A stretch of 64,000 nucleotides of DNA from Candidatus Kapaibacterium sp. (GTDB lineage Bacteria > Bacteroidota > Ignavibacteria > Kapaibacteriales > UBA2268): positions 255,635 through 319,634 of the forward strand of contig CALHGZ010000004.1 in assembly GCA_938031175.1 (NCBI GenBank), given 5' to 3'. The notes beneath the pieces are model-generated. The model was given only the letters and a program-made list of their open reading frames with translations. It ran no database searches and was not told the origin of the DNA. The position numbers and the translations under genes were made by a program. Below are positions 1 through 64,000 of the stretch, piece by piece (the stretch's first letter is position 1; the number at the start of each line of letters is the position of its first letter).

Positions 1-345
1 GGAGGCATACCTTCCGATAAATTGGGCAATTTAATTGAAAAAAGTTTCGGTAGTATAAATTCGTTCAAAGCACACTTTGCAGCAGCAGCTAAAGCTGTCG
101 AAGCGAGTGGCTGGGCTTTGCTTGCCTATAGATATAGCGATAAAAGTCTTTACATTTTTCAGGTTGAAAATCATCAAAAATTATCACCTTGGAATGTAGC
201 TCCAATTATGTGTATTGATGTTTGGGAACATGCTTATTATCTAAAATATCAAAATAAACGGGCTGACTATGTAGATGGTTTTTGGAATGTAATTAATTGG
301 AAAGGTATTGAAAACAAACTAAATAACATCATTAAAGAAGGCTAA
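1..345 (+). CDS. Superoxide dismutase (Fe/Mn type), C-terminal part
   Basis: The reading frame is open from base 1, so the gene is cut by the window edge. About 114 residues remain, which is the alpha/beta C-terminal domain of Fe/Mn superoxide dismutase. The family converts superoxide to oxygen and hydrogen peroxide. The stretch DVWEHAYYLKYQNKR carries two of the four metal ligands (the Asp and the His three residues after it), followed by the usual ADYVDGFWNVINW end. The first two metal-binding histidines lie outside the window. Fe versus Mn use cannot be told from this part. A strong terminator hairpin follows. Confidence 0.95.
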   Translation, partial: GGIPSDKLGNLIEKSFGSINSFKAHFAAAAKAVEASGWALLAYRYSDKSLYIFQVENHQKLSPWNVAPIMCIDVWEHAYYLKYQNKRADYVDGFWNVINWKGIENKLNNIIKEG

Positions 346-367
346 AAAACTTCAATATAGGAAGTAG

Positions 368-400
368 AAAAATTCACCTTACGGTGAATTTTTCTTTTTA
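368..400 (+). terminator. Rho-independent terminator after the superoxide dismutase gene
   Basis: A perfect 11-bp inverted repeat (368-378 with 383-393) encloses the 4-nt loop TTAC and runs into TTCTTTTTA. It lies 23 nt after the stop codon. Confidence 0.85.
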
Positions 401-478
401 TAATGGTCTTGATTTAATTAAAGATCAATTATAAACGTCATAGTCAAAAGTTACTTTTTAATAGCGTCGGATATTATA

Positions 479-2584
479 ATGACATTTCTGAATCCTTTAG
501 TATTATTAGGTTTGATTGCTGGTGCTATTCCAATAATTTTACATCTTTTGAATTTAAGAAAACTTAAAACAATTGAGTTTTCTTCACTTAAATTTTTAAA
601 AGAATTACAGAAAACTAAAATCAGAAAACTAAAATTAAAGCAGATTTTATTGCTTATTTTACGAACATTATTAATTGTTTTCACAGTTTTGGCTTTTTCT
701 CGCCCAACTATTGAAGGTTCTTTACCGGGATTTGAGACATTTGCTAAAACGAGTGTGGCTATATTAATTGATAATTCGTTTAGTATGGATGTTTCAGATG
801 AATGGGGTAATAGATTCAATCAATCTAAAACCATTGGCAATGAGATTCTCAACTTGCTTAAAGAAGGCGATGAGGTTGTTATCATACCAATGGCTTCGAA
901 AGAAATTGCTCGAGTAAAAGGTTTAACAAAAAGTATTAACTTAGCACGAGAAGATCTAAATAAAATTAAAATAGAAATAGCAAAAGCCGATTTAGTTAAT
1001 TCGCTTAATTTAGCAGAAATAGCCTTTGAATCTGCAGCAAATATAAACCACGAAATATTTGTAATCACAGATTGTCAACCGAATATATTATTCAATGAGG
1101 AATTGGATAGTTTGAATTTATTCAAAAAGAAAACACCAATATATATAATACCTATTGGATTGAATTCCAGAGCTGATATACAAAACATATCAGTGGATTC
1201 GATAAACCTCATTACTCGAATGTTTCAAGTAAATAAACCGATAGAGTTGGAAGTTAAATTTAAAAATCATTCAATGCAAAATATCAATGGTATAATAGCG
1301 GGTTTAATATTTAATAATCAACGTGTAACCCAGAGAACTTTTAATATTGAATCTGGACGAACTAAAAACATTGCTTTTACAGCAGTTCCGAATAAAACTG
1401 GTTTGTTTACTGCTTATATTGAAGTTGAAAGTGATGCATTAGATTATGATAATAGGCGTTATTTCAGTTTTTATATACCAAGTATTCCTAAAGTATTATT
1501 GACAGGCAATAGAGCATCAACTCAATATATTATATATGCATTAGCTGGTGCAGGTATTAATATAAATGAGTTTGTAGATTTGTTCAACCCTGAAAATCTA
1601 TCCTCTGTTGATTTCAACAAATATGATGTTGTTGTTTGTACAGAAGGGAATTATCGTCAAAGTGATTTATTGAGGTTATATCAGTTTATTGCAAATGGTG
1701 GTTCTGCTTTATTATTTGCAAATACAGAAGATATAGGAGATAATTATTCACAATTTCTAGCGAATTTAGGAGTTGAAGTTTCAAACATAAAATACTTTAG
1801 TTCTTCACAGCCAGCCTATTTGACATCTCTTGACAAGATGCATCCAATATTTGAAGGAGTATTCAAAGGAACGACTGATAAAACCAATATAAGCGAGAAT
1901 ATTGAGATTTTCAAGGCTAAACCAGCAAAAAGCGGTCAATTTATAATCGAAATGCCAGGTGGAGCTTTTTTCACTGAAATTAGAAAAGATAATGGAAGAG
2001 TTTATTATTGTGCTGTCTCACCGGTAATGGATTGGAGTAGGTTCCCTATTACAGGTCTATTTCCAACACTTATTTATCGTTCAGTTATGCATTTATCAGC
2101 TACAGAAAATATTGCAGTAAATGCATTGCCAATGCAAAAAATTAATATTGTATTACCGATAAAGCTTGCTATTGGTAATGCTTATAAGGTGTTGGATCCA
2201 AGTGGGGTTGAATTTTTTAGTGAGGCACTAAAATTACCAAGTGGTTATGTGCTTAGCTTGGATGAGTTAAGAAATACCGGAGTTTACTCTGTTTATAATC
2301 AAAATGACAGGCTTGTTTCTCTTGTTAATGTTAACCATTCACCAGATGAGTCTGAGATTAGTCCCTTGAAGGAGTCTGAGTTTATCTCTTTACTAAAGTC
2401 AAAAATCGGTGAGCACAACATAGTAAGATTTCTAAAAAATACACAAAATGTTTCGAAGGATATTTCCCGTGCGAGATTAGGTACTGAATTATGGAAAATA
2501 TTTCTTATTCTTGCAATATTATGCATGATTGGAGAGATGATAGTTGCAAGAGTAACGAAAAATGAAGCTTTGGGAAGTACTTAA
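479..2584 (+). CDS. BatA-like membrane protein with VWA domain
   Basis: A 701-aa protein. Residues 1-80 match the N-terminal BatA domain: a first membrane helix (NPLVLLGLIAGAIPIILHLL), a basic linker, then a second helix (ILLLILRTLLIVFTVLAF). A von Willebrand A domain follows from about residue 88, with the metal-site motif DNSFSM. The middle (about 340-540) has a glutamine-amidotransferase-like alpha/beta pattern, and a last membrane helix lies near the C-terminus (LWKIFLILAILCMIGEMIV). Such proteins are common in Bacteroidota/Chlorobiota near MoxR/Bat genes, but no MoxR or BatB gene is visible here. Its exact role is unknown; aerotolerance is only a historical label. A 24-bp tandem repeat lies just downstream. 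Confidence 0.85.
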   Translation: MTFLNPLVLLGLIAGAIPIILHLLNLRKLKTIEFSSLKFLKELQKTKIRKLKLKQILLLILRTLLIVFTVLAFSRPTIEGSLPGFETFAKTSVAILIDNSFSMDVSDEWGNRFNQSKTIGNEILNLLKEGDEVVIIPMASKEIARVKGLTKSINLAREDLNKIKIEIAKADLVNSLNLAEIAFESAANINHEIFVITDCQPNILFNEELDSLNLFKKKTPIYIIPIGLNSRADIQNISVDSINLITRMFQVNKPIELEVKFKNHSMQNINGIIAGLIFNNQRVTQRTFNIESGRTKNIAFTAVPNKTGLFTAYIEVESDALDYDNRRYFSFYIPSIPKVLLTGNRASTQYIIYALAGAGININEFVDLFNPENLSSVDFNKYDVVVCTEGNYRQSDLLRLYQFIANGGSALLFANTEDIGDNYSQFLANLGVEVSNIKYFSSSQPAYLTSLDKMHPIFEGVFKGTTDKTNISENIEIFKAKPAKSGQFIIEMPGGAFFTEIRKDNGRVYYCAVSPVMDWSRFPITGLFPTLIYRSVMHLSATENIAVNALPMQKINIVLPIKLAIGNAYKVLDPSGVEFFSEALKLPSGYVLSLDELRNTGVYSVYNQNDRLVSLVNVNHSPDESEISPLKESEFISLLKSKIGEHNIVRFLKNTQNVSKDISRARLGTELWKIFLILAILCMIGEMIVARVTKNEALGST

Positions 2585-2628
2585 AGACACATTATATTAA
2601 TATTGGTATGTAATTTGTTAACTTAAAT

Positions 2629-2676
2629 GTAATGCATATACTCTAACGATTAGTAATGCATATACTCTAACGATTA
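2629..2676. repeat. Two perfect tandem copies of a 24-bp unit
   Basis: Bases 2629-2652 and 2653-2676 are identical 24-mers, each beginning GTAATGCATATAC and ending CTAACGATTA. They lie in the 149-nt gap between the BatA-like gene and the TPR lipoprotein gene. Each copy contains the palindrome ATGCAT. The pair may be a recent slippage duplication or a double binding site. Confidence 0.9.
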
Positions 2677-2733
2677 AAAAATAAACTTAGTGAAATACGT
2701 CTTGAAATTAGTAAACAGCCTAAAACAATAAAG

Positions 2734-4845
2734 ATGCGTAGAATATTCCATATCATATTTTCAATGATTGCTTTGACCGCAATCTCCTGTATGAATTGGG
2801 AAAATTTTATAACCTATTATAATACATATTATAATACCGAAAGAATAATTAATGAGGTAGAGAACGAATTCGAATATCAGAACGAAAAAAAAAGAATAAC
2901 ACCACGACAGCTAATTCCCAGAACAGAAATATTTTATGATAAAAAAGATGCATTGGGACCTCCGGATTTTATGCGTGATTTTATTGTATCACAGCAGAAA
3001 CGTCAACCAGTTAAGAGAAAATTAGATTCAATTGAAATTAAAGGTTCAAAAATATTAGCACATCGGTCTAAGAGTAAATTTGTTGAGGGGACACTATTTT
3101 TAATGGCAAAAGCATATTTTTATGATAATGCTTGGCTCAATTCTCAAATCAAAACAAGCGAATTAATTGATAGATATCCGGATGGCGAATGGTCGCCAGA
3201 TGCACATTTGCTGATGGCAAAAAATTACCTTATACAAAGGAAATTTTATGAAGGTAAACTTGTATTATCACGAACTGTTGATATAGCCTGGCACAAAGAA
3301 AGATACGATATACTTTCTGAAGCATTTAGATTAGAAGCTGAATTATCATTATATCAAGATGATATTGAAGGTGCTTACAGACCATATTTGCAAGCCATAG
3401 CACAATCCAGCGATAATAATTTAAGAGCTAAATGGCAGTTTGAATTAGCTGCTATTTTATTCCGTGCCGCTAAATTTGAACGTGCTGAGATAGAATTTGC
3501 TAAAGTTTTCCGTTTCAGTCCTGATTATATAACAAGATTTGAAGCTAAGCTTTACAGAGCTAGTTCATTAGCAAGAATTGGTAAATTCGAAGAAGCAGAA
3601 AAATTATTAGATGAACTTGAAAGAGATAGAAAATTCGAAGAATGGTCTGTTTATGTTTTAGCAGAGCGAATGAATTTAGTTAGGCTTCAAAATGATATGA
3701 GCAAATTTAAAATTTATGAGAAAATAGCTGATTCGGCTTATGCTAATCATCCTGCTTTAATGACAACTTACTATGAACTTGGGATGAAATATTTTAAAGA
3801 TAAGGACTATTCAACCGCACGTATGTATTTTGCCCGCTCTAAAGGCACACGATCACCAGTTTTTGAATCATCACTGAGATTATATTTTCTTATTAATGAT
3901 TTGGAATCCAGAAAAAACAAATTATCAACAACATTATTATCGCTGAGCCGCGGAGAAGAAGTGGTTGACTCAACTGGATTTATTGTGGCACTTGAGCTAT
4001 TCGAGGTAGGGCGAATACATGAACAGTTGGGAAATCTGGATTCGGCAAGATATTATTATGAGCTTGCTGTCAAAATGAGTCCAATAGAAAGGGATGAATC
4101 AGCCCGCTATTTATATGTATATGCACTAAGTTTGAAAGAACTCGACCCAATAAAATCCGATTCATTACTCGATTTAATAGCTCACAATTATCCATTTACT
4201 GAGTATGGCAAAGAAGCAATTAAGTACCATGGTTATACTACTGAATTTGTAATAGATTCGGTTGCTGAATTATATCAATCGGGCGATAGATTCCGTCGAA
4301 CAGGACAATATAATTATGCAATTGATCAATTTAAGCAATTGTATTATAAATATCCTGATTCTAAATATGCCCCTAAATCTATTTATACTATTGGGTGGAT
4401 ATATGAAAATAATTTACAACAGCCAGATTCTGCTTTGATATACTATCAGATTTTATTAAAATATTATCCACATACTGAATATGCTGGGGATGTACGATTG
4501 AGTGTAGCTTATTTATTGGCTTTGCGGAGTGGAGAGGAACTACCCGATTCGCTCAAACCAAAGGTTGTAATAAAACAAACAAAAGGCGATCCCGGGGTAT
4601 TTAAGACAATTGAGAAAGTAAAAGAGAAGGAACAACAATCTCTCACTCCTGAGAATCTTCTTCAAGCTCCAGGTAAATTTTTCGAGGGTATTAAAGAAAG
4701 CATAAGTAAACCACTTGAAAGTATAAAAGAATTTAAATTACCCGAAAATCCATTCGACTTACTCAAATCCGAGGAGAAAAAATCCAGCGAAGAAAATATT
4801 GAAGAAACCACTAATCAACCGATAAAACCCGAGGATAAAGATTAA
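2734..4845 (+). CDS. TPR lipoprotein, PorW/SprE-like
   Basis: A 703-aa protein with a lipoprotein signal: a hydrophobic N-terminus and lipobox AISC with Cys19. Right after it comes the Tyr/Asn-rich segment ITYYNTYYNTE, similar in style and place to the start of PorW/SprE lipoproteins of the type IX secretion system. The body holds many tetratricopeptide repeats, clearest at about 110-170, 220-300, 430-480 and 515-590 (for example YNYAIDQFKQLYYKYPDSKYAP). The last 100 residues are Lys/Glu/Pro-rich and low in complexity. I infer a periplasm-facing outer-membrane lipoprotein that scaffolds secretion or envelope parts. The T9SS link is supported by the PorV-like and sorting-domain proteins in the window but is not proven by sequence alone. 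Confidence 0.7.
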   Translation: MRRIFHIIFSMIALTAISCMNWENFITYYNTYYNTERIINEVENEFEYQNEKKRITPRQLIPRTEIFYDKKDALGPPDFMRDFIVSQQKRQPVKRKLDSIEIKGSKILAHRSKSKFVEGTLFLMAKAYFYDNAWLNSQIKTSELIDRYPDGEWSPDAHLLMAKNYLIQRKFYEGKLVLSRTVDIAWHKERYDILSEAFRLEAELSLYQDDIEGAYRPYLQAIAQSSDNNLRAKWQFELAAILFRAAKFERAEIEFAKVFRFSPDYITRFEAKLYRASSLARIGKFEEAEKLLDELERDRKFEEWSVYVLAERMNLVRLQNDMSKFKIYEKIADSAYANHPALMTTYYELGMKYFKDKDYSTARMYFARSKGTRSPVFESSLRLYFLINDLESRKNKLSTTLLSLSRGEEVVDSTGFIVALELFEVGRIHEQLGNLDSARYYYELAVKMSPIERDESARYLYVYALSLKELDPIKSDSLLDLIAHNYPFTEYGKEAIKYHGYTTEFVIDSVAELYQSGDRFRRTGQYNYAIDQFKQLYYKYPDSKYAPKSIYTIGWIYENNLQQPDSALIYYQILLKYYPHTEYAGDVRLSVAYLLALRSGEELPDSLKPKVVIKQTKGDPGVFKTIEKVKEKEQQSLTPENLLQAPGKFFEGIKESISKPLESIKEFKLPENPFDLLKSEEKKSSEENIEETTNQPIKPEDKD

Positions 4846-4906
4846 TCTCATTATTTTAAAAAGTTATAATTTTGTATGAATAATTTTTTATTCATTAGTT
4901 TTATTT

Positions 4907-6040
4907 ATGGAAGAATCACATAATCGTAAGAATAAATTATCAAATATTAAAAGGCCAAGTCCATTAAGCTTGCTACAAAGCAAAGTCAAGGAGTTGGAAC
5001 ACCAGCTGACCTGGTATAAATCATTTTTTGAGAATGCAACAGATGCAGTTTTTATAATACAGCCCGAAACATGGTGCGTTTTAGATGCCAATGAATATGC
5101 TGCAACTTTATTGGGATTATCAAGAGATGAACTATTGGGAACCAAGTTACCACAATTCAGACGCATATTTAAATTATTAAAAAAATCTAATTCACCGATG
5201 ATATTAAGCGAATTATCGCTTGATACGCCCAATAATTCTGGGCTTGTGCTTGAAGTAAGTGCCAGATTTGTTGAATACGAAGGGCAAAAACTTATTCAGG
5301 CTATAGCTCGTGATGTAGGTGAGCAATATGCACTAACTGATAAATTGGTTCAGGCTGATAAATTGGTACTTTTAGGTCAGTTGTCAGCTGGTATTGCCCA
5401 TGAAATAAGGAATCCATTAGCTGCTGTCAATCTGAACTTACAGGTTCTACAAAGAAAAATTTCACCGGAACGCCCTGAATATGGATATGTAATTACAGCC
5501 TTGCAAGGAGTCGAAAGAATTTCAAAAATTGTGGACTTAACATTGAATTTTTCAAGACAAGCAATTCCTGATATACAAGGGTTGGATATAAATGCTCTTC
5601 TGCAAAGTACACTTGAACTTATCAGTACAGTTATAAAGAAAAAAGATATAACGGTCGAGTTGAAATTTGATGAAAAACTACCATTAGCATCTGCTGATGC
5701 AAAGCAAATTCAGCAAGTTTTTATAAATCTTTTAACAAATGCAGCCGATGCCATAATTGATAAAGGTAAAATCACGATTAAAACTTATACTGAAAAGGTT
5801 CATCGCAACAAAGGAGAATATATTGTTATATCAATTAGGGATACTGGCATTGGCATACCTGCTGAGGATTTACCTAAAATATTCAATCCGTTCTTTACCC
5901 GCAAAGCTGAAGGAACGGGTTTGGGCTTACCTATAACACAGAGAATTCTGCATAATCACAATGGGGTTATTGATGTAGAAAGCAGGGTCGGTGTTGGGAC
6001 AGTATTTTACATTAAACTGCCTGTTCCGAACGAAAAATAA
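4907..6040 (+). CDS. PAS-domain sensor histidine kinase, NtrB-like
   Basis: A 377-aa soluble kinase. A PAS domain spans about 38-145 (FFENATDAVFIIQPETWCVLD). The HisKA domain has a good H-box (SAGIAHEIRNPLAAV, phospho-acceptor His165). The catalytic ATPase domain shows the N-box (QQVFINLLTNAADAI), G1 (DTGIGIP), F-box (FNPFFTRK) and G2 (GTGLGLPI). No membrane helix is seen, so it senses a cytoplasmic signal. The gene for a sigma-54 response regulator starts 95 nt downstream, the usual NtrB/NtrC arrangement; the pair probably works together. The input signal is unknown and nitrogen control should not be assumed. Confidence 0.9.
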   Translation: MEESHNRKNKLSNIKRPSPLSLLQSKVKELEHQLTWYKSFFENATDAVFIIQPETWCVLDANEYAATLLGLSRDELLGTKLPQFRRIFKLLKKSNSPMILSELSLDTPNNSGLVLEVSARFVEYEGQKLIQAIARDVGEQYALTDKLVQADKLVLLGQLSAGIAHEIRNPLAAVNLNLQVLQRKISPERPEYGYVITALQGVERISKIVDLTLNFSRQAIPDIQGLDINALLQSTLELISTVIKKKDITVELKFDEKLPLASADAKQIQQVFINLLTNAADAIIDKGKITIKTYTEKVHRNKGEYIVISIRDTGIGIPAEDLPKIFNPFFTRKAEGTGLGLPITQRILHNHNGVIDVESRVGVGTVFYIKLPVPNEK

Positions 6041-6135
6041 TTCATTATAAGAAAAGTGTTTTATGATTGGTAATTATTAATTAATTTTATAATATTAGCC
6101 ATTTTAATATTTACATAACACATCAAACAAAATAA

Positions 6136-7560
6136 ATGGGCAAACAAAACTATACAATTGTTGTAATAGAGGATGATCCACTCGTCAATCGCACTGTTGA
6201 AGGTATATTAGCTGATAAATATAATCGTGTGATAACTTATACCGATCCTCAACGGGCATTGGATGAGCTACATATTTTAAGCCCCGATCTGATTTTACTT
6301 GATATTTTTCTCGGTCATTTCAACGGACTTGATATTTTGGAAATGCTCCGCAAACAGGGCTATACCATGCCAGTAATAATGATGACTGCCTTTTCGGATA
6401 TCAAAATGGCTGTCCGGGCTATGAAACTCGGAGCTGAGGATTTTATAGTAAAACCGCTTGATCTTGAACAGCTCGAAGTTTCTGTCGAAAGAACACTACA
6501 AAACTATGACCTTCGTAGGCAGGTTGATATATTATCAGAACAATTAAAACAAGAGCAACCAAGCGAGATATTAGGAAATTCTGAAGGTATGCAAAAGGCA
6601 CTTGAACTTGCAAAAATTGTTGCTGCAGTACCTGATACAACAGTTCTAATTGGAGGTGAATCTGGTACAGGTAAAGAATTGCTGGGGCGTTTCATACATA
6701 TGAACTCACCAAGAGCCAAAGGACCATTTGTTACGATTAACTGTGGTGCAATACCAAGAGAGTTGGCCGAAAATGAATTATTTGGCTATGAGAGAGGTGC
6801 ATTTACAGGTGCTACTGAAAAAATCAAACCAGGTAAATTCGAACAAGCTCATCACGGTACAATTCTTTTCGATGAAATTGCTGAATTGAGTCTTGATTTG
6901 CAAGTGAAACTTCTAAGAGTTCTTCAAGAAAAGAGTTTCTATCGATTAGGTGGAACTAAAGAAATTACTGTTGATGTACGTGTTATTGCATCTACAAATC
7001 GAGATCTCGAGAAACTTGTTGAGGAAGAAAAGTTCAGAGAAGATTTATATTATAGACTAAACGTTGCAAGAATTCATTTACCGCCACTGCGAGAGCGAGG
7101 TAATGATATTGTACTTTTAGCAACTGCGTTTGTTAAGGAATTCAACAAAAAATTCGCAAAGAATGTATCGGGTTTTACAGCCGAAGCCGTTGAATTGATG
7201 AAAAGTTATCCTTGGAAAGGAAATGTTAGAGAGCTTAGAAATTGCATTGAGAGAGTTATGCTATTGGAGACAGGGGATATAATAACAAAAGAATCCTTAA
7301 GTTTTTTAAGAGCTTCAATGACACCAGTTATTGGAACAGCAAAGCAGCCAGTGGAAATAAAGGATGGCCAGCATTACCTGCAAATATCCAAAACAGGAGT
7401 ACCTATGGCAAATGTAATCAAAGACTTAATTATTCAAACATTAAAAATTACAAATGGCAATCAAATTAAAGCTGCTAAATTGCTTGGTATCTCGAGAGCT
7501 AAATTGAGATATAGAATTGAACAGCTTGGGATAAACATATCAGGGAAAAATATTTCATAA
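6136..7560 (+). CDS. Sigma-54-dependent response regulator, NtrC family
   Basis: A 474-aa protein with the three classic parts. The receiver domain (1-120) has the acidic pair EDD and phospho-acceptor Asp56 in LILLDIF. The AAA+ domain (about 145-385) has Walker A GGESGTGKE, the sigma-54-contacting GAFTGA loop at 221-226, Walker B ILFDEIAEL and an R-finger region (LRERGNDI). The C-terminal Fis-type helix-turn-helix is at about 440-468 (NQIKAAKLLGISRAKLRYRI). It is complete and should activate sigma-54 promoters. A -24/-12 site lies 31 nt after its stop codon, before the next gene, and four more are in this window. The rpoN gene is not here. Confidence 0.95.
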   Translation: MGKQNYTIVVIEDDPLVNRTVEGILADKYNRVITYTDPQRALDELHILSPDLILLDIFLGHFNGLDILEMLRKQGYTMPVIMMTAFSDIKMAVRAMKLGAEDFIVKPLDLEQLEVSVERTLQNYDLRRQVDILSEQLKQEQPSEILGNSEGMQKALELAKIVAAVPDTTVLIGGESGTGKELLGRFIHMNSPRAKGPFVTINCGAIPRELAENELFGYERGAFTGATEKIKPGKFEQAHHGTILFDEIAELSLDLQVKLLRVLQEKSFYRLGGTKEITVDVRVIASTNRDLEKLVEEEKFREDLYYRLNVARIHLPPLRERGNDIVLLATAFVKEFNKKFAKNVSGFTAEAVELMKSYPWKGNVRELRNCIERVMLLETGDIITKESLSFLRASMTPVIGTAKQPVEIKDGQHYLQISKTGVPMANVIKDLIIQTLKITNGNQIKAAKLLGISRAKLRYRIEQLGINISGKNIS

Positions 7561-7590
7561 AAAGACAATTCTTTTTATTACTATTAATTA

Positions 7591-7607
7591 AGGGCACAAT
7601 TATTGCA
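7591..7607 (+). promoter_or_regulatory. Sigma-54-type (-24/-12) promoter
   Basis: AGGGCACAATTATTGCA fits the consensus YTGGCACGRNNNTTGCW at GGCAC and TTGCA with the exact spacing; 11 of 14 informative positions match. Transcription would start near 7618, giving a leader of about 28 nt to the ATG at 7646. Confidence 0.7.
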
Positions 7608-7645
7608 TATATGACTATTGATATTATACTTTTTTGGTTTTATTT

Positions 7646-8197
7646 ATGGACAAAAATCCCAATATATCAGAAGAATTTGAAGATCCTTTTGGTGAAACAT
7701 TCGATAAAGAAGATGTAGTTGAATCCATATCCGAAATCGAAAAATTAGCAAATGAAAGATCAACAACTAAAGATTTTTCTGAGAAATACAAACCCAGAAA
7801 CAAAGAAATACAAAAATTTATTGAAAGAGATAATATAGAAGAAATAAATGATGCGGAATTTAAAGTATTTTCCGAAGTTCATCAAAATTTTGAATTCAAA
7901 GATTTCCTTGAACTTCCTAAAATATCCGGCATAAAATTAAGGACTCCGGAGGGGAATTATTATCCAAGAGAAATTATTGAGGAAAGAAAGCAAAAAGTTG
8001 TAATAAGTGATAATATTATCGATGAACATAAAAGAACAACAATTCTTACAGATTATGATAGCGATGGTAATATTACCTCAATAGAAGTTATTTGTAGATG
8101 TGGAGAAAAAACTATTATCCATTTAGAATTTGAAAAAGATAGTGAAAATGAATCACTAAAACAATTATCAGATAAAAATATAAAGCAAGCTGATTAA
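7646..8197 (+). CDS. Unknown acidic protein behind a sigma-54 promoter
   Basis: A 183-aa protein that I do not recognise. It is rich in Glu, Asp and Lys and has no signal peptide or membrane helix, so it is probably cytoplasmic. The first 80 residues look disordered ([19 protein letters not shown]). The second half looks folded, with strand-like segments ending in [16 protein letters not shown], which contains a Cys-x-Cys pair. The ATG at 7646 is chosen over an in-frame TTG at 7634 because the predicted sigma-54 start near 7618 would leave the TTG almost no leader. It lies just after the NtrC-type activator gene. Its stop codon overlaps the clpS stop by 4 nt. Confidence 0.7.
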
Positions 8198-8511
8198 TAC
8201 TCAATCTGAGTATGTAGAGCAATTTCCTCAAGTATAGAACTAACTCTTAAGCAATCATCAATATCGCCTTCATAAACACAACTTTTGCCTTTGTTATGCA
8301 CTTCCCAGGTCAATTCTTCAGCTCTTGCTCGTGAACAGTTAATGGCTTTAATTAGTTGATTGATTACCTCTTCAAAAGTGTGCCAATCATCATTGAATAA
8401 AATTACTTTAGCTGCATAAGTAGTGCCATCAACGACTTCCACATCTGGTACTTCAGTTTCTTGGGGCATTGCAAGCGAATTGATTGGGCGATGTAACAGC
8501 ATCTCTATCAT
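8194..8511 (-). CDS. clpS: ATP-dependent Clp protease adaptor ClpS
   Basis: About 105 aa. ClpS binds N-degron substrates and hands them to ClpAP. The conserved core [21 protein letters not shown] contains the Asn-Asp-Asp and Thr residues of the N-degron pocket, followed by the helices with [13 protein letters not shown]. The ATG at 8511 is taken; the frame is open to a TTG at 8544 and there is a further ATG at 8502, so the exact N-terminus is uncertain. The gene converges on the upstream plus-strand gene with overlapping stop codons (TTAA). No clpA or aat gene is nearby. Confidence 0.93.
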
Positions 8512-8726
8512 TATGTTATTGTTTTCAATATTGATTAACCTCAATCAAATTATGACTAATTTAATAAAATTTTAGTGAAATTGGAATGTTTAATTCTATC
8601 GGGTTATAAATATCAAAATTCTTTTTTAAAATGAATATGTTTTGTAATTTGACAAAATTATTTTTGAAATTCTGGCAATTTTAATTGAAAATATACTGGT
8701 GTTTGGGTTACTAACTGGTAAATATT

Positions 8727-10694
8727 ATGCATAATTTGATTGTGCTTGTTCCATTAATGCCACTTATTGGTTTTTTGATTTCTGGCCTCTTTGGTAAATA
8801 TCTCAAAAATGAAACTTTAATTGGTGTAATTGGAAGTGGTGTAGTATTTGTGTCATTAATTGTCACTTCAATTATATTCGTGAATTTATTATCTAATCCT
8901 ATTGAAAGTCCTATTGTAATAACTGTTTATGAATGGATTTCAGCCGGTAGTTTTTCAGCATCAATATCATATCAAATAGATAATCTCTCAATTTTGTATT
9001 CATTAATAGTAACAGGCGTTGGATTTTTAATACATGTTTATTCAATTGGCTATATGCACGGAGATAGGAGTTTTTATAGATTTTTTGCCTATCTGAATCT
9101 TTTTATTTTTATGATGTTGAATTTAGTTCTATCGAGCAATTTACTGCTTACTTTTTTAGGATGGGAAGGTGTTGGAGTATGTTCCTATCTCTTAATCGGC
9201 TTTTGGTATGATAGAAAGTTTGAAGGTACTCGTATAGTTTGGACTGGTGATGCTGCGAATAAAGCGTTCATAGTTAACCGGATTGGTGATTTTGGTTTTT
9301 TAATTGCAATGTTCTTAGTTTTCTTAAATTTTGGAACGCTCGAATATACAGGTTATTTAAATCAACTTTCTGATAACAGTTCTGCTTTTTATGGAACCGG
9401 TCTAATAGCTGCAATAGCATTATTAATGTTTTTAGGATGTACTGGTAAATCTGCACAAATACCACTTGCAGTTTGGTTACCTGATGCTATGGCAGGTCCA
9501 ACTCCTGTGTCTGCATTAATACACGCAGCAACAATGGTAACAGCTGGTATATACCTTGTTGCCCGGAATTCGGTATTATTTAGTTTAGCACCTGTAGCTA
9601 TGGAAGTTGTTGCAATTATCGGTGCATTCACTGCACTTTTTGCTGCTTCCATTGGAATCGTTCAGAATGATTTTAAGAAAGTTCTGGCTTATTCGACGGT
9701 TAGTCAACTTGGGTATATGTTTCTTGCTCTTGGTGTAGGTGCATTTACTGCCGGTGTGTTCCACGTTATGACACATGCTTTCTTTAAGGGACTTTTGTTC
9801 TTAGCTGCTGGTGCAGTTATTCATAGTATGCATGAAGAACAAGATATAAAAAAAATGGGCGGTCTTTCAAAGTATATGCCTACAACATATAAAACATTTC
9901 TTGTAGCAACTCTAGCTATAGCTGGAATACCATTTTTTGCAGGATTTTTCTCCAAAGATGAAATTTTATGGTATGCTTTCAGTGAAGGGAACATTTGGCT
10001 TTGGTTGATTGGTGCCGTGACGGCATTATTTACAGCATTTTATATGACTCGCTTGCTTATGCTCGTATTCCATAGTAAGGAAAGATTCGACCACCATAAA
10101 ATTCATCCACATGAAGCACCAAAGGTAATGACTATTCCATTAATAATTTTGGCTTTTCTCTCAGCTTTCGGAGGATTCTTAGGTGTACCATATGTTTTAG
10201 GCTTTTGGTTCAGTGAGCATCCAAACTGGATTGAAAATTGGCTGCACCCTGTTTTTCAACAGGCTAATATTATTTTGGAGCGTCCGGAACATCATGCTTT
10301 ACACATTGAAGAATATTTTTTGATGATTGTTTCAGTAATTCTGGCAATAATTGGAATTTCAACAGCATATAACTGGTATAAATCAGGTTGGGAAAAACCC
10401 AAGTTACTTGTAGAAAAATTTAAAGGTATATATACATTACTATTTAAAAAATATCTACTCGACGAATTTTATTTTAAAGTGATAATTGACCCCATTTATA
10501 ATTTATCAGCTGGTATTTTATGGAAAATTGCTGATGCAAAGATTATTGATGGCTTTGTAAATGGATTGGCAAAGGTTACCATTGAATTCGGTGAAATAAT
10601 TAGAAAAATGCAATCAGGAATTGCTCAAAACTATGCTTTAATTATGGTTTTAGGAATTATCGTTATTATTTCATTTTTACTTTTATCTGTTTAA
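8727..10694 (+). CDS. nuoL: NADH-quinone oxidoreductase subunit L
   Basis: A 655-aa polytopic membrane protein and proton-pumping subunit of respiratory complex I. It shows the NuoL landmarks: ILYSLIVTGVGFLIHVYSIGYM, LTFLGWEGVGVCSYLLIGFW, the proton-channel segment LPDAMAGPTPVSALIHAATMV and the central lysine region FKKVLAYSTVSQLGYM. The long C-terminal part includes the amphipathic lateral-helix region and a last membrane helix. It starts a three-gene cluster with nuoM and nuoN; the other complex I genes, apart from nuoE at 21.3 kb, are not in the window. No clear Shine-Dalgarno site precedes the ATG. Confidence 0.97.
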   Translation: MHNLIVLVPLMPLIGFLISGLFGKYLKNETLIGVIGSGVVFVSLIVTSIIFVNLLSNPIESPIVITVYEWISAGSFSASISYQIDNLSILYSLIVTGVGFLIHVYSIGYMHGDRSFYRFFAYLNLFIFMMLNLVLSSNLLLTFLGWEGVGVCSYLLIGFWYDRKFEGTRIVWTGDAANKAFIVNRIGDFGFLIAMFLVFLNFGTLEYTGYLNQLSDNSSAFYGTGLIAAIALLMFLGCTGKSAQIPLAVWLPDAMAGPTPVSALIHAATMVTAGIYLVARNSVLFSLAPVAMEVVAIIGAFTALFAASIGIVQNDFKKVLAYSTVSQLGYMFLALGVGAFTAGVFHVMTHAFFKGLLFLAAGAVIHSMHEEQDIKKMGGLSKYMPTTYKTFLVATLAIAGIPFFAGFFSKDEILWYAFSEGNIWLWLIGAVTALFTAFYMTRLLMLVFHSKERFDHHKIHPHEAPKVMTIPLIILAFLSAFGGFLGVPYVLGFWFSEHPNWIENWLHPVFQQANIILERPEHHALHIEEYFLMIVSVILAIIGISTAYNWYKSGWEKPKLLVEKFKGIYTLLFKKYLLDEFYFKVIIDPIYNLSAGILWKIADAKIIDGFVNGLAKVTIEFGEIIRKMQSGIAQNYALIMVLGIIVIISFLLLSV

Positions 10695-10713
10695 TTGATC
10701 AATTTGAATATAC

Positions 10714-10718
10714 AGGAG
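10714..10718 (+). promoter_or_regulatory. Shine-Dalgarno site that favours a TTG start for nuoM
   Basis: AGGAG lies 6 nt before the TTG at 10725 but 12 nt before the ATG at 10731. The spacing favours TTG as the start codon. Confidence 0.55.
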
Positions 10719-10724
10719 TAGAAA

Positions 10725-12380
10725 TTGTTTATGATTCCATTTTTATTGACTTTATTTTTACCATTATTAAGTTCTATTTTATTATTATTCGTGCCACGCG
10801 AAAAAACACAAGCAATTAAAATTTCAAGTCTTGTATTTTCATTATTGACTTTTGCTATATCATTAGTACTTTTTTTTAATTTCGACCACAGTAATGGCGG
10901 CTTTCAATTTGTAATAAATACAGTATGGATAAAATCATTAGATGCTGGCTTCCGTATCGGTTTGGATGGTATGTCGCTTATGCTAGTAATGTTGACGACA
11001 TTTATATCCCCAATTGCTTTGCTAGCCTCATTTGATTCCATTAAAAAAAGAGAAAAAGAATACTACATAATGTATATGTTGCTTCAATTTGGAATGACAG
11101 GGGTTTTTGTTGCTCTTGATTTATTCCTTTTTTATATTTTTTGGGAAATAATTCTGATCCCAATGTATTTTATCATCGGGCTTTGGGGTGGAAAGAATAG
11201 AATTTATGCAGCTGTTAAATTTTTTATATTCACTGTCGTTGGTTCACTTTTTATGTTGCTTGCTGTTGTATGGCTTGCGTATTATACTGGAAGTTATATT
11301 TTAATAAGTAATCCACAAATTTTATTGCAAAATCCCGATTTACTGAAATATTACCCTGAATTATCAACAGATAGCTTATCATTGCCAACTTTTACAACTA
11401 ATTTCCTGTTGATAAGAGAAGCTTCTGTTTTAATCCCATTTGATATACAAAAATGGCTTTTTTTAGCTTTTGCATTATCCTTTTGCATAAAAGTACCTTT
11501 ATTTCCATTGCATACATGGCTTGCCGATGCTCATACTGAAGCACCAACACCGGGGTCTGTAATATTAGCCGGTATATTGCTAAAAATGGGGACGTATGGT
11601 TTAATTAGATTTAACTTAGATCTATTCCCGAATGCTGCGTTCGAATATGCGTCAATAATCTCCTGGCTTGCTGTGATTGGCATAGTCTATGGTGCTTTGG
11701 TAGCAATGGTACAAACAGATGTTAAGAGATTGGTTGCTTTTTCTTCTGTGAGTCATCTTGGCTTTGTAGTTTTAGGAATATTTTCGATGACAAATGAAGG
11801 CATACAGGGAGCAATAATACAAATGATAAATCATGGACTTTCAACAGGGATGCTATTTCTTTGTGTAGGTATAATATATGAACGCCGTCATACTCGGGAT
11901 ATAATAGAGTTTGGCGGATTAGCAAGAGTTATGCCTGCTTTTACTGTTTTCTTTGCTATTGCTATGCTTGCATCTGTTGGTTTACCTGGATTGAATGGAT
12001 TTGTTGGTGAGTACTTAACTTTACTTGGTGCTTTTATATCGCCTGTACTTGATTCATATTTATATACTATTATCGGTGCTACGGGTGTCATATTTGCTGC
12101 ATGTTATCTTTTGTTAATGTTCCAAAAAGTTATGTTTGGTGAAATTACTAATCCGCTAAATCAGAATTTATCCGATATCACAAAAAGAGAATGGGTTACA
12201 TTGGTACCAATTGTAATATTTATTGTATGGATTGGAATTTATCCAAGGACCTTTCTATCGGTATCGGAAAGCTCAACTCGCGAATTAGTTATAAAACTCG
12301 AGAATATCAGAGAAGGCAAAGCTATGGAATTTCCAATATTAAGAGAAGCAAAATTGAATAATGATATATCTGATAAATAA
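10725..12380 (+). CDS. nuoM: NADH-quinone oxidoreductase subunit M
   Basis: A proton-pumping membrane subunit of complex I, 551 aa if the TTG start is used, 549 aa from the ATG at 10731. Typical signatures include FRIGLDGMSLMLVMLTTF, the glutamate in FYIFWEIILIPMYFIIGLWG, the channel segment PLHTWLADAHTEAPTPGSVILAG and the lysine in VKRLVAFSSVSHLGFV. The gap to nuoL is 30 nt, so they are co-transcribed. The C-terminus carries a short charged tail. A clear AGGAG decides the start question in favour of TTG, but only moderately. Confidence 0.96.
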   Translation: MFMIPFLLTLFLPLLSSILLLFVPREKTQAIKISSLVFSLLTFAISLVLFFNFDHSNGGFQFVINTVWIKSLDAGFRIGLDGMSLMLVMLTTFISPIALLASFDSIKKREKEYYIMYMLLQFGMTGVFVALDLFLFYIFWEIILIPMYFIIGLWGGKNRIYAAVKFFIFTVVGSLFMLLAVVWLAYYTGSYILISNPQILLQNPDLLKYYPELSTDSLSLPTFTTNFLLIREASVLIPFDIQKWLFLAFALSFCIKVPLFPLHTWLADAHTEAPTPGSVILAGILLKMGTYGLIRFNLDLFPNAAFEYASIISWLAVIGIVYGALVAMVQTDVKRLVAFSSVSHLGFVVLGIFSMTNEGIQGAIIQMINHGLSTGMLFLCVGIIYERRHTRDIIEFGGLARVMPAFTVFFAIAMLASVGLPGLNGFVGEYLTLLGAFISPVLDSYLYTIIGATGVIFAACYLLLMFQKVMFGEITNPLNQNLSDITKREWVTLVPIVIFIVWIGIYPRTFLSVSESSTRELVIKLENIREGKAMEFPILREAKLNNDISDK

Positions 12381-12408
12381 AGTTTGATTAATCAGGAATT
12401 AATGCTAT

Positions 12409-13881
12409 ATGCAGGAATGGATTTTAAGTTTACCGTTGATTCTAATATCCGGATTTGCAATAATCGCAATGTTATTAATTGTGTTCATTGGCAGACGTAA
12501 TGCTCCGATTATGTATTTATCATTATTTGCTCTCATTACTACTGCATTATCATCTCTTTACACGCTTTCAATTCCAAATGAGATAATAAAATCATCAGTC
12601 AATCCAGATTCAATCTTCGCAAATATGTTAATTTATGGTAATTATAGTGCATTTTTTGATATTATTTTCTGTTTAGCTGGAGTATTAACAATTTTAGCAT
12701 CACAAAATTATCTTCACCAAGAGGAATACGAACATAAGGAATATTATGTTCTAATCCTTTATGCTGTAGCCGGAATGATGTTCATTTCACATTCTAATAA
12801 TCTGTTGATGCTTTTTATTGGAATTGAAACAATGTCTATAACATTCTATATTTTAGCTGGTTATTTTAGGTTTGAAGAGCGTTCAGTTGAATCATCATTG
12901 AAATATTTTTTACTCGGTGCTTTTGCTACCGGCTTTCTAGTTTATGGTATTGCCCTGTTATATGGTGCTACAGGTACACTTGATTTATCCTTAATTAATT
13001 CAAAAGTAATTCAGGGGGATATACATTATACATATTTGATTATAGGTTTAGGATTATTATTTATTGGATTAGCTTTCAAAGTGGCAGCATTTCCATTCCA
13101 TATGTGGGCACCTGATGTTTACGAAGGTGCTCCCACGCCGATAACCGGATTTATGAGTACAGCAGGCAAGGCAGCTGCATTGGTAGCTTTTATTATTATT
13201 GCAAAAAATGTTATTGATATAAACTCCATTTATCCTGAGATAGCAATTGGCTCTTCGACGTTGACTATGATAGTTGCTTTTCTTGCTGGAGCAACAATGC
13301 TTTTGGGTAATATAGTCGCTCTTGTACAAAAAAGTGTCAAAAGAATGCTTGCCTATTCATCGATTGCTCACGCTGGCTACCTATTGATGGGTATTGTGGC
13401 TAATAATCCTCGTGGTTGGGCAGGTATTGCCTTTTATGCAACTGTCTATCTATTTATGCAAATAGGTGCTTTTGTTATTATCGGCATAATCGAGAAAAAA
13501 TCATTTAAATACCTCAATTTATCTGATTATTCAGGTCTTAGTAAAACAAAACCTGCCCTTGCGGCTTTGATGGCTTTATTTATGTTTTCGCTTGCCGGTA
13601 TACCACCAATGGCAGGTTTTTTTGGAAAATATTATTTATTTGTCGCAGCAATTGAAGCAGGCTATCTTTGGCTAACAATAATAGCAGTGATTTCTTCAAT
13701 AATTTCAATGTATTTTTACATTGGATTAATTATTTATATGTATTTCAATGAACCAGCTGATGATAGACCGCAGATAAATGTTGGTCTTTCAAGCATTACA
13801 CTTGTAATCAGTAGTTTGGGAATATTGTTTTTTGGTATTTTCCCACATTTGTTAATTGATTTTGCAAGTAAGTTGTTTTAG
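12409..13881 (+). CDS. nuoN: NADH-quinone oxidoreductase subunit N
   Basis: A 490-aa complex I membrane subunit, third in the nuoLMN cluster (28-nt gap). It has the antiporter-like core: LLMLFIGIETMSITFYILAG, the segment FHMWAPDVYEGAPTPITGFMS and KSVKRMLAYSSIAHAGYLLMG with the conserved lysine. Length and helix pattern fit NuoN. The gene ends 3 nt before the stop of convergent trxB, with no terminator between. Confidence 0.96.
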   Translation: MQEWILSLPLILISGFAIIAMLLIVFIGRRNAPIMYLSLFALITTALSSLYTLSIPNEIIKSSVNPDSIFANMLIYGNYSAFFDIIFCLAGVLTILASQNYLHQEEYEHKEYYVLILYAVAGMMFISHSNNLLMLFIGIETMSITFYILAGYFRFEERSVESSLKYFLLGAFATGFLVYGIALLYGATGTLDLSLINSKVIQGDIHYTYLIIGLGLLFIGLAFKVAAFPFHMWAPDVYEGAPTPITGFMSTAGKAAALVAFIIIAKNVIDINSIYPEIAIGSSTLTMIVAFLAGATMLLGNIVALVQKSVKRMLAYSSIAHAGYLLMGIVANNPRGWAGIAFYATVYLFMQIGAFVIIGIIEKKSFKYLNLSDYSGLSKTKPALAALMALFMFSLAGIPPMAGFFGKYYLFVAAIEAGYLWLTIIAVISSIISMYFYIGLIIYMYFNEPADDRPQINVGLSSITLVISSLGILFFGIFPHLLIDFASKLF

Positions 13882-13884
13882 TAA

Positions 13885-14832
13885 TTAACTATGTTCGGCT
13901 AACCATCTTTCAGCATCAATTGCTGCTGCACAACCCGATCCAGCTGCAGTTACAGCTTGTCTGTAAACTTTATCCTGCACATCTCCGCAGGCAAATACGC
14001 CGGGAACATTTGTAAAAGTTGACTTACCTTTGGTAATTATATATCCGTCATTATCGGTTTCAATCCAATTTTTAAAAATTTCGGAGTTTGGTGTATGACC
14101 AATTGCTAGGAATACACCATCTGCTTGATGATAAGTAATTTCGCCTGTCTTTACATTTTTTATGTTTATGCCTGTTAAAGTAGGGAAACCATTTATTTCT
14201 GTACCTAGGAATTCATCAATTACCGAATCCAAGATAAAACTGATTTTAGGATTCTTTCTTGCTCTTTCAAGCATTATTATGGAAGCTCGAAATTCCTGAC
14301 GTCTATGAATTATTGTAACAGATTTGCCGAAATTAGTTAAATATAACGCTTCTTCCATTGCAGTATCACCGCCACCGACAACAAATATTGTTTTGTTTTT
14401 ATAGAAGAATCCATCGCAGGTAGCACAAGCTGAAATTCCACGTCCCCAGTAAATATTGTGACCTTTAGTTCCTTCCAATGTTTTAGCAGTAGCACCAGTA
14501 GCAATAATCACAGCATCAGCAGTATATTCTTTATCAGAGTCGGTCCATAATCTGAATGGCCGTTCAGAAAAGTTGACTTTAGTGACAATTTCGTAAATTG
14601 ATTTGGCGCCAAATCGGTGAGCCTGACGGCGAAATATTTCCATCATTTCTGGACCGGTTATCCCTTTGTCGAAACCTGGATAGTTTTCGACTTCAGTTGT
14701 AATTGTCAATTGACCGCCGGGTTGGAGACCTTCGAATATAACGACGTCTAAATTAGCTCTACTCCCGTATAATGCTGCAGTAAAGCCAGCAGGACCAGAG
14801 CCAATAACAATTAGTTTGTGATGTTCAGCCAT
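13885..14832 (-). CDS. trxB: Thioredoxin reductase
   Basis: A 315-aa flavoprotein that reduces thioredoxin with NADPH. The FAD-binding GSGPAGFTAALYGSRA motif is at the N-terminus, the redox-active CATC disulfide at Cys136/Cys139, the NADPH-binding GGGDTAMEEA follows, and the FAD motif GVFACGDV is near the C-terminus. Length is typical. It is the last gene of a minus-strand run after queG (31-nt gap) and converges on nuoN. Confidence 0.97.
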   Translation of the reverse strand: MAEHHKLIVIGSGPAGFTAALYGSRANLDVVIFEGLQPGGQLTITTEVENYPGFDKGITGPEMMEIFRRQAHRFGAKSIYEIVTKVNFSERPFRLWTDSDKEYTADAVIIATGATAKTLEGTKGHNIYWGRGISACATCDGFFYKNKTIFVVGGGDTAMEEALYLTNFGKSVTIIHRRQEFRASIIMLERARKNPKISFILDSVIDEFLGTEINGFPTLTGINIKNVKTGEITYHQADGVFLAIGHTPNSEIFKNWIETDNDGYIITKGKSTFTNVPGVFACGDVQDKVYRQAVTAAGSGCAAAIDAERWLAEHS

Positions 14833-14863
14833 TTTGTTTCTTTCAATATTGTTAGTGATGTAA

Positions 14864-15805
14864 TTATATTAATGATTTTGCATTTTTCTTTAAACCTTCG
14901 AATTTTGCTCTTTTTATAGGACTTTTTTTAAATCTCGTTAGAAATTCATCATAATCCATATTTAGTATCTTATTGATATCCAAGTTCGTTTCACCATATC
15001 TTGGTTTAAATGATTGATTATTTTGGACAAATTTTAGTTTGCTATTCCATGGGCATACTTCCTGACAGATATCACAGCCAAAAATCCAACCAGAAAGTTT
15101 TTGACTGATTTCAGCAGGGATTATTTTATCTGGTTTTGCTTCAATAGTCCAATAAGATATGCATTTATTTGAATCAACAACTTTTGGCTTTACTATTGCA
15201 CCTGTTGGGCAAGCCTCGATGCACCTTGTACAGGTGCCACAATAATCTTTGATGGGATTATCGGGTTCAAGTATAAGAGTTGTTATTATTACTCCCAGAA
15301 ATATGTAAGAGCCATATTTTTTTGTTAAAATGAGACTATTTTTACCTTGCCATCCAATACCTGAACGAGCTGCCCAGATTTTCTCCAAAACAGGACCTGT
15401 ATCAACATAAGAACGTGTTTGAATATCGGGTGACAGTGATTTTATATATTGTGCAATTTGTTTAACTTTGGGCAAAAGTATATCGTGGTAATCATCGCCC
15501 CAAGCATAACGAGAAATTTTCCCTGTCTCTGATTGGTGATTAATAGCTGTATTGTAATTATATGCAAGTGTAATTATTGTTTTTACATTTTCCAAGATTT
15601 GATTCGGGTCTTTTCTTTTTAAAGGATTTTTTTCCATCCATTTCATATCGGCTTGGTAACCAGACTCAAGCCAATTTAGAAAATTCTGATAATCTTTGCT
15701 AATAGGTTCAATAGCGGCGAATCCGATTTCACAAAAGCCCAATTCCAGAGCAATTTTTTTTATATCATTTTTAATTTTGTCCGATTTATCGATCAATTGT
15801 GTCAT
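14864..15805 (-). CDS. queG: Epoxyqueuosine reductase QueG
   Basis: A cobalamin-dependent iron-sulfur enzyme for the last step of queuosine synthesis in tRNA, reducing epoxyqueuosine to queuosine. Visible marks are YVDTGPVLEKIWAARSGIGWQGKNSLI and two ferredoxin-type cysteine groups, CGTCTRCIEACP and CDICQEVCP, for two [4Fe-4S] clusters. I take the ATG at 15805 (313 aa); an in-frame GTG at 15820 would lengthen the overlap with the Rieske gene. queD and queF lie far away at 61 kb, so the pathway genes are scattered. The family usual length is 310-380 aa; the C-terminal HEAT-like extension of longer QueG proteins is absent. Confidence 0.93.
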   Translation of the reverse strand: MTQLIDKSDKIKNDIKKIALELGFCEIGFAAIEPISKDYQNFLNWLESGYQADMKWMEKNPLKRKDPNQILENVKTIITLAYNYNTAINHQSETGKISRYAWGDDYHDILLPKVKQIAQYIKSLSPDIQTRSYVDTGPVLEKIWAARSGIGWQGKNSLILTKKYGSYIFLGVIITTLILEPDNPIKDYCGTCTRCIEACPTGAIVKPKVVDSNKCISYWTIEAKPDKIIPAEISQKLSGWIFGCDICQEVCPWNSKLKFVQNNQSFKPRYGETNLDINKILNMDYDEFLTRFKKSPIKRAKFEGLKKNAKSLI

Positions 15806-16214
15806 TTTCGTTGTATTCACGTCTCCATTTTGGAATTTTAAATTTGGGATATTCTATATATACAAATCCATCGAGTTCAAATATTTCGAAAGTATCAAGT
15901 TTTTTCAGTCCTTGTTTAGGATTAGTATTTGCGCCTGTTTCAAGATAGTAAGTCCAACCATGTAGAGGACAGGTAATTGTATTGTCCTTAATAATTGCAT
16001 TATGGATCTGATCTTGATGCCTATGAGGACATATGTTATGGAAGCAATACAATTTACCTTCAACTCGAAAAATAGCAACTTGTTTGTCGTAATCATCTTC
16101 AATTTGAAAACGTTTACCTTTTTTGTCGAATATATCACTTGAACGGCAAATTTTTACATATTTTTTCCCGTTCATTTCAATGATTTCAAATTTATTTAAA
16201 TCTTTATTAAACAT
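15786..16214 (-). CDS. Rieske [2Fe-2S] ferredoxin-like protein
   Basis: A 142-aa soluble protein with the two Rieske cluster motifs CPHRH (in FHNICPHRHQ) and CPLHGW, giving two Cys and two His ligands. There is no membrane helix and no oxygenase catalytic domain, so it resembles small stand-alone ferredoxins that pass electrons to oxygenases or other enzymes. It overlaps the start of queG by 20 nt and its own start overlaps the metallo-beta-lactamase gene by 8 nt, so the three are translationally linked. Its electron partner is unknown. Confidence 0.9.
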   Translation of the reverse strand: MFNKDLNKFEIIEMNGKKYVKICRSSDIFDKKGKRFQIEDDYDKQVAIFRVEGKLYCFHNICPHRHQDQIHNAIIKDNTITCPLHGWTYYLETGANTNPKQGLKKLDTFEIFELDGFVYIEYPKFKIPKWRREYNENDTIDR

Positions 16215-17073
16215 TTTTTATATAGTTACTTATTGTAATTTCTTCGCTTAATTCAAATCCCTTGTCTGTTGATTTGATTTTACCTGCTTGCTTGAAGGCG
16301 TCGTGCTCAAAAATGAGAATCCATTTTTCCTCATAAGCTTGAGGTAAAATTTTCTTTTTTTCTTCAATTGTAATTAATGGATTGTTATCATATCCCATAA
16401 CGAATGGTATATTGATGTGAGCGGCAGTTGGGCATATATCGGCACAGTAAAGGAGAGTAAGATCATCATCCTTTATTTTAACAAGTTGCATAGCTTTTGT
16501 ATGTCCGAAAACAGGTATAACTTCCAAATGGGGCAAAATTTCTGCATTTCCATCCAAAGTTTCAATTAATCCATCGGAAAGCAAAGGCTCGAAATTTTCC
16601 TTCAGAAATGATGCACGGTCTTTTTCGGTTGGATTGAAAGCCCAATTTAACTGTTCTTTTTGAACAAGGTGTCTTGCATTTGGAAAAGTTGGAACAATTT
16701 TGTTGTCCACGATTTTTGTCGCACCACCACAATGGTCGAAATGCAGATGAGTAAATATTACGTAGTGAATATCTCTTGCAGTAAGATTAAATCGTTGAAG
16801 TGCTTTCTCTATGTCAGATTTTTCGTAATCAATGGAATAAATCTTTTTCATTTTTTCGTTTACTTTGGTACCGTTGCCGGTGTCTATCAATATGTTTTTA
16901 TCTTTTATTTTAATTAATAATGGCCTTGCTGAAAGAGGTATTCTATTTAATTCATCGCCGGGATGATAAGCCTTTGCCCACATAACTTTTGGAACGACTC
17001 CAAACATTGCACCACCATCAAGAGAGAATAAGCCTGTATCGAGCAGTTCGAGAGTTATATTATTTAGTTGCAT
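16207..17073 (-). CDS. Metallo-beta-lactamase fold hydrolase
   Basis: A 288-aa protein with the metal-binding motif HLHFDH (in IFTHLHFDHCGGA), a downstream His (PVFGHTKAMQ), a metal-bridging Asp (LLYCADICP) and a final His (FEHDAF). This is the pattern of a two-metal hydrolase of the N-acyl-homoserine-lactonase/MBL-fold group. No signal peptide is seen, so it is cytoplasmic. It is the first gene of the run with the Rieske protein, queG and trxB. The substrate cannot be told from sequence. Confidence 0.9.
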   Translation of the reverse strand: MQLNNITLELLDTGLFSLDGGAMFGVVPKVMWAKAYHPGDELNRIPLSARPLLIKIKDKNILIDTGNGTKVNEKMKKIYSIDYEKSDIEKALQRFNLTARDIHYVIFTHLHFDHCGGATKIVDNKIVPTFPNARHLVQKEQLNWAFNPTEKDRASFLKENFEPLLSDGLIETLDGNAEILPHLEVIPVFGHTKAMQLVKIKDDDLTLLYCADICPTAAHINIPFVMGYDNNPLITIEEKKKILPQAYEEKWILIFEHDAFKQAGKIKSTDKGFELSEEITISNYIKNV

Positions 17074-17243
17074 TTATATGATCTTATTGATTAGTATAAC
17101 AAAATATGATATTTAATCGTTTAATTTAAATGAATATTTTTGAGTATAATAAATGTTTGTATATAAAATTGGAAATAAATGCTAAACTGCTTAAATTTGA
17201 AGTTTTAGTAAACATAAATTTAATTAAACATTAAGGGATAACG

Positions 17244-19427
17244 ATGCCGACCTTTGAACGAATAAGACAGATATCACCATACTTTTTCGGTATAATAGCT
17301 GTACTTTTGATTGCATATTTTGTGTTTACATCTGGAGCTGAGGATATATTCCGTCAGACTATGCAAGATCCAACTAAAACTCCGATTGCTGTGGTTAATG
17401 GGGAAAAGATTTTATATGCAGATTTTCTAAAAAAAGTACAAGCTCAAATCGAACAACAAAGAGCACAGCAAGGGTCAGATTTTGAAATTAATGAATCAGC
17501 AATCCGCAATCAGGTCTATGAGCAAATGGTTGAGGAAGTTCTCCTGAGGCAAGCTGCTGAAAAAGCTGGAATAAATGTCACTGATGATGAATTGCTTGAT
17601 ATATTACTGGATAATCCACCTGAATATTTAAAAAGAGGATTTACTGATACTGCTGGTAATTTCAATAGAGCATTGTATTTGGATGTTATAATACATCCGG
17701 AAAATCTACCTCGCTATATTTATCCAAATCCAGATCAGGTTCCGATAGAAGAAAAAGAAAAAAAAATAAATGATTTTCGTAACGACTTGATAATTATTAC
17801 AGATTATCTTAGGACTCAGCAATTAAACGAAAGATTAATTGCTACAGTTGGCTTAGCTGAAAGCGTTTTATCGCCTAATTACCTGAAGCAAATGTATAAG
17901 GCTGAAAATAGTACTGCTAGCGTAAAATTTATCGCATTTGATATTAATGAAATTCCGGATGAGCAAGTTAATATAACTGATGATGAGATAAAGTCCTATT
18001 ATGAAAAAGTCAAAAAATATTATAAGCAAAAACCAAGCAGAAAAATTAAGTACGTATCATTTCCTATAGTTCCATCATCTGATGACTCTTTAAGATCTAA
18101 AAAACGTATAGAATCAATCAGCGAGGCTCTTAAAAAAGCAACTACTCCTGCTGAAAAAGATAGTATTTTCGAGGCAAATTTAGAGCATTTTGGAGGAATT
18201 TCCTATCCCTTTACATTATCAAAAGACATTCGTCCTGAAGTTTTAAATGTAATTGCTGGAATAAAAAATCGTGATGTAATTGGTCCAGTTCAATTATCCG
18301 ATGGAATTTATTTCTTTCGTATAGACGATAGAAGATCTGGTTCCCAAGAAGTAGTAAAAGCAAGTCATATACTTGTTGATTTTGGTTTCAATAAAGATAG
18401 TGCCAAAGCTGAAGCAGAAAAGATTTTGCAAAGGGCACGCGCAGGCGAGAATTTTGCCCTTTTAGCAAGGCAATATTCTTCTGATAGAGCTTCTGCTATG
18501 CGAGGTGGGGATTTAGGTTATTTCGAACGTGGCAGGATGGTTAAACCCTTTGAAGAAGCTGTTTTTGCAGCAAAAGTTGGACAAATCGTCGGTTTAGTTG
18601 AAACTGATTTCGGTTTTCATATTATTTATGTAGAAGACAAAACCTCAGATGAGATTCAGTATAGCGAAATCAAAATTGATACGAAAACTTCAACACAAAC
18701 AAGAAATTTAATAAAAAGAGAAGCTATTTCATTTAAAAACCAAGTCGAATCGGGAATTGATTTTGATACACTTGCCAAACGTATAAATCAGAATGCGATT
18801 GAAACAGCATTTTTCGAAAAAAACAGACCTGTTTTGGGTTCACAGTATTTAACAGATTTAGCATTTGAAAAGGATAAGGGGGATTTGTTAGAGCCAATCG
18901 AAATTGAAAATCTTGGGCTTGTTGTTGCCCAAGTCACCGATTCACGAAAAGCGGGAATAAAACCGCTCGAAGATGTTAAAGATGAGATTAAGGCACGTTT
19001 AATGGTGATAAAAAAGCTCAACATTCTCAAAGAGAAAGCTGATGAGATTTACAACAAAGTTTCTAAGTACACAGATTTAAGTCAGGCACAGTTGGATATA
19101 CCGAACATTGCAGTAAATACAGTTGATGAAATAAGGAATAATGGTATGATTCCCGGTTACGGACAACAATTCCAATTTTCAGAGGTAGTCTTCTCAATTC
19201 CATTAAATCAAATTTCAAAACCTATTAGAGGAGAAAGAAATTACTTTATTGTTCAAGTTACATCCAGAAATGAACCAACAGATGAACAAGTTAATCAGAG
19301 AATTAAAGATTTTCGTAATAGTCAACTACAGAACATAAGGCAATCAGCATACTATCAATGGTATAACAAATTGAAAGAGCAAGCTGATATTAAGGACAAT
19401 CGTTATTTATGGTATCGTGATTATTAA
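17244..19427 (+). CDS. PpiD-like periplasmic peptidyl-prolyl isomerase
   Basis: A 727-aa membrane-anchored foldase. One N-terminal membrane helix (YFFGIIAVLLIAYFVF) is followed by a SurA/PpiD-type N-terminal domain (about 45-125). A parvulin rotamase domain is at about 370-475, with VVKASHILVDF, FALLARQYSSD and GGDLGYFERGRMVKPFEEA. Weaker parvulin-like segments flank it. The layout fits PpiD, which helps newly exported outer-membrane proteins fold. The gene stands alone, preceded by a 170-nt AT-rich gap and followed by a strong terminator. Confidence 0.88.
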   Translation: MPTFERIRQISPYFFGIIAVLLIAYFVFTSGAEDIFRQTMQDPTKTPIAVVNGEKILYADFLKKVQAQIEQQRAQQGSDFEINESAIRNQVYEQMVEEVLLRQAAEKAGINVTDDELLDILLDNPPEYLKRGFTDTAGNFNRALYLDVIIHPENLPRYIYPNPDQVPIEEKEKKINDFRNDLIIITDYLRTQQLNERLIATVGLAESVLSPNYLKQMYKAENSTASVKFIAFDINEIPDEQVNITDDEIKSYYEKVKKYYKQKPSRKIKYVSFPIVPSSDDSLRSKKRIESISEALKKATTPAEKDSIFEANLEHFGGISYPFTLSKDIRPEVLNVIAGIKNRDVIGPVQLSDGIYFFRIDDRRSGSQEVVKASHILVDFGFNKDSAKAEAEKILQRARAGENFALLARQYSSDRASAMRGGDLGYFERGRMVKPFEEAVFAAKVGQIVGLVETDFGFHIIYVEDKTSDEIQYSEIKIDTKTSTQTRNLIKREAISFKNQVESGIDFDTLAKRINQNAIETAFFEKNRPVLGSQYLTDLAFEKDKGDLLEPIEIENLGLVVAQVTDSRKAGIKPLEDVKDEIKARLMVIKKLNILKEKADEIYNKVSKYTDLSQAQLDIPNIAVNTVDEIRNNGMIPGYGQQFQFSEVVFSIPLNQISKPIRGERNYFIVQVTSRNEPTDEQVNQRIKDFRNSQLQNIRQSAYYQWYNKLKEQADIKDNRYLWYRDY

Positions 19428-19445
19428 TATTAAACAGTTAAATCC

Positions 19446-19488
19446 AAAGCGAAGAATTTTTCTTAGTTTTTAAATTCTTCGCTTTTTT
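19446..19488 (+). terminator. Rho-independent terminator after the PpiD-like gene
   Basis: A perfect 14-bp stem (19446-19459 with 19472-19485) with a 12-nt loop and a T-run. It ends only about 12 nt before the hpnC start codon, so hpnC either has a promoter within the ppiD end or depends on read-through. Confidence 0.9.
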
Positions 19489-19499
19489 ATTTAAATATA

Positions 19500-20429
19500 A
19501 TGAAGTTCACTGCGGAAGAATTATTCGATTTAACTAATGTAAGCGGAGGTAGATTCGCTGTTTCAAATTTAAGCGAGGCAATTAAATTTTGTAGAAAAAA
19601 TGCAATTCAGCATTATGAAAATTTTCCTGTTGCCTCGATAATGATTCCTAATAGAATTAGGAATATGATATATCCAATATATGCATTTGCTCGTATTGCC
19701 GATGACATTTCTGATGAATGTAATGATGTTATGCCTGAAAGGCGTTTGAATGCATTGGATGATTTGCAAAATTTGCTTGTAAATACTTGCAAAAATAATA
19801 TAGATACAACAAACCCAATATTTTTAGCATTAAAATGGGTTATATTTGAAAAAAATATTCCTCTTGAATTATTTATTCGGTTATTAACAGCTTTTAGGAT
19901 GGATGTCAAATTTGTCCAGCCCCAAACAATTTACTCACTTATCGAATACTGCAATAATTCGGCTAACCCAATTGGGGAACTGATCCTAATAATGTTTGAT
20001 GAACATCATCAAGAAACAATACATTATTCAAATAAAATTTGTACTGGACTACAACTGATTAATTTTTGGCAGGATTTATCCATTGATTTGAAAAAAGGGC
20101 GTTGTTACATACCAGTGGAATATTTAAATTTCTATGGTCTCGATCCCAAGAATTTGTTAGATGAGAAAAAATCAGGTAAATTAAATTCTTGCATAACGCA
20201 AATTTTGAATGACACAAAAAAAATTTACAATGAAGGAATTGAACTGATTAATCGTCTAAAAAACAATATATTTAGATTTGAAATTGCACTTATATTTGAA
20301 AGCGGTTTAAGAATGATACAAAAATTAGAAGCAATGAATCTATACCTTATTGCGCAAAGGCCAAAATTGAATAAATTAGATTATATTCCGATATTATTTT
20401 CAGCTTTAATCAAACATAAAATTACATAA
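19500..20429 (+). CDS. hpnC: HpnC-type squalene/phytoene synthase family protein
   Basis: A 309-aa trans-isoprenyl diphosphate synthase. The first aspartate-rich motif is DDISDE (Asp68, Asp69, Asp72) in YAFARIADDISDE, and the second region is NFWQDLSIDLKKGRCYIP. HpnC, with HpnD and HpnE, makes squalene from farnesyl diphosphate: HpnD forms presqualene diphosphate, HpnC turns it into hydroxysqualene, HpnE reduces this. The gene overlaps hpnD by 1 nt (TAATG), so they are coupled. HpnE is not seen in the window. The split into C and D is based on sequence style and gene order. Confidence 0.85.
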   Translation: MKFTAEELFDLTNVSGGRFAVSNLSEAIKFCRKNAIQHYENFPVASIMIPNRIRNMIYPIYAFARIADDISDECNDVMPERRLNALDDLQNLLVNTCKNNIDTTNPIFLALKWVIFEKNIPLELFIRLLTAFRMDVKFVQPQTIYSLIEYCNNSANPIGELILIMFDEHHQETIHYSNKICTGLQLINFWQDLSIDLKKGRCYIPVEYLNFYGLDPKNLLDEKKSGKLNSCITQILNDTKKIYNEGIELINRLKNNIFRFEIALIFESGLRMIQKLEAMNLYLIAQRPKLNKLDYIPILFSALIKHKIT

Positions 20430-21331
20430 TGGAAGCAATAACACAACTAGAATTAGCAAACTATGAGCGTGTCGCACCACCAAAGATTGAACGTTCCAAT
20501 TTCCTTTATTCATTTACCTTTTTACCGAGAGAGGAAAGAGTAGCCATTAATTCAATTTATGCATTTTGTAACTATATTGATAGTATAGTTGATTGCTCAA
20601 CAAATAATGAAAAAAGTTTTAAAGTTAAAAATCATAGGCTGAATTGGTGGGCAAAAGAAATTGAAAAGATGTATCGCGGCGAGGTTACCAATCCTGTAAT
20701 GATTGCATTTAAAAAAATCATAGATAGATTTGGTATTCCTGAACAATACTTTATGACTTTAATTGATGGCTGTAAGAGAGACCTAATTCAAAAAAGGTAT
20801 TCGACATTTGGGGAATTAAAAGATTACTGTTTCAGTGTAGCTGGAATTGTCGGTTTAATCTGTATTGAAATTTTTGGATATAAATATCCTGAAACCCAAA
20901 AATACGCTATTAATCTTGGATATGCACTTCAATTGACAAATATATTGAGGGATATACCATCTGATTTAAAAAGAGGATATATTTATATTCCTCAAGAGGA
21001 TTTGAAACGTTTTGGTTATTCTGAAGAAGATTTAAAAAATCACATTTATAATGACAATTTCATTGATTTGATGAGATTTCAGACAAAACGAGCAAGAGAA
21101 TACTTCCATATTGCAAGAACTTATCTGAGGCCTGATGAAAGAAATAGTATCATCGCTGCCGAAATTATGGATGCAATTTACTATCGCCTATTAGAAAAAA
21201 TTGAGTTGAATGAATTTAATGTTTTTCAGAAAAAAATCAAAGTTTCTAATGTACATAAATTAATGATTGCTGTGAAACATTGGCTTTCATTAAAATTATT
21301 TGTTAAACGAATTAAAAAACATAGTCAATAA
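20429..21331 (+). CDS. hpnD: HpnD-type presqualene diphosphate synthase
   Basis: A 300-aa member of the squalene/phytoene synthase family. The first motif is YIDSIVD (Asp51, Asp55), where the family more often has DDxxD; the first Asp of the pair is Tyr-Ile here. The second motif NILRDIPSDLKRGYIYIP has Asp175 and Asp179. It likely couples two farnesyl diphosphates to presqualene diphosphate for hpnC. It is coupled to hpnC and followed 15 nt later by nuoE. A role in phytoene synthesis is the main alternative. Confidence 0.85.
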   Translation: MEAITQLELANYERVAPPKIERSNFLYSFTFLPREERVAINSIYAFCNYIDSIVDCSTNNEKSFKVKNHRLNWWAKEIEKMYRGEVTNPVMIAFKKIIDRFGIPEQYFMTLIDGCKRDLIQKRYSTFGELKDYCFSVAGIVGLICIEIFGYKYPETQKYAINLGYALQLTNILRDIPSDLKRGYIYIPQEDLKRFGYSEEDLKNHIYNDNFIDLMRFQTKRAREYFHIARTYLRPDERNSIIAAEIMDAIYYRLLEKIELNEFNVFQKKIKVSNVHKLMIAVKHWLSLKLFVKRIKKHSQ

Positions 21332-21346
21332 AATGATGGGCTATCT

Positions 21347-21859
21347 ATGGAATCAACATTAAATACGACAGAAATTAAATTCAATGAGGAAGAATTAAAG
21401 CAAATTGAGAAAATTAAAGCTAAATACCCAACTGAAAAATCAGCAATTATGGATGTAATGTGGATGGCACAGAAGAAGTGGGGTTGGTTATCGAAAGAAG
21501 TTATGCAATATATTGCGGATTTATTAAATTTACCTTACTCCCATGTTTATGGAGTTGCAAGTTTTTACACAATGTACTTCAAAAAGCCTATGGGTAAGTA
21601 CCATATTCAGGTATGTACCAATGTATCTTGTATGCTCAATGAGGGGGATATGATTTTTGAATATATTTCAAATAAATTGGGAATAGGTCATAATCAGGCT
21701 ACCCAAGATGGGTTATTTTCTCTTGAAGAAGTTGAATGTATGGGGGCTTGTGGGGGTGCACCTATGATTGCCGTTAATGAGGATTTTTATGAAAATATAA
21801 CTATACAGAAAATTGATGAATTAATTGAACAATTTAGAAATCAAACGAAAAATAAATAA
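21347..21859 (+). CDS. nuoE: NADH-quinone oxidoreductase subunit E
   Basis: A 170-aa thioredoxin-fold [2Fe-2S] subunit of complex I. The cluster ligands are CTNVSC (Cys-x4-Cys) and CMGACG (Cys-x3-Cys). The N-terminal helical part (IMDVMWMAQKKWGWLSKEV) is typical. It lies directly after hpnD, far from nuoLMN at 8.7-13.9 kb, so the complex I genes are split into at least two places. No nuoF or nuoG follows. It could also serve an NAD-reducing hydrogenase or formate dehydrogenase, but complex I is the simpler reading. Confidence 0.93.
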   Translation: MESTLNTTEIKFNEEELKQIEKIKAKYPTEKSAIMDVMWMAQKKWGWLSKEVMQYIADLLNLPYSHVYGVASFYTMYFKKPMGKYHIQVCTNVSCMLNEGDMIFEYISNKLGIGHNQATQDGLFSLEEVECMGACGGAPMIAVNEDFYENITIQKIDELIEQFRNQTKNK

Positions 21860-21929
21860 AAAATTAATTATCTGTAACTTTTTTTGTATTTCAGTTGTTA
21901 TACATACTAAATAAACATAGATATTTTTT

Positions 21930-22781
21930 ATGACATTTACAAGTACAATATATTCAAGAAAAATACTAACTGTAGTACTTTTGATTTATTTCTTAAATTA
22001 TTTTCTGCACGGTGCCTTTAATGAAATATTTTCTTTGAATAGCCAGTTAGTATTAAAAGATTTAGAATTCTGGCGTTTATTTACATATCCATTAACATTA
22101 AGTTCAATAGAATCATTAATTTTGCTCATTTTCAGCTTTTATTTTATAGCGCCTATGCTTGAAAGCAAAATTAATACAATCAGCTTGGGTTTGGTGACAT
22201 TTGTATTAATCATCTCCTTTGGTATAATACATACGCTCGTTTTTTGGAATGGAGAAATTACACTTACTGGTGCTGAAGGAATTTCAATTGCAATTTTGGC
22301 ACTCCATTCTTTATTTGAACCGCGAAAAAAAGTTAAAGTTAATTATCTACCACCAATTCCGATTGTTATCATTTCAATGTTTTTCGTTTTTCTGTGGATC
22401 ACTTTAAAATATGTCCAATCAATTCATAATATAGAATATTTTGTCCAATCATCATTATCTTTAGCTTTCGGTATCACATTTGCATTGTTAATTTTCGTTC
22501 ATTTAGTTACTATAAGAAAGATATTTGCAAAAGGTGACAAAGATTTACTCAAAGAATTTCAAAAGATTGACGAAGCAAAAAAATATGCTGTGGTGCGTGA
22601 AGGATTTACTGACAGGTATAAAATTGAAGATGAATTTGATGATTACCCATCTTATGAATCAATCGAATACAGCGAAACACGACTCAATGAAATTTTAGAT
22701 AAAATAATCGAACACGGGAAAGATTCTCTTACTTATGAAGAAATAAAATTTCTCGAAAATTATTCACGCCTCTTAAAATAA
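21930..22781 (+). CDS. Rhomboid-like membrane protein lacking the catalytic residues
   Basis: A 283-aa protein with about six membrane helices followed by a soluble tail. The fold marks of rhomboid proteases are there: FWRLFTYPLTL in the loop after helix 1, and LTGAEGISIAILAL at the place of the serine helix, where rhomboids have GxSG. Here the Ser is Glu116. The later helix that should carry the catalytic His reads LAFGITFALLIF with no His. The C-terminal part (RLNEILDKIIEHGKDSLTYEEIKFLE) is the small domain often found at the end of Bacteroidota rhomboids. I infer an inactive rhomboid that may bind membrane clients. Confidence 0.75.
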   Translation: MTFTSTIYSRKILTVVLLIYFLNYFLHGAFNEIFSLNSQLVLKDLEFWRLFTYPLTLSSIESLILLIFSFYFIAPMLESKINTISLGLVTFVLIISFGIIHTLVFWNGEITLTGAEGISIAILALHSLFEPRKKVKVNYLPPIPIVIISMFFVFLWITLKYVQSIHNIEYFVQSSLSLAFGITFALLIFVHLVTIRKIFAKGDKDLLKEFQKIDEAKKYAVVREGFTDRYKIEDEFDDYPSYESIEYSETRLNEILDKIIEHGKDSLTYEEIKFLENYSRLLK

Positions 22782-22876
22782 TTCGATTTCAAAGAACAAA
22801 ATATTGAATAATAAGAAAAGTTCAACGAATAAATCTTATTTTTGTATTTATTTGATTATCTATATTGGGAGCAATT

Positions 22877-23932
22877 ATGCCAACAAAAAGAGAATATTTA
22901 GAGCCAAATCGATTAATTGAACATATTAATATCAAGGATTTTGATGTTACACCATTGGTTGATGCAATGGGTAAAATGGCATTTCAGGCTCGTAACCTTC
23001 ACAGAGCTTGTAACATTTACGTAAAAATGTTAGAAGACGAAAGTTGTTCTATCATTTTAACTCTTGCAGGTTCTTTATTTAGTGCAGGTTTAAAAAATGT
23101 TGTAGTTGATTTAATCCGACATAAAATGATTGATGCAATCGTTTCAACAGGTGCTATTATTGTTGACCAAGACTTTTTTGAAGCTTTAGGATTCCGGCAT
23201 TATCAGGGTTCACAGTTTGTTGATGATAATGAATTGCGTGAACTAATGATTGACAGGATTTATGATACATTCATTGACGAAGAGGAATTAAGAATTTGTG
23301 ATATGACGATCGCCGAAATTGCTAATTCACTCGAAAGAAGACCATACAGTTCAAGAGAATTTATCGAGGAGATGGGGAAATGGCTTGTAGAAAATAATAA
23401 AGGGGATGATTCTGTTGTTCGAACTGCTTATGAATTTGGTGTGCCAATATTTGTACCAGCTTTTTCGGATTGCTCAGCTGGCTTCGGTCTTGTACATCAC
23501 CAATATCATAATGAAGAGAATCAACTGTCTATAGATTCTGTGAAAGATTTTTTAGAGTTAACAGAAATCAAAATTAAAGCAGGCCAAACAGGTATTGTAA
23601 TGATTGGTGGTGGAGTCCCGAAAAATTTTACCCAAGATGTAGTAGTTGCTGCTGACATTTTAGGTAAAGAAGTAGATATGCATAAATATGCAATTCAAAT
23701 AACAGTTGCTGATGAACGTGATGGCGGATTATCCGGTTCAACCTTGAAAGAAGCTAGTTCATGGGGAAAAGTGCAGACTACTTTCGAGCAAATGGTATTT
23801 AGTGAAGCTACAATCGCATTCCCAATTCTTGCTTCCTATGCTTATCATAATGCAAATTGGGCTAAAAGACCAGTTCATAGATATAATGATTTTATAAATG
23901 CAAAAGCGAACTTTTTGCCAAAAAATTCGTAA
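22877..23932 (+). CDS. Deoxyhypusine synthase-like protein
   Basis: A 351-aa member of the deoxyhypusine synthase family. In eukaryotes and archaea this enzyme moves an aminobutyl group from spermidine to eIF5A; bacteria lack that substrate, and some bacterial members make homospermidine. Conserved parts include ILTLAGSLFSAGLKNVV, IVSTGA, the acidic run EFGVPIFVPAFSDCSAGFG and LKEASSWGKV, which keeps the lysine that forms the enzyme intermediate. The ATG at 22877 has GGGAG 5 nt upstream; an in-frame TTG at 22865 is less likely. The substrate here is open. Confidence 0.88.
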   Translation: MPTKREYLEPNRLIEHINIKDFDVTPLVDAMGKMAFQARNLHRACNIYVKMLEDESCSIILTLAGSLFSAGLKNVVVDLIRHKMIDAIVSTGAIIVDQDFFEALGFRHYQGSQFVDDNELRELMIDRIYDTFIDEEELRICDMTIAEIANSLERRPYSSREFIEEMGKWLVENNKGDDSVVRTAYEFGVPIFVPAFSDCSAGFGLVHHQYHNEENQLSIDSVKDFLELTEIKIKAGQTGIVMIGGGVPKNFTQDVVVAADILGKEVDMHKYAIQITVADERDGGLSGSTLKEASSWGKVQTTFEQMVFSEATIAFPILASYAYHNANWAKRPVHRYNDFINAKANFLPKNS

Positions 23933-23961
23933 GAATGTACAGAACAAAATTTTAAAGGAAA

Positions 23962-24879
23962 ATGACTGTCTTAAGAGCCGAAAAATTGTTTAAAAGATAC
24001 GGTAATTTCGTCGCTGTTGATAATGTTTCATTTTCTGTTGAATCAGGGAAAATTTTTGGTCTTCTTGGACCTAATGGAGCTGGCAAAACAACATCTATCC
24101 GGATTGTTACAAATATTATAGCACCAGATTCCGGTGAAGTGTATTTATTTAATGAGACTGCAGGTCCAAAACTGCAAGAAAAAATTGGCTATCTACCTGA
24201 AGAAAGAGGTCTTTATAAAAAATTAAAAGTAATCGAGCAACTACTTTATTTTGGACAATTGAAAGGGATGAAACGAAGCGAAGCATTACAAAAGGCTCGA
24301 TTTTGGCTTTTTAAAATGAATGCCTCGGATTGGGAAAATAAAAAAATTCAAGAGCTTTCGAAGGGGATGCAACAAAAAGTACAATTTATTAGTACAATTT
24401 TACACGATCCCCCATTAGTAATTCTTGATGAACCATTTTCTGGACTTGATCCGATAAATACCGAACTTCTCAAGCAAATTATTCTTGATTTAAAAGAACA
24501 AGGTAAAGCGATTATGCTTTCAACGCACATAATGTCGCAAGTAGAACAGTTATGCGATGAAATTTGTTTGATTGACCACGGCAAGGTGCTTTTGTCTGGA
24601 AATGTTCGTGATATTAAAAAAAGTTATGGTAAAGATACAATATTAGTTGAATACGAAGGCGATAGCAATGTTTTCAATGATCTAAAGGATGTACAAATTA
24701 TCAATAGATCTGAGAATAGAATTGAGTTCCGGATTAATGCTGATATAAAAGTTATTGAGAAGTTTCAGAAGGAATTGCTCTCTAAAGTACTTATTTTTAG
24801 ATATGAATTAATGGAGCCAAGCCTTAATGAAATATTTATTGATGTTGTTACTAAAAAGGAGAAGTTGATTGAAAATTAG
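23962..24879 (+). CDS. ABC transporter ATP-binding protein, NatA-like
   Basis: A 305-aa ATPase with Walker A GPNGAGKTT, the Q-loop region, a signature that reads LSKGMQQKV (LSGGQ variant typical of NatA/ABC-2 ATPases), Walker B LVILDEPFSG and the H-loop STHIM. A C-terminal domain of about 80 residues follows, as in sodium-export and drug-export types. It overlaps the permease gene downstream by 11 nt and forms an exporter with it. The cargo is unknown; Na+ is a guess from similarity to NatAB. Confidence 0.93.
   Translation: MTVLRAEKLFKRYGNFVAVDNVSFSVESGKIFGLLGPNGAGKTTSIRIVTNIIAPDSGEVYLFNETAGPKLQEKIGYLPEERGLYKKLKVIEQLLYFGQLKGMKRSEALQKARFWLFKMNASDWENKKIQELSKGMQQKVQFISTILHDPPLVILDEPFSGLDPINTELLKQIILDLKEQGKAIMLSTHIMSQVEQLCDEICLIDHGKVLLSGNVRDIKKSYGKDTILVEYEGDSNVFNDLKDVQIINRSENRIEFRINADIKVIEKFQKELLSKVLIFRYELMEPSLNEIFIDVVTKKEKLIEN
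24856..24861 (+). promoter_or_regulatory. Shine-Dalgarno site that supports a TTG start for the permease
   Basis: AAGGAG lies inside the end of the ATPase gene, 7 nt before the TTG at 24869. It is one of the best ribosome sites in the window. Confidence 0.75.
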
Positions 24880-26167
24880 TTATTTAAAAATTAAGTCTAT
24901 AATAAAACACGAATATACGACTCGAATTAAATCCAAAGGATTCATTATTTCAACTCTTCTCGGTCCAATTGGTTTTTTTGTAATTATGGGCATGATTGCA
25001 TTATCGAGTTATTTATCCGTTTCAGAATCACCAAAAATGAAAATCGCAATTATTGATTATACTCATAATTATGGCAAAGAAATTGTACGCTTAGATTCTG
25101 TAAATTTATTCTTGAGCAAAAAATCTGAAGCTGAACTTAGAGAGAAAGTGTTAAAACAGGAACTTGATGGGTTTCTTATTATTCCTGAGAATATACTTGA
25201 TTCCGGTATTGTTTATTTGTTTACTGGTGGCGGTGGAGGTATTGCTTTCCAATCTTCAATTAGAGATATTGTAAACGCTGTTGTTCGTCGGCATCGCCTT
25301 GAAAGAGAAGGTATAAGTCCATTGGTAATTCAAAAAATTGATTCTCCGGTTCTTTTAGATGCGAGAAAAATTACTATTACCGGCGAGAAAAAAGAATTTA
25401 CAGAAGTTTATGCGGTATTAGGATATATACTTGGAATTTCGATTTATATTTTAATGTTTACTTATGGTGGTATTGTTCAACGAAGCGTAATCGAGGAAAA
25501 AGCAAACAGAATTATAGAAGTATTAGCATCATCAGCCAAACCATTTGAAATTTTGCTTGGGAAAGTCATTGGGGTTGGGGCATTGGGTCTTACACAAATT
25601 CTGATATGGCTCATAGTTTTCGGATTAGGATTATATTTTGGGGCTCCTATAATTCTGAGTTTTTTTGAGTCTGACATAATGCAATCATCAATTGTATCGA
25701 ACGCCGAGCTTTCGGATGCTGCTACTGGATTGGAAATACCTACAATTTCTCCATTGTTAATCCTTGCCTTAATCTTTTATTTTCTTGCTGGATATTTTTT
25801 ATTTTCTACAATTTTTGCAGCAATAGGCTCAGCCGTTGATCAGGAATCGGATGCAGCTCAAATTCAAGCCCCAATTTCTATGTTTCTTGTCATACCATTA
25901 TTGTTTATAAGTGTTGTAATTGTCAATCCAGATAGTACACTATCGGTGATTTTATCACTGATTCCTTTTTTCTCACCAACATTGATGGTAATAAGAATCG
26001 CTGCTTCGGAGGTGCCATTGTGGCAAATTATAGTATCGGTTATGCTAATGATAATTTCTTTTTTCGCAGCAATCTGGGCTTCAGCAAAAATATACAGGAT
26101 TGGAATATTGATTTATGGTAAGAAACCAAGCTTCAAAGAATTGTTTAAATGGCTTAAAGCAGTATAG
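24869..26167 (+). CDS. ABC-2 type permease, NatB-like
   Basis: A 432-aa membrane protein with one N-terminal helix (GFIISTLLGPIGFFVIMGMIAL), a large extracytoplasmic domain of about 140 residues, and five or so helices in the second half. The region VIEEKANRIIEVLASSAKPFEILLGKVIG is the typical ABC-2/NatB signature. TTG is the start, supported by AAGGAG. It is the partner of the ATPase gene it overlaps. The stop codon directly abuts the stop of the convergent nucleotidyltransferase gene. Confidence 0.9.
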   Translation: MKISYLKIKSIIKHEYTTRIKSKGFIISTLLGPIGFFVIMGMIALSSYLSVSESPKMKIAIIDYTHNYGKEIVRLDSVNLFLSKKSEAELREKVLKQELDGFLIIPENILDSGIVYLFTGGGGGIAFQSSIRDIVNAVVRRHRLEREGISPLVIQKIDSPVLLDARKITITGEKKEFTEVYAVLGYILGISIYILMFTYGGIVQRSVIEEKANRIIEVLASSAKPFEILLGKVIGVGALGLTQILIWLIVFGLGLYFGAPIILSFFESDIMQSSIVSNAELSDAATGLEIPTISPLLILALIFYFLAGYFLFSTIFAAIGSAVDQESDAAQIQAPISMFLVIPLLFISVVIVNPDSTLSVILSLIPFFSPTLMVIRIAASEVPLWQIIVSVMLMIISFFAAIWASAKIYRIGILIYGKKPSFKELFKWLKAV

Positions 26168-27637
26168 TTATTTTGGCTTGTGATAACTTCGGATGTTTTG
26201 CAAGGAATTCGCCTCTATAATTTTCATCCATTCATCTAAATGTTCAAGCATATATCTTTTTGCAGCTTCATAATCATTAGGTATTATTCCATCCAATATT
26301 GCTTCCTCAATTGACTTTTTTATAAAACCGACGGCTTTTGAAGGTTCTAAATTGCATATTTGCATAATTTCTTCACCTCTAACAGGTGATTGAAACTCAC
26401 GTAATTTATCTTTTTCCTGTACTTCAATTACTTTACGGGTTACTTTTTCATAATTGCTCAAGTACTTCTTACTTAGATTTGGATTTTTAGTAGTGATATC
26501 GGCTTTGCATAAAGTAAACAAATCCTCAAGTGCATCGCCAGCTTCGAAAGCTAATCTGCGGATAGCCGAATCGGTTATTTTATCATCAACTAAAGCCATT
26601 GGTCTTTGATGAAGTCGTACAAGACGCTGAACGTAATCTAGTTTTTCAAGAGGTAATTTCATACGGCGGAAAATTTTTTCCATCCATCTTGCTCCTATCT
26701 CTTCATGCCCATGAAAAGTCCAACCAATGCCGTCGATGTATTTTTTTGTTTTTGGTTTTGCAATATCGTGAACTAATGCTGCAAATCGTAACCATAGATT
26801 GTTTGTCATTTTGCTTACATTATCCAAAACCATTAAAGTATGCCGAAAAACATCTTTATGACCGATTCCTATATCCCCTTCGTAAACAATTTCAATACCT
26901 TCGAGCTTGTCAATTTCAGGAAATATAAAAGCTAGTAAACCGGTTCTATGGAGTAGATCAATTCCAAAAGCTGGGTTATCAGAACCGATGATTTTCATAA
27001 ATTCATCGGTTATTCTTTCCTGAGAAATAATTTTAATCCTCTCAGCCATTTTTGATATTGCATTTAGGGTATTTTCATCAATTGAAAAGTCTAATTGAGA
27101 TGCAAATCTGATGGCTCTCAACATCCTGAGCGGATCGTCGTTGAAGGTATTTTCTGGTTCTAATGGAGTGCGGATTAATCTTTTTTGTAAATCATCGATA
27201 CCATTGAATAAATCAATAAGATCACCGTAATTATCGCCATTAAGGTTGATTGCCATTGCATTAATTGTGAAATCACGTCTTTTAAGATCATCAATCAATG
27301 GAGCATCATAAACAATTGGTTTCCTTGATGAGGGGTCATAAATTTCTTTTCGAGTACCGACGAGCTCGATTTTTTGGTCTCCAATTGGTATCATTGCTGT
27401 TCGGAATCTTGGGTAAAGGACAGGCTTAGTTTTATATTTTTTTGCAATAATTTTTGCTAATTCTATTGCATCACCAATGACGCTGAGGTCATAATCGGTT
27501 CTTTTTTTGTTTAATAATTTATCTCTTACAAATCCACCAACAATATAAATTTGATAGCCATTTTCATTAGCTAACTTTGCAATTTCCTTTATTAATTTAT
27601 CTTCAACAGGGATTTTAAGTTGATAGGGTTTTAGCAT
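26168..27637 (-). CDS. CCA-adding enzyme / poly(A) polymerase family with HD domain
   Basis: A 489-aa class II nucleotidyltransferase. The N-terminal catalytic head shows YIVGGFVRDKLL and DYDLSVIG (the two metal-binding Asp), then RRDFTINAMAIN and the arginine-rich DPLRMLRAIRFASQL. An HD phosphohydrolase domain follows (FAALVHDIAKPKTKK). The family finishes tRNA 3' ends with CCA or adds poly(A). Sequence alone does not separate a full CCA enzyme from an A-adding or poly(A) enzyme. It lies 11 nt after the MEMO-AMMECR1 gene and may be co-transcribed with it. Confidence 0.9.
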   Translation of the reverse strand: MLKPYQLKIPVEDKLIKEIAKLANENGYQIYIVGGFVRDKLLNKKRTDYDLSVIGDAIELAKIIAKKYKTKPVLYPRFRTAMIPIGDQKIELVGTRKEIYDPSSRKPIVYDAPLIDDLKRRDFTINAMAINLNGDNYGDLIDLFNGIDDLQKRLIRTPLEPENTFNDDPLRMLRAIRFASQLDFSIDENTLNAISKMAERIKIISQERITDEFMKIIGSDNPAFGIDLLHRTGLLAFIFPEIDKLEGIEIVYEGDIGIGHKDVFRHTLMVLDNVSKMTNNLWLRFAALVHDIAKPKTKKYIDGIGWTFHGHEEIGARWMEKIFRRMKLPLEKLDYVQRLVRLHQRPMALVDDKITDSAIRRLAFEAGDALEDLFTLCKADITTKNPNLSKKYLSNYEKVTRKVIEVQEKDKLREFQSPVRGEEIMQICNLEPSKAVGFIKKSIEEAILDGIIPNDYEAAKRYMLEHLDEWMKIIEANSLQNIRSYHKPK

Positions 27638-27648
27638 TTTTTGTAAAT

Positions 27649-29202
27649 TTATTCTTCCTCGCTTAATTTGATTGCATTGAATATATAAAGTTCAGTATCT
27701 GGATGATGAATCATTTCCTGAGATAAATCTGCTTTTTTACATAAATTGATAAGTAATTCATTTAAGTTCCAATTCTGTTCAGTTGCAACATTAGGTAAAA
27801 AGAGACCAGTACGGTTCCCATTGCGAATGTAAACTCCGTGTTTACCGATAATTATATCGTTTGGAGTGAAAATTCGTTTAAAACGTGATAAAATTGTTAC
27901 TTCGATTTTGATTGAATCAAGCTCGGATTCGCTGACTTTTTCGAATCTGTAGTCTTTGGAAGCTGCTAAATAAGCGGCTTTTTCGACTTCGATTGGGAGT
28001 AATTCTTTTGGATAAGTATGTCCCATACACCCACGAAGTTTACCATTTTTTTTTAAAGTAACAAATGCAGCCATTTCAACATTCAGCTTGGTTGGAATAT
28101 ATCGAACTGGCATTAATTCCAAATTTTTTGCTGCTAATTCAACGCCTTGCCTTGCCCTATTTATAATGTCTTGCTTGAGCATATCATCGAGTGGTAATTC
28201 AATTTCAAAAAAGTCATAGGGACCGTTAAGCATAATGCCACTAAAATAGCCAACAACCCTATCCTGTGAAGCTCTTGCATAAGGTGAATTAGCCGATGTA
28301 GCGTAGAATATAGGTAAACTCATTGTAGCACCTAAATATTCACTGACAATCATTGCTATTATGACTGGTGCACCACCACAAGCTTCGATATTGTTGCTAT
28401 CGAGTTCGGCTTTAAGCTTAAAATAATCGTATCTTTTAAAGCTATTTACAAATCGCAAATCGAGTTTGCGAGCTTCTTCAAGATTATGATAATGAGATAA
28501 ATCTGTGCTAGCAATGATTAATACTTTTTTCCCGGAATTTTTGACTGCTTTTATTATGCTTTGTGAAACAGCAGTAATTGTGCTATCATCTTGAGTACCA
28601 ATTGAAATTGGAACAATAGGTGTGCCGGGCAGGACTATTTGTAAAAATGGCAATTGTACTTCAATTGAATGCTCATTAAGTGTATCTCTCCAATCATGTC
28701 CATTTAGGGATAGATTAATCAATGGGTGATTCCTAGCTATTTCGATAGATAAATCTAAATCAATTTTGACTAAGCCCAAAGGGGTTGAATAGGCATCACC
28801 ATTAAAAACAGATGCACCTTTGAATCTTTTGTGATGACTTGGTGCAAGTATGATAACTGCATCATAAGATCGTCCTATTAATTCTCTATATGCTTTACCC
28901 GCAACCCAGCCGCTGTAAATATAACCGGCGTGTGGGGAGATTATTCCAATTATTTCATCAGGTATGTTTTTTCGTTCATTTGTATCGAGGTATTGATATA
29001 AAGCTTTTTTCAATTCGCTGGGGTTATCGGGATAAAATATGCCGGCAACAGTTGGTGGCCTATGGGTTATAAATTCAGAGCCAAGGGCATTCTGTGAATG
29101 GGATTGTGTTGCCATAATAATTGATAATATGTTCAGAAGTATAATATTTTTTATAATTCTATAATAAGAAAAAAAGTTTATAGTAAAAAAATTATTTATC
29201 AT
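27649..29202 (-). CDS. MEMO1-AMMECR1 fusion (AmmeMemoRadiSam proteins B and A), probably exported
   Basis: A 517-aa two-domain protein. After a hydrophobic N-terminus (IIKNIILLNILSII, then SHSQ) that looks like a signal peptide, the MEMO/AmrB domain spans about 45-325 with SPHAGYIYSG, APSHHKRFKG, STDLSHYHN and EACGGAP. The AMMECR1/AmrA domain spans about 345-510, with KLRGCMGH. These domains are known partners of a radical SAM protein (AmrS), which is not in the window. An internal ATG at residue 30 would remove the signal, so export depends on the start. Biochemical function is unknown; MEMO is related to extradiol dioxygenases by fold. Confidence 0.88.
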   Translation of the reverse strand: MINNFFTINFFSYYRIIKNIILLNILSIIMATQSHSQNALGSEFITHRPPTVAGIFYPDNPSELKKALYQYLDTNERKNIPDEIIGIISPHAGYIYSGWVAGKAYRELIGRSYDAVIILAPSHHKRFKGASVFNGDAYSTPLGLVKIDLDLSIEIARNHPLINLSLNGHDWRDTLNEHSIEVQLPFLQIVLPGTPIVPISIGTQDDSTITAVSQSIIKAVKNSGKKVLIIASTDLSHYHNLEEARKLDLRFVNSFKRYDYFKLKAELDSNNIEACGGAPVIIAMIVSEYLGATMSLPIFYATSANSPYARASQDRVVGYFSGIMLNGPYDFFEIELPLDDMLKQDIINRARQGVELAAKNLELMPVRYIPTKLNVEMAAFVTLKKNGKLRGCMGHTYPKELLPIEVEKAAYLAASKDYRFEKVSESELDSIKIEVTILSRFKRIFTPNDIIIGKHGVYIRNGNRTGLFLPNVATEQNWNLNELLINLCKKADLSQEMIHHPDTELYIFNAIKLSEEE

Positions 29203-29258
29203 TTTTATTTTGATTTAAGGTTTAAATTAAGCGACGGATATAATGGTACAATTATGAT

Positions 29259-30278
29259 TTATTCATTGAAAAAATCCACATCAGTAACTTTTCTAATTTG
29301 AGTTTCACCCATTTCTTTCCTTTGAATTGCTCTTAGAGCAGATGCATAAATTTCTTTCCAAGTTAAGCCGAATTTTACCATTAATTCTTCAGGTTCACCA
29401 CTCGAACCAAAGCTATCACGTACACCGACAAATTCTATTGGTACGGGGTAATTTTTTACTACGACTTCAGCAACAGCAGCACCTAAGCCACCGTGAATTT
29501 GGTGCTCTTCTGCGGTAACAATAGCCCCGCAAAGTTTAGCTGAGTCTATGATTGTTATGATATCAATAGGTTTTATAGTATGGCAATTTATGACGCGAGC
29601 TTTTATACCTTTCCTTTTGTTTAGTTCTTCAGCAGCAATAAGAGCCTCCCAAACCATAATTCCGCATGCGATGATTGCAATATCTGAGCCTTCACGGTAG
29701 ATATCTGCTTTACCAATTTCAAATTCTGTATCCTCTGTTGTAAACATAGGAACTGCAGAACGACCAAATCTAATATATGCAGGACCGTGCATTTCGCCAA
29801 TTGCGATAGTAGCTTTCTTAGCTTGGCTATAATCGCAAGGTACAATTAATGTCATCTTTGGAAGTGTCCTTAGATATGCAATCTCTTCGAGAGATTGGTG
29901 CGTTGCTCCATCAGGACCAACAGTAATGCCGGAATGCCCACCGCCGATTTTAACGTTTGCTTCATTATAGCACACTGATACGCGTAATTGGTCGGCATTA
30001 CGGAAAGCAGCAAAGGCACTATAGCTGGAAAAAAAAGCAATTTTCCCGGATAGAGCAAATCCTACGGCAATTGTTGTAGCATTTTGTTCAGCTACTCCTA
30101 TTGAGAAAAATCTTTCAGGAAATCTGTCTCTAAAGAAAGAGGTCATTACAGAGCCAGTTATATCACCTCCTAGTACAATTACGTTATCGTAACGTTCCCC
30201 TAAAACAACTAATCCTTCACCAAAGCCGTGGCGGGTTGGTTTTTTTCCTAATAACTTAAATTCATTTGTTTGTTTCAT
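29259..30278 (-). CDS. Transketolase, C-terminal subunit
   Basis: A 339-aa half of a split transketolase, covering the pyrimidine-binding and C-terminal domains. The family moves two-carbon ketol groups between sugar phosphates with thiamine diphosphate. The catalytic Glu is in FFSIGVAEQNATTIAVG. The partner half is at 30919-31803, separated by a lipoprotein gene whose 3' end overlaps this start by 4 nt. A 1-deoxyxylulose-5-phosphate synthase reading is unlikely because that enzyme is one chain. Confidence 0.92.
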   Translation of the reverse strand: MKQTNEFKLLGKKPTRHGFGEGLVVLGERYDNVIVLGGDITGSVMTSFFRDRFPERFFSIGVAEQNATTIAVGFALSGKIAFFSSYSAFAAFRNADQLRVSVCYNEANVKIGGGHSGITVGPDGATHQSLEEIAYLRTLPKMTLIVPCDYSQAKKATIAIGEMHGPAYIRFGRSAVPMFTTEDTEFEIGKADIYREGSDIAIIACGIMVWEALIAAEELNKRKGIKARVINCHTIKPIDIITIIDSAKLCGAIVTAEEHQIHGGLGAAVAEVVVKNYPVPIEFVGVRDSFGSSGEPEELMVKFGLTWKEIYASALRAIQRKEMGETQIRKVTDVDFFNE

Positions 30279-30907
30279 TGGATATTTTGCTTTGCTTTGT
30301 TAATTAATTCATTAAGGTTAATTGAGTTCAATATGTCTTCTAATTCAGGACTTTCTTTTGTAAGTTTTTCGGCAACAATTTTTACGATGAATCTATTAGC
30401 AACAATAACAATAAGAGTTCCTGTTTTGATGCTTTTACTCATTGTTACAAGTCCTCTATAATTTGGACCTGATATTCTTTTGAATGTATAACCGGGCTCG
30501 ATTTGTGGATTATCTATATTGTTTCTGAATTTGATTGATTCTTCATTACCATAATCCTCAATATAAATTGTAAAACCAGAAAATTTATTTGGATGCACAT
30601 AATCCGATGAAGCTGACGTAAAAGAGTAGTCATCTTCATAAACAGATCCGAAAGATGCAGGTAATTTATTAAATCCTGCAAAATTTTGAGGTAAAAATTT
30701 TTCCAAAGTTTCAGGTTTCAATAGCTTTTCTATTTTATTTGTCTGAACGGAGATACTTTTTTCAATTGAATCAACTTGTTTAGATGTTTCATTTGTTTTA
30801 CTAACACTATTGAGATTTTGCTTTTTTGGTATATTTTTATCGTTATCGCAAGTGAATAATGAGATTGAGCATAAAAGAATTATTAAAAATATTAATATCC
30901 TGTCCAT
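30275..30907 (-). CDS. Unknown lipoprotein between the transketolase halves
   Basis: A 210-aa protein I do not recognise. The N-terminus MDRILIFLIILLCSISLFTC is a lipoprotein signal with Cys20 as the likely lipid site. A Ser/Lys/Asn-rich linker (about 25-65) leads to a globular part of about 140 residues with alternating strand-like segments (FSGFTIYIEDYG, TLIVIVANRFIVKIVAEKL). It should sit in the envelope. It is locked into the operon: 11 nt after the N-terminal transketolase gene and 4 nt overlapping the C-terminal one. Why an envelope protein is placed between halves of a cytoplasmic enzyme is unclear. Confidence 0.8.
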   Translation of the reverse strand: MDRILIFLIILLCSISLFTCDNDKNIPKKQNLNSVSKTNETSKQVDSIEKSISVQTNKIEKLLKPETLEKFLPQNFAGFNKLPASFGSVYEDDYSFTSASSDYVHPNKFSGFTIYIEDYGNEESIKFRNNIDNPQIEPGYTFKRISGPNYRGLVTMSKSIKTGTLIVIVANRFIVKIVAEKLTKESPELEDILNSINLNELINKAKQNIQ

Positions 30908-30918
30908 ATCTCATTTAT

Positions 30919-31803
30919 TTAAGTATTAGACAATTCTTCAAGAGCTTTTAATGCTTGTTCCGGATTAGGTGGTATGCCGTGCCAGTTGTAGTCATCTTCC
31001 ATAAAACTAACACCTTTTCCCATAAAAGATTTAGCTATGATAGCGGTTGGTTTATTTATTTTGTTTTTGTGATTATCTATAAATTTATCCAGAGCAGCAA
31101 TTATTTCATTGTAATTGTGTGCATCTATGTTAATTACATCGAAATTGAAGGCTTCGAACTTTTTATCGAGAGGATAAATACTCATAACATCACGAACCCT
31201 TCCGTCAATTTGGCAATCGTTGTTATCAACAATCCAGCATAGATTATCTAATTTGAAATTAGCAGCAGCCATAGCAGCTTCCCAGCAAGAACCTTCTTGT
31301 AATTCACCATCGCCAGTTAAACAGAAGACTTTCCTGTTGTTTTTATCTACTAATTTATCGCTCATAGCCATTCCAACGGCAATTGATATGCCTTGACCCA
31401 AGGATCCAGTAGATACTTCAAGCCCCGGTAAATTCATGTCTATGCCCGGATGACCTTGTAATCTACTTCCATATTTTCGTAGAGTTTTAAGTTCGTCAAT
31501 TGGAAAATAGCCCGCACGTGCTAAAACCGAGTATAGAACAGGGCAAAGGTGTCCGGCGCTGAGTACAAATCTATCCCTTTCCTCCCATTTTGGGTTTTTG
31601 GGATTGTATTTCATATAAGCGCCAAAGTATAAAACAGCCATTACGTCGGCAATACCAAGTGGACCACCACTATGCCCTGATTTTGCAAGCACAAGGCTTT
31701 TTATGATATCACGACGAATTTCAGTGGCTAATGGACGAAAATCCTCGGCTTGTCTTCTTTTATTTTCGAAAATTTCTTGACTGAATTCTATATTTAATTC
31801 CAT
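30919..31803 (-). CDS. Transketolase, N-terminal subunit
   Basis: A 294-aa thiamine-diphosphate-binding half. It has KSGHSGGPLGIADV, the loop SLGQGISIAVGMA and the cofactor motif GDGELQEGSCWEA ending in NNDCQIDG. The ATG at 31803 is chosen; the frame runs on to a TTG at 31833 but the extra residues (MLIINGHYKK) are unlike the family. It starts the operon tktN-lipoprotein-tktC and is divergent from flhF, with 184 nt between the two start codons. Confidence 0.92.
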   Translation of the reverse strand: MELNIEFSQEIFENKRRQAEDFRPLATEIRRDIIKSLVLAKSGHSGGPLGIADVMAVLYFGAYMKYNPKNPKWEERDRFVLSAGHLCPVLYSVLARAGYFPIDELKTLRKYGSRLQGHPGIDMNLPGLEVSTGSLGQGISIAVGMAMSDKLVDKNNRKVFCLTGDGELQEGSCWEAAMAAANFKLDNLCWIVDNNDCQIDGRVRDVMSIYPLDKKFEAFNFDVINIDAHNYNEIIAALDKFIDNHKNKINKPTAIIAKSFMGKGVSFMEDDYNWHGIPPNPEQALKALEELSNT

Positions 31804-31866
31804 TTTTTTATAGTGTCCATTTATAATTAGCAAAAATACGAAATATTAAATTGATGAATTATTTAT

Positions 31867-31888
31867 TGTAAAATTTGTGTAAAATTTG
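31867..31888. repeat. 11-bp tandem repeat upstream of the flhF sigma-54 promoter
   Basis: TGTAAAATTTG occurs twice back to back (31867-31877 and 31878-31888), with a weaker third copy near 31899 (TGTAAATTATT). The period is one DNA turn. It ends 53 nt before the -24 element, a place where activator sites are often found. Binding is inferred, not shown. Confidence 0.45.
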
Positions 31889-31941
31889 ATTAACCTGTTG
31901 TAAATTATTTTGTTTATTGGAAGTTAACTATTTTTCATATA

Positions 31942-31958
31942 TTGGCATAATTTTTACT
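31942..31958 (+). promoter_or_regulatory. Sigma-54-type (-24/-12) promoter of flhF
   Basis: TTGGCATAATTTTTACT matches the consensus YTGGCACGRNNNTTGCW at TTGGCA, the purine, and at TT, C and T of the -12 box, with exact spacing. Transcription would start near 31969, about 19 nt before the flhF ATG. Confidence 0.6.
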
Positions 31959-31987
31959 TGGTTATTTTAAAAAACTTTCGAAAATTG

Positions 31988-33124
31988 ATGAAAATAAAAA
32001 AATTTATAGCGAAGACATTAAAAGAAGGCAAACAACTTGTGCTTAAGGAATTGGGCGAGGATGCTGTTATCTTATCAAGCAGGTCAATCCGTCTGGCTGA
32101 TGAAGATACGGAAATGCTTGAAATTGTAGCTGCCATAGATGAGTTTGCCAAAAGCCAATCCAAAGGTAAGATTGCATTGGCAAAAAGAAATAAGGTGGGT
32201 AATGAAGATGAACCAGAATTAAGAGAACAGGATGTATATAATATTATTGGCAGATTAATGATTGAAATTTCAGATATAAAATCTAAACTCGAAGACCTGA
32301 ATGATGTAATAAAATATAAATATGCTGGGGTGTTAAGCGCTAAGCTTGGGAATCTTTACAAGTTATTAAGAAAATCAGAATTGAGCGAACAAATTGCATT
32401 GAGGATAGTAGGAAAAATAAGTTCAGAAAATATATTGAATGATAGCCAGCGAATTATTGCAAGAGCAAGGCAGTTGTTGACTGAATCAATTGAAATTTTT
32501 CCAACAATTGAAAAAAGCAATAAAAGACAAATCTTTTACTTTATCGGTCCGAGCGGTGTCGGTAAATCACTTAGTCTGATTAAACTTGCTGTTGTAACTA
32601 AGTTAATAACAAACGGGAATATCATGATCATAAGTAGCGATACCCAAAAAATCGGTGCTGCCGAACAATTGCAGACTTATTCATCAATTGCTGCTATCCC
32701 ATTTAAATCTGTTTATAGCCCGATTGAACTAAAAGAATTTTTAACCAGGGATTACGAATCGGATTTTGTATTTATAGATACGATTGGTAAAAATCCCAGT
32801 GATGCCGACTATATTTCAGAATTAAAAGAGTATATAGCAGTTTATGATGAAGCATCAATTTTTCTTGTAATTAGTACTACAAGTTCAGAAAGGAATATAA
32901 TTGATGTTGTAAAGAAATATTCTGAGTTACGACCCAATGCATTGATTTTAACTAAGTTAGATGAATTAGAAGTATTTGGAAGTTTGTTTAGTGCATTACA
33001 AAAAATTAACATCGCAATTGCTTATCTTAGTTCAGGAGTAAAAATTCCGGATGATATTGAACCAGCGGATAGAGATAAATTAGCGAAATTAATTTTACCC
33101 GATAATTTTGTGATAGATGAATGA
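31988..33124 (+). CDS. flhF: Flagellar biosynthesis GTPase FlhF
   Basis: A 378-aa SRP-type GTPase that sets flagellar position and number. The N-terminus MKIKKFIAKTLKEG...LGEDAVILSSRSIR is the typical FlhF start, which fixes the ATG at 31988 over a TTG at 31958 that falls inside the -12 box. The GTPase domain (about 180-378) has a slightly unusual G1, GPSGVGKSLSLIKLA (families usually have GKTTT), then DTQKIGAAEQLQTY, DTIGKNPSD in place of DTAGR, and LTKLDE. It overlaps flhG by 4 nt (ATGA). Confidence 0.9.
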   Translation: MKIKKFIAKTLKEGKQLVLKELGEDAVILSSRSIRLADEDTEMLEIVAAIDEFAKSQSKGKIALAKRNKVGNEDEPELREQDVYNIIGRLMIEISDIKSKLEDLNDVIKYKYAGVLSAKLGNLYKLLRKSELSEQIALRIVGKISSENILNDSQRIIARARQLLTESIEIFPTIEKSNKRQIFYFIGPSGVGKSLSLIKLAVVTKLITNGNIMIISSDTQKIGAAEQLQTYSSIAAIPFKSVYSPIELKEFLTRDYESDFVFIDTIGKNPSDADYISELKEYIAVYDEASIFLVISTTSSERNIIDVVKKYSELRPNALILTKLDELEVFGSLFSALQKINIAIAYLSSGVKIPDDIEPADRDKLAKLILPDNFVIDE

Positions 33125-33918
33125 AGAGAAAATTGAGAAATAGTAAAAGTAAACCGATATTATTATCAATTTGCAGTGGCAAAGGTGGTGTAGGGAAAAG
33201 CGTTATAGCATCTAATCTAGCGGCTGTGCTATCGAAAAATTACAAGACATTGCTTTGGGATGGTGATATTTATTTTCCAAACCAACATCTTATGTTGGGA
33301 CTTGAACCGCCTGTTAGATTTTATGATGTTTATTCCAATGGGATTCCAGTTGAGCGAGCAATTTATGAAGTTAGAAAAAATTTTTATTTGTTAGCCGATG
33401 CTCCAGCAACGGGTAAATTTGATTTGTTGAAAACAGTTGATATGCAATCCATATATGATGAAATTAAAAATTCTATGAAATTTGATTACATTATTATGGA
33501 TACAGCTGCTGGCGGAACTTATGAAGTTTTACAAAGTGCAATAATATCGGATTGGGTGCTAATTGTAATAACAGATGAACCAACTTCTTTACTTGATGCT
33601 TATGCTTTAGTGAAATTATTTTTGCCGTTTGTAAATACAGAAAAAATTAAACTTGTAGTAAATAATGTAATAGATGTAGATGATGCTCTAGATGTTTCCC
33701 ACAAACTTAATCTTGCAACAGATAAATTTCTTGATATGCATTTGGATTATATTGGTTATATACCATATTCAAGGTTGGTACGTTTATCAATCATACAGCA
33801 AAGGCTTTTGGTCGAGTTTTCACCCAACGAGGAAGTTTCAGTTGCAATTAACAATTTAGCTGAAAGAATCGTCTGTGAATTTGAAAATAAAGATGTCAAT
33901 CAAGCCGTTAATAAATAA
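33121..33918 (+). CDS. flhG: MinD-like ATPase FlhG
   Basis: A 265-aa ParA/MinD-family ATPase that works with FlhF to limit flagellar number. The deviant Walker A is GKGGVGKSVIASNLA; the switch segments read LLWDGDIYFPN (usually LDADLGLAN) and IIMDTAAGG. It starts inside the flhF stop codon, so the two are translated together. It ends with an amphipathic stretch (AINNLAERIVCEF) rather than a clear membrane helix. Confidence 0.88.
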   Translation: MKRKLRNSKSKPILLSICSGKGGVGKSVIASNLAAVLSKNYKTLLWDGDIYFPNQHLMLGLEPPVRFYDVYSNGIPVERAIYEVRKNFYLLADAPATGKFDLLKTVDMQSIYDEIKNSMKFDYIIMDTAAGGTYEVLQSAIISDWVLIVITDEPTSLLDAYALVKLFLPFVNTEKIKLVVNNVIDVDDALDVSHKLNLATDKFLDMHLDYIGYIPYSRLVRLSIIQQRLLVEFSPNEEVSVAINNLAERIVCEFENKDVNQAVNK

Positions 33919-33938
33919 TAATTTACCAGAAAGAAGTG

Positions 33939-34388
33939 ATGGCTAAGCAAACAAAATCCGATAAATCTTCCTCAGAAGTTTTAAAAGAGAAAGAAAAACG
34001 GAAGAAAGAACGGGAAAAGCTGCAACAAAAACGAATTAAAAAGATGATTAGCTTTCCGTTTGTTACATTAGCTAAGTTGTGCACTGTTTTTGCTTTGATA
34101 ATGTTTGTTATTATGTATTATGGCTTTCAGTCTGATATTATAACCTCAATATATTATTCATTTTTAGTATTTGCTGCAACATATTTAGGAATTGGAATAA
34201 TAATTATAATTTCAATGATTTATATAGCAGAGCAAAAGCGTAAAGAAATGGAGGAAAAACGAAAAGAGATTGAAGAACGAAGAAAACAAGAAGCAATTAG
34301 GAAAGAGGAGGAATTAGCACGATTAGAACAAATGAAGCAACGTTCCTCAGCTGAAGAATTGAGAAAAGGTGAAGAAAATCAACTCTAA
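33939..34388 (+). CDS. Small membrane protein with charged coiled-coil tail, in the flagellar block
   Basis: About 149 aa, not recognised. The N-terminal 35 residues are Lys/Glu-rich and charged. Two membrane helices follow (VTLAKLCTVFALIMFVIMYY and YYSFLVFAATYLGIGIIIIISMIYI). The rest is a highly charged helix (KRKEMEEKRKEIEERRKQE), probably a cytoplasmic coiled coil. It lies between flhG and fliA (20 nt after flhG), the place where many bacteria keep small flagellar accessory genes. An in-frame GTG precedes the ATG by 3 nt. Confidence 0.75.
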   Translation: MAKQTKSDKSSSEVLKEKEKRKKEREKLQQKRIKKMISFPFVTLAKLCTVFALIMFVIMYYGFQSDIITSIYYSFLVFAATYLGIGIIIIISMIYIAEQKRKEMEEKRKEIEERRKQEAIRKEEELARLEQMKQRSSAEELRKGEENQL

Positions 34389-34452
34389 TTTTATAAAATA
34401 TTTGGTTGACTATTGTTTTAAATAGCATCTGCTTTAAAATACGAAACATAAT

Positions 34453-35226
34453 ATGAAATTAACGGAAGAAGAATTAAGATCCCTTTGGTTTGCTTATAAA
34501 AGCCAAAATGATATAAAAGCAAAGCATAAGTTGATTATGTACTATGTCTGGCTTGTAAAATATGTACTGCAGCAAATGCATTTACCATCGAATTCAATTC
34601 TCGAGGATGCTGATTTTCTTAACATAGGTATCTTAGGCTTAAATGAATCATTAGAGCGTTTTGAATTAGAACGTGGGGTCAAATTTGAGTCCTATGCAAT
34701 TCCGAGAATTAGGGGAATTATTCAGGATGAGTTAAGAAAGTTAGATTGGCTTTCCAGAACAGCAAGAAAAAAAGCTACTGAATTAATGCAAGTTACTGAC
34801 AAGTTAAGAATGCAGGTCGGTAGAGAGGTTTCAATTGAAGAAATTTGTCAAAAATTACAAATTTCTCCAAATGAATATCATTCTTATTTAGCTGCCGCCG
34901 CAGCTGCAAAGGCATCATTAACAATGTACGAGCAACCAATTGTCACTGAAGATGACCCTAAGGATGTTTTTGATGATATAGCCGATACAAGTCAAGAAAA
35001 TCTGCTAAATGTACTTGAAAACGAAGAAAGAATTAGGTTTATAACTGATTATCTAACTAAATTACCAGAACGTAAAAGGCAGGTTATGGCATTGTACTAT
35101 TATGAGAATTTGACATTTAAAGAAATTGGTCAGGTTCTGAAAGTATCGGAAAGTCGTATTTGTCAAATTCATACCCAGATAATAAGTGACCTACGAAAGA
35201 AAATTACCGAATTCGACAAAGCTTAA
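34453..35226 (+). CDS. fliA: RNA polymerase sigma factor for flagellar genes (FliA/WhiG type)
   Basis: A 257-aa sigma-28 factor. Region 2 contains ADFLNIGILGLNESLERFELERGVKFESYAIPRIRG; region 3 follows (LSRTARKKATELMQVTDKLRMQVGREVSIEEI), and region 4 ends with the helix-turn-helix YYENLTFKEIGQVLKVSESRICQIH. Length and region pattern fit FliA rather than the general stress factor. It follows flhF-flhG and an unknown gene, as in many flagellar clusters. It should direct late flagellar and chemotaxis genes, none of which is in the window. Confidence 0.92.
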   Translation: MKLTEEELRSLWFAYKSQNDIKAKHKLIMYYVWLVKYVLQQMHLPSNSILEDADFLNIGILGLNESLERFELERGVKFESYAIPRIRGIIQDELRKLDWLSRTARKKATELMQVTDKLRMQVGREVSIEEICQKLQISPNEYHSYLAAAAAAKASLTMYEQPIVTEDDPKDVFDDIADTSQENLLNVLENEERIRFITDYLTKLPERKRQVMALYYYENLTFKEIGQVLKVSESRICQIHTQIISDLRKKITEFDKA

Positions 35227-35257
35227 ACCCCCAAAATTGTTTTCCACATACCACTTT

Positions 35258-35274
35258 TTGGCTTACTTTTTGCA
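35258..35274 (+). promoter_or_regulatory. Sigma-54-type (-24/-12) promoter
   Basis: TTGGCTTACTTTTTGCA has a full TTGGC and a full TTGCA at the exact -24/-12 spacing. The start would be near 35285, giving a leader of about 88 nt to the kinase-like gene at 35373. Confidence 0.75.
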
Positions 35275-35372
35275 AAATTTCCATTGCAAATAGCTTGATA
35301 TTTCATAAAATCATTTAAACATGCTACTTACCGATAAAAATATAATTTGCAGTTATAAATTTTATAAACCAT

Positions 35373-36809
35373 ATGAATAATATTGTTCAACATAATATAA
35401 ATAGCATGGAAAAAAATCATTTTGCAGGTATTAATCATTATGATAAAGATAGACAATTGACAAATGATATAGGAAATTTAAATGATATATTACCTCAATT
35501 GCTGAACTATTTTAAAAGTCAGGAGGAATATATTTCAATGCTCGAGATGTCAGTGCAATTATTGCAACGCGAGGTTGATAATTTGAGAAATTCAATTAAA
35601 CTCCAGGATATGACTTTTGATTTGAATAAAAAAACAATTAAAGTATTTAATAAATTTTTTAATGAACTTAATTCCTGTTCTAATACAGACAAAATAGCAA
35701 AGAAATTACATCAAATGATTTCAGGATATTACCCTATCATTGAAAGTAATTTATTTTTGATTTCACCGGACAAAACTATTGTACCGGCAAGTGATAATGA
35801 TACGCACCTGATCGAATTGATATTAGATAAGTTATTAGAGAAGGATATTTTACAAAAGATTTTGGATTCAAAGATACCTACACTCATTGAAGAGATTAAT
35901 ATTTCCGAAAATAATTTTTTCAATGCAATAATTTTGCCTATAGTATTGAGAAATGTAAACATTGCAGTTTTTATATCTGTAAATGATGAAAAAGTTGTGA
36001 ATTTAGGTCATGAAGAAGTTGAGAAACTATCATTAATAGCATATAGTGCTGCAATAGTCATTGATAATATTAAAAGTATCGAGGAAATATCTCAGATGAA
36101 TCAAAAATTGAATTTGCTTAATAACGAAATTTTTCAATCCAATAAATACGCTTCAATCGGTGAGTTGTCCTCAATGATATTACAGGAAATACAATCACCT
36201 TTGAAAGTCATTATGGGAAACTTCAAGTTACTTGAAAATGGAGTAGGAAATCGAAAAAGAAGGATGCAAATTGTTCGTGAACATTTAGATAAAGTACAAA
36301 AAATAATTGAAAAGTTATCATCTTTGACACTTTATTCATCGATAGAAAGTAAACCGGAAATAATTGATATTTGTAGCTTAATTGACGAGATACTGCTTTT
36401 TTCGAGTTCGCAATTACTTCGGGATGGAATAATAGTGGATAAACATTATTCTCATAGGAGTTTAAACACATTAGGCATTAAAACTCAATTGGAGCAAGTT
36501 TTATTGAATATAATTTTAAATGCAAGAGATAATCTAATTGATGGAGGAATCATTAAGGTCAATGTCAGTAAAAACCAAAATAATATGATTACAATTAAAA
36601 TTTCTGATAATGGTATTGGTATTGCAAAAAATGATTTAGATTGTATATTTGAACCGTTCAGGAAAATTAAAAATGGTAGTAGTAAAATAGGTTTGGGGCT
36701 ATATTTGGCGAAAAGCATAATTGAACAGCATCAGGGAAATATCAGTGTTAGCTCTTATGTAAACAAGGGTAACATATATAAAATTAAACTACCGTATTAT
36801 GAGATTTAA
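35373..36809 (+). CDS. Kinase-like protein with GAF-like domain and degenerate H-box
   Basis: A 478-aa soluble protein. A short coiled coil (about 45-75) leads to a GAF-like sensory domain (about 95-230) and a HisKA-like helical hairpin. There the H-box reads SSMILQEIQSPLKVI: the phospho-acceptor His is Gln271 (codon CAG). The ATPase domain is intact in pattern: N-box QVLLNIILNARDNL, G1 SDNGIGIA, F-box FEPFRK and G2 IGLGLYLAKSIIEQHQG. It may bind ATP and act as a regulator or be phosphorylated elsewhere; it cannot use the normal His. It has its own sigma-54 promoter and lies between fliA and a SwrB-like gene, so a flagellar control role is likely. Confidence 0.8.
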   Translation: MNNIVQHNINSMEKNHFAGINHYDKDRQLTNDIGNLNDILPQLLNYFKSQEEYISMLEMSVQLLQREVDNLRNSIKLQDMTFDLNKKTIKVFNKFFNELNSCSNTDKIAKKLHQMISGYYPIIESNLFLISPDKTIVPASDNDTHLIELILDKLLEKDILQKILDSKIPTLIEEINISENNFFNAIILPIVLRNVNIAVFISVNDEKVVNLGHEEVEKLSLIAYSAAIVIDNIKSIEEISQMNQKLNLLNNEIFQSNKYASIGELSSMILQEIQSPLKVIMGNFKLLENGVGNRKRRMQIVREHLDKVQKIIEKLSSLTLYSSIESKPEIIDICSLIDEILLFSSSQLLRDGIIVDKHYSHRSLNTLGIKTQLEQVLLNIILNARDNLIDGGIIKVNVSKNQNNMITIKISDNGIGIAKNDLDCIFEPFRKIKNGSSKIGLGLYLAKSIIEQHQGNISVSSYVNKGNIYKIKLPYYEI

Positions 36810-36839
36810 AGTAAGTAGACTAAAATAAGTAATTGAGAA

Positions 36840-38336
36840 ATGAGATACTTGATTGTATCAGCAATATTATTATTAACGATATCATTTGCATCACCGGCTC
36901 AAAATCAATTGATAAGAATAAAAGCAAATGACTCAAATCGTGTACTATTGTATTTTAGCAATCAGCTTATATCATATAAATCCGAATTATCCGAAGACAA
37001 AAGAAAAGTAATTATAAAAATTCCGCGATGTATACCTGCAGAGGATGCACGCAAAGCTTTCGGTAAAGGTAGCATTCAGGACGTTTATGTTTTGCAGGCT
37101 GATGCCAACACCGAAGTTAATATAATTTTAAAGGACAAACTTGGTTATACTGCAAATTTCCTACCTTATTCAAAAGCTCTGATAATTGAGGTATTTCGAT
37201 GGAGTGATTTAAAGACAGCTGATGATCATTATCGTAGTGGACTATTAGCTTTGGAAAGTGGTCTTGAAGATGTAGCAGTGAAAAATCTTGTTGCAGCTTT
37301 ATCATTGGGAAATTACCAAGCTTCAGCATACCTTGGGCTGATTTATTTGCAAAAAGGGCATATTAATAAAGCGGCTGAATATTTAAGGATTGCGGCAGTA
37401 CGGAATATAAATATCGATGATGTTTATGCGGCTATTTCGCAGATACTGAAAATGCAAAGTAATTTTGATAAAGCTATTCAATTTGCCGATATATTTAAAA
37501 ATCGTTCAGGTTTGGATCATTATTTGGATTTACCAATCGAAATGGTTGATAGTGCTGTAAATAATACAGATTTGCAATTACTACAAAGTAATTATTTTGA
37601 TGATATTTTAATGATTGAATCCAATGCTGATACATCAATGAACGATACATTAAATAGACAATTTGCAAAATTATTCGAAGAGAATAGTTTGAATAGTAAT
37701 CAAAGTGAAGTGACTACTGAATTAATACCTTCTTGGGTTACGATATTGATTGTAGGAATTTTTGCATCTGCTCTTGTATTAGTAATTATACTAGCAATTT
37801 TATATTACCGATGGCGAAAAAAACAGAAAGCAAAAGGTGTAAATAATGAGGCTAAATCCAAATTCGAAAATTATTTACAGAAAAGTTATCATTCCTCAGA
37901 AGTATTAAGTTCGAAAGCAGTTTCAGCATACAAACAGCAAGAGGAATCTGTCATAGGTAATCACGAAACAAAAATATCTGAAAAACCTGACCAATCTATT
38001 ACAAGTTTGCAAAATAAATTGTTCGATACACTTGATAAATTATCGGAAAGCCACGAAAAAATTGATGCATCGGCAACAGAGCCTACGTCTGTTACAAAAT
38101 CTCCAAAAGTGGAACTAGCACTTCATTTACAAAAAGAGCAACAAAAACTAAAACAAAGAAACCTCGAAGCATTGAATCGAATTGAATTACCTGCTGATGT
38201 GAAAAAAATTACTGAATTTGCAAAAAAACTCGGTATTGAAAGGGGTAGTGTTGAAGTAAAAAAAGCTCTCGACGATATTTTAAGTAACAAAGACTATATG
38301 ACCAAACTATCTGAAAAGTTTAAATCCAAAAAATAA
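36840..38336 (+). CDS. Exported TPR membrane protein with SwrB/DUF6115-like C-terminus
   Basis: A 498-aa protein. Residues 1-22 form a signal peptide (ending SFASPAQ). The next 95 residues look like a beta-rich AMIN-like domain (IRIKANDSNRVLLYFSN...). Two TPR units follow (about 135-200), then a membrane helix at about 300-325 (VTILIVGIFASALVLVIILAILYY) and a long charged cytoplasmic tail. The tail ends in KKITEFAKKLGIERGSVEVKKAL, like the short helix-turn-helix end of SwrB/DUF6115 proteins encoded beside flagellar sigma genes. The role is inferred from this and from the neighbours. Confidence 0.7.
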   Translation: MRYLIVSAILLLTISFASPAQNQLIRIKANDSNRVLLYFSNQLISYKSELSEDKRKVIIKIPRCIPAEDARKAFGKGSIQDVYVLQADANTEVNIILKDKLGYTANFLPYSKALIIEVFRWSDLKTADDHYRSGLLALESGLEDVAVKNLVAALSLGNYQASAYLGLIYLQKGHINKAAEYLRIAAVRNINIDDVYAAISQILKMQSNFDKAIQFADIFKNRSGLDHYLDLPIEMVDSAVNNTDLQLLQSNYFDDILMIESNADTSMNDTLNRQFAKLFEENSLNSNQSEVTTELIPSWVTILIVGIFASALVLVIILAILYYRWRKKQKAKGVNNEAKSKFENYLQKSYHSSEVLSSKAVSAYKQQEESVIGNHETKISEKPDQSITSLQNKLFDTLDKLSESHEKIDASATEPTSVTKSPKVELALHLQKEQQKLKQRNLEALNRIELPADVKKITEFAKKLGIERGSVEVKKALDDILSNKDYMTKLSEKFKSKK

Positions 38337-38412
38337 TGCAATAAATTTTGCATATTTTTGTTAACAATTTAAATTATAAATTTGGGTAAAAATTTATATC
38401 TGTACCAATCGA

Positions 38413-38922
38413 ATGAAAAAAAAACTACTGATATTAAAAATTTTAATAACTATTTCGCTTTTTATAATTATTGATACGACTCAACTTCATTCTCAATATT
38501 TAGAAAATTATCATTTTTATCATATAAGTAATAAGAAAAAGTCGTCCAAGTTAAAAACCAAATCAACTCAATCCGATGGCACAAAAATTGCTAAAAATCA
38601 ATTAAAATCTCAGGAAATTGATAGTAGTATAGTAGTATTAGCTGATTCAACGGAACGTAAAGATAGGATTATAAGTCTTAATCAATTAGGGGATGTACAT
38701 ATATTGAAAATTGAACTTAGTGATTATAATTCTGAAATCAATATAGTTGTTTATAATTTAATTGGTAAAAAAGTGATGGATGTTTACAAAGGTATCCCCA
38801 AAAGTACAAGTCCAGATTATCCTTACGAGATACAATCTTGGAGATTGCCCAATGGAATTTACCTTTGTACTGTGCAAGGGAAAAATTTCAGGAAAACTGA
38901 AAAATTTGTTGTTGCGAGGTAA
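38413..38922 (+). CDS. Small secreted protein with type IX secretion sorting domain
   Basis: A 169-aa protein with a hydrophobic signal peptide (about 1-29, ending LHSQ). The middle is short and Lys/Ser-rich. The last 80 residues match a T9SS type A sorting domain: strands ILKIELSDYNSEINIVVYNLIGKKVMDVYKG and the closing LPNGIYLCTVQGKNFRKTEKFVVAR. Almost nothing is left for a passenger domain. It lies 3 nt before the PorV-like gene and is probably co-transcribed with it. Confidence 0.8.
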   Translation: MKKKLLILKILITISLFIIIDTTQLHSQYLENYHFYHISNKKKSSKLKTKSTQSDGTKIAKNQLKSQEIDSSIVVLADSTERKDRIISLNQLGDVHILKIELSDYNSEINIVVYNLIGKKVMDVYKGIPKSTSPDYPYEIQSWRLPNGIYLCTVQGKNFRKTEKFVVAR

Positions 38923-38925
38923 AGA

Positions 38926-39987
38926 ATGACTATAATTCCTTCAATACTTAATTTATTAAGAAATTATTTTAAACCATTAACAATTTTTTCTTTTCTATTG
39001 ATTAATATATATTTTAGTAATGGCCAAGCAGCAACAGGTGGATATTCTTCTTCATACTTATTTAGGGATATAGGAGCGAGGCCAATTGCACTTGCAGGTG
39101 CTTATACAGCCCTTGTTAATGAACCGAGTGGTATATTTTATAATCCAGCCGGATTGGGATTTTTCAGTGAAGAGCCTATTATCACAACTATGTATTCATT
39201 TCTTGATTTTGGAAGAAATCATTCTGCACTTGCGTTTGCAAAGTCATTAGAAGATAATATTGGTATAGGTTTTGGTATAAATTTATTTAATTCAGGTACG
39301 TTTCTGGGTCGGAATGTTAAAGGTAACCCAACTAACAGAATGTATAATTTATCCTATTCACTTACCGGTTCGGCTGCTTATAGGATTGAATTTGCTTCTT
39401 TAGGTGTATCTTTTAAATATCTGAGTGATAGGCTTTATGGAAGTAATATAAAAGGGGATGGATTTTCATTTGATTTAGGTATGAAGTTTGATGTGGCTGG
39501 ATTATTCTCTTACGGGATAGTTATGCAAGACCTTTCAGCGTTTATGCACTGGAATTCATCAAATACCGAATTAATTCCATATACAATTAAAACTGGTGTT
39601 GCAATGGAATATCCATTTAATGAGAAGACCTATACTACGCGCAATTCTATTACCGGAGAAATAGAAACATTCCAAATACCTGCAACACAATATGCAATTT
39701 TGACATTCGATATTTATATGCGGCAATATGAGCGTTCGCCTAAATATATTATTGGAGCAGAGGTTTCAATGCACGAGATTTTTGCAATAAGAGGTGGAAT
39801 ATGTATTTATGGGGAGAAAATAGGTGAACCAATGTTCTTTCCAATGAATTTATGGGGAGCTGGTTTTGCCCTTAGACCTCGCTTTGATGATCTACCATTC
39901 AATGTCAATATAGAATATGCTATTAGTACTGATAGAATTGCTAATACAAATGTTGCTCACCATTTATCGCTTGTTTTTGAACTTTAA
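38926..39987 (+). CDS. PorV-like outer-membrane protein
   Basis: A 353-aa beta-barrel of the PorV/PorQ (UPF0164) family. An N-terminal hydrophobic segment serves as signal peptide (IFSFLLINIYFSNGQA). The family motif SYLFRDIGARPIALAGAYTALVNEPSGIFYNPAGLG is nearly complete; afterwards the sequence shows alternating beta-strands to the end (HHLSLVFEL). In T9SS, PorV carries cargo from the translocon to the attachment machinery. Being next to a sorting-domain protein supports a secretion role, but the family also has other members of unknown job. Confidence 0.85.
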   Translation: MTIIPSILNLLRNYFKPLTIFSFLLINIYFSNGQAATGGYSSSYLFRDIGARPIALAGAYTALVNEPSGIFYNPAGLGFFSEEPIITTMYSFLDFGRNHSALAFAKSLEDNIGIGFGINLFNSGTFLGRNVKGNPTNRMYNLSYSLTGSAAYRIEFASLGVSFKYLSDRLYGSNIKGDGFSFDLGMKFDVAGLFSYGIVMQDLSAFMHWNSSNTELIPYTIKTGVAMEYPFNEKTYTTRNSITGEIETFQIPATQYAILTFDIYMRQYERSPKYIIGAEVSMHEIFAIRGGICIYGEKIGEPMFFPMNLWGAGFALRPRFDDLPFNVNIEYAISTDRIANTNVAHHLSLVFEL

Positions 39988-39989
39988 GC

Positions 39990-40658
39990 TCAACTGCTGA
40001 TCAATTTCCGCATTTTTTGGATATTTTCTTTTATATTGCCGTTAAAAATACCAGTCCCACAAACTAAAATGTCGGCACCAGCATTAGTAATTTGAATTGC
40101 GTTATCGAATTTGACTCCACCGTCTATTTCAATAAGCACATTGAATAAACCATTATTGATAAGGAATATTTTCAATGTCTCAATCTTTTTTAGAGTTGAT
40201 TTAATAAATTCCTGCCCACCAAAACCGGGATTGACCGACATCAAAAGAATAAAATCAACATATTCTGCTGCGCTGTATGCAAATTCCAATGGTGTTGCTG
40301 GGTTTAGTACAATACCGGCTTTTTTATCAAAATCTTTGATAAATTGTATTGTCCTATGCAAGTGAATAGCTCCCTCAGTATGAACAGAAATATAATCAGC
40401 TCCAGCTTTGACAAAGGATTCTATAAATTTGTCAGGATTTGATATCATTAAATGGCAAGATAAAGGTAAACGGGTTATTTTTCGGATTGCTTCAACAATG
40501 GGTGGTCCGAATGTAATATTTGGAACAAAGTGACCATCCATTATATCAAGATGTAACATATCGGCTCCGCCTTGAATACAATCTTCAATGTCTGATTGTA
40601 AATTTGCAAAATTTGCAGAAAGTAATGAGGGAGCTATCATTTTTTTATTCAATGGCAT
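39990..40658 (-). CDS. rpe: Ribulose-phosphate 3-epimerase
   Basis: About 222 aa, a TIM-barrel enzyme that interconverts ribulose 5-phosphate and xylulose 5-phosphate. Motifs are IAPSLLSANFANL, HLDIMDGHFVPNITFGPP (metal-binding His and Asp), CHLMISNPDKFIE, SVNPGFGGQEFI and EIDGGVKFDNA. The ATG at 40658 avoids overlap with the Lon-type gene; earlier in-frame ATGs at 40682 and 40688 are possible. It acts in the same pathway as the split transketolase. Confidence 0.95.
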   Translation of the reverse strand: MPLNKKMIAPSLLSANFANLQSDIEDCIQGGADMLHLDIMDGHFVPNITFGPPIVEAIRKITRLPLSCHLMISNPDKFIESFVKAGADYISVHTEGAIHLHRTIQFIKDFDKKAGIVLNPATPLEFAYSAAEYVDFILLMSVNPGFGGQEFIKSTLKKIETLKIFLINNGLFNVLIEIDGGVKFDNAIQITNAGADILVCGTGIFNGNIKENIQKMRKLISS

Positions 40659-40671
40659 TTTAAATTTTTGA

Positions 40672-43182
40672 TTATTCAACATCTTCATCTTTTAATTTCG
40701 GTTGTGATTTTTTTCTAGTGATAATTCTTTTAGATTTTTCACCTGAAAACTTTTCGAGTTCAGCTAATTTTTCAGCTACTAATTGAAAAATCGAACCCTT
40801 GGTATAAGTTCCGTTTTTATTTAATTTACCTGCTGGTTTGCCGAGTAAGAGTTCACATCCCTGTTCAATGGATGAAATTGCATATATATGAAATTGTTTA
40901 TTTTTAACATCATCTATTATTTCTTTTGGTAGCATTAAGTCTTTAATATTTTGCACGGGTATAATTACACCTTGTTTACCTGTTAGGCCTCTTTCTTTAC
41001 AAATCTCATAAAAACCAATAATTTTCTCATTAACACCGCCAATGGGCTGAATATCGCCTTTTTGATTGACAGAACCTGTTATTGCTAAAGATTGTTTGAT
41101 TGGCACACCGGATAAGGCTGATAACAGGACATATATTTCAGCAGCAGAGGCGCTATCGCCATCAATTTCTCCGTAAGATTGCTCAAATGTAAGTAAAGCA
41201 GTCAAACTCATCGAATTTTTTTGTGCAAATTTCTCCCTTAAAAAGCCTGTAATTATCATTACACCTTTGCTATGGATTGGGCCGCTCATTTCAACTTCTC
41301 TTTCAATATTTACTATGCCAGTGTTCCCTGTACTGATTGTTGCAGAAATCCGTGATGGTTTACCGAATGATAATATTCCAGTATCGTAAACTGTTAAACC
41401 ATTTATAATTCCGATTCTCTCTCCATCAGTATCAATTAGGGTATTTCCGGCAAGTATATGATATTTTATTTTTTCATCTAAGAGATCATTCCTGTTTCTG
41501 CGCCATTTGATAGCCTTCTCGACATCGGAGCGAGTAATAAACTTATTCTCTCTATCTTTGTAGAATGCAGATTCGCGTAAAATATCGGCTACATCGGAAA
41601 ATTTAAGTGTAATTTTTTGTTGTGAACCAGCACGGTTAATAGCCCATTCAATAATAGCAGCAACTCCATCAGGTGTGCAATGAGGTAGATTTTCGTCAGT
41701 GCAAATTTTTGCGATAAAGCGGGCGTAATTATTTATCATTTCTTCTGTTCTATCTGTCTCATAATCAAATTGGGCGTTAATTTTGAAAATTTTTTTAAAT
41801 CCTTTTTCATAAAGATATAACATTCGATAAAGTGTTTGCCCTCCAATAATTATGACTTTAACATTAACTTCTATTGGTTCTGGTTTTAGGTGAGATTGAG
41901 ATATATTGAAAAAGGTATCCCAGGGCTGTATTTCGAGTTTGTTGTACAATAATACTCTTTTCAAAGCAGGCCAGACACCGGGTTCGCTAAATAAATCAAT
42001 AGCATTAACGATTAAAAACCCTTGGTCAGCTTGCAAAATTGAACCAGATTTAATTTTGGAAAAATCTGTACGCCAAAAACCACGGGAATCATAGACTCTT
42101 TCTATTGTTCCGAATAAATTACTATATGATGGTGTAGTCTCTATAACAACGGGAACGTTTTCAGTTGACGAATTATCCAAAATTACATTTACTTTAAAGA
42201 TGCTATATTTATCAAGAAGATTTACGTTATCCGTATCTGAAACTTGTGCAAAAGGAGAATCGATTGGAAAAAAGACATTAAGATTTTCTAGAATATATTT
42301 TTTTAATTCACTTATGTAAATTTCAACCTTTTCGTTATTGAATCTTTCTTTTATCTCGTCGAATACTGAATTGATAAGGTTAGCAGAAGCAGATTTGTCA
42401 TTTTCATTTATTGCTTTTCTGAATTCCTGCATATTTTTCATACCTTGACGAGCTAGATCAAATATTTCATTGTGAAATTTTTGATATAATTTTTTTATTC
42501 TAGAGGCTTGACGAGAGCTGAGCTTTCCTGCTGCAACAAGTTCATCAATCTGCGAAATTGTTACTGGTTCCTTTTCAATAATCGGGAATACTTCAGGTTG
42601 CGAGACCCCTTGTTCGTTTTCGAGTTGACCTCGTATAAATCCGTATGGTTTAATTTTTTTGTCGAAAAGTTCTAAAATTTCACGTTCGCGTTGTTGGTAT
42701 TTCTCGATAATTTTTCTACGAGCAGATTGAAATTTGGGATCTTCAAATAATTTCGGTAGTCTTCCGCGGATATAAATAATAGCATCATCAATTGCTTTTG
42801 CAAATTCACGACCTCTACCTTTTTGAAGTTTGATCAGTCTTGGTTGGTCTGGATTTTCAAAATTATTCACATAGCAATAATCGAAAATTTCGGCTGAGCT
42901 ATTAGCAACTTCCATCAGAATCTTTTTTACAGTTGTCAATCTGCCAGTACCGGATAATCCTGAGACGAATATATTGTAACCTTTGGAGTTTATGCCGGCG
43001 GCAAGTCTGATCGCTTCAATTGCTCGCTGTTGCCCTACAATCTGATCAAGGGGTTCAAGTTCTGCTGTTGTCTTAAATTTAAAAATTTCTGTCGGGCAGT
43101 ACCATCGCAATTCCTCAGGTTTTACTTCAATTGGTTTGGTAATCGGAATAGATTTTTTGGATTGTTGGATTTTTCTTGCCAT
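40672..43182 (-). CDS. ATP-dependent Lon-family protease, LonB/YcbZ-like
   Basis: An 836-aa protein of the AAA/Lon group that lacks the N-terminal domain of classic Lon. The ATPase part has a divergent Walker A, GLSGTGRLTT, with Arg in place of Lys; this looks normal for this subfamily. A long coiled-coil insertion lies between (about 130-290). The Lon protease domain is complete: catalytic Ser677 in GDSASA and Lys720 in GVNEKI. No membrane helix is seen. It may degrade damaged or regulatory proteins. It is first in a two-gene unit with rpe. Confidence 0.9.
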   Translation of the reverse strand: MARKIQQSKKSIPITKPIEVKPEELRWYCPTEIFKFKTTAELEPLDQIVGQQRAIEAIRLAAGINSKGYNIFVSGLSGTGRLTTVKKILMEVANSSAEIFDYCYVNNFENPDQPRLIKLQKGRGREFAKAIDDAIIYIRGRLPKLFEDPKFQSARRKIIEKYQQREREILELFDKKIKPYGFIRGQLENEQGVSQPEVFPIIEKEPVTISQIDELVAAGKLSSRQASRIKKLYQKFHNEIFDLARQGMKNMQEFRKAINENDKSASANLINSVFDEIKERFNNEKVEIYISELKKYILENLNVFFPIDSPFAQVSDTDNVNLLDKYSIFKVNVILDNSSTENVPVVIETTPSYSNLFGTIERVYDSRGFWRTDFSKIKSGSILQADQGFLIVNAIDLFSEPGVWPALKRVLLYNKLEIQPWDTFFNISQSHLKPEPIEVNVKVIIIGGQTLYRMLYLYEKGFKKIFKINAQFDYETDRTEEMINNYARFIAKICTDENLPHCTPDGVAAIIEWAINRAGSQQKITLKFSDVADILRESAFYKDRENKFITRSDVEKAIKWRRNRNDLLDEKIKYHILAGNTLIDTDGERIGIINGLTVYDTGILSFGKPSRISATISTGNTGIVNIEREVEMSGPIHSKGVMIITGFLREKFAQKNSMSLTALLTFEQSYGEIDGDSASAAEIYVLLSALSGVPIKQSLAITGSVNQKGDIQPIGGVNEKIIGFYEICKERGLTGKQGVIIPVQNIKDLMLPKEIIDDVKNKQFHIYAISSIEQGCELLLGKPAGKLNKNGTYTKGSIFQLVAEKLAELEKFSGEKSKRIITRKKSQPKLKDEDVE

Positions 43183-43456
43183 TAATTATTCTCATTGAAA
43201 ATAACTTTAATTTAATAGCAAATTAAATAAAAATCAGTATTTAGTAAAAACTCTTTTATAATCAATTAAAAATGGAAAATTACATATTGTAGATCTTATG
43301 TAAATAAAATAATTAAGAATTGAATAATAAAATAATTTAATTTATTTTAACATTATTATTAGTCTAACTTAATTATAAATAAATGAATTATACTTTTTTT
43401 TGTTCAGATTATTTTTTTAATTTTCACTCATTCTGACAATATATAATTGAGTTGTT

Positions 43457-44788
43457 ATGAAATCAATATTAATTTATACGATTTCGATCATTTTATTTAC
43501 AATCATAGTTTATAGTATTGATAAATACTTTAATTATCAGGATTTTGAAACTCCACAATATTGCGGTACAAAATGTCACGAAGAATTTTTTCATCAATGG
43601 CGCCAATCAATGATGGCTCAAGCATTTACTCATGAATGGGATGAAATTGAGTATTTTGAGCTTGCTCTTCCACATTCCGAAATAGACGAAAAAGTGAGTG
43701 AAGTCAAGGCAGGTTGCAACGGTTGCCATGCGCCACTTGCATATTTAACAGGTGATATACCACCAAAACGACCATCGGAAAAAACACGTGCAAATGAATC
43801 GGTCTCCTGCGATGTTTGTCATACTATAGTTGGATTTACTGGCGATATTCCTTATAATTTTAATTATATTGTTAAGCCCGGCAAAACAAAGTATAATTCC
43901 AGAAAAAGTAATATCGAATCACCTAATCACAAAATTGAAGTAAATCCAATAATGAAAACTGGAGATTTTTGCGGAATCTGTCATAACGAAATGAGTCCTT
44001 ATGGAGTATGGGTTAAATCAACTCATCTCGAATGGAGAGAAGGGCCATATTATAAAGAGGGGGTACAATGTCAGGATTGCCATATGCCAAGAGCCGAAAC
44101 ACGAACAGCAGTGATGGGTAAAATATATCCTGATGCCCGCCAGCATTTATTCAACGGAGCTCATGACCCGGCTAAGGTAAAGGGAGCAGTAGAAATCAGG
44201 CTGAACCCGGATTGCACTGAGGTTGAGCCGGGCAATCCAGTCAAATTGAATGTCGTTTTATTTAACCAGAAAACTGGTCATAAGTTTCCAACTGGTTCTG
44301 TTGAGGATAGGATTCTCTGGTTACACGTCGAAGCTATTGATTCAAAAGGCAATGTTTATCATTTGCCAGTAGATAAAAAAGGTTTTGCTGGTGAGGAATA
44401 CACAATAGCACAAGATGTGCTTGCTTATCAGGATATGGGTATTCCGTTAAAAATACCAGATTTCAAAGGTGTTCAAAGAGATGGTATTCCAATTGGTGAT
44501 AGAATATTTAGAATGCCGTATTTCGACCCACAAGGGCGAATGACTATTCAGCAATGGAACACCGCTTCTCTTGGAGTTGATTATCGTATTGGGCCACGAC
44601 AGACCGTTATCGAAACATATACTTTCAATGTACCAGTAAATTTGCCATTAGGAAAGTTAAAGTTTGTTGCTGTTTTGAACTATCAACTTCTTGTCAAACC
44701 AGTAGCTGAATTTCTCAAAGTTCCCAAATCTGAGTATGAAATTATTGAAGTTAACAGACAAACAACTGAAATTAATGTAATTGATTGA
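43457..44788 (+). CDS. Multiheme cytochrome c with one unusual CX3CH site
   Basis: A 443-aa exported protein with an N-terminal membrane or signal helix (ILIYTISIILFTIIVYSI). Four standard heme motifs are CNGCH (87-91), CDVCH (118-122), CGICH (172-176) and CQDCH (205-209). A first motif at 36-41 reads CGTKCH, with three residues between the cysteines. All lie in the first half. The second half (about 240-443) is beta-rich, with KTGHKFPTGSVEDRILWLHVEA. It overlaps nothing but runs into a heme-bearing barrel gene 7 nt later, so the two form an operon, probably for electron transfer in the envelope. The substrate is unknown. Confidence 0.85.
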   Translation: MKSILIYTISIILFTIIVYSIDKYFNYQDFETPQYCGTKCHEEFFHQWRQSMMAQAFTHEWDEIEYFELALPHSEIDEKVSEVKAGCNGCHAPLAYLTGDIPPKRPSEKTRANESVSCDVCHTIVGFTGDIPYNFNYIVKPGKTKYNSRKSNIESPNHKIEVNPIMKTGDFCGICHNEMSPYGVWVKSTHLEWREGPYYKEGVQCQDCHMPRAETRTAVMGKIYPDARQHLFNGAHDPAKVKGAVEIRLNPDCTEVEPGNPVKLNVVLFNQKTGHKFPTGSVEDRILWLHVEAIDSKGNVYHLPVDKKGFAGEEYTIAQDVLAYQDMGIPLKIPDFKGVQRDGIPIGDRIFRMPYFDPQGRMTIQQWNTASLGVDYRIGPRQTVIETYTFNVPVNLPLGKLKFVAVLNYQLLVKPVAEFLKVPKSEYEIIEVNRQTTEINVID

Positions 44789-44795
44789 GGATAAC

Positions 44796-45977
44796 ATGAA
44801 AAAGTTTATTGTTATTGTAGCGCTAATGCTTATTTTATGTAATGAATCTTATTCGATTCCTGCATTCGCTCGTCAATATCGGCTTTCTTGTCAGACATGT
44901 CATATACCAGCACCACGGCTAAAGTCTTACGGCAATGAATTTGCTGCTAATGGATTTCTTATATCAGATCAGGAGAATACCCGTTATTATATCGAAACCG
45001 GAGATGATTTTCTATCTTTAATCAGAGATATACCAATTGCTTTAAGATTCGATTTAAATGGTTCATTCAATAATTCAAGAAATGAGAGAAATGATTTTGC
45101 TAGTCCATATATTTTAAAAATATTATCTGGTGGTGCTATTGCAAATAATATCAGCTATTATTTTTATTTTTTCTTTGCTGAAAGAGGTAGAGTTACTGGA
45201 ATTGAGGATGCATACATTATGTTCAATAACCTTTTTGGTATTGATTTAGACCTTTATGTTGGTCAATTCCAAATATCAGACCCGCTTTTTAAACGTGAGT
45301 TAAGGCTTACTTTTGAAGATTATCAGATTTACAGAAATTCAGTAGGTTTCAGTTCCGCTAATCTTGCTTATGATAGGGGTATTATGCTTACGCTTGGATT
45401 GGATACCGGTACTGATTTAGTCTTAGAAATAGTTAATGGGAACGGGATTGGTTCTGCTGATGTTAATAGATTGTTCGATAATGATAAAAATAAAAATTTC
45501 GTATTCAGAATTAGTCAGGATATAGCTGACTTTTTGAGATTGGGTGTGTTTGGCTACTTGGGTAGGCAGAAGGTTTATGCAGTTAATTACGATTTGACAT
45601 CGGAAATGCTATATTATGGTCCGGATTTGACTTTGTCTTTTGGAGATCTAATAGAATTGAATATACAATATCTATTAAGAAGAGATAATGAAGTTTTACT
45701 GACTACTGAAAAACCGCCACAAAGTAAGCTCATGACCAATGGCGGATTTGCTGAATTAATTGTAACGCCATTTGGAGATAACTCCAAGCAATATGGAACT
45801 ATATTGCTAAATTACATTAATTCGGATTTTAAAGATATTAATTACAAATCTGCAACTTTTCATATAGGTCAATTACTAAGAAGAAATGTTAGATTATTTT
45901 TGGAGTATTCTTATATAGATTCTTTTCTTGAAGGTGAGTATTCGAAGATTTTACTTGGCTTGTCAACAGCGTTTTAA
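44796..45977 (+). CDS. Outer-membrane beta-barrel with one N-terminal heme c motif
   Basis: A 393-aa protein with a signal peptide (MKKFIVIVALMLILCNESYS), then SIPAFARQYRLSCQTCH with a single CXXCH (32-36), and after that alternating beta-strands to the C-terminus, ending YSKILLGLSTAF as an outer-membrane barrel does. The family with FARxYxxxCxTCH followed by a barrel is widespread in bacteria with envelope electron-transfer genes. GAGG-type ribosome site (GAGG, 5 nt) supports the ATG at 44796. With the multiheme cytochrome it may form a porin-cytochrome unit. This job is inferred. Confidence 0.8.
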   Translation: MKKFIVIVALMLILCNESYSIPAFARQYRLSCQTCHIPAPRLKSYGNEFAANGFLISDQENTRYYIETGDDFLSLIRDIPIALRFDLNGSFNNSRNERNDFASPYILKILSGGAIANNISYYFYFFFAERGRVTGIEDAYIMFNNLFGIDLDLYVGQFQISDPLFKRELRLTFEDYQIYRNSVGFSSANLAYDRGIMLTLGLDTGTDLVLEIVNGNGIGSADVNRLFDNDKNKNFVFRISQDIADFLRLGVFGYLGRQKVYAVNYDLTSEMLYYGPDLTLSFGDLIELNIQYLLRRDNEVLLTTEKPPQSKLMTNGGFAELIVTPFGDNSKQYGTILLNYINSDFKDINYKSATFHIGQLLRRNVRLFLEYSYIDSFLEGEYSKILLGLSTAF

Positions 45978-47428
45978 TATTTTAATATTCGGAAATTGAA
46001 AAATTTCGAGTTATTTTGAATAGTTAAAATATACGCACCAGTGGGTAAGCTAGCTATATCAAGCGTTTTTGTAATTTCATCAAAATAATAATCATTTATT
46101 TCAGAACCATAAATATTAAAGATTTTCAAATCGGATTTTTTGATTGCATAAAGGTTCTTGATTATGATTTTATCGTTTTGAAAAACGATAAATTCATCAT
46201 AGTCGTTATCGTTATCTTTTTTTGTGGTAGTAATGTTTTGATTCACTGGCTGGAAACCAAATTCAGTGACTGCAGTTAGTTCTTTTATATCAATATCATT
46301 TAAGATATCTGAATTATAAGGTTCATAAACAATATCACATAATTTATAAATACCTCTACTATGGATTTTTACACCATTAATCGAGCCAAATACAATTTCT
46401 GCAATCATATTATCAGTATTAATGTCGAATATAAAGTAGCTTTCTTCCTTATTAAAAAGATTTCCTCTTTGAAGGCCGAGTACATTGCCTAGTATGTTAT
46501 TGAGGCTAATTTTAGCATATACTCCGAATACACCATCTGGTATGGATACATATATTGGTATTGATTTTGAATTTTTAGATTCAAAAGTTCTTTCATCCAG
46601 TATTGTATAGTTTTTATTTTGAATTTTTTCATTGTGTATATTTTGCTGAGATTTAAATTGTGTTTTACCAAAATTGACTGAGACAACGAGTACATCTCTA
46701 ATTGTAATATCGCCGTTACCGTCGCAATCAGCGAAGGTAGCTGAAGCACTATCCCAAGCTAAAACTTTTTGAGGTGCCCAAAGAGTACTACCAGAAGTTC
46801 TTTTGAAACTCTTCATTGATTTTGTTCTTGTGCCGAGCCCAAGGAGATAGCCAATTGTAGCAACATCATCGGTTGTTACTTTACCGTTATTGTCGGCATC
46901 ACCAGGCCAAACATCTACAAAACCGCGGATTATGTATTCGTAGAATTCAGATTCGAGGTTAATAATTTTACCAACTGTATCAGTATTTACTACGGCTTTA
47001 GCATTACGGAATGAAAATCTTGATATTAGGTTATGAGGTGCTGATTGAGATACAACAAATTCTAATCTTATCACTCTTGGTTCATCAAATATTGGATTTT
47101 CCAATAAATCATTGGATAAAACTCCGATATGAATTATACCCTGAGAATTGTTAACTATGGGAATCACAAGAGAGTTAGGATTTTTGCCAAAACCTAAAAC
47201 AGTCCAATTCGAAAACTTGATAAATTCAGCGTTATTATAATATAATTCAAAAGTTACACCTGTACATTTGAATACATCCTTTGCAATAATATCTATACTG
47301 AAAGGATATGTAGCAGTTATGAAATGACTACGATTTTGCTCGACATCGTTCCTTTCAATTACTAAAGTTTGTGATGGAGCATTATAATAAATCAATAATA
47401 AAATGGCTAATATTGTTAAAATTTTCAT
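45974..47428 (-). CDS. Secreted cohesin-like/dockerin protein with T9SS sorting domain
   Basis: A 484-aa exported protein. After a signal peptide (MKILTILAILLLIYYNAPSQ), about 130 residues look like a cohesin-type beta-sandwich. A dockerin-like pair of calcium loops follows: GDADNNGKVTTDDVATIGYLLG and ADCDGNGDITIRDVLVV (about 175-250). A second beta domain covers about 285-385, and the last 70 residues form a T9SS type A sorting domain (LKIFNIYGSEINDYY, SLPTGAYILTIQ). It is preceded by a near-perfect sigma-54 promoter. It should be exposed on or released from the cell surface. The stop overlaps that of the barrel gene (TTAA). Confidence 0.8.
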   Translation of the reverse strand: MKILTILAILLLIYYNAPSQTLVIERNDVEQNRSHFITATYPFSIDIIAKDVFKCTGVTFELYYNNAEFIKFSNWTVLGFGKNPNSLVIPIVNNSQGIIHIGVLSNDLLENPIFDEPRVIRLEFVVSQSAPHNLISRFSFRNAKAVVNTDTVGKIINLESEFYEYIIRGFVDVWPGDADNNGKVTTDDVATIGYLLGLGTRTKSMKSFKRTSGSTLWAPQKVLAWDSASATFADCDGNGDITIRDVLVVSVNFGKTQFKSQQNIHNEKIQNKNYTILDERTFESKNSKSIPIYVSIPDGVFGVYAKISLNNILGNVLGLQRGNLFNKEESYFIFDINTDNMIAEIVFGSINGVKIHSRGIYKLCDIVYEPYNSDILNDIDIKELTAVTEFGFQPVNQNITTTKKDNDNDYDEFIVFQNDKIIIKNLYAIKKSDLKIFNIYGSEINDYYFDEITKTLDIASLPTGAYILTIQNNSKFFNFRILKY

Positions 47429-47463
47429 AATTTCAATATATTTTGAAGCAATTAAATTAAATA

Positions 47464-47480
47464 AGCAAGGTTTGTGCCAA
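47464..47480 (-). promoter_or_regulatory. Near-consensus sigma-54 promoter before the dockerin/T9SS gene
   Basis: On the minus strand the site reads TTGGCACAAACCTTGCT, matching 13 of the 14 informative positions of YTGGCACGRNNNTTGCW. The start would be near 47453, about 25 nt before the ATG at 47428. It is the best sigma-54 match in the window. Confidence 0.8.
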
Positions 47481-47549
47481 TTTTCAAGACAATAGTCTAA
47501 GAAATCAATATTAAGTTTATGTTAGATTAGTAACATTTCAATTACTAAA

Positions 47550-48839
47550 TCATTTACTATAGACATATTTTTCAGTAACCGTGATGGGTCTTATTAATCT
47601 GAAATCACCAAATCCGGTGTTATCAACAAATATAAATTCACGATTATTTGGATAAGTCCATTTTTCAAAGACTCTATTATCCCCATACAGCGAAGGATAT
47701 CTTTCGATATTGAGTGGCTGGCCAAATATGATATAAACCATGCCTTTATCGGTCAGCCAGCCTTCATTATAAGAGCGGAAATTGTTGTTAGCGTAGTTTA
47801 TTCGTCCATAATATTCTTCAAAGGCTTCATTTCGTTCAGTATTGGGTGTTGGGTCTAACCTTGCCCAGAATTGTTCGAAACGTTCTAATTTAGCTTCAAG
47901 AGTTGGAGCGGAATTGATATAGTCCATATCTCTTTGATCAGCAACATATCTGAGTTGTCTTATAGCTAAATTAATATCAGCCATTAGCTTACCACTTAAT
48001 GATGGCATAAATTTTATATTTCGCTGAGCTATACCTAAATAATCTCTACTTGTGAAAGGTAAGTTTGGTGAATGTGGAAGTGCTAATAGCTGGAAAATAT
48101 ATGAACCTACAGCTAAATCCGGAGGTTTGGAAACTTTGATGTATTGCTGAGTTTGGCCTTTAATTATTTTGGGAATTCTTGAACTCTGGAATACAATTTT
48201 ATTGTTAGTATTAATAAATTCATAGACAAAGTCAATTGTATCTACAGTGTTATCAGAATATATTTCGAAAAAGATAAAAAAACCATCTTTTAATCGAGCA
48301 ACATTGTCAGATATATGAGGTGTGATAATGTATTTACCATTTTTTTCTTCGATAGAGCTTAAAAGCAACATTCCACTGATTGCGAATTTGAATTTACTAA
48401 AGTTTATAATGCTAATATTTCGAGATTGGGTGTATTCTTTATTTGAATTTTTATCAATTAACTTTAGTTTAACAATAAAATCTCCATAAGGAAGATGGAA
48501 GCTCCGTTTATATGCACGAAATGCACCGGTACTACCTTGTGTTAATTTATAATCGTCGAAAGACATAGCATCTTTGATAAGCTCATTGGCAACCTGATTG
48601 CCGGAAGAATCATTTATTGTGATGTTTATATTATACTCTGCTTTAAAAAAACTACCTGATTTAGTAAATTCAAGTGATTCAGCTGGTATCATTATATATG
48701 TATCTACTCTACCGGCAATGCTATCATTGAAATTTTCTGACCTAAAAACTATTGCATCTGAATAAAATATATCTTTTATTTCTCTTTGAGAAAATGACTT
48801 TAGCGGGAGTAAAAACAATATAATTATTAGGTAAATCAT
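47550..48839 (-). CDS. GWxTD domain-containing exported protein
   Basis: About 429 aa. The ATG at 48839 gives a clean signal peptide (MIYLIIILFLLPLKSFSQ); the frame runs back to a TTG at 48866. The middle is beta-rich (about 30-270). The C-terminal part carries the family mark EGWLTDKGMVYIIFGQP and the preceding FEQFWARLDPTPNTERNEA. GWxTD proteins occur in Chlorobiota, Ignavibacteria and Acidobacteria and are of unknown function. It lies 121 nt upstream of the dockerin gene, which has its own promoter. Confidence 0.85.
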   Translation of the reverse strand: MIYLIIILFLLPLKSFSQREIKDIFYSDAIVFRSENFNDSIAGRVDTYIMIPAESLEFTKSGSFFKAEYNINITINDSSGNQVANELIKDAMSFDDYKLTQGSTGAFRAYKRSFHLPYGDFIVKLKLIDKNSNKEYTQSRNISIINFSKFKFAISGMLLLSSIEEKNGKYIITPHISDNVARLKDGFFIFFEIYSDNTVDTIDFVYEFINTNNKIVFQSSRIPKIIKGQTQQYIKVSKPPDLAVGSYIFQLLALPHSPNLPFTSRDYLGIAQRNIKFMPSLSGKLMADINLAIRQLRYVADQRDMDYINSAPTLEAKLERFEQFWARLDPTPNTERNEAFEEYYGRINYANNNFRSYNEGWLTDKGMVYIIFGQPLNIERYPSLYGDNRVFEKWTYPNNREFIFVDNTGFGDFRLIRPITVTEKYVYSK

Positions 48840-49077
48840 TTTTAATGGTGTTTTCTTTGTGTTCAATGTTGATTTTTGACAAAATAATGAATTCTTTTGA
48901 AATTTTTATTTATGATGATGATAATCAACTGGTTTAAAAGATAATTTATTTACAATGTTTTTCGGCGTTTAATTTTAATTTAATTTGATTAATATTCTAA
49001 TAATTTGACGCTTTTTTTTATATTTTGTTGAATTGATAAATTTAGACAAAAATTTACTGAATTTTTATATGCAATAA

Positions 49078-49105
49078 AATAGGGCATAAATGTTTATGCC
49101 CTATT
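49078..49105 (-). terminator. Terminator hairpin after adk
   Basis: A 12-bp perfect stem (AATAGGGCATAA with its complement) with a short 4-nt loop lies 24 nt after the adk stop. On the minus strand it runs into TTTATTGC, only a modest T-run. Confidence 0.7.
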
Positions 49106-49128
49106 AAATGATAAAATTTTGAAAAATT

Positions 49129-49776
49129 TTATACTTTGTCGAGAATAGCTTTAATACGTGTGAATATTTCGTCGATATCACCGACACCATTGATATATTT
49201 AGCAATTGATTTTTCGGTATAATAATTAATTAATGGTTTAGTTTGATTTTCATAAACTTTGAGACGGTTCAAAATTGGTTCTTCTTTATCGTCGTCTCTT
49301 TGAAATAGTTCGCCACCGCATACATCACATATATTTTCTTTTCTTGGAGGATTGAAAATCAAATGGTATGATTTCCCGCAGGATTTACAAGTTCTTCTTG
49401 CAGTCAACCGTTTTATTAATTCTTCATTGGGAACTTCTAAGATCAAAACAGCATCGAGCTTTTGATTCATTTCTTCGAGTAAGCTATCGAGAGCAAGTGC
49501 TTGATTAATAGTGCGGGGGAATCCATCAAGTAGATAACCGGTTTTTAGAGCAGGTTTTTGTAATTCGGCTTTAATCATATCAATGATTATATTATCGGGA
49601 ACAAGTTCTCCAGCGTCCATATATTTTTGAGCTAATTTTCCAAGTTCAGTGCCATTCCTACGATTTTCGCGCAAAATATCTCCGGTTGAAAGCTGGATAA
49701 TACCATAAGTTGAACAAATTCTTTCTGCTTGAGTGCCTTTACCTGCTCCGGGAGGTCCTAAAAAAATTAATCTCAT
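49129..49776 (-). CDS. adk: Adenylate kinase
   Basis: A 215-aa nucleotide kinase, ATP + AMP = 2 ADP. The P-loop is GPPGAGKGTQ, the AMP-binding part is STGDILREN and DGFPRTINQA, and the lid has four cysteines (CKSCGKSYH, CDVCGG) that bind zinc, as in Gram-positive and many FCB adenylate kinases. Length is typical for the long form. Confidence 0.97.
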   Translation of the reverse strand: MRLIFLGPPGAGKGTQAERICSTYGIIQLSTGDILRENRRNGTELGKLAQKYMDAGELVPDNIIIDMIKAELQKPALKTGYLLDGFPRTINQALALDSLLEEMNQKLDAVLILEVPNEELIKRLTARRTCKSCGKSYHLIFNPPRKENICDVCGGELFQRDDDKEEPILNRLKVYENQTKPLINYYTEKSIAKYINGVGDIDEIFTRIKAILDKV

Positions 49777-49818
49777 AAATTCCTCATTCCTAGTAAATAT
49801 AATTTTAATTTTTAGAAA

Positions 49819-49977
49819 TTAGTGGATCGGGAAAAATTCATAACTAATGTACACAAGAATTATAAGCAGAATTAGTCCAATGATTAGACTATAGGCAATT
49901 AATTTTTTTTCTGCTGGTTCGAGTGGCTCATAGTCCATTTTTTTTAGTTCATCAACAAGTTTAGAGTTCTTATCCAT
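49819..49977 (-). CDS. 52-aa single-helix membrane peptide
   Basis: A small protein, MDKNSKLVDELKKMDYEPL at the N-terminus and one membrane helix (LIAYSLIIGLILLIILVYISY) near the C-terminus. The longer open frame starts inside the YeiH-like gene, but AGAGG (49984-49988) lies 6 nt before the ATG at 49977 and fixes this start. It begins 18 nt after the YeiH-like stop and may be an accessory subunit of that transporter or a small regulator; nothing in it proves a function. Confidence 0.7.
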   Translation of the reverse strand: MDKNSKLVDELKKMDYEPLEPAEKKLIAYSLIIGLILLIILVYISYEFFPIH

Positions 49978-49983
49978 ATAAAA

Positions 49984-49988
49984 CCTCT
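49984..49988 (-). promoter_or_regulatory. Shine-Dalgarno site that fixes the start of the 52-aa peptide
   Basis: On the minus strand AGAGG lies 6 nt before the ATG at 49977. Without it the open frame would suggest a longer 85-aa product overlapping the YeiH-like gene. Confidence 0.65.
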
Positions 49989-49994
49989 GAAAAG

Positions 49995-51437
49995 TTATAA
50001 AATTGGTGGTTTTGCACCGTGGAAGAAAAGCCAAGAGATGAATAAACCAACCCAAATTATGAATCCAAACAAACAAATTACATATATTAGAGCTAATTTA
50101 CCAATACCTTCTTCCCATAGTTTTTTAAAATTTGAAACTGCGCCAATTGTGAAAAAAGTTAAAACAAAAAATATTTGCCTGAAGACATTACCTTCGGCGC
50201 TGGCAATTTTGGCTTTTTCGATAAACTCAGGTATAGAAAGGCATAAAATTAGGAAAATCAGGAATGTTAGAACGTAACCAATTACAAATTTTGGGAATCT
50301 ATCCCATATATCTTTTGCTGATGGTTTTGATTTATTTTCCTTTTTACTGAATTTAACAGTCCAAATATATGCTAAAATAAAAGCCCAGATACCAATAAAT
50401 ACGTCAATAAAAACTTTCACAGTGGTAGCTGTCATAAGTATCCATCCCTCCTTATATTCAATTCCTAGTTCGGCTAAAGCTTTTGCGCGGATTAACCCAT
50501 CAGTAATAGCACCGCTAGCGACTGCAGCTCCGTCTGTTTTGACAGCTAATCCCATCCAGGCACCTGCAACGAGTGGCTCGTTCCAAAGGAAATTTTGAGC
50601 AATAAATGGCAATAAGATAAGTTCAACAACTGCAAAAACAACAACAAGTGAGGAGACCATAATGGGTATAATCGGACGCGCTCTTATTGCTCCTCCTGTT
50701 GCAATGGCAGCAGATACACCGCAAATTGATATACCAGAAGCAAGTGGAGCAGCCCATTCTTTACTGAATTTAAAGTATTTGCGTGCAATAAAATATACAA
50801 TAGCCCAGTATATAAGATATGCTTCAATAATAGCACATAAACCCCTGAATATAACAGCTGATGCTAGTCCGACTGATTCAGCTGCTTTAACTCCTAAAGC
50901 TGCTCCCATAATTACAATAGCTGTTTTAATATAGAGTTCAGGTTTTATTGCATCTTTTAAAAATTCTGCAAATTTTGTGAAGAAGTTTCCAACTATGAGA
51001 CCAGCTAAAAGTGCTATAATATATCCAGCTTCACCTGTTAGATTTAATGACCAGCTTATACCGTGTTTATCAAGTTTATCGGGTGTTTCAGCTATGTAAG
51101 CATAATGACCAATAAGCCAGGATATATAACTGATTATAAAAATGATTGTGAAAGCGAATATAAATTTTTTAAGATTTAATTTTAAAGCATAGGCACCGAT
51201 AGACATCAAAACAAGCATAAATAAAAATGTAAATAAAAGCGATAGGAATGGATTTAGTGATTCATAGTGAATTGAAACAGGTTTAATCGATTTGTCAATA
51301 GAAATCCATACGAAGTTTTTGACGCTCCAGCCTAAAATATCAATATTGAATAAAATACCAAGTGATAAAAGGAATATAAATAACCCTAAGATAAGCGATA
51401 GCCAATCTTCGCTTATCCCTTTGTGTTTGTCTGACAT
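49995..51437 (-). CDS. YeiH/UPF0324 family membrane transporter
   Basis: A 480-aa polytopic membrane protein of the YeiH (putative sulfate exporter) family. The core has YIIALLAGLIVGNF, ELYIKTAIVIMGAALGVKAAE, PLASGISICGVSAAIATGGAI and GAWMGLAVKTDGAAVASGAI. It is longer than the usual 330-350 aa because about 120 residues with three extra helices precede the core. A strong GGAGG lies 4 nt before the ATG. Transport of sulfate or sulfite has not been shown for most family members, so the substrate is open. Confidence 0.88.
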   Translation of the reverse strand: MSDKHKGISEDWLSLILGLFIFLLSLGILFNIDILGWSVKNFVWISIDKSIKPVSIHYESLNPFLSLLFTFLFMLVLMSIGAYALKLNLKKFIFAFTIIFIISYISWLIGHYAYIAETPDKLDKHGISWSLNLTGEAGYIIALLAGLIVGNFFTKFAEFLKDAIKPELYIKTAIVIMGAALGVKAAESVGLASAVIFRGLCAIIEAYLIYWAIVYFIARKYFKFSKEWAAPLASGISICGVSAAIATGGAIRARPIIPIMVSSLVVVFAVVELILLPFIAQNFLWNEPLVAGAWMGLAVKTDGAAVASGAITDGLIRAKALAELGIEYKEGWILMTATTVKVFIDVFIGIWAFILAYIWTVKFSKKENKSKPSAKDIWDRFPKFVIGYVLTFLIFLILCLSIPEFIEKAKIASAEGNVFRQIFFVLTFFTIGAVSNFKKLWEEGIGKLALIYVICLFGFIIWVGLFISWLFFHGAKPPIL

Positions 51438-51540
51438 AATTCCTCCAAAAAATCAGAGATATATTAAATTTAATTGAATTATAATCGAAGAGCAAAAGGA
51501 ATTATGTTTATATAATCAATTTGTACTATTTATGAGAGTA

Positions 51541-51957
51541 TTATTCACCAATAACTTTGACAAGAACTCTTTTTCTTCTTTTACCGTCAAATTCCCCGTA
51601 AAAAATTTGTTCCCAAGGTCCAAAATCCAGTTTACCATTGCTTATTGCAACAACAACTTCGCGACCCATAATTTGTCTTTTCAGGTGTGCATCGGCATTA
51701 TCTTCAAAACCATTGTGATGATATTGTGAATAGGGCTTTTCAGGTGCAAGTTTTTCTAACCAAAGCTCAAAATCGTGATGAAGTCCAGATTCATCATCAT
51801 TAATAAAAACGCTTGCTGTTATATGCATTGCATTAACTAATACCAAGCCTTCTTGAATACCGCTTTCTCTTACAATTTGAGCAACCTGTGGAGTTATATT
51901 AATAAATGCACGCCTTGTTTTGGTTTCGAACCATAATTCTTTGCGATAACTTTTCAT
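51541..51957 (-). CDS. YjbQ/UPF0047 family protein
   Basis: A 138-aa protein of the YjbQ family, some members of which have weak thiamine phosphate synthase activity. Conserved parts are [43 protein letters not shown] and [19 protein letters not shown]. The His and Asp/Glu residues of the presumed active site are present. It stands alone upstream of the YeiH-like gene. The true cellular role is unknown. Confidence 0.9.
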
Positions 51958-52117
51958 TGTTTTCTATTTTCTTGTTGATACATAATTTTAATTTAATAAT
52001 TTCTTTATCAATCAGAAATATTTTTACGATGAAATAATTGCTGTTTAGAAAAATTAAAAAATAATTAAATTGCAGATTTAGTATAAATTATATTAAATAT
52101 TAATTTCTTTAATAAAA

Positions 52118-54538
52118 ATGTTAATCTCTTATAATTTACTGAAAGAGCTGACAGAATTTGATTATTCATCATCAGAATTAGAGCATCTGCTTACGATGCT
52201 CGGTCTTGAAGTCGAATCTGTTACTTATTTGAATGATAAGTATAAGAATTTCGTTACTGCATATATATCAGATGTCCGTAAGCACCCAGAAACAGATAAA
52301 CTAAGTGTATGTAGAGTTAGTACTGGCGATTTGGAATTTGAGGTAGTATGTGGAGCTAGCAACGTAAAACCAGGGACATATAGTATCCTTGGGTTACCTG
52401 GAGCTATACTTCCACGTAACAATGCAACTATAGAAAAAAGAATGATTCGAAACATCGAGTCAGTTGGGATGCTTTGTAGTCTTTGGGAATTAGATTTGGG
52501 TGATGACCAGTCCGGTATCTGGATTTTAGATGGCGAGGTAATGCCAGGAATTTCTTTAGCAGAATTAAAATTGAATAATGATATTATATTTGAAATTGGT
52601 ATCACACCTAATCGTGCCGATTGTTTAAGTCATTTAGGAATTGCTCGTGAAATTGCTGCTATTACAAGTAAACCAATAAATAAACCAAGGTTTAGTTTTG
52701 ATAGTATTTCTAACAATCCAAAAGAAGAATATGAAATAATTATAAAAGATATAGATAAATGTCCACGTTATTCAGCTCGAATTATTCGAGGTTTAGTTAA
52801 TAAACCCACCCCAGAATGGCTTAAATTAAAACTCGAAACACTCGGCTTTCGCTCCCTAAATTCAATTGTGGATGTAACAAATTACGTTTTAATTTTAACC
52901 GGGCAACCGCTTCATGCATTCGATTTAAAAAAGATTTCAGGCAAAAAGATTATTGTAAAAACCGCTTACAATGGAGAGAAATTCATAACTTTAGATGGAA
53001 AAGAAAGAGAACTGGATTCTGAAATGCTTATGATTTGCGACACCGAGAAATCAATTGCCATTGGAGGAGTTATGGGTGGGGAAAATAGTGAGATTGACTC
53101 TCAAACTACTGATATTTTGCTTGAATCAGCATATTTTGATCCTAAAAATATACGTAAAACATCTAAAAAATTAGCTATTCAAAGTGAAGCATCGTATAGA
53201 TTCGAACGCGGCGTTGACCCCAATGGTATAATCTATTCTTCAAACCTTGCATCAAATTTAATTCAATTAACTTGTGGTGGAGTAATTGAAGAGCCGATAC
53301 TTGACTCTTATCCTAAAATTATTGAAAATAAACAGGCTAATTTAAGATTTTCAAGAGCTAGAAAAATTATTGGTTTTAATCTATCGGATGATAAAATTAT
53401 TAACATTTTAGAAAGATTAAATTTTAAGATTAGTAATAAATCTGACGACTCTATTGAATTTACAGCACCATCATATAGAGTTGATATAAACAGCGAAATT
53501 GATGCAATTGAGGAAATAGCAAGGTTGTACAATTATGATAATATCGAACCTGATTATAAATCACATCTAGATTTTAAATCTGAAACTTTACCAACAATTC
53601 TGAGTATTCCACCAGTTCGACAAAAGATAAGAAATTTTTTAGTATATCGCGGATTTTTTGAAATATTGACACAAAATCAGACTCATCCCAAATTTGCCAA
53701 GGAATTTCACAATGAACCGATTTACATTTCAAATCCTTTGGGTGAAGATTTATCAGTAATGAGAACGTCTCTTATTCCATCAATGCTTAAAACTATCGCA
53801 TTGAATATAAATTTCGGTTCGAAGGATCTAAGATTGTTTGAAATAGGCAAAATATTTTATCGAGACACTAATAATCCATTAAACTTTATAAAAGACATAA
53901 GCGAAAAAGAACAGTTGATAATCGGAATTTCAGGTCTCTCGGAATCAGGTCATTGGTCCAGAAACAAAAAAAATACAGATTTTTATGATATCAAAGGAAT
54001 TGCCGAGGAAATACTGGAATATTTTAGATTAATTTCAAAAGTTCAGTTTAATCAATACGTTAGTAATAATATTTTTACAAGCCAATACCAATCTATAATT
54101 TTAAATGGGGAACAAATCGGTGCATATGGTCAGGTCAACGAAAAATTTTTAAAAATGTTCAACATTGAAACCGATGTATTTATTTTATATTTGGATTTAG
54201 GTGAATTAAATAAAATTCAATTATCAAAGCCCAAATATTCTCCGGTTTCATCTTTTCCAGGTATATATTGGGATTTAGCTTTTTTGGTAGATGAAGATAT
54301 AAAGGCAATGGAGTTAAGAAATGCAATTATCGAATCTGCTGGAAATTATCTGCAGAAAATTGATATTTTTGACATATATACGGGTAAAAATATTGAACCT
54401 GGTAAAAAGAGTATTGCGTTCTCACTGTATTTTCAATCGAGTGAGCGAACATTAACTGATAGTGAAATTCAGCCATATATCCAGAATATTGAAGTCAATT
54501 TATTTAATAAATACAAAGCTGTATTAAGAAAAGCATAA
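52118..54538 (+). CDS. pheT: Phenylalanine-tRNA ligase beta subunit
   Basis: An 806-aa subunit that, with PheS, charges tRNA-Phe. The order is as in bacteria: N-terminal tRNA-binding OB fold (about 40-150, VSTGDLEFEVVCGASNVKPG), B3/4 editing domain, B5 domain, catalytic-like core (about 480-690, with ISNPLGEDLSVMRTSLIPSML), and the ferredoxin-like anticodon-binding domain at the end. pheS is not adjacent. It starts a run of coiled-coil gene, zapA, 6S RNA and rny. Confidence 0.96.
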   Translation: MLISYNLLKELTEFDYSSSELEHLLTMLGLEVESVTYLNDKYKNFVTAYISDVRKHPETDKLSVCRVSTGDLEFEVVCGASNVKPGTYSILGLPGAILPRNNATIEKRMIRNIESVGMLCSLWELDLGDDQSGIWILDGEVMPGISLAELKLNNDIIFEIGITPNRADCLSHLGIAREIAAITSKPINKPRFSFDSISNNPKEEYEIIIKDIDKCPRYSARIIRGLVNKPTPEWLKLKLETLGFRSLNSIVDVTNYVLILTGQPLHAFDLKKISGKKIIVKTAYNGEKFITLDGKERELDSEMLMICDTEKSIAIGGVMGGENSEIDSQTTDILLESAYFDPKNIRKTSKKLAIQSEASYRFERGVDPNGIIYSSNLASNLIQLTCGGVIEEPILDSYPKIIENKQANLRFSRARKIIGFNLSDDKIINILERLNFKISNKSDDSIEFTAPSYRVDINSEIDAIEEIARLYNYDNIEPDYKSHLDFKSETLPTILSIPPVRQKIRNFLVYRGFFEILTQNQTHPKFAKEFHNEPIYISNPLGEDLSVMRTSLIPSMLKTIALNINFGSKDLRLFEIGKIFYRDTNNPLNFIKDISEKEQLIIGISGLSESGHWSRNKKNTDFYDIKGIAEEILEYFRLISKVQFNQYVSNNIFTSQYQSIILNGEQIGAYGQVNEKFLKMFNIETDVFILYLDLGELNKIQLSKPKYSPVSSFPGIYWDLAFLVDEDIKAMELRNAIIESAGNYLQKIDIFDIYTGKNIEPGKKSIAFSLYFQSSERTLTDSEIQPYIQNIEVNLFNKYKAVLRKA

Positions 54539-54542
54539 ATTT

Positions 54543-56441
54543 ATGATGAATGAATTTACCAATAACAGCGATAATCAGATTAGTCAGGAAACAAAGTTCG
54601 TGATTAGCAAATTTTGGAATCACCTACATAAAGTTGTAGATATTAACAAAAGTTTAACGCAGGAAATTGAATCGTTTAAGAATAAGATTCATCAATTACA
54701 AACCTCGTACAGCGAACTACAGAATAAGCACAACACCTTAGTATCACAATTTAATGCCTTGCAAAAGGAGTTTAATGACAATAAAATTGAGCTACAAAAC
54801 AGAATTCAGAGAACAGCTCAATTAGAACAATTAGTTACAGATTTGCAAGGATATGATGAGAAATATCACCAGCTTTTGTCAGATTATCAAAAAATAAAAG
54901 TCGAAAATTATACGCTTAAGCAATTTAATACTGATTATACTGAGCTACAAAGTAGTGTAAGACTTTTGACAGAAGAAAAACAAGAGTTAATAAATGAAAA
55001 TGAGAATTTAAGAAAAAAAATCGAAAAATTTGAAAACGAAAAACTTGAATTAACCCCCTTGCAAAAAGATATTGTGCAAAAAAATAAGCTTATTTATGAA
55101 AAAAATGAAGAAATTGAATTTTTAAAAAATAAATTGATTGACTATGAAAATCAACTTTTCCAATATGAGAATAATAAATCTGAGATAATAGAATTAAACG
55201 CTCAAATAACGCATTTAAACGAAGTAGTTTCTGAATTAAGTGCGAAAAATAATAGTTTAAATAATCAAATTATTGCTTTAAATCAAAAAATTATAGACTT
55301 AGAAAATATAAATTCCAATATAACAAATGATTTGACCAAAAAGCAAGCTGAAGTTGAAAGTCTTAAACTAGATTTAGAAAAGATCATAAATGAAAGGGAC
55401 GATTTAAAAGAGAGCGTTAAAAAGGATATCGATCAGAACAAAAAAGTATATGAAGAAAATGAGAAACTAAAAAAAGAATTATCATCTTTAAGTCTAATTT
55501 TAAAGCAAAAAGAAACAACCACAGCCGATTTAAATAAAGAAATTGCAAAACTCAGAGCTAAACTATTCGATTCTGATGCTATTGCAAAAGCATTACAATC
55601 CCAATTACAAGATGCTTTGGCTAAAATTAAAGTAAGTGATGAAGAAAAAGCACAATATTCTAAACATATAAAGTCATTGGAAGAACAGTTAAACAACAAA
55701 GATTTAATTATTTCAAAACTTGAAAGAACTAATTCTGAGTATCTAACAAAAATTGAGTCTTTCAATTATGAAAAAGAAAAATTGATGCAGGAAAATAATG
55801 AGCTAAATGCAAAGAATTTAGAATTATTAAAACAAATAGAAATGATTAAAATTGACTTAGAGGATTTGAATAGCTTGAAAAATTCAATTAAATACAAAGA
55901 AACTAAAATAAAGAATCTTGAAACCGATAGGAATCAATTACTTAATGAATTGTCCGATAAATTAAATGAAGTAACAAATCTTAAAGATCAGCTAAATTCA
56001 ATATCAAAAACTGTTGAGGAAAAAAACAAAGTAATCTTAGGTTTGCAAGAAAAATTAAATCAATTCGAAGAGATGAAAAAAGAATTGCTTACTCTTAGAT
56101 TCAAAATTCAAACAATTGATATAGATTTAGAAGAACAGACAAAAAAGTTAGAAGACTATGAAATGCTTAAAGATGATAACAAAAAGCTAAAGTTTAAAAT
56201 ATCACAATTAATAGATGAATTAACTGAAAAGGAAAGAATTTACAATGATAGCGTCGAACAAATCAATGGATTGACAAACAAAGTAAAACAACTCGAGCAT
56301 TTGATTGATAATATACGAATGGAATTAAATACTGCTTTGTCAGAAAATCTTAGACTTAATCAAGTGAAAACTATAATCAAAAATGAATTAATTAAACAAA
56401 ATGAGATAGTAGAGGAGATTCTAGCCAACATCAAAAATTAA
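54543..56441 (+). CDS. Long coiled-coil protein between pheT and zapA
   Basis: A 632-aa protein that is almost entirely coiled coil: Leu/Ile heptads with Lys, Glu, Asn and Gln throughout, no signal peptide and no membrane helix. The first 30 residues are the only non-coiled part (ETKFVISKFWNHLHKVVDIN). It begins 4 nt after pheT and precedes zapA by 115 nt. I do not recognise it as a named family. The position suggests a cell-division or chromosome-related scaffold, but low-complexity coiled coil gives weak evidence of kinship. Confidence 0.8.
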   Translation: MMNEFTNNSDNQISQETKFVISKFWNHLHKVVDINKSLTQEIESFKNKIHQLQTSYSELQNKHNTLVSQFNALQKEFNDNKIELQNRIQRTAQLEQLVTDLQGYDEKYHQLLSDYQKIKVENYTLKQFNTDYTELQSSVRLLTEEKQELINENENLRKKIEKFENEKLELTPLQKDIVQKNKLIYEKNEEIEFLKNKLIDYENQLFQYENNKSEIIELNAQITHLNEVVSELSAKNNSLNNQIIALNQKIIDLENINSNITNDLTKKQAEVESLKLDLEKIINERDDLKESVKKDIDQNKKVYEENEKLKKELSSLSLILKQKETTTADLNKEIAKLRAKLFDSDAIAKALQSQLQDALAKIKVSDEEKAQYSKHIKSLEEQLNNKDLIISKLERTNSEYLTKIESFNYEKEKLMQENNELNAKNLELLKQIEMIKIDLEDLNSLKNSIKYKETKIKNLETDRNQLLNELSDKLNEVTNLKDQLNSISKTVEEKNKVILGLQEKLNQFEEMKKELLTLRFKIQTIDIDLEEQTKKLEDYEMLKDDNKKLKFKISQLIDELTEKERIYNDSVEQINGLTNKVKQLEHLIDNIRMELNTALSENLRLNQVKTIIKNELIKQNEIVEEILANIKN

Positions 56442-56556
56442 GCGAAGCGAAATTAAATTTTAAATTAAAATATTTTTTATTTAGATTTTTCAATGTATTT
56501 TGTATAAATAATTTTACACAATTTTAATCAATAAATTTTCTTATAATTACGTCGAA

Positions 56557-56841
56557 ATGATAAAGACATTCAAAGTAAACATAGCAGGTAAAGAATATAA
56601 TTTAAAAGGAGAAAACGAAACAATTTTGATATCGGCAGCAGAGATGGTAGAGCAAAAGATAAATGATTTGAAGATGCAATATCAGGGCGAACCGATATCA
56701 ACAATTTCAATTTTGGCGGCTTTAAATATTGCTGAACAATTATTTTCCAATAAAAGCCAGTTTGAATCAGAAAAAGAATATTTTTTGAATGAACTCAATA
56801 AAATGGCTGATTTTTTAAATAATAACCTGATCAATTTATAG
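56557..56841 (+). CDS. zapA: Cell division protein ZapA
   Basis: A 94-aa protein. ZapA binds and bundles FtsZ. It shows the short N-terminal beta-hairpin domain (TFKVNIAGKEYNLKG), then ILISAAEMVEQKINDLK and the conserved ISILAALNIAEQLF, followed by the C-terminal helix. The gene stands before a 6S-like RNA, as in many bacteria. Confidence 0.88.
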   Translation: MIKTFKVNIAGKEYNLKGENETILISAAEMVEQKINDLKMQYQGEPISTISILAALNIAEQLFSNKSQFESEKEYFLNELNKMADFLNNNLINL

Positions 56842-56989
56842 ATAGTAAAACAAATTATATGTCAAGTGAAATAAAAATAAAGACCGAAGGATACATTTTA
56901 AGGACTAAATTTTTGGTCAGAATTAATAAATTGCTCAGTTATAGATATAGTTCAGCAATAATTGCTTGCTCTTTGAATTAAATTATTTA

Positions 56990-57220
56990 AAGCCGCATTT
57001 TACTATCATCAACACGAGGATCAAAAGAACTGTTAGTAAAAGAAATAGGGAAACAGGCTCTGATTATGGATTGCAGGCAACATTTATCCAAAAGATAAAA
57101 CCTAATTAAGGTCAGTTGAAGCATGAGATAATCAGGATGTTACCCACCGTGTCCTCAAGAGTTCTTTACTCGAGAAGTGTTGTTTTGCATAAGCAAATGA
57201 TAGTTTAATGCGGTTTTTTT
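56990..57220 (+). ncRNA. ssrS: 6S RNA
   Basis: The 421-nt gap between zapA and rny holds a rod-like RNA. The closing stem pairs 56990-57009 with 57197-57216 (18 of 20 positions, one of them G-U) and is followed by a T-run. Inside, GGGAAAC (57048-57054) pairs mostly with GTTACCC (57139-57145), and CTGATTAT (57060-57067) pairs perfectly with ATAATCAG (57128-57135). The unpaired arms between give the large central bubble of 6S RNA, which binds the RNA polymerase holoenzyme. The zapA neighbour is also as in other bacteria. The ends are estimated from the stem. I see nothing convincing in 56842-56989. Confidence 0.75.
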
Positions 57221-57262
57221 GTTAAGTGTTAGTTTTTTAAAGAATTTCAGGAGTTAAAAGAT

Positions 57263-58825
57263 ATGAATGAATATTTAATATTAATCTTTAGCCTTATTGG
57301 TTTGATAGTTAGTTTCATTATTGGCTTTATGATGAGTAAAAAAATAATTGCTGCTAAAATAAATGAAGCAGAACAAACTGCTGAACGAATCAGACAAGAA
57401 GCCGAAAAAGAAGCAAGGAACATTAAGAAAGAAAAACTACTTGAGGTTAAAGAAGAATGGCACAAAAGAAAGCAAGAATTTGAAAATGAAACCCAGACTA
57501 GGAGAGCTAAGATTCAAGTTTTAGAAAAGCAACTAAAAGCTCGTGAAGAAGCAATCGAAGCAAGAAATGAAGCAATCACAAAAAAAGAAAAGCAAGTACA
57601 TTTAATTGAAGAGCAATTCAAGCAAAAAGAAGAAAAACTCAATGAAAATATGAAAAGAGTTGAAGAGCTCATAGAACAGCAGATGAAACAGCTCGAGGAA
57701 ATATCTGGTTTAACTAGAGAAGAAGCAAAGCAGAAATTAATGGATACCTTAGTGAATGAGGCTAAAAACGAAGCTGCTCAATTAATAAAGCAAATTAGAG
57801 ATGAGGCAAAATTGCAGGCTAACAAAGAAGCTCAGCGTATAATTGTACAGGCAATTCAGAGAACAGCTTCGGATCATAGTGTGGAAACAACTGTTTCTGT
57901 TGTTAATCTCGATAGTGATGAAATGAAAGGTAGAATAATTGGACGCGAGGGAAGAAATATACGTGCATTCGAAGCTGCTACAGGTATAGATTTAATTATA
58001 GATGATACTCCCGAAGCTGTTGTAATATCTGGATTTGACCCATTCAGGCGCGAAGTAGCGAAAATTGCCCTCGAAAGACTTATGCTAGATGGCAGAATAC
58101 ACCCTGCTAGAATCGAAGAAGTAGTTGAAAAAACTAGAAAAGAACTTGAAGAGGAGATTGTTGTCGTTGGACAAAATGCTATTGCAGAGTTGAATTTGTA
58201 TAATGTACATCCCGAACTTGTTAAATTGATTGGGAAAATGAAATATCGCTCCAGTTATGGGCAAAACTTGCTGAGCCATTCAATAGAAGTTGCTTATCTA
58301 TGTGGAATAATGGCAGCTGAGCTTGGACTTGATGTACAATTAGCAAAACGCGCCGGATTGATGCACGATATTGGTAAATGTGTTGATAAAGAAACAGAGG
58401 GACCACACGCTTTAATTGGCTACGAGTTAGCCAAAAAATACAAAGAGCATCCAATTGTAGCTAATGCTATAGGTGCTCACCATGAAGATATAGAAATGGA
58501 ATCACCCATTGCTGTATTAGTTCAGGCCGCTGATAGTATAAGCGGTGCTCGACCAGGTGCAAGACGCGAATCTTTGGAAAACTATGTTAAAAGACTTGAA
58601 AAACTTGAATCCTTAGCTCAGAGTTTTGAAGGCGTTGCCAAAACATTTGCAATACAAGCAGGAAGAGAAGTGCGGGTTATTGTAGAACCGGAGAAAGTTG
58701 ACGATTTAACTGCTGACCAGATGGCAAATGAAATTGCTCAAAGAATCGAAAAAGAGATGGAGTATCCTGGACAGATAAAAGTTACTGTAATACGTGAACG
58801 CAGAAGCGTTTCAATGGCTAAATAA
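57263..58825 (+). CDS. rny: Ribonuclease Y
   Basis: A 520-aa membrane-anchored endoribonuclease for mRNA decay. One N-terminal helix ([21 protein letters not shown]), a long coiled coil (about 30-190), a KH domain with [23 protein letters not shown], then an HD domain with LMHDIGK and HHEDIE. The length is the family norm. AGGAG lies 9 nt before the ATG. The start is fixed by the membrane helix. The stop codon abuts the stop of the convergent DUF2723 gene. Confidence 0.96.
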
Positions 58826-60727
58826 TCAATTATTGATGATCTGGTTTAATTTTTCAAGTCCTTGAATGGCATTGATGTTGGTCTTATCCAATTTTAATGC
58901 CATTTCATATGACTTTTTGGCAGCATTTATTTGTTGCGTGCTTAGTGCATAGTTACCTAAAATTGAAAATTGAGTTGAAGCAAGTTTTCTTATTCCTTCC
59001 TCTAAATGATTCTCTTTCTTTCTGAAAGAATTTTGAAATCTGGTCAAATCGAAATTTTCAAGTGTAACAGTTCTGATCTCCTGTTTATTGATTAATCTTA
59101 TAGCAAATCCTTCCGGTACTTTCTGGTAATTTTTGCCAACATCAGGTTCTGTTTGCAATATATCTAAAGTGATATAAACAGGTCTTTCATTTATATTTTT
59201 ATCAATAAAGGAATTAAGTAAATTAATAAAACGTCCTTGAATTCTTTGAGAATTGTAAGGTTTACCGGCTTCAAACAACTCCAGATCTTCCATAAAAAGT
59301 TCGAATTCACTTTTTGATTTATCATAAATTTCAGGATACCATTTCTTAAATTGATAAGGATACCAAGTTCGTCGCAATAATTCTTTTTCAACTAATACAA
59401 TATCTGGTCTTACATTTTCAACTTTTTGCATAAACCAGAATGCAGAGCACCAATAATCCCACTGTGCAGATATAATCAATGAATTCTTTTCTAAATTATT
59501 GATCAGATTATTTGTATATTCCCGAACCAGAAAATTATTTGAAAGGTTGCAGCTTTCATAATTTATAAGTATGGATATGATTGGAGTAATTATAAAGAAA
59601 TAAGAAATTTGCCTGATTTTAAAAAACAACCAAAATAAACCTACAGCAGTAAAAATATGAAACGGTATATATACAACCGTGAAATATGAATCAATATCAT
59701 GTATTGAATAATTAATAACATATACGAGTGCAATTATGACTATTAGAAAAAGAAAAATTGCATAAGATAAATTAAATCGGAACAATTGAATAATACCTAA
59801 AATCATTGGTAGGATACCAATCCAACCGAATTGAGAAGGCATCATCTGAAAAAATAGGGAGAAATTTTTTTTCATTGTTTCAGTGTCTGAAAACATCCAA
59901 ACTTGATATTGTTTACCTGTGACGTGGTACCAGAATTTGTCGAAACCTCTTGAGACCCATCCCCAGTTAAAGTCAGGTTCCATTGCACTTCTGATTGGCA
60001 GGTAAATATACAAACTCAAACCTAATGTGAACGGAAGTAGGGTAAGAAAAAGAAATTTGAATTTTGATATTGAGAAATCGAATTTAGATGGGGTTTTAAA
60101 ATAGATGAATATTAATGCCGGTAATAATAAAATTGTTGTTAAGTGATTGGTGAAGGATAATCCGAGAAGAAATGCAGCAATTAAATACAAGTGTTTTTCT
60201 TGTTCATTAGATTGCCAAGCTTTTGTGAAAGTTAATATTACAAGATTTATTAGCAAGAGCTGAAGTGAGTACACTTCGAAATTGGTTGCTTGAGACCATA
60301 CGGTGATTGAAAATGAATAGATTAAAGTTGCAACTATTGAGGAAACAGTTATATAATTCTCAATTGAGGGTGATAAGTAATTTGTTGTAATTGTTTTCTT
60401 TTGCGATTTAGTTTTTTTTAAAAAATTTAGGTTTTTTAATATTGAATATGCTATGAAATAAAATATTAGCACCGAAAGTGATGTATATATAGAAGCTAAA
60501 ATATTCATTTGATAAATTTTAGAAATTGGCAATTGGAGGTAACTCCAGAGATGGCCTAATATCGTGAATAATGGATACCCAGTCGGATGGGCTATACCTA
60601 AGGTGATACAGACAGCTGCAAGCTCTCCGGAATCAGTAAATTGAAGGTCTTTTGCTGTGGTAAATAGATAGATTAAGAAGGAGAAAAAAGTTACTAAAAT
60701 AGAAATCAAATAATGGTATTTTTTCAT
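58826..60727 (-). CDS. DUF2723 multispanning membrane protein with TPR end
   Basis: A 633-aa protein with about 11 membrane helices in the first 400 residues. The family motif near the N-terminus is DSGELAAVCITLGIAHPTGYPLFTILGH, which in this GT-C-like group carries the acidic residues thought to bind a lipid-linked sugar. A soluble domain of about 170 residues and a final TPR unit (ALSTQQINAAKKSYEMALKLDKTN) follow. It is probably a protein or lipid glycosyltransferase in the inner membrane. Substrate is unknown. Confidence 0.85.
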   Translation of the reverse strand: MKKYHYLISILVTFFSFLIYLFTTAKDLQFTDSGELAAVCITLGIAHPTGYPLFTILGHLWSYLQLPISKIYQMNILASIYTSLSVLIFYFIAYSILKNLNFLKKTKSQKKTITTNYLSPSIENYITVSSIVATLIYSFSITVWSQATNFEVYSLQLLLINLVILTFTKAWQSNEQEKHLYLIAAFLLGLSFTNHLTTILLLPALIFIYFKTPSKFDFSISKFKFLFLTLLPFTLGLSLYIYLPIRSAMEPDFNWGWVSRGFDKFWYHVTGKQYQVWMFSDTETMKKNFSLFFQMMPSQFGWIGILPMILGIIQLFRFNLSYAIFLFLIVIIALVYVINYSIHDIDSYFTVVYIPFHIFTAVGLFWLFFKIRQISYFFIITPIISILINYESCNLSNNFLVREYTNNLINNLEKNSLIISAQWDYWCSAFWFMQKVENVRPDIVLVEKELLRRTWYPYQFKKWYPEIYDKSKSEFELFMEDLELFEAGKPYNSQRIQGRFINLLNSFIDKNINERPVYITLDILQTEPDVGKNYQKVPEGFAIRLINKQEIRTVTLENFDLTRFQNSFRKKENHLEEGIRKLASTQFSILGNYALSTQQINAAKKSYEMALKLDKTNINAIQGLEKLNQIINN

Positions 60728-60786
60728 TTAAATCTGAAATTAATTAATTTAGTGCAAAAATATAAAAATTTATAATAAATGAATTG

Positions 60787-61209
60787 TCATAAATTTAAGG
60801 AAACTTCGGCATAGGATGTTGCTGTTTCATATAAACGTGCATTGATTGAAGAAATGTTTTTATACTTTTTGAAATGAGGTGATAATTCGTTGATGATCAT
60901 AGCACAAATATTTTCAACCGTTGTCACATCAGAAATAACAGTGTATTTAAATTTATTTTCTTTTAAAAACTTAAGCATCAATTTATCTTTTTCGTCACAA
61001 ATGAAGCAGTGATCTAATTTACTGATAAGTGGTAAGACTATTTTATCCATTTCGTAAAAATCAATAATCATAGAATTTTTGTCAAGAGTACCGACTAATT
61101 CAATAATTAATTTGTATGAATGTCCGTGGATATTTTTGCACAGACCAGAATGAAAAGGAAGTCGATGCCCCATTTCCCATATATATTCTTTAGCAGTATT
61201 ATATTTCAT
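60787..61209 (-). CDS. queD: 6-carboxytetrahydropterin synthase (QueD)
   Basis: About 140 aa. The enzyme turns dihydroneopterin triphosphate into 6-carboxytetrahydropterin for queuosine synthesis. Zinc ligands are the His in EMGHRLPFH and the two in NIHGHSYKL; the catalytic Cys is in SGLCKN, and TTVENIC has the conserved Glu. The ATG at 61209 leaves a 4-nt gap after queF; the frame is open to a TTG at 61221. The neighbour queF strongly supports QueD over a pteridine-biopterin role. Confidence 0.92.
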   Translation of the reverse strand: MKYNTAKEYIWEMGHRLPFHSGLCKNIHGHSYKLIIELVGTLDKNSMIIDFYEMDKIVLPLISKLDHCFICDEKDKLMLKFLKENKFKYTVISDVTTVENICAMIINELSPHFKKYKNISSINARLYETATSYAEVSLNL

Positions 61210-61213
61210 TTTT

Positions 61214-61558
61214 TTATTCAATTTGTTTTTTATATTCCGCTTTAATTATGGAATACATTCCTCCACGTGTTTTCCACTCACTGATCACAGACATTTCAAT
61301 TGGATCGCAAACAGAGACGAGAAAATCAAGAATTTCATTTGTTACAGCTTCATAGTATATGCCTCTGTTACGGAATTGAAGAAAATAATATTTCAATGCT
61401 TTCAGTTCAAGGCATACTTTATCTGGTATATATTTAATAGTGATTGTTGCGAAATCGGGTAATCCGGTTTTGGGACATACTGATGTAAATTCAGGATTAA
61501 CATGAGTAATTTCGTATCTTCTTTCCGGTGCTGGATTTGGAAATGTCTCGAATTCCAT
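61214..61558 (-). CDS. queF: NADPH-dependent 7-cyano-7-deazaguanine reductase (QueF)
   Basis: A 114-aa tunnel-fold enzyme that reduces preQ0 to preQ1. The nucleophile Cys28 lies in FTSVCPKTGLPDFA, and the family block LELKALKYYFLQFRNRGIYYEA is present. GGAG lies 5 nt before the ATG. The short (YkvM-like) form is typical. It forms a two-gene unit with queD. With queG at 14.9 kb the window holds three queuosine steps in two places; queC, queE, queA and tgt are not here. Confidence 0.95.
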   Translation of the reverse strand: MEFETFPNPAPERRYEITHVNPEFTSVCPKTGLPDFATITIKYIPDKVCLELKALKYYFLQFRNRGIYYEAVTNEILDFLVSVCDPIEMSVISEWKTRGGMYSIIKAEYKKQIE

Positions 61559-61644
61559 GGCGTCTCCAAAATATAATTTTTTTATTTGACGAATGATGAA
61601 GTATAAGTATTATTTTGCATAAAAATTATTAGTGAATTTTAAAG

Positions 61645-62385
61645 ATGTACATCTGCGGTAAAAATTCCATTTTCGAAGCATTTAAGTCTGGTAAAAATAT
61701 ACAAAAAATTTATATTCTCTTTAATCTGAGTGATAATTCAATTTCCGGGATTTACTCATTAGCAAAAAAGAATAAAGTGCCTGTAGTTCGATATGATAAA
61801 AAAAAATTCAGCGAATTAGAAAACAGAGTATTTCCAAAAGGCACTAAAACACAAGGCATAATTGCTTTTGTAGAACAAATAGAGACAATTGGGCTTAATG
61901 AATTAATCAAAATTTCATTTCAGAATATGAAACAACCTGTTTTAATCATGCTCGATGGAATAACAGACCCACAAAATTTGGGAACAATCTCAAGAACAGC
62001 TCTTTGTGCTGGAGTTCAGGGAATTATATTGTCCAGAAGGAATTCTGCTCCAATTACAAGTATAGCAATTAAAGCATCTGCTGGTGCGATTGAACACATT
62101 CCAATTGCAAAAGTTAATAATTTATTACAAGCTTTAATTGAATTGAAAAAAGCTGGATTTTGGATAATCGGAACAGATAATAAAGCCGATAGAATCTATA
62201 CAGATGATATTTACAATTCGCCAGTTGTTCTAATTTTTGGCAGCGAAGGCGAGGGTATGAAACAGTCCCTAAAAAAACAATGTGATTACCTAATCAGAAT
62301 TCCTATTTATGGAGAATTTGATTCGCTGAATGTATCAGTAGCAGCTGGAATAATTCTATACGAAATAAGAAGACAGAAGAGTTAA
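61645..62385 (+). CDS. rlmB: RlmB-type 23S rRNA 2'-O-methyltransferase (SpoU family)
   Basis: A 246-aa SPOUT methyltransferase. The N-terminal L30e-like domain (YICGKNSIFEAFKSGKNI) is followed by the knot motifs LDGITDPQNLGTISRTALCAGVQ, LIFGSEGEGM and IPIYGEFDSLNVSVAAGIILYE. RlmB methylates a guanosine in 23S rRNA (G2251 in E. coli); a related tRNA enzyme cannot be fully excluded. The stop codon overlaps that of the NlpC/P60 gene by 4 nt (TTAA). Confidence 0.9.
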   Translation: MYICGKNSIFEAFKSGKNIQKIYILFNLSDNSISGIYSLAKKNKVPVVRYDKKKFSELENRVFPKGTKTQGIIAFVEQIETIGLNELIKISFQNMKQPVLIMLDGITDPQNLGTISRTALCAGVQGIILSRRNSAPITSIAIKASAGAIEHIPIAKVNNLLQALIELKKAGFWIIGTDNKADRIYTDDIYNSPVVLIFGSEGEGMKQSLKKQCDYLIRIPIYGEFDSLNVSVAAGIILYEIRRQKS

Positions 62386-62936
62386 TTCAGTATTCTGCCA
62401 AATCCAACCAATTTACTTCTTAAATGGTAATCATTCAAGGATTGTTTGATTACACCCATAGAAGTAGATGAATGGACAATCTCATTATTACCAATATAAA
62501 TTCCGACGTGTGATATTTTGCTTTTACTTGCAAAGAAAACAAGGTCACCTATCTGAAGTTCACTTTCCTGTATCCTTTTTGTGTAGTAGTACTGTTCTTG
62601 AGCAGTGCGTGGTAAAAAGATGCCGACGTTTTTAAAAACATTTACCACAAAACCAGAACAATCAAAGCAATTATCAGAATCACCGCCATAGCAATAAGGA
62701 GTCCCCACTTTAGAAAGAGCATAACTAATTAAAGGGTTTTCGATATCCACTCTTTTGTTATAATCAGGGACTCTTTTTTCAGTTATAAATTCTTTTTCAG
62801 TGTGTTTTTGAACGAATTTCTCATTAGTTCCTTTTGTAGTAAAGCGAATTGAGCTTTGGCATGCTGAAATGATGGAAAATATTATGAATATAACAAAATA
62901 AGTTACTAAAAGCCTATATTTATAATTGTTTTTCAT
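62382..62936 (-). CDS. NlpC/P60 peptidoglycan hydrolase lipoprotein
   Basis: A 184-aa lipoprotein: hydrophobic signal with lipobox ISAC, then a short linker and an NlpC/P60 cysteine peptidase domain (about 70-184). The catalytic Cys93 is in FDCSGFVV, the first His in ISHVGIYIG and the third residue region in EIVHSS. It likely cuts peptide cross-links or stems in the cell wall. It has a sigma-54-type promoter of its own. With flagellar genes under the same kind of promoter, opening the wall for flagellum assembly is one possible job. Confidence 0.92.
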   Translation of the reverse strand: MKNNYKYRLLVTYFVIFIIFSIISACQSSIRFTTKGTNEKFVQKHTEKEFITEKRVPDYNKRVDIENPLISYALSKVGTPYCYGGDSDNCFDCSGFVVNVFKNVGIFLPRTAQEQYYYTKRIQESELQIGDLVFFASKSKISHVGIYIGNNEIVHSSTSMGVIKQSLNDYHLRSKLVGFGRILN

Positions 62937-62966
62937 TGATAGTCAAAATCTTTGACACTGAAAATA

Positions 62967-62983
62967 TACAATATCTGTGCCAA
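62967..62983 (-). promoter_or_regulatory. Sigma-54-type promoter before the NlpC/P60 gene
   Basis: On the minus strand the site reads TTGGCACAGATATTGTA: a perfect TTGGCAC and TTGTA for TTGCW, 12 of 14 informative positions, exact spacing. The start would be near 62956, about 20 nt before the ATG at 62936. Confidence 0.65.
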
Positions 62984-62990
62984 AGAGTTA

Positions 62991-63881
62991 CTAAGTAAAC
63001 AAAAGGCATGTGAGATAGATAAAAACTAGTGGAAACACATACATTGGACTATCAAATCTGTCAAGAATACCACCGTGTCCCGGTAGTATAGTTGAGCTAT
63101 CTTTGATTCCGACATCTCTTTTTATTTGCGATTCAGCTAAATCCCCAATTTGAGCGAAAGCTGTTATTAACAAAGATAGTATAATTATATGAAAGATTGG
63201 AATATTTAATTTAGCAACAGAAACGAAAGCCCAAAAATAAAGCGAGCCCAGAATAATACCTGCAATTGTGCCTTCCCAAGTTTTTTTTGGACTTATTCTT
63301 TGATATAATTTATTTTTACCAATTGCCTTACCAATGAAATAAGCAGCACTATCGCATACCCAAATTGATGAAAATATTGCAAAAAAGAAAGTTGCCCAAT
63401 CCTGATAATCGTATAACACGAAAAAAGCCTGAGAATTTATTATATTCGGCGTTATATGATTTACGATATATTTGAATTCTCGTAATAGTAGTAAAGGTAA
63501 AAAAAGGAAATTAATATAAACTAATCCTGCCAAAGTTGAAAGTATGTTGTTAAAAGGATTAACTCTATTAGAAAATAATTCGATTGTACCAAGAACAATA
63601 ATGAAAAGAGAAATTAGAATTATTATAGCTAAAATCAGAAGTTCCAATTTAAATCTAATTAAGAAATAAGATGAGAAATGAATTATGAAAGTGAAAAATA
63701 TCGCAAGTGTGTAGTGTGGTTTGCTGTTTTTGAATGAAGTAAGTTTATAAAATTCAGCTAAGGCTGAAGAGCAAATAACAGAGATCAAAGCAACAAAAAT
63801 CAAACCACCGTACCAAATTACAAAAGCGCCAATAGGAATACCGATTGCAGCAATAATAATTCTCTTTGTCAACTCGTTCAA
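62991..63881 (-). CDS. cdsA: Phosphatidate cytidylyltransferase
   Basis: A 296-aa polytopic membrane enzyme that makes CDP-diacylglycerol for phospholipids. The C-terminal signature is clear: RISPKKTWEGTIAGI, then GDLAESQIKRDVGIKDSSTILPGHGGILDRFDS. About eight membrane helices are seen. The start is a TTG at 63881, supported by GGAG 8 nt upstream (63890-63893); no in-frame ATG lies close. It is upstream of the NlpC/P60 gene with a 54-nt gap holding that gene's own promoter. Confidence 0.94.
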   Translation of the reverse strand: MNELTKRIIIAAIGIPIGAFVIWYGGLIFVALISVICSSALAEFYKLTSFKNSKPHYTLAIFFTFIIHFSSYFLIRFKLELLILAIIILISLFIIVLGTIELFSNRVNPFNNILSTLAGLVYINFLFLPLLLLREFKYIVNHITPNIINSQAFFVLYDYQDWATFFFAIFSSIWVCDSAAYFIGKAIGKNKLYQRISPKKTWEGTIAGIILGSLYFWAFVSVAKLNIPIFHIIILSLLITAFAQIGDLAESQIKRDVGIKDSSTILPGHGGILDRFDSPMYVFPLVFIYLTCLLFT

Positions 63882-64000
63882 AATATTAACTCCATTACTT
63901 TCTATTAATCAGGGATAAAAGTAAAAAAATTATATATTAATAAAACATATTTCAAATTTTCCGATAATAATATTACAAATGATCAAATAATGTTTAATTT

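Follow-up and report, generated by a model that had tools for sequence, protein, structure and literature searches.

The two adjacent genes at positions 43457–44788 (gene 1, 443 aa) and 44796–45977 (gene 2, 393 aa) on the plus strand of the window (the whole stretch of 64,000 nucleotides that was analysed, from a Candidatus Kapaibacterium genome of 2.69 Mb in 18 contigs) encode a probably secreted pentaheme c-type cytochrome with a Thermochromatium tepidum c552/ExtKL-like fold and a Cyc2-like fused monoheme cytochrome-porin. Judging by their pairing, motif and predicted folds, the two proteins probably make up a minimal redox conduit through the outer membrane, a reading that we hold with moderate confidence. 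By analogy with Cyc2, the gene 2 product would be a 16-strand porin with its own N-terminal heme domain at the periplasmic side, while the gene 1 product would be a periplasmic five-heme cytochrome exchanging electrons with this heme and joining it to the periplasmic pool. The unusual CX3CH motif at the first heme site of gene 1 would be a functional c-heme site lengthened by one residue, namely the Gly that follows the first Cys in the members examined. Both products resemble families linked in the literature to electron transfer at the outer membrane. The first-pass annotation had offered electron passage across the outer membrane or service to a periplasmic oxidoreductase, and either role may apply. 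We infer the docking of the two products, the order of the hemes and the electron transfer.

The start of gene 2 was taken as the ATG at 44796, 7 nt past the stop of gene 1; the ORF list has this frame opening at TTG 44781. Since the flanking genes on both sides are on the opposite strand, the two genes form a unit of their own. The convergent neighbour (45974–47428, minus strand) encodes a secreted protein with dockerin-like calcium repeats, as judged by eye, and a weak match to a C-terminal sorting domain (25.2 bits, the cut-off being 27), and a GWxTD-domain protein (PF20094) is encoded at 47550–48866 (minus strand). Elsewhere in the window, a tandem pair of squalene/phytoene-synthase-like genes with a one-base overlap was noticed by eye at 19500–21331 (plus strand). 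Respiration with oxygen as well as with nitrite is possible, given that a cytochrome oxidase gene and genes of the NrfH and NrfA types are found in the genome.

The first-pass annotation had read four CXXCH sites and one CGTKCH in gene 1, and these are indeed present: site 1, CGTKCH (residues 36–41, 43562–43579), site 2, CNGCH (residues 87–91, 43715–43729), site 3, CDVCH (residues 118–122, 43808–43822), site 4, CGICH (residues 172–176, 43970–43984) and site 5, CQDCH (residues 205–209, 44069–44083), all on the plus strand and all backed by conservation. The lipobox pattern was not found in the protein. Its predicted structure (pLDDT 88.5) matched the pentaheme c552 of T. tepidum (5ze8) with a VIA Z of 26.5 and an rmsd of 3.3 over 343 aligned residues, compared to a Z of 10.6 for the next-best VIA row, and with 3.5e-17 in Foldseek; the remaining 49 listed structure matches covered only the immunoglobulin-like part, which corresponds to a C-terminal domain at about residues 240–443. 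Five heme sites, one of them CX3CH, and the fold in common with 5ze8 place gene 1 in the pentaheme c552/PHC family. The Pfam models scoring above cut-off were Cytochrome_C7, Cytochrome_C554 and NapC/NirT. The best NCBIfam model was ExtKL, which was matched at E 0.001 or better by all 61 gene 1 members scanned, with the window protein reaching 48.3 bits against the 250-bit cut-off of the equivalog NF040886. The PHCs of cable bacteria have been grouped with ExtKL, and their structural homology to c552 was noted (PMC11976967). The gene 1 family shares five hemes and an immunoglobulin-like domain with these proteins (PMC11976967), but differs in having CX3CH at site 1 in most of its members and in adjoining a gene for a heme-bearing barrel, whereas no porin gene was found close to the PHC genes of cable bacteria (PMC11976967).

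Gene 2 was compared with Cyc2 as defined by Keffer et al. (2021), i.e., a 16-strand porin of more than 365 aa with PXFAR[QK][TY] ahead of a single CXXCH and PXL after it (PMC8406198). The signature occupies residues 21–43 (44856–44924, plus strand) and contains the core motif, a single CXXCH (CQTCH, residues 32–36) and PRL in the place of PXL, although the full motif AXPXFAR[QK][TY] is broken by S in the place of the leading A. The expectation that gene 2 is a beta-barrel with one heme motif was borne out at the level of prediction: its AlphaFold2 model had 16 strands of at least 3 residues (mean pLDDT 83.1, pTM 0.81; residues 16–23 below pLDDT 50), which, together with the length of 393 aa, agrees with a fused 16-strand porin of at least 365 aa. 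All 50 listed PDB matches of the model, except two engineered entries, were porins, including OprP and OprO, with a TM (query) of up to 0.59 among the listed rows, and the barrel would lie in the outer membrane. The motif elements recurred in 76 loci taken without a motif filter: CXXCH was found in all 76, PXL at +4 in 68 and at +4 or +5 in all, and the Cyc2 core in 67, the other nine showing one-residue departures from the core, for instance FGR, YAR or FARR. The full Cyc2 motif plus PXL at +4 was present in 45/71 sequences of a set biased by preselection with the PXFAR pattern. NCBIfam models gave no match with 52 gene 2 proteins, and Pfam detected only the porin family BBP2 in three and SlpA_C in one of them. 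A gene 2 profile matched nine other barrels, named Cyc2-like by motif alone, with a probability of 99.9 at 16% identity. Thus, gene 2 resembles Cyc2 in core motif, single CXXCH, PXL, 16-strand porin and length, the likeness being one of motif and predicted fold, and differs from it in the leading residue of the motif and in forming a two-gene unit together with the gene of a pentaheme cytochrome. The Mtr/Mto/Pio and Omb-Oma-Omc systems likewise combine a barrel with a periplasmic multiheme cytochrome, their barrel, as far as is known, being heme-free. In contrast to the 24–32 strands of MtoB and PioB (PMC5566968), gene 2 has 16 predicted strands and a heme motif of its own, and does not correspond to the Mtr/Mto type with a barrel of at least 24 strands around a multiheme cytochrome.

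A gene 1 match was found in 21 out of 60 related genomes. Seven of them, including the window's own, had a close gene 1 (67% identity or more; one is a fragment), and the other six close genes all had CGT[KST]CH, while 14 further genomes contained 16 distant homologs with 25–34% identity. Gene 2 orthologs (53–59% identity) adjoined gene 1 in five of the six relatives that have such a close gene; in the sixth (G006), another gene occupied the next open frame after gene 1, followed by the contig end. When named genomes were scanned with five close orthologs, at least 588 stretches were obtained, of which at least 538 were relatives, and the best 80 of the latter (L056–L135, best-segment identity 59–74%) were kept; the two conserved peptides on which the scan was keyed lie around residue 59 and at site 5, and the sample is biased accordingly. 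The hosts of the kept loci included Ignavibacteria, Melioribacter, Bacteroidales, Aminicenantes, Acidobacteriota, Zixibacteria, Kryptoniota, Gemmatimonadetes and Glassbacteria, mostly as metagenome-assembled genomes (MAGs) in which binning errors are possible, and two isolates, Marinilabilia salmonicolor and Tangfeifania diversioriginum. In 76 of the 80 loci, gene 1 was directly followed by a gene 2 homologue in the same orientation. Two of the remaining four (L071 and L128) reach the contig edge and two, L059 (whose contig ends 909 nt on) and L102, had no gene 2, so that gene 1 may also stand alone. In a draw of 395 genomes from the same phylum, overlapping with the previous set so that the counts are not additive, 26 had the gene 1 family at E 1e-100 or better, and the gene 2 motif was detected in 22 of 24 new loci by a biased pattern that already held PXFAR and CXXCH. 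The exceptions were L170, located at a contig edge, and L161, where an in-frame stop cuts gene 2 a short way past the heme motif, either by error or by decay. A larger operon was rejected, as no third gene was widely common to the loci: counting ORFs of at least 100 aa, every other family was limited to 9 loci or fewer. As a separate observation, nine of the 16 distant pentaheme homologs (L008–L023) had a lipobox-like N-terminus according to a simple pattern, and their genes often came, by eye, after another lipoprotein-like gene, perhaps as a second recurrent pair. The idea that this upstream protein is a PKD lipoprotein was dropped after the one case tested (L010) turned out to be an FGE-sulfatase-domain protein.

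Some features of gene 1 speak against a plain conduit. The Cys and His of heme motifs 2–5 are present in 80/80 aligned family sequences, conservation around residue 59 and at site 5 being partly by construction because the loci were chosen on those patterns. The heme half and the C-terminal half are equally conserved, and residues 341–380, outside of the heme sites, form conserved blocks with means of 0.87 and 0.90; at a guess, this region is a partner or substrate face. Such conservation of the C-terminal half exceeds the needs of a plain wire and hints at catalysis. Furthermore, for the five hemes, the family and the distant set had no more than four distal His candidates in common (H59, H158, H230 and H275), which may leave one heme open and catalytic. 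A His-to-Met ligand switch tied to CX3CH was rejected, since Met53 is present in 79/80 sequences regardless of the form of site 1 and the His of the distant set aligned at H59 in a larger alignment.

These properties would also suit a periplasmic reductase with its own door, in which the barrel admits a small solute, such as an oxyanion, for reduction by the pentaheme cytochrome and the barrel heme tunes or gates rather than conducts. This alternative appears unlikely, albeit with an appreciable chance of being correct. It agrees with the high conservation of gene 1 (mean column identity 65% in 61 sequences), with the heme possibly left without a conserved distal His and with the presence of OprP and OprO among the fold matches of gene 2, and it has a precedent in the Geobacter ext cluster, where the five-heme ExtKL is encoded near the porin ExtI, itself weakly similar to phosphate-selective porins (PMC5877670). 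Loss of ExtI lowered selenite and tellurite reduction and left Fe(III) citrate reduction unaffected, and a model of this kind was proposed for ExtI and ExtKL with selenite (PMC5877670). However, ExtI has no heme motif, in contrast to the CXXCH found in all 76 gene 2 homologues, and the ext cluster also differs in having further cytochromes and in that its ExtKL is a proposed selenoprotein (PMC5877670). In addition, no substrate-binding site was identified in the analysis of the two genes.

The second alternative is an iron(II) oxidase, with the Cyc2-like barrel taking electrons from dissolved Fe(II) outside and passing them to the pentaheme cytochrome, which we regard as improbable. The Mariprofundus Cyc2, whose motif is common with gene 2, does oxidise Fe(II) (PMC8406198), and FeGenie takes Cyc2 for iron oxidation, with its cluster 3 described as 'probable iron oxidation and possible iron reduction' (PMC7005843). 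Most of the Deep Mine communities were dominated by cluster-3 Cyc2 matches, and the Ignavibacteriales and Zixibacteria from there were scored for both iron oxidation and iron reduction genes (PMC8478452). Three of our loci (L057, L119 and L125) carry DeMMO names. On the other hand, the hosts include Marinilabilia and Tangfeifania, which are organotrophs and not known as iron oxidisers. Cluster 3 was, moreover, called the most uncertain for function by Keffer et al. (PMC8406198). For the proposed conduit, electron export or reduction of small solutes seems likelier than iron oxidation, because its hosts include groups described as heterotrophs, such as Ignavibacteriales (PMC8478452). No experiment on any family member was found in the open PMC literature.

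Site 1 of gene 1 varied in spacing, with its Cys and His strictly kept: C36, C40 and H41 are each present in 80/80 aligned sequences (the window, L006 and 78 loci), in the form of CX3CH in 63 and of CXXCH in 17. The 78 loci, from which L118 (broken start) and L135 (partial) were left out, had been picked by the two peptide patterns at the DNA level, and site 1 played no part in choosing them; 61 of them had CX3CH, always starting with CG, and 17 had CXXCH. In the phylum draw, a set overlapping with these loci, CX3CH was present in 21 of 23 readable loci. Therefore, a sequencing error or a local oddity was rejected as the origin of CX3CH. The 16 distant homologs, which belong to the same taxonomic order, all had CXXCH at site 1, and 5ze8 has CANCH at the aligned place. 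Hence, the earlier claim that CGTKCH stands where relatives have a first CXXCH was correct, while conservation of CX3CH in orthologs held only in part, the 17 deviating sequences still having a heme motif. At least seven changes between CX3CH and CXXCH inside the family were counted on a tree built by a quick method without the site 1 columns, and well-supported branches forced at least five, counted on the whole tree including the outgroup.

A dead site 1 is unlikely in view of both Cys and the His being kept and of the repeated switching with CXXCH, and we infer, from sequence and by analogy, that CX3CH would carry heme. The corresponding alternative, in which site 1 of the CX3CH members lacks heme or binds it by a single Cys and leaves the protein effectively tetraheme, has in its favor the deviation from the usual heme motif, but is very improbable given the invariant ligands at alternating spacing, the CXXCH of 5ze8 at the aligned place and the heme found on a natural CX3CH in MmcA (PMC11024163). 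In the latter, heme c was detected by mass spectrometry on the non-canonical heme peptides, with a mass shift for all seven peptides (PMC11024163), the host being an archaeon with its own maturation system (PMC9084895); one CX3CH is also present in the homologs of ImcH (PMC6295460). Both ImcH and MmcA thus resemble gene 1 in having a single CX3CH among CXXCH sites (PMC6295460, PMC11024163), but they were not recognised as its relatives, and what sets the gene 1 family apart from them is the repeated switching between CX3CH and CXXCH at this site among its own members. Another CX3CH-type motif was observed in the window genome: a 749-aa cytochrome b561 plus multiheme protein (L143:511–2757, contig C2 of about 342 kb) has CGTLCH and six CXXCH, and a gene for a 13-heme cytochrome lies upstream of it.

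The search for ccm genes, which the first-pass annotation had proposed, was positive: CcmC-, CcmE- and CcmF-type genes occur together with a thioredoxin-like gene in the window genome, in which ResB gave no match. CcmE and ResB were further sought in 50 genomes, which represented every one of the 17 CXXCH loci and our own selection of 33 from the 61 CX3CH loci, and the counts rest on MAGs that are possibly incomplete. Among the CXXCH genomes, 6 had CcmE only, 10 had over-cut-off ResB only and 1 had neither, compared to 20, 10 and 3, respectively, among the 33 CX3CH genomes; the two were never found together (0/50). A tie between CX3CH and the maturation system was not supported (Fisher p 0.07), and in the few independent tree pairs available (n = 5) the system was the same in 4.1 out of 5 on average. 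Since CX3CH occurred with either System I or System II genes, neither seems to be strictly required, subject to MAG completeness. In several genomes (those of L117, L120, L122, L128, L130, L132 and others), the ResB matches were located in frames of approximately 1,020–1,060 codons that would fit a fused ResB-CcsA.

Both protein families are already known, each of the genes being a member of or close to one, as is CX3CH elsewhere. No description of the gene 1/gene 2 pair was found in searches of open PMC papers. What appears new relative to this literature is that the two genes form a fixed pair, that the pair is widespread and that the motif at site 1 switched repeatedly. Tentatively, the pair may represent a widespread and so far unrecognised class of conduits, in which a Cyc2-like porin almost always goes with a PHC-type pentaheme cytochrome in mostly organotrophic members of many phyla and serves electron export or solute reduction; part of what is taken for Cyc2 'iron oxidation' in metagenomes would then be something else, and site 1 would be free to change between CXXCH and CX3CH whichever maturation system is present. 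In genomic and metagenomic work, Cyc2-like genes are taken to indicate iron oxidation (PMC7005843, PMC9769843). As pores of this sort are classed with the iron oxidases, the pairing bears on the reading of such genes. The fixed pentaheme partner offers a simple genomic way to set apart a large subset of Cyc2-like genes in unlikely iron oxidisers. The gene 1 family, with CX3CH and CXXCH relatives at one and the same site, further provides a natural experiment in how c-type heme is attached, in which the comparison spans genomes with detected maturation genes of either System I alone or System II alone.
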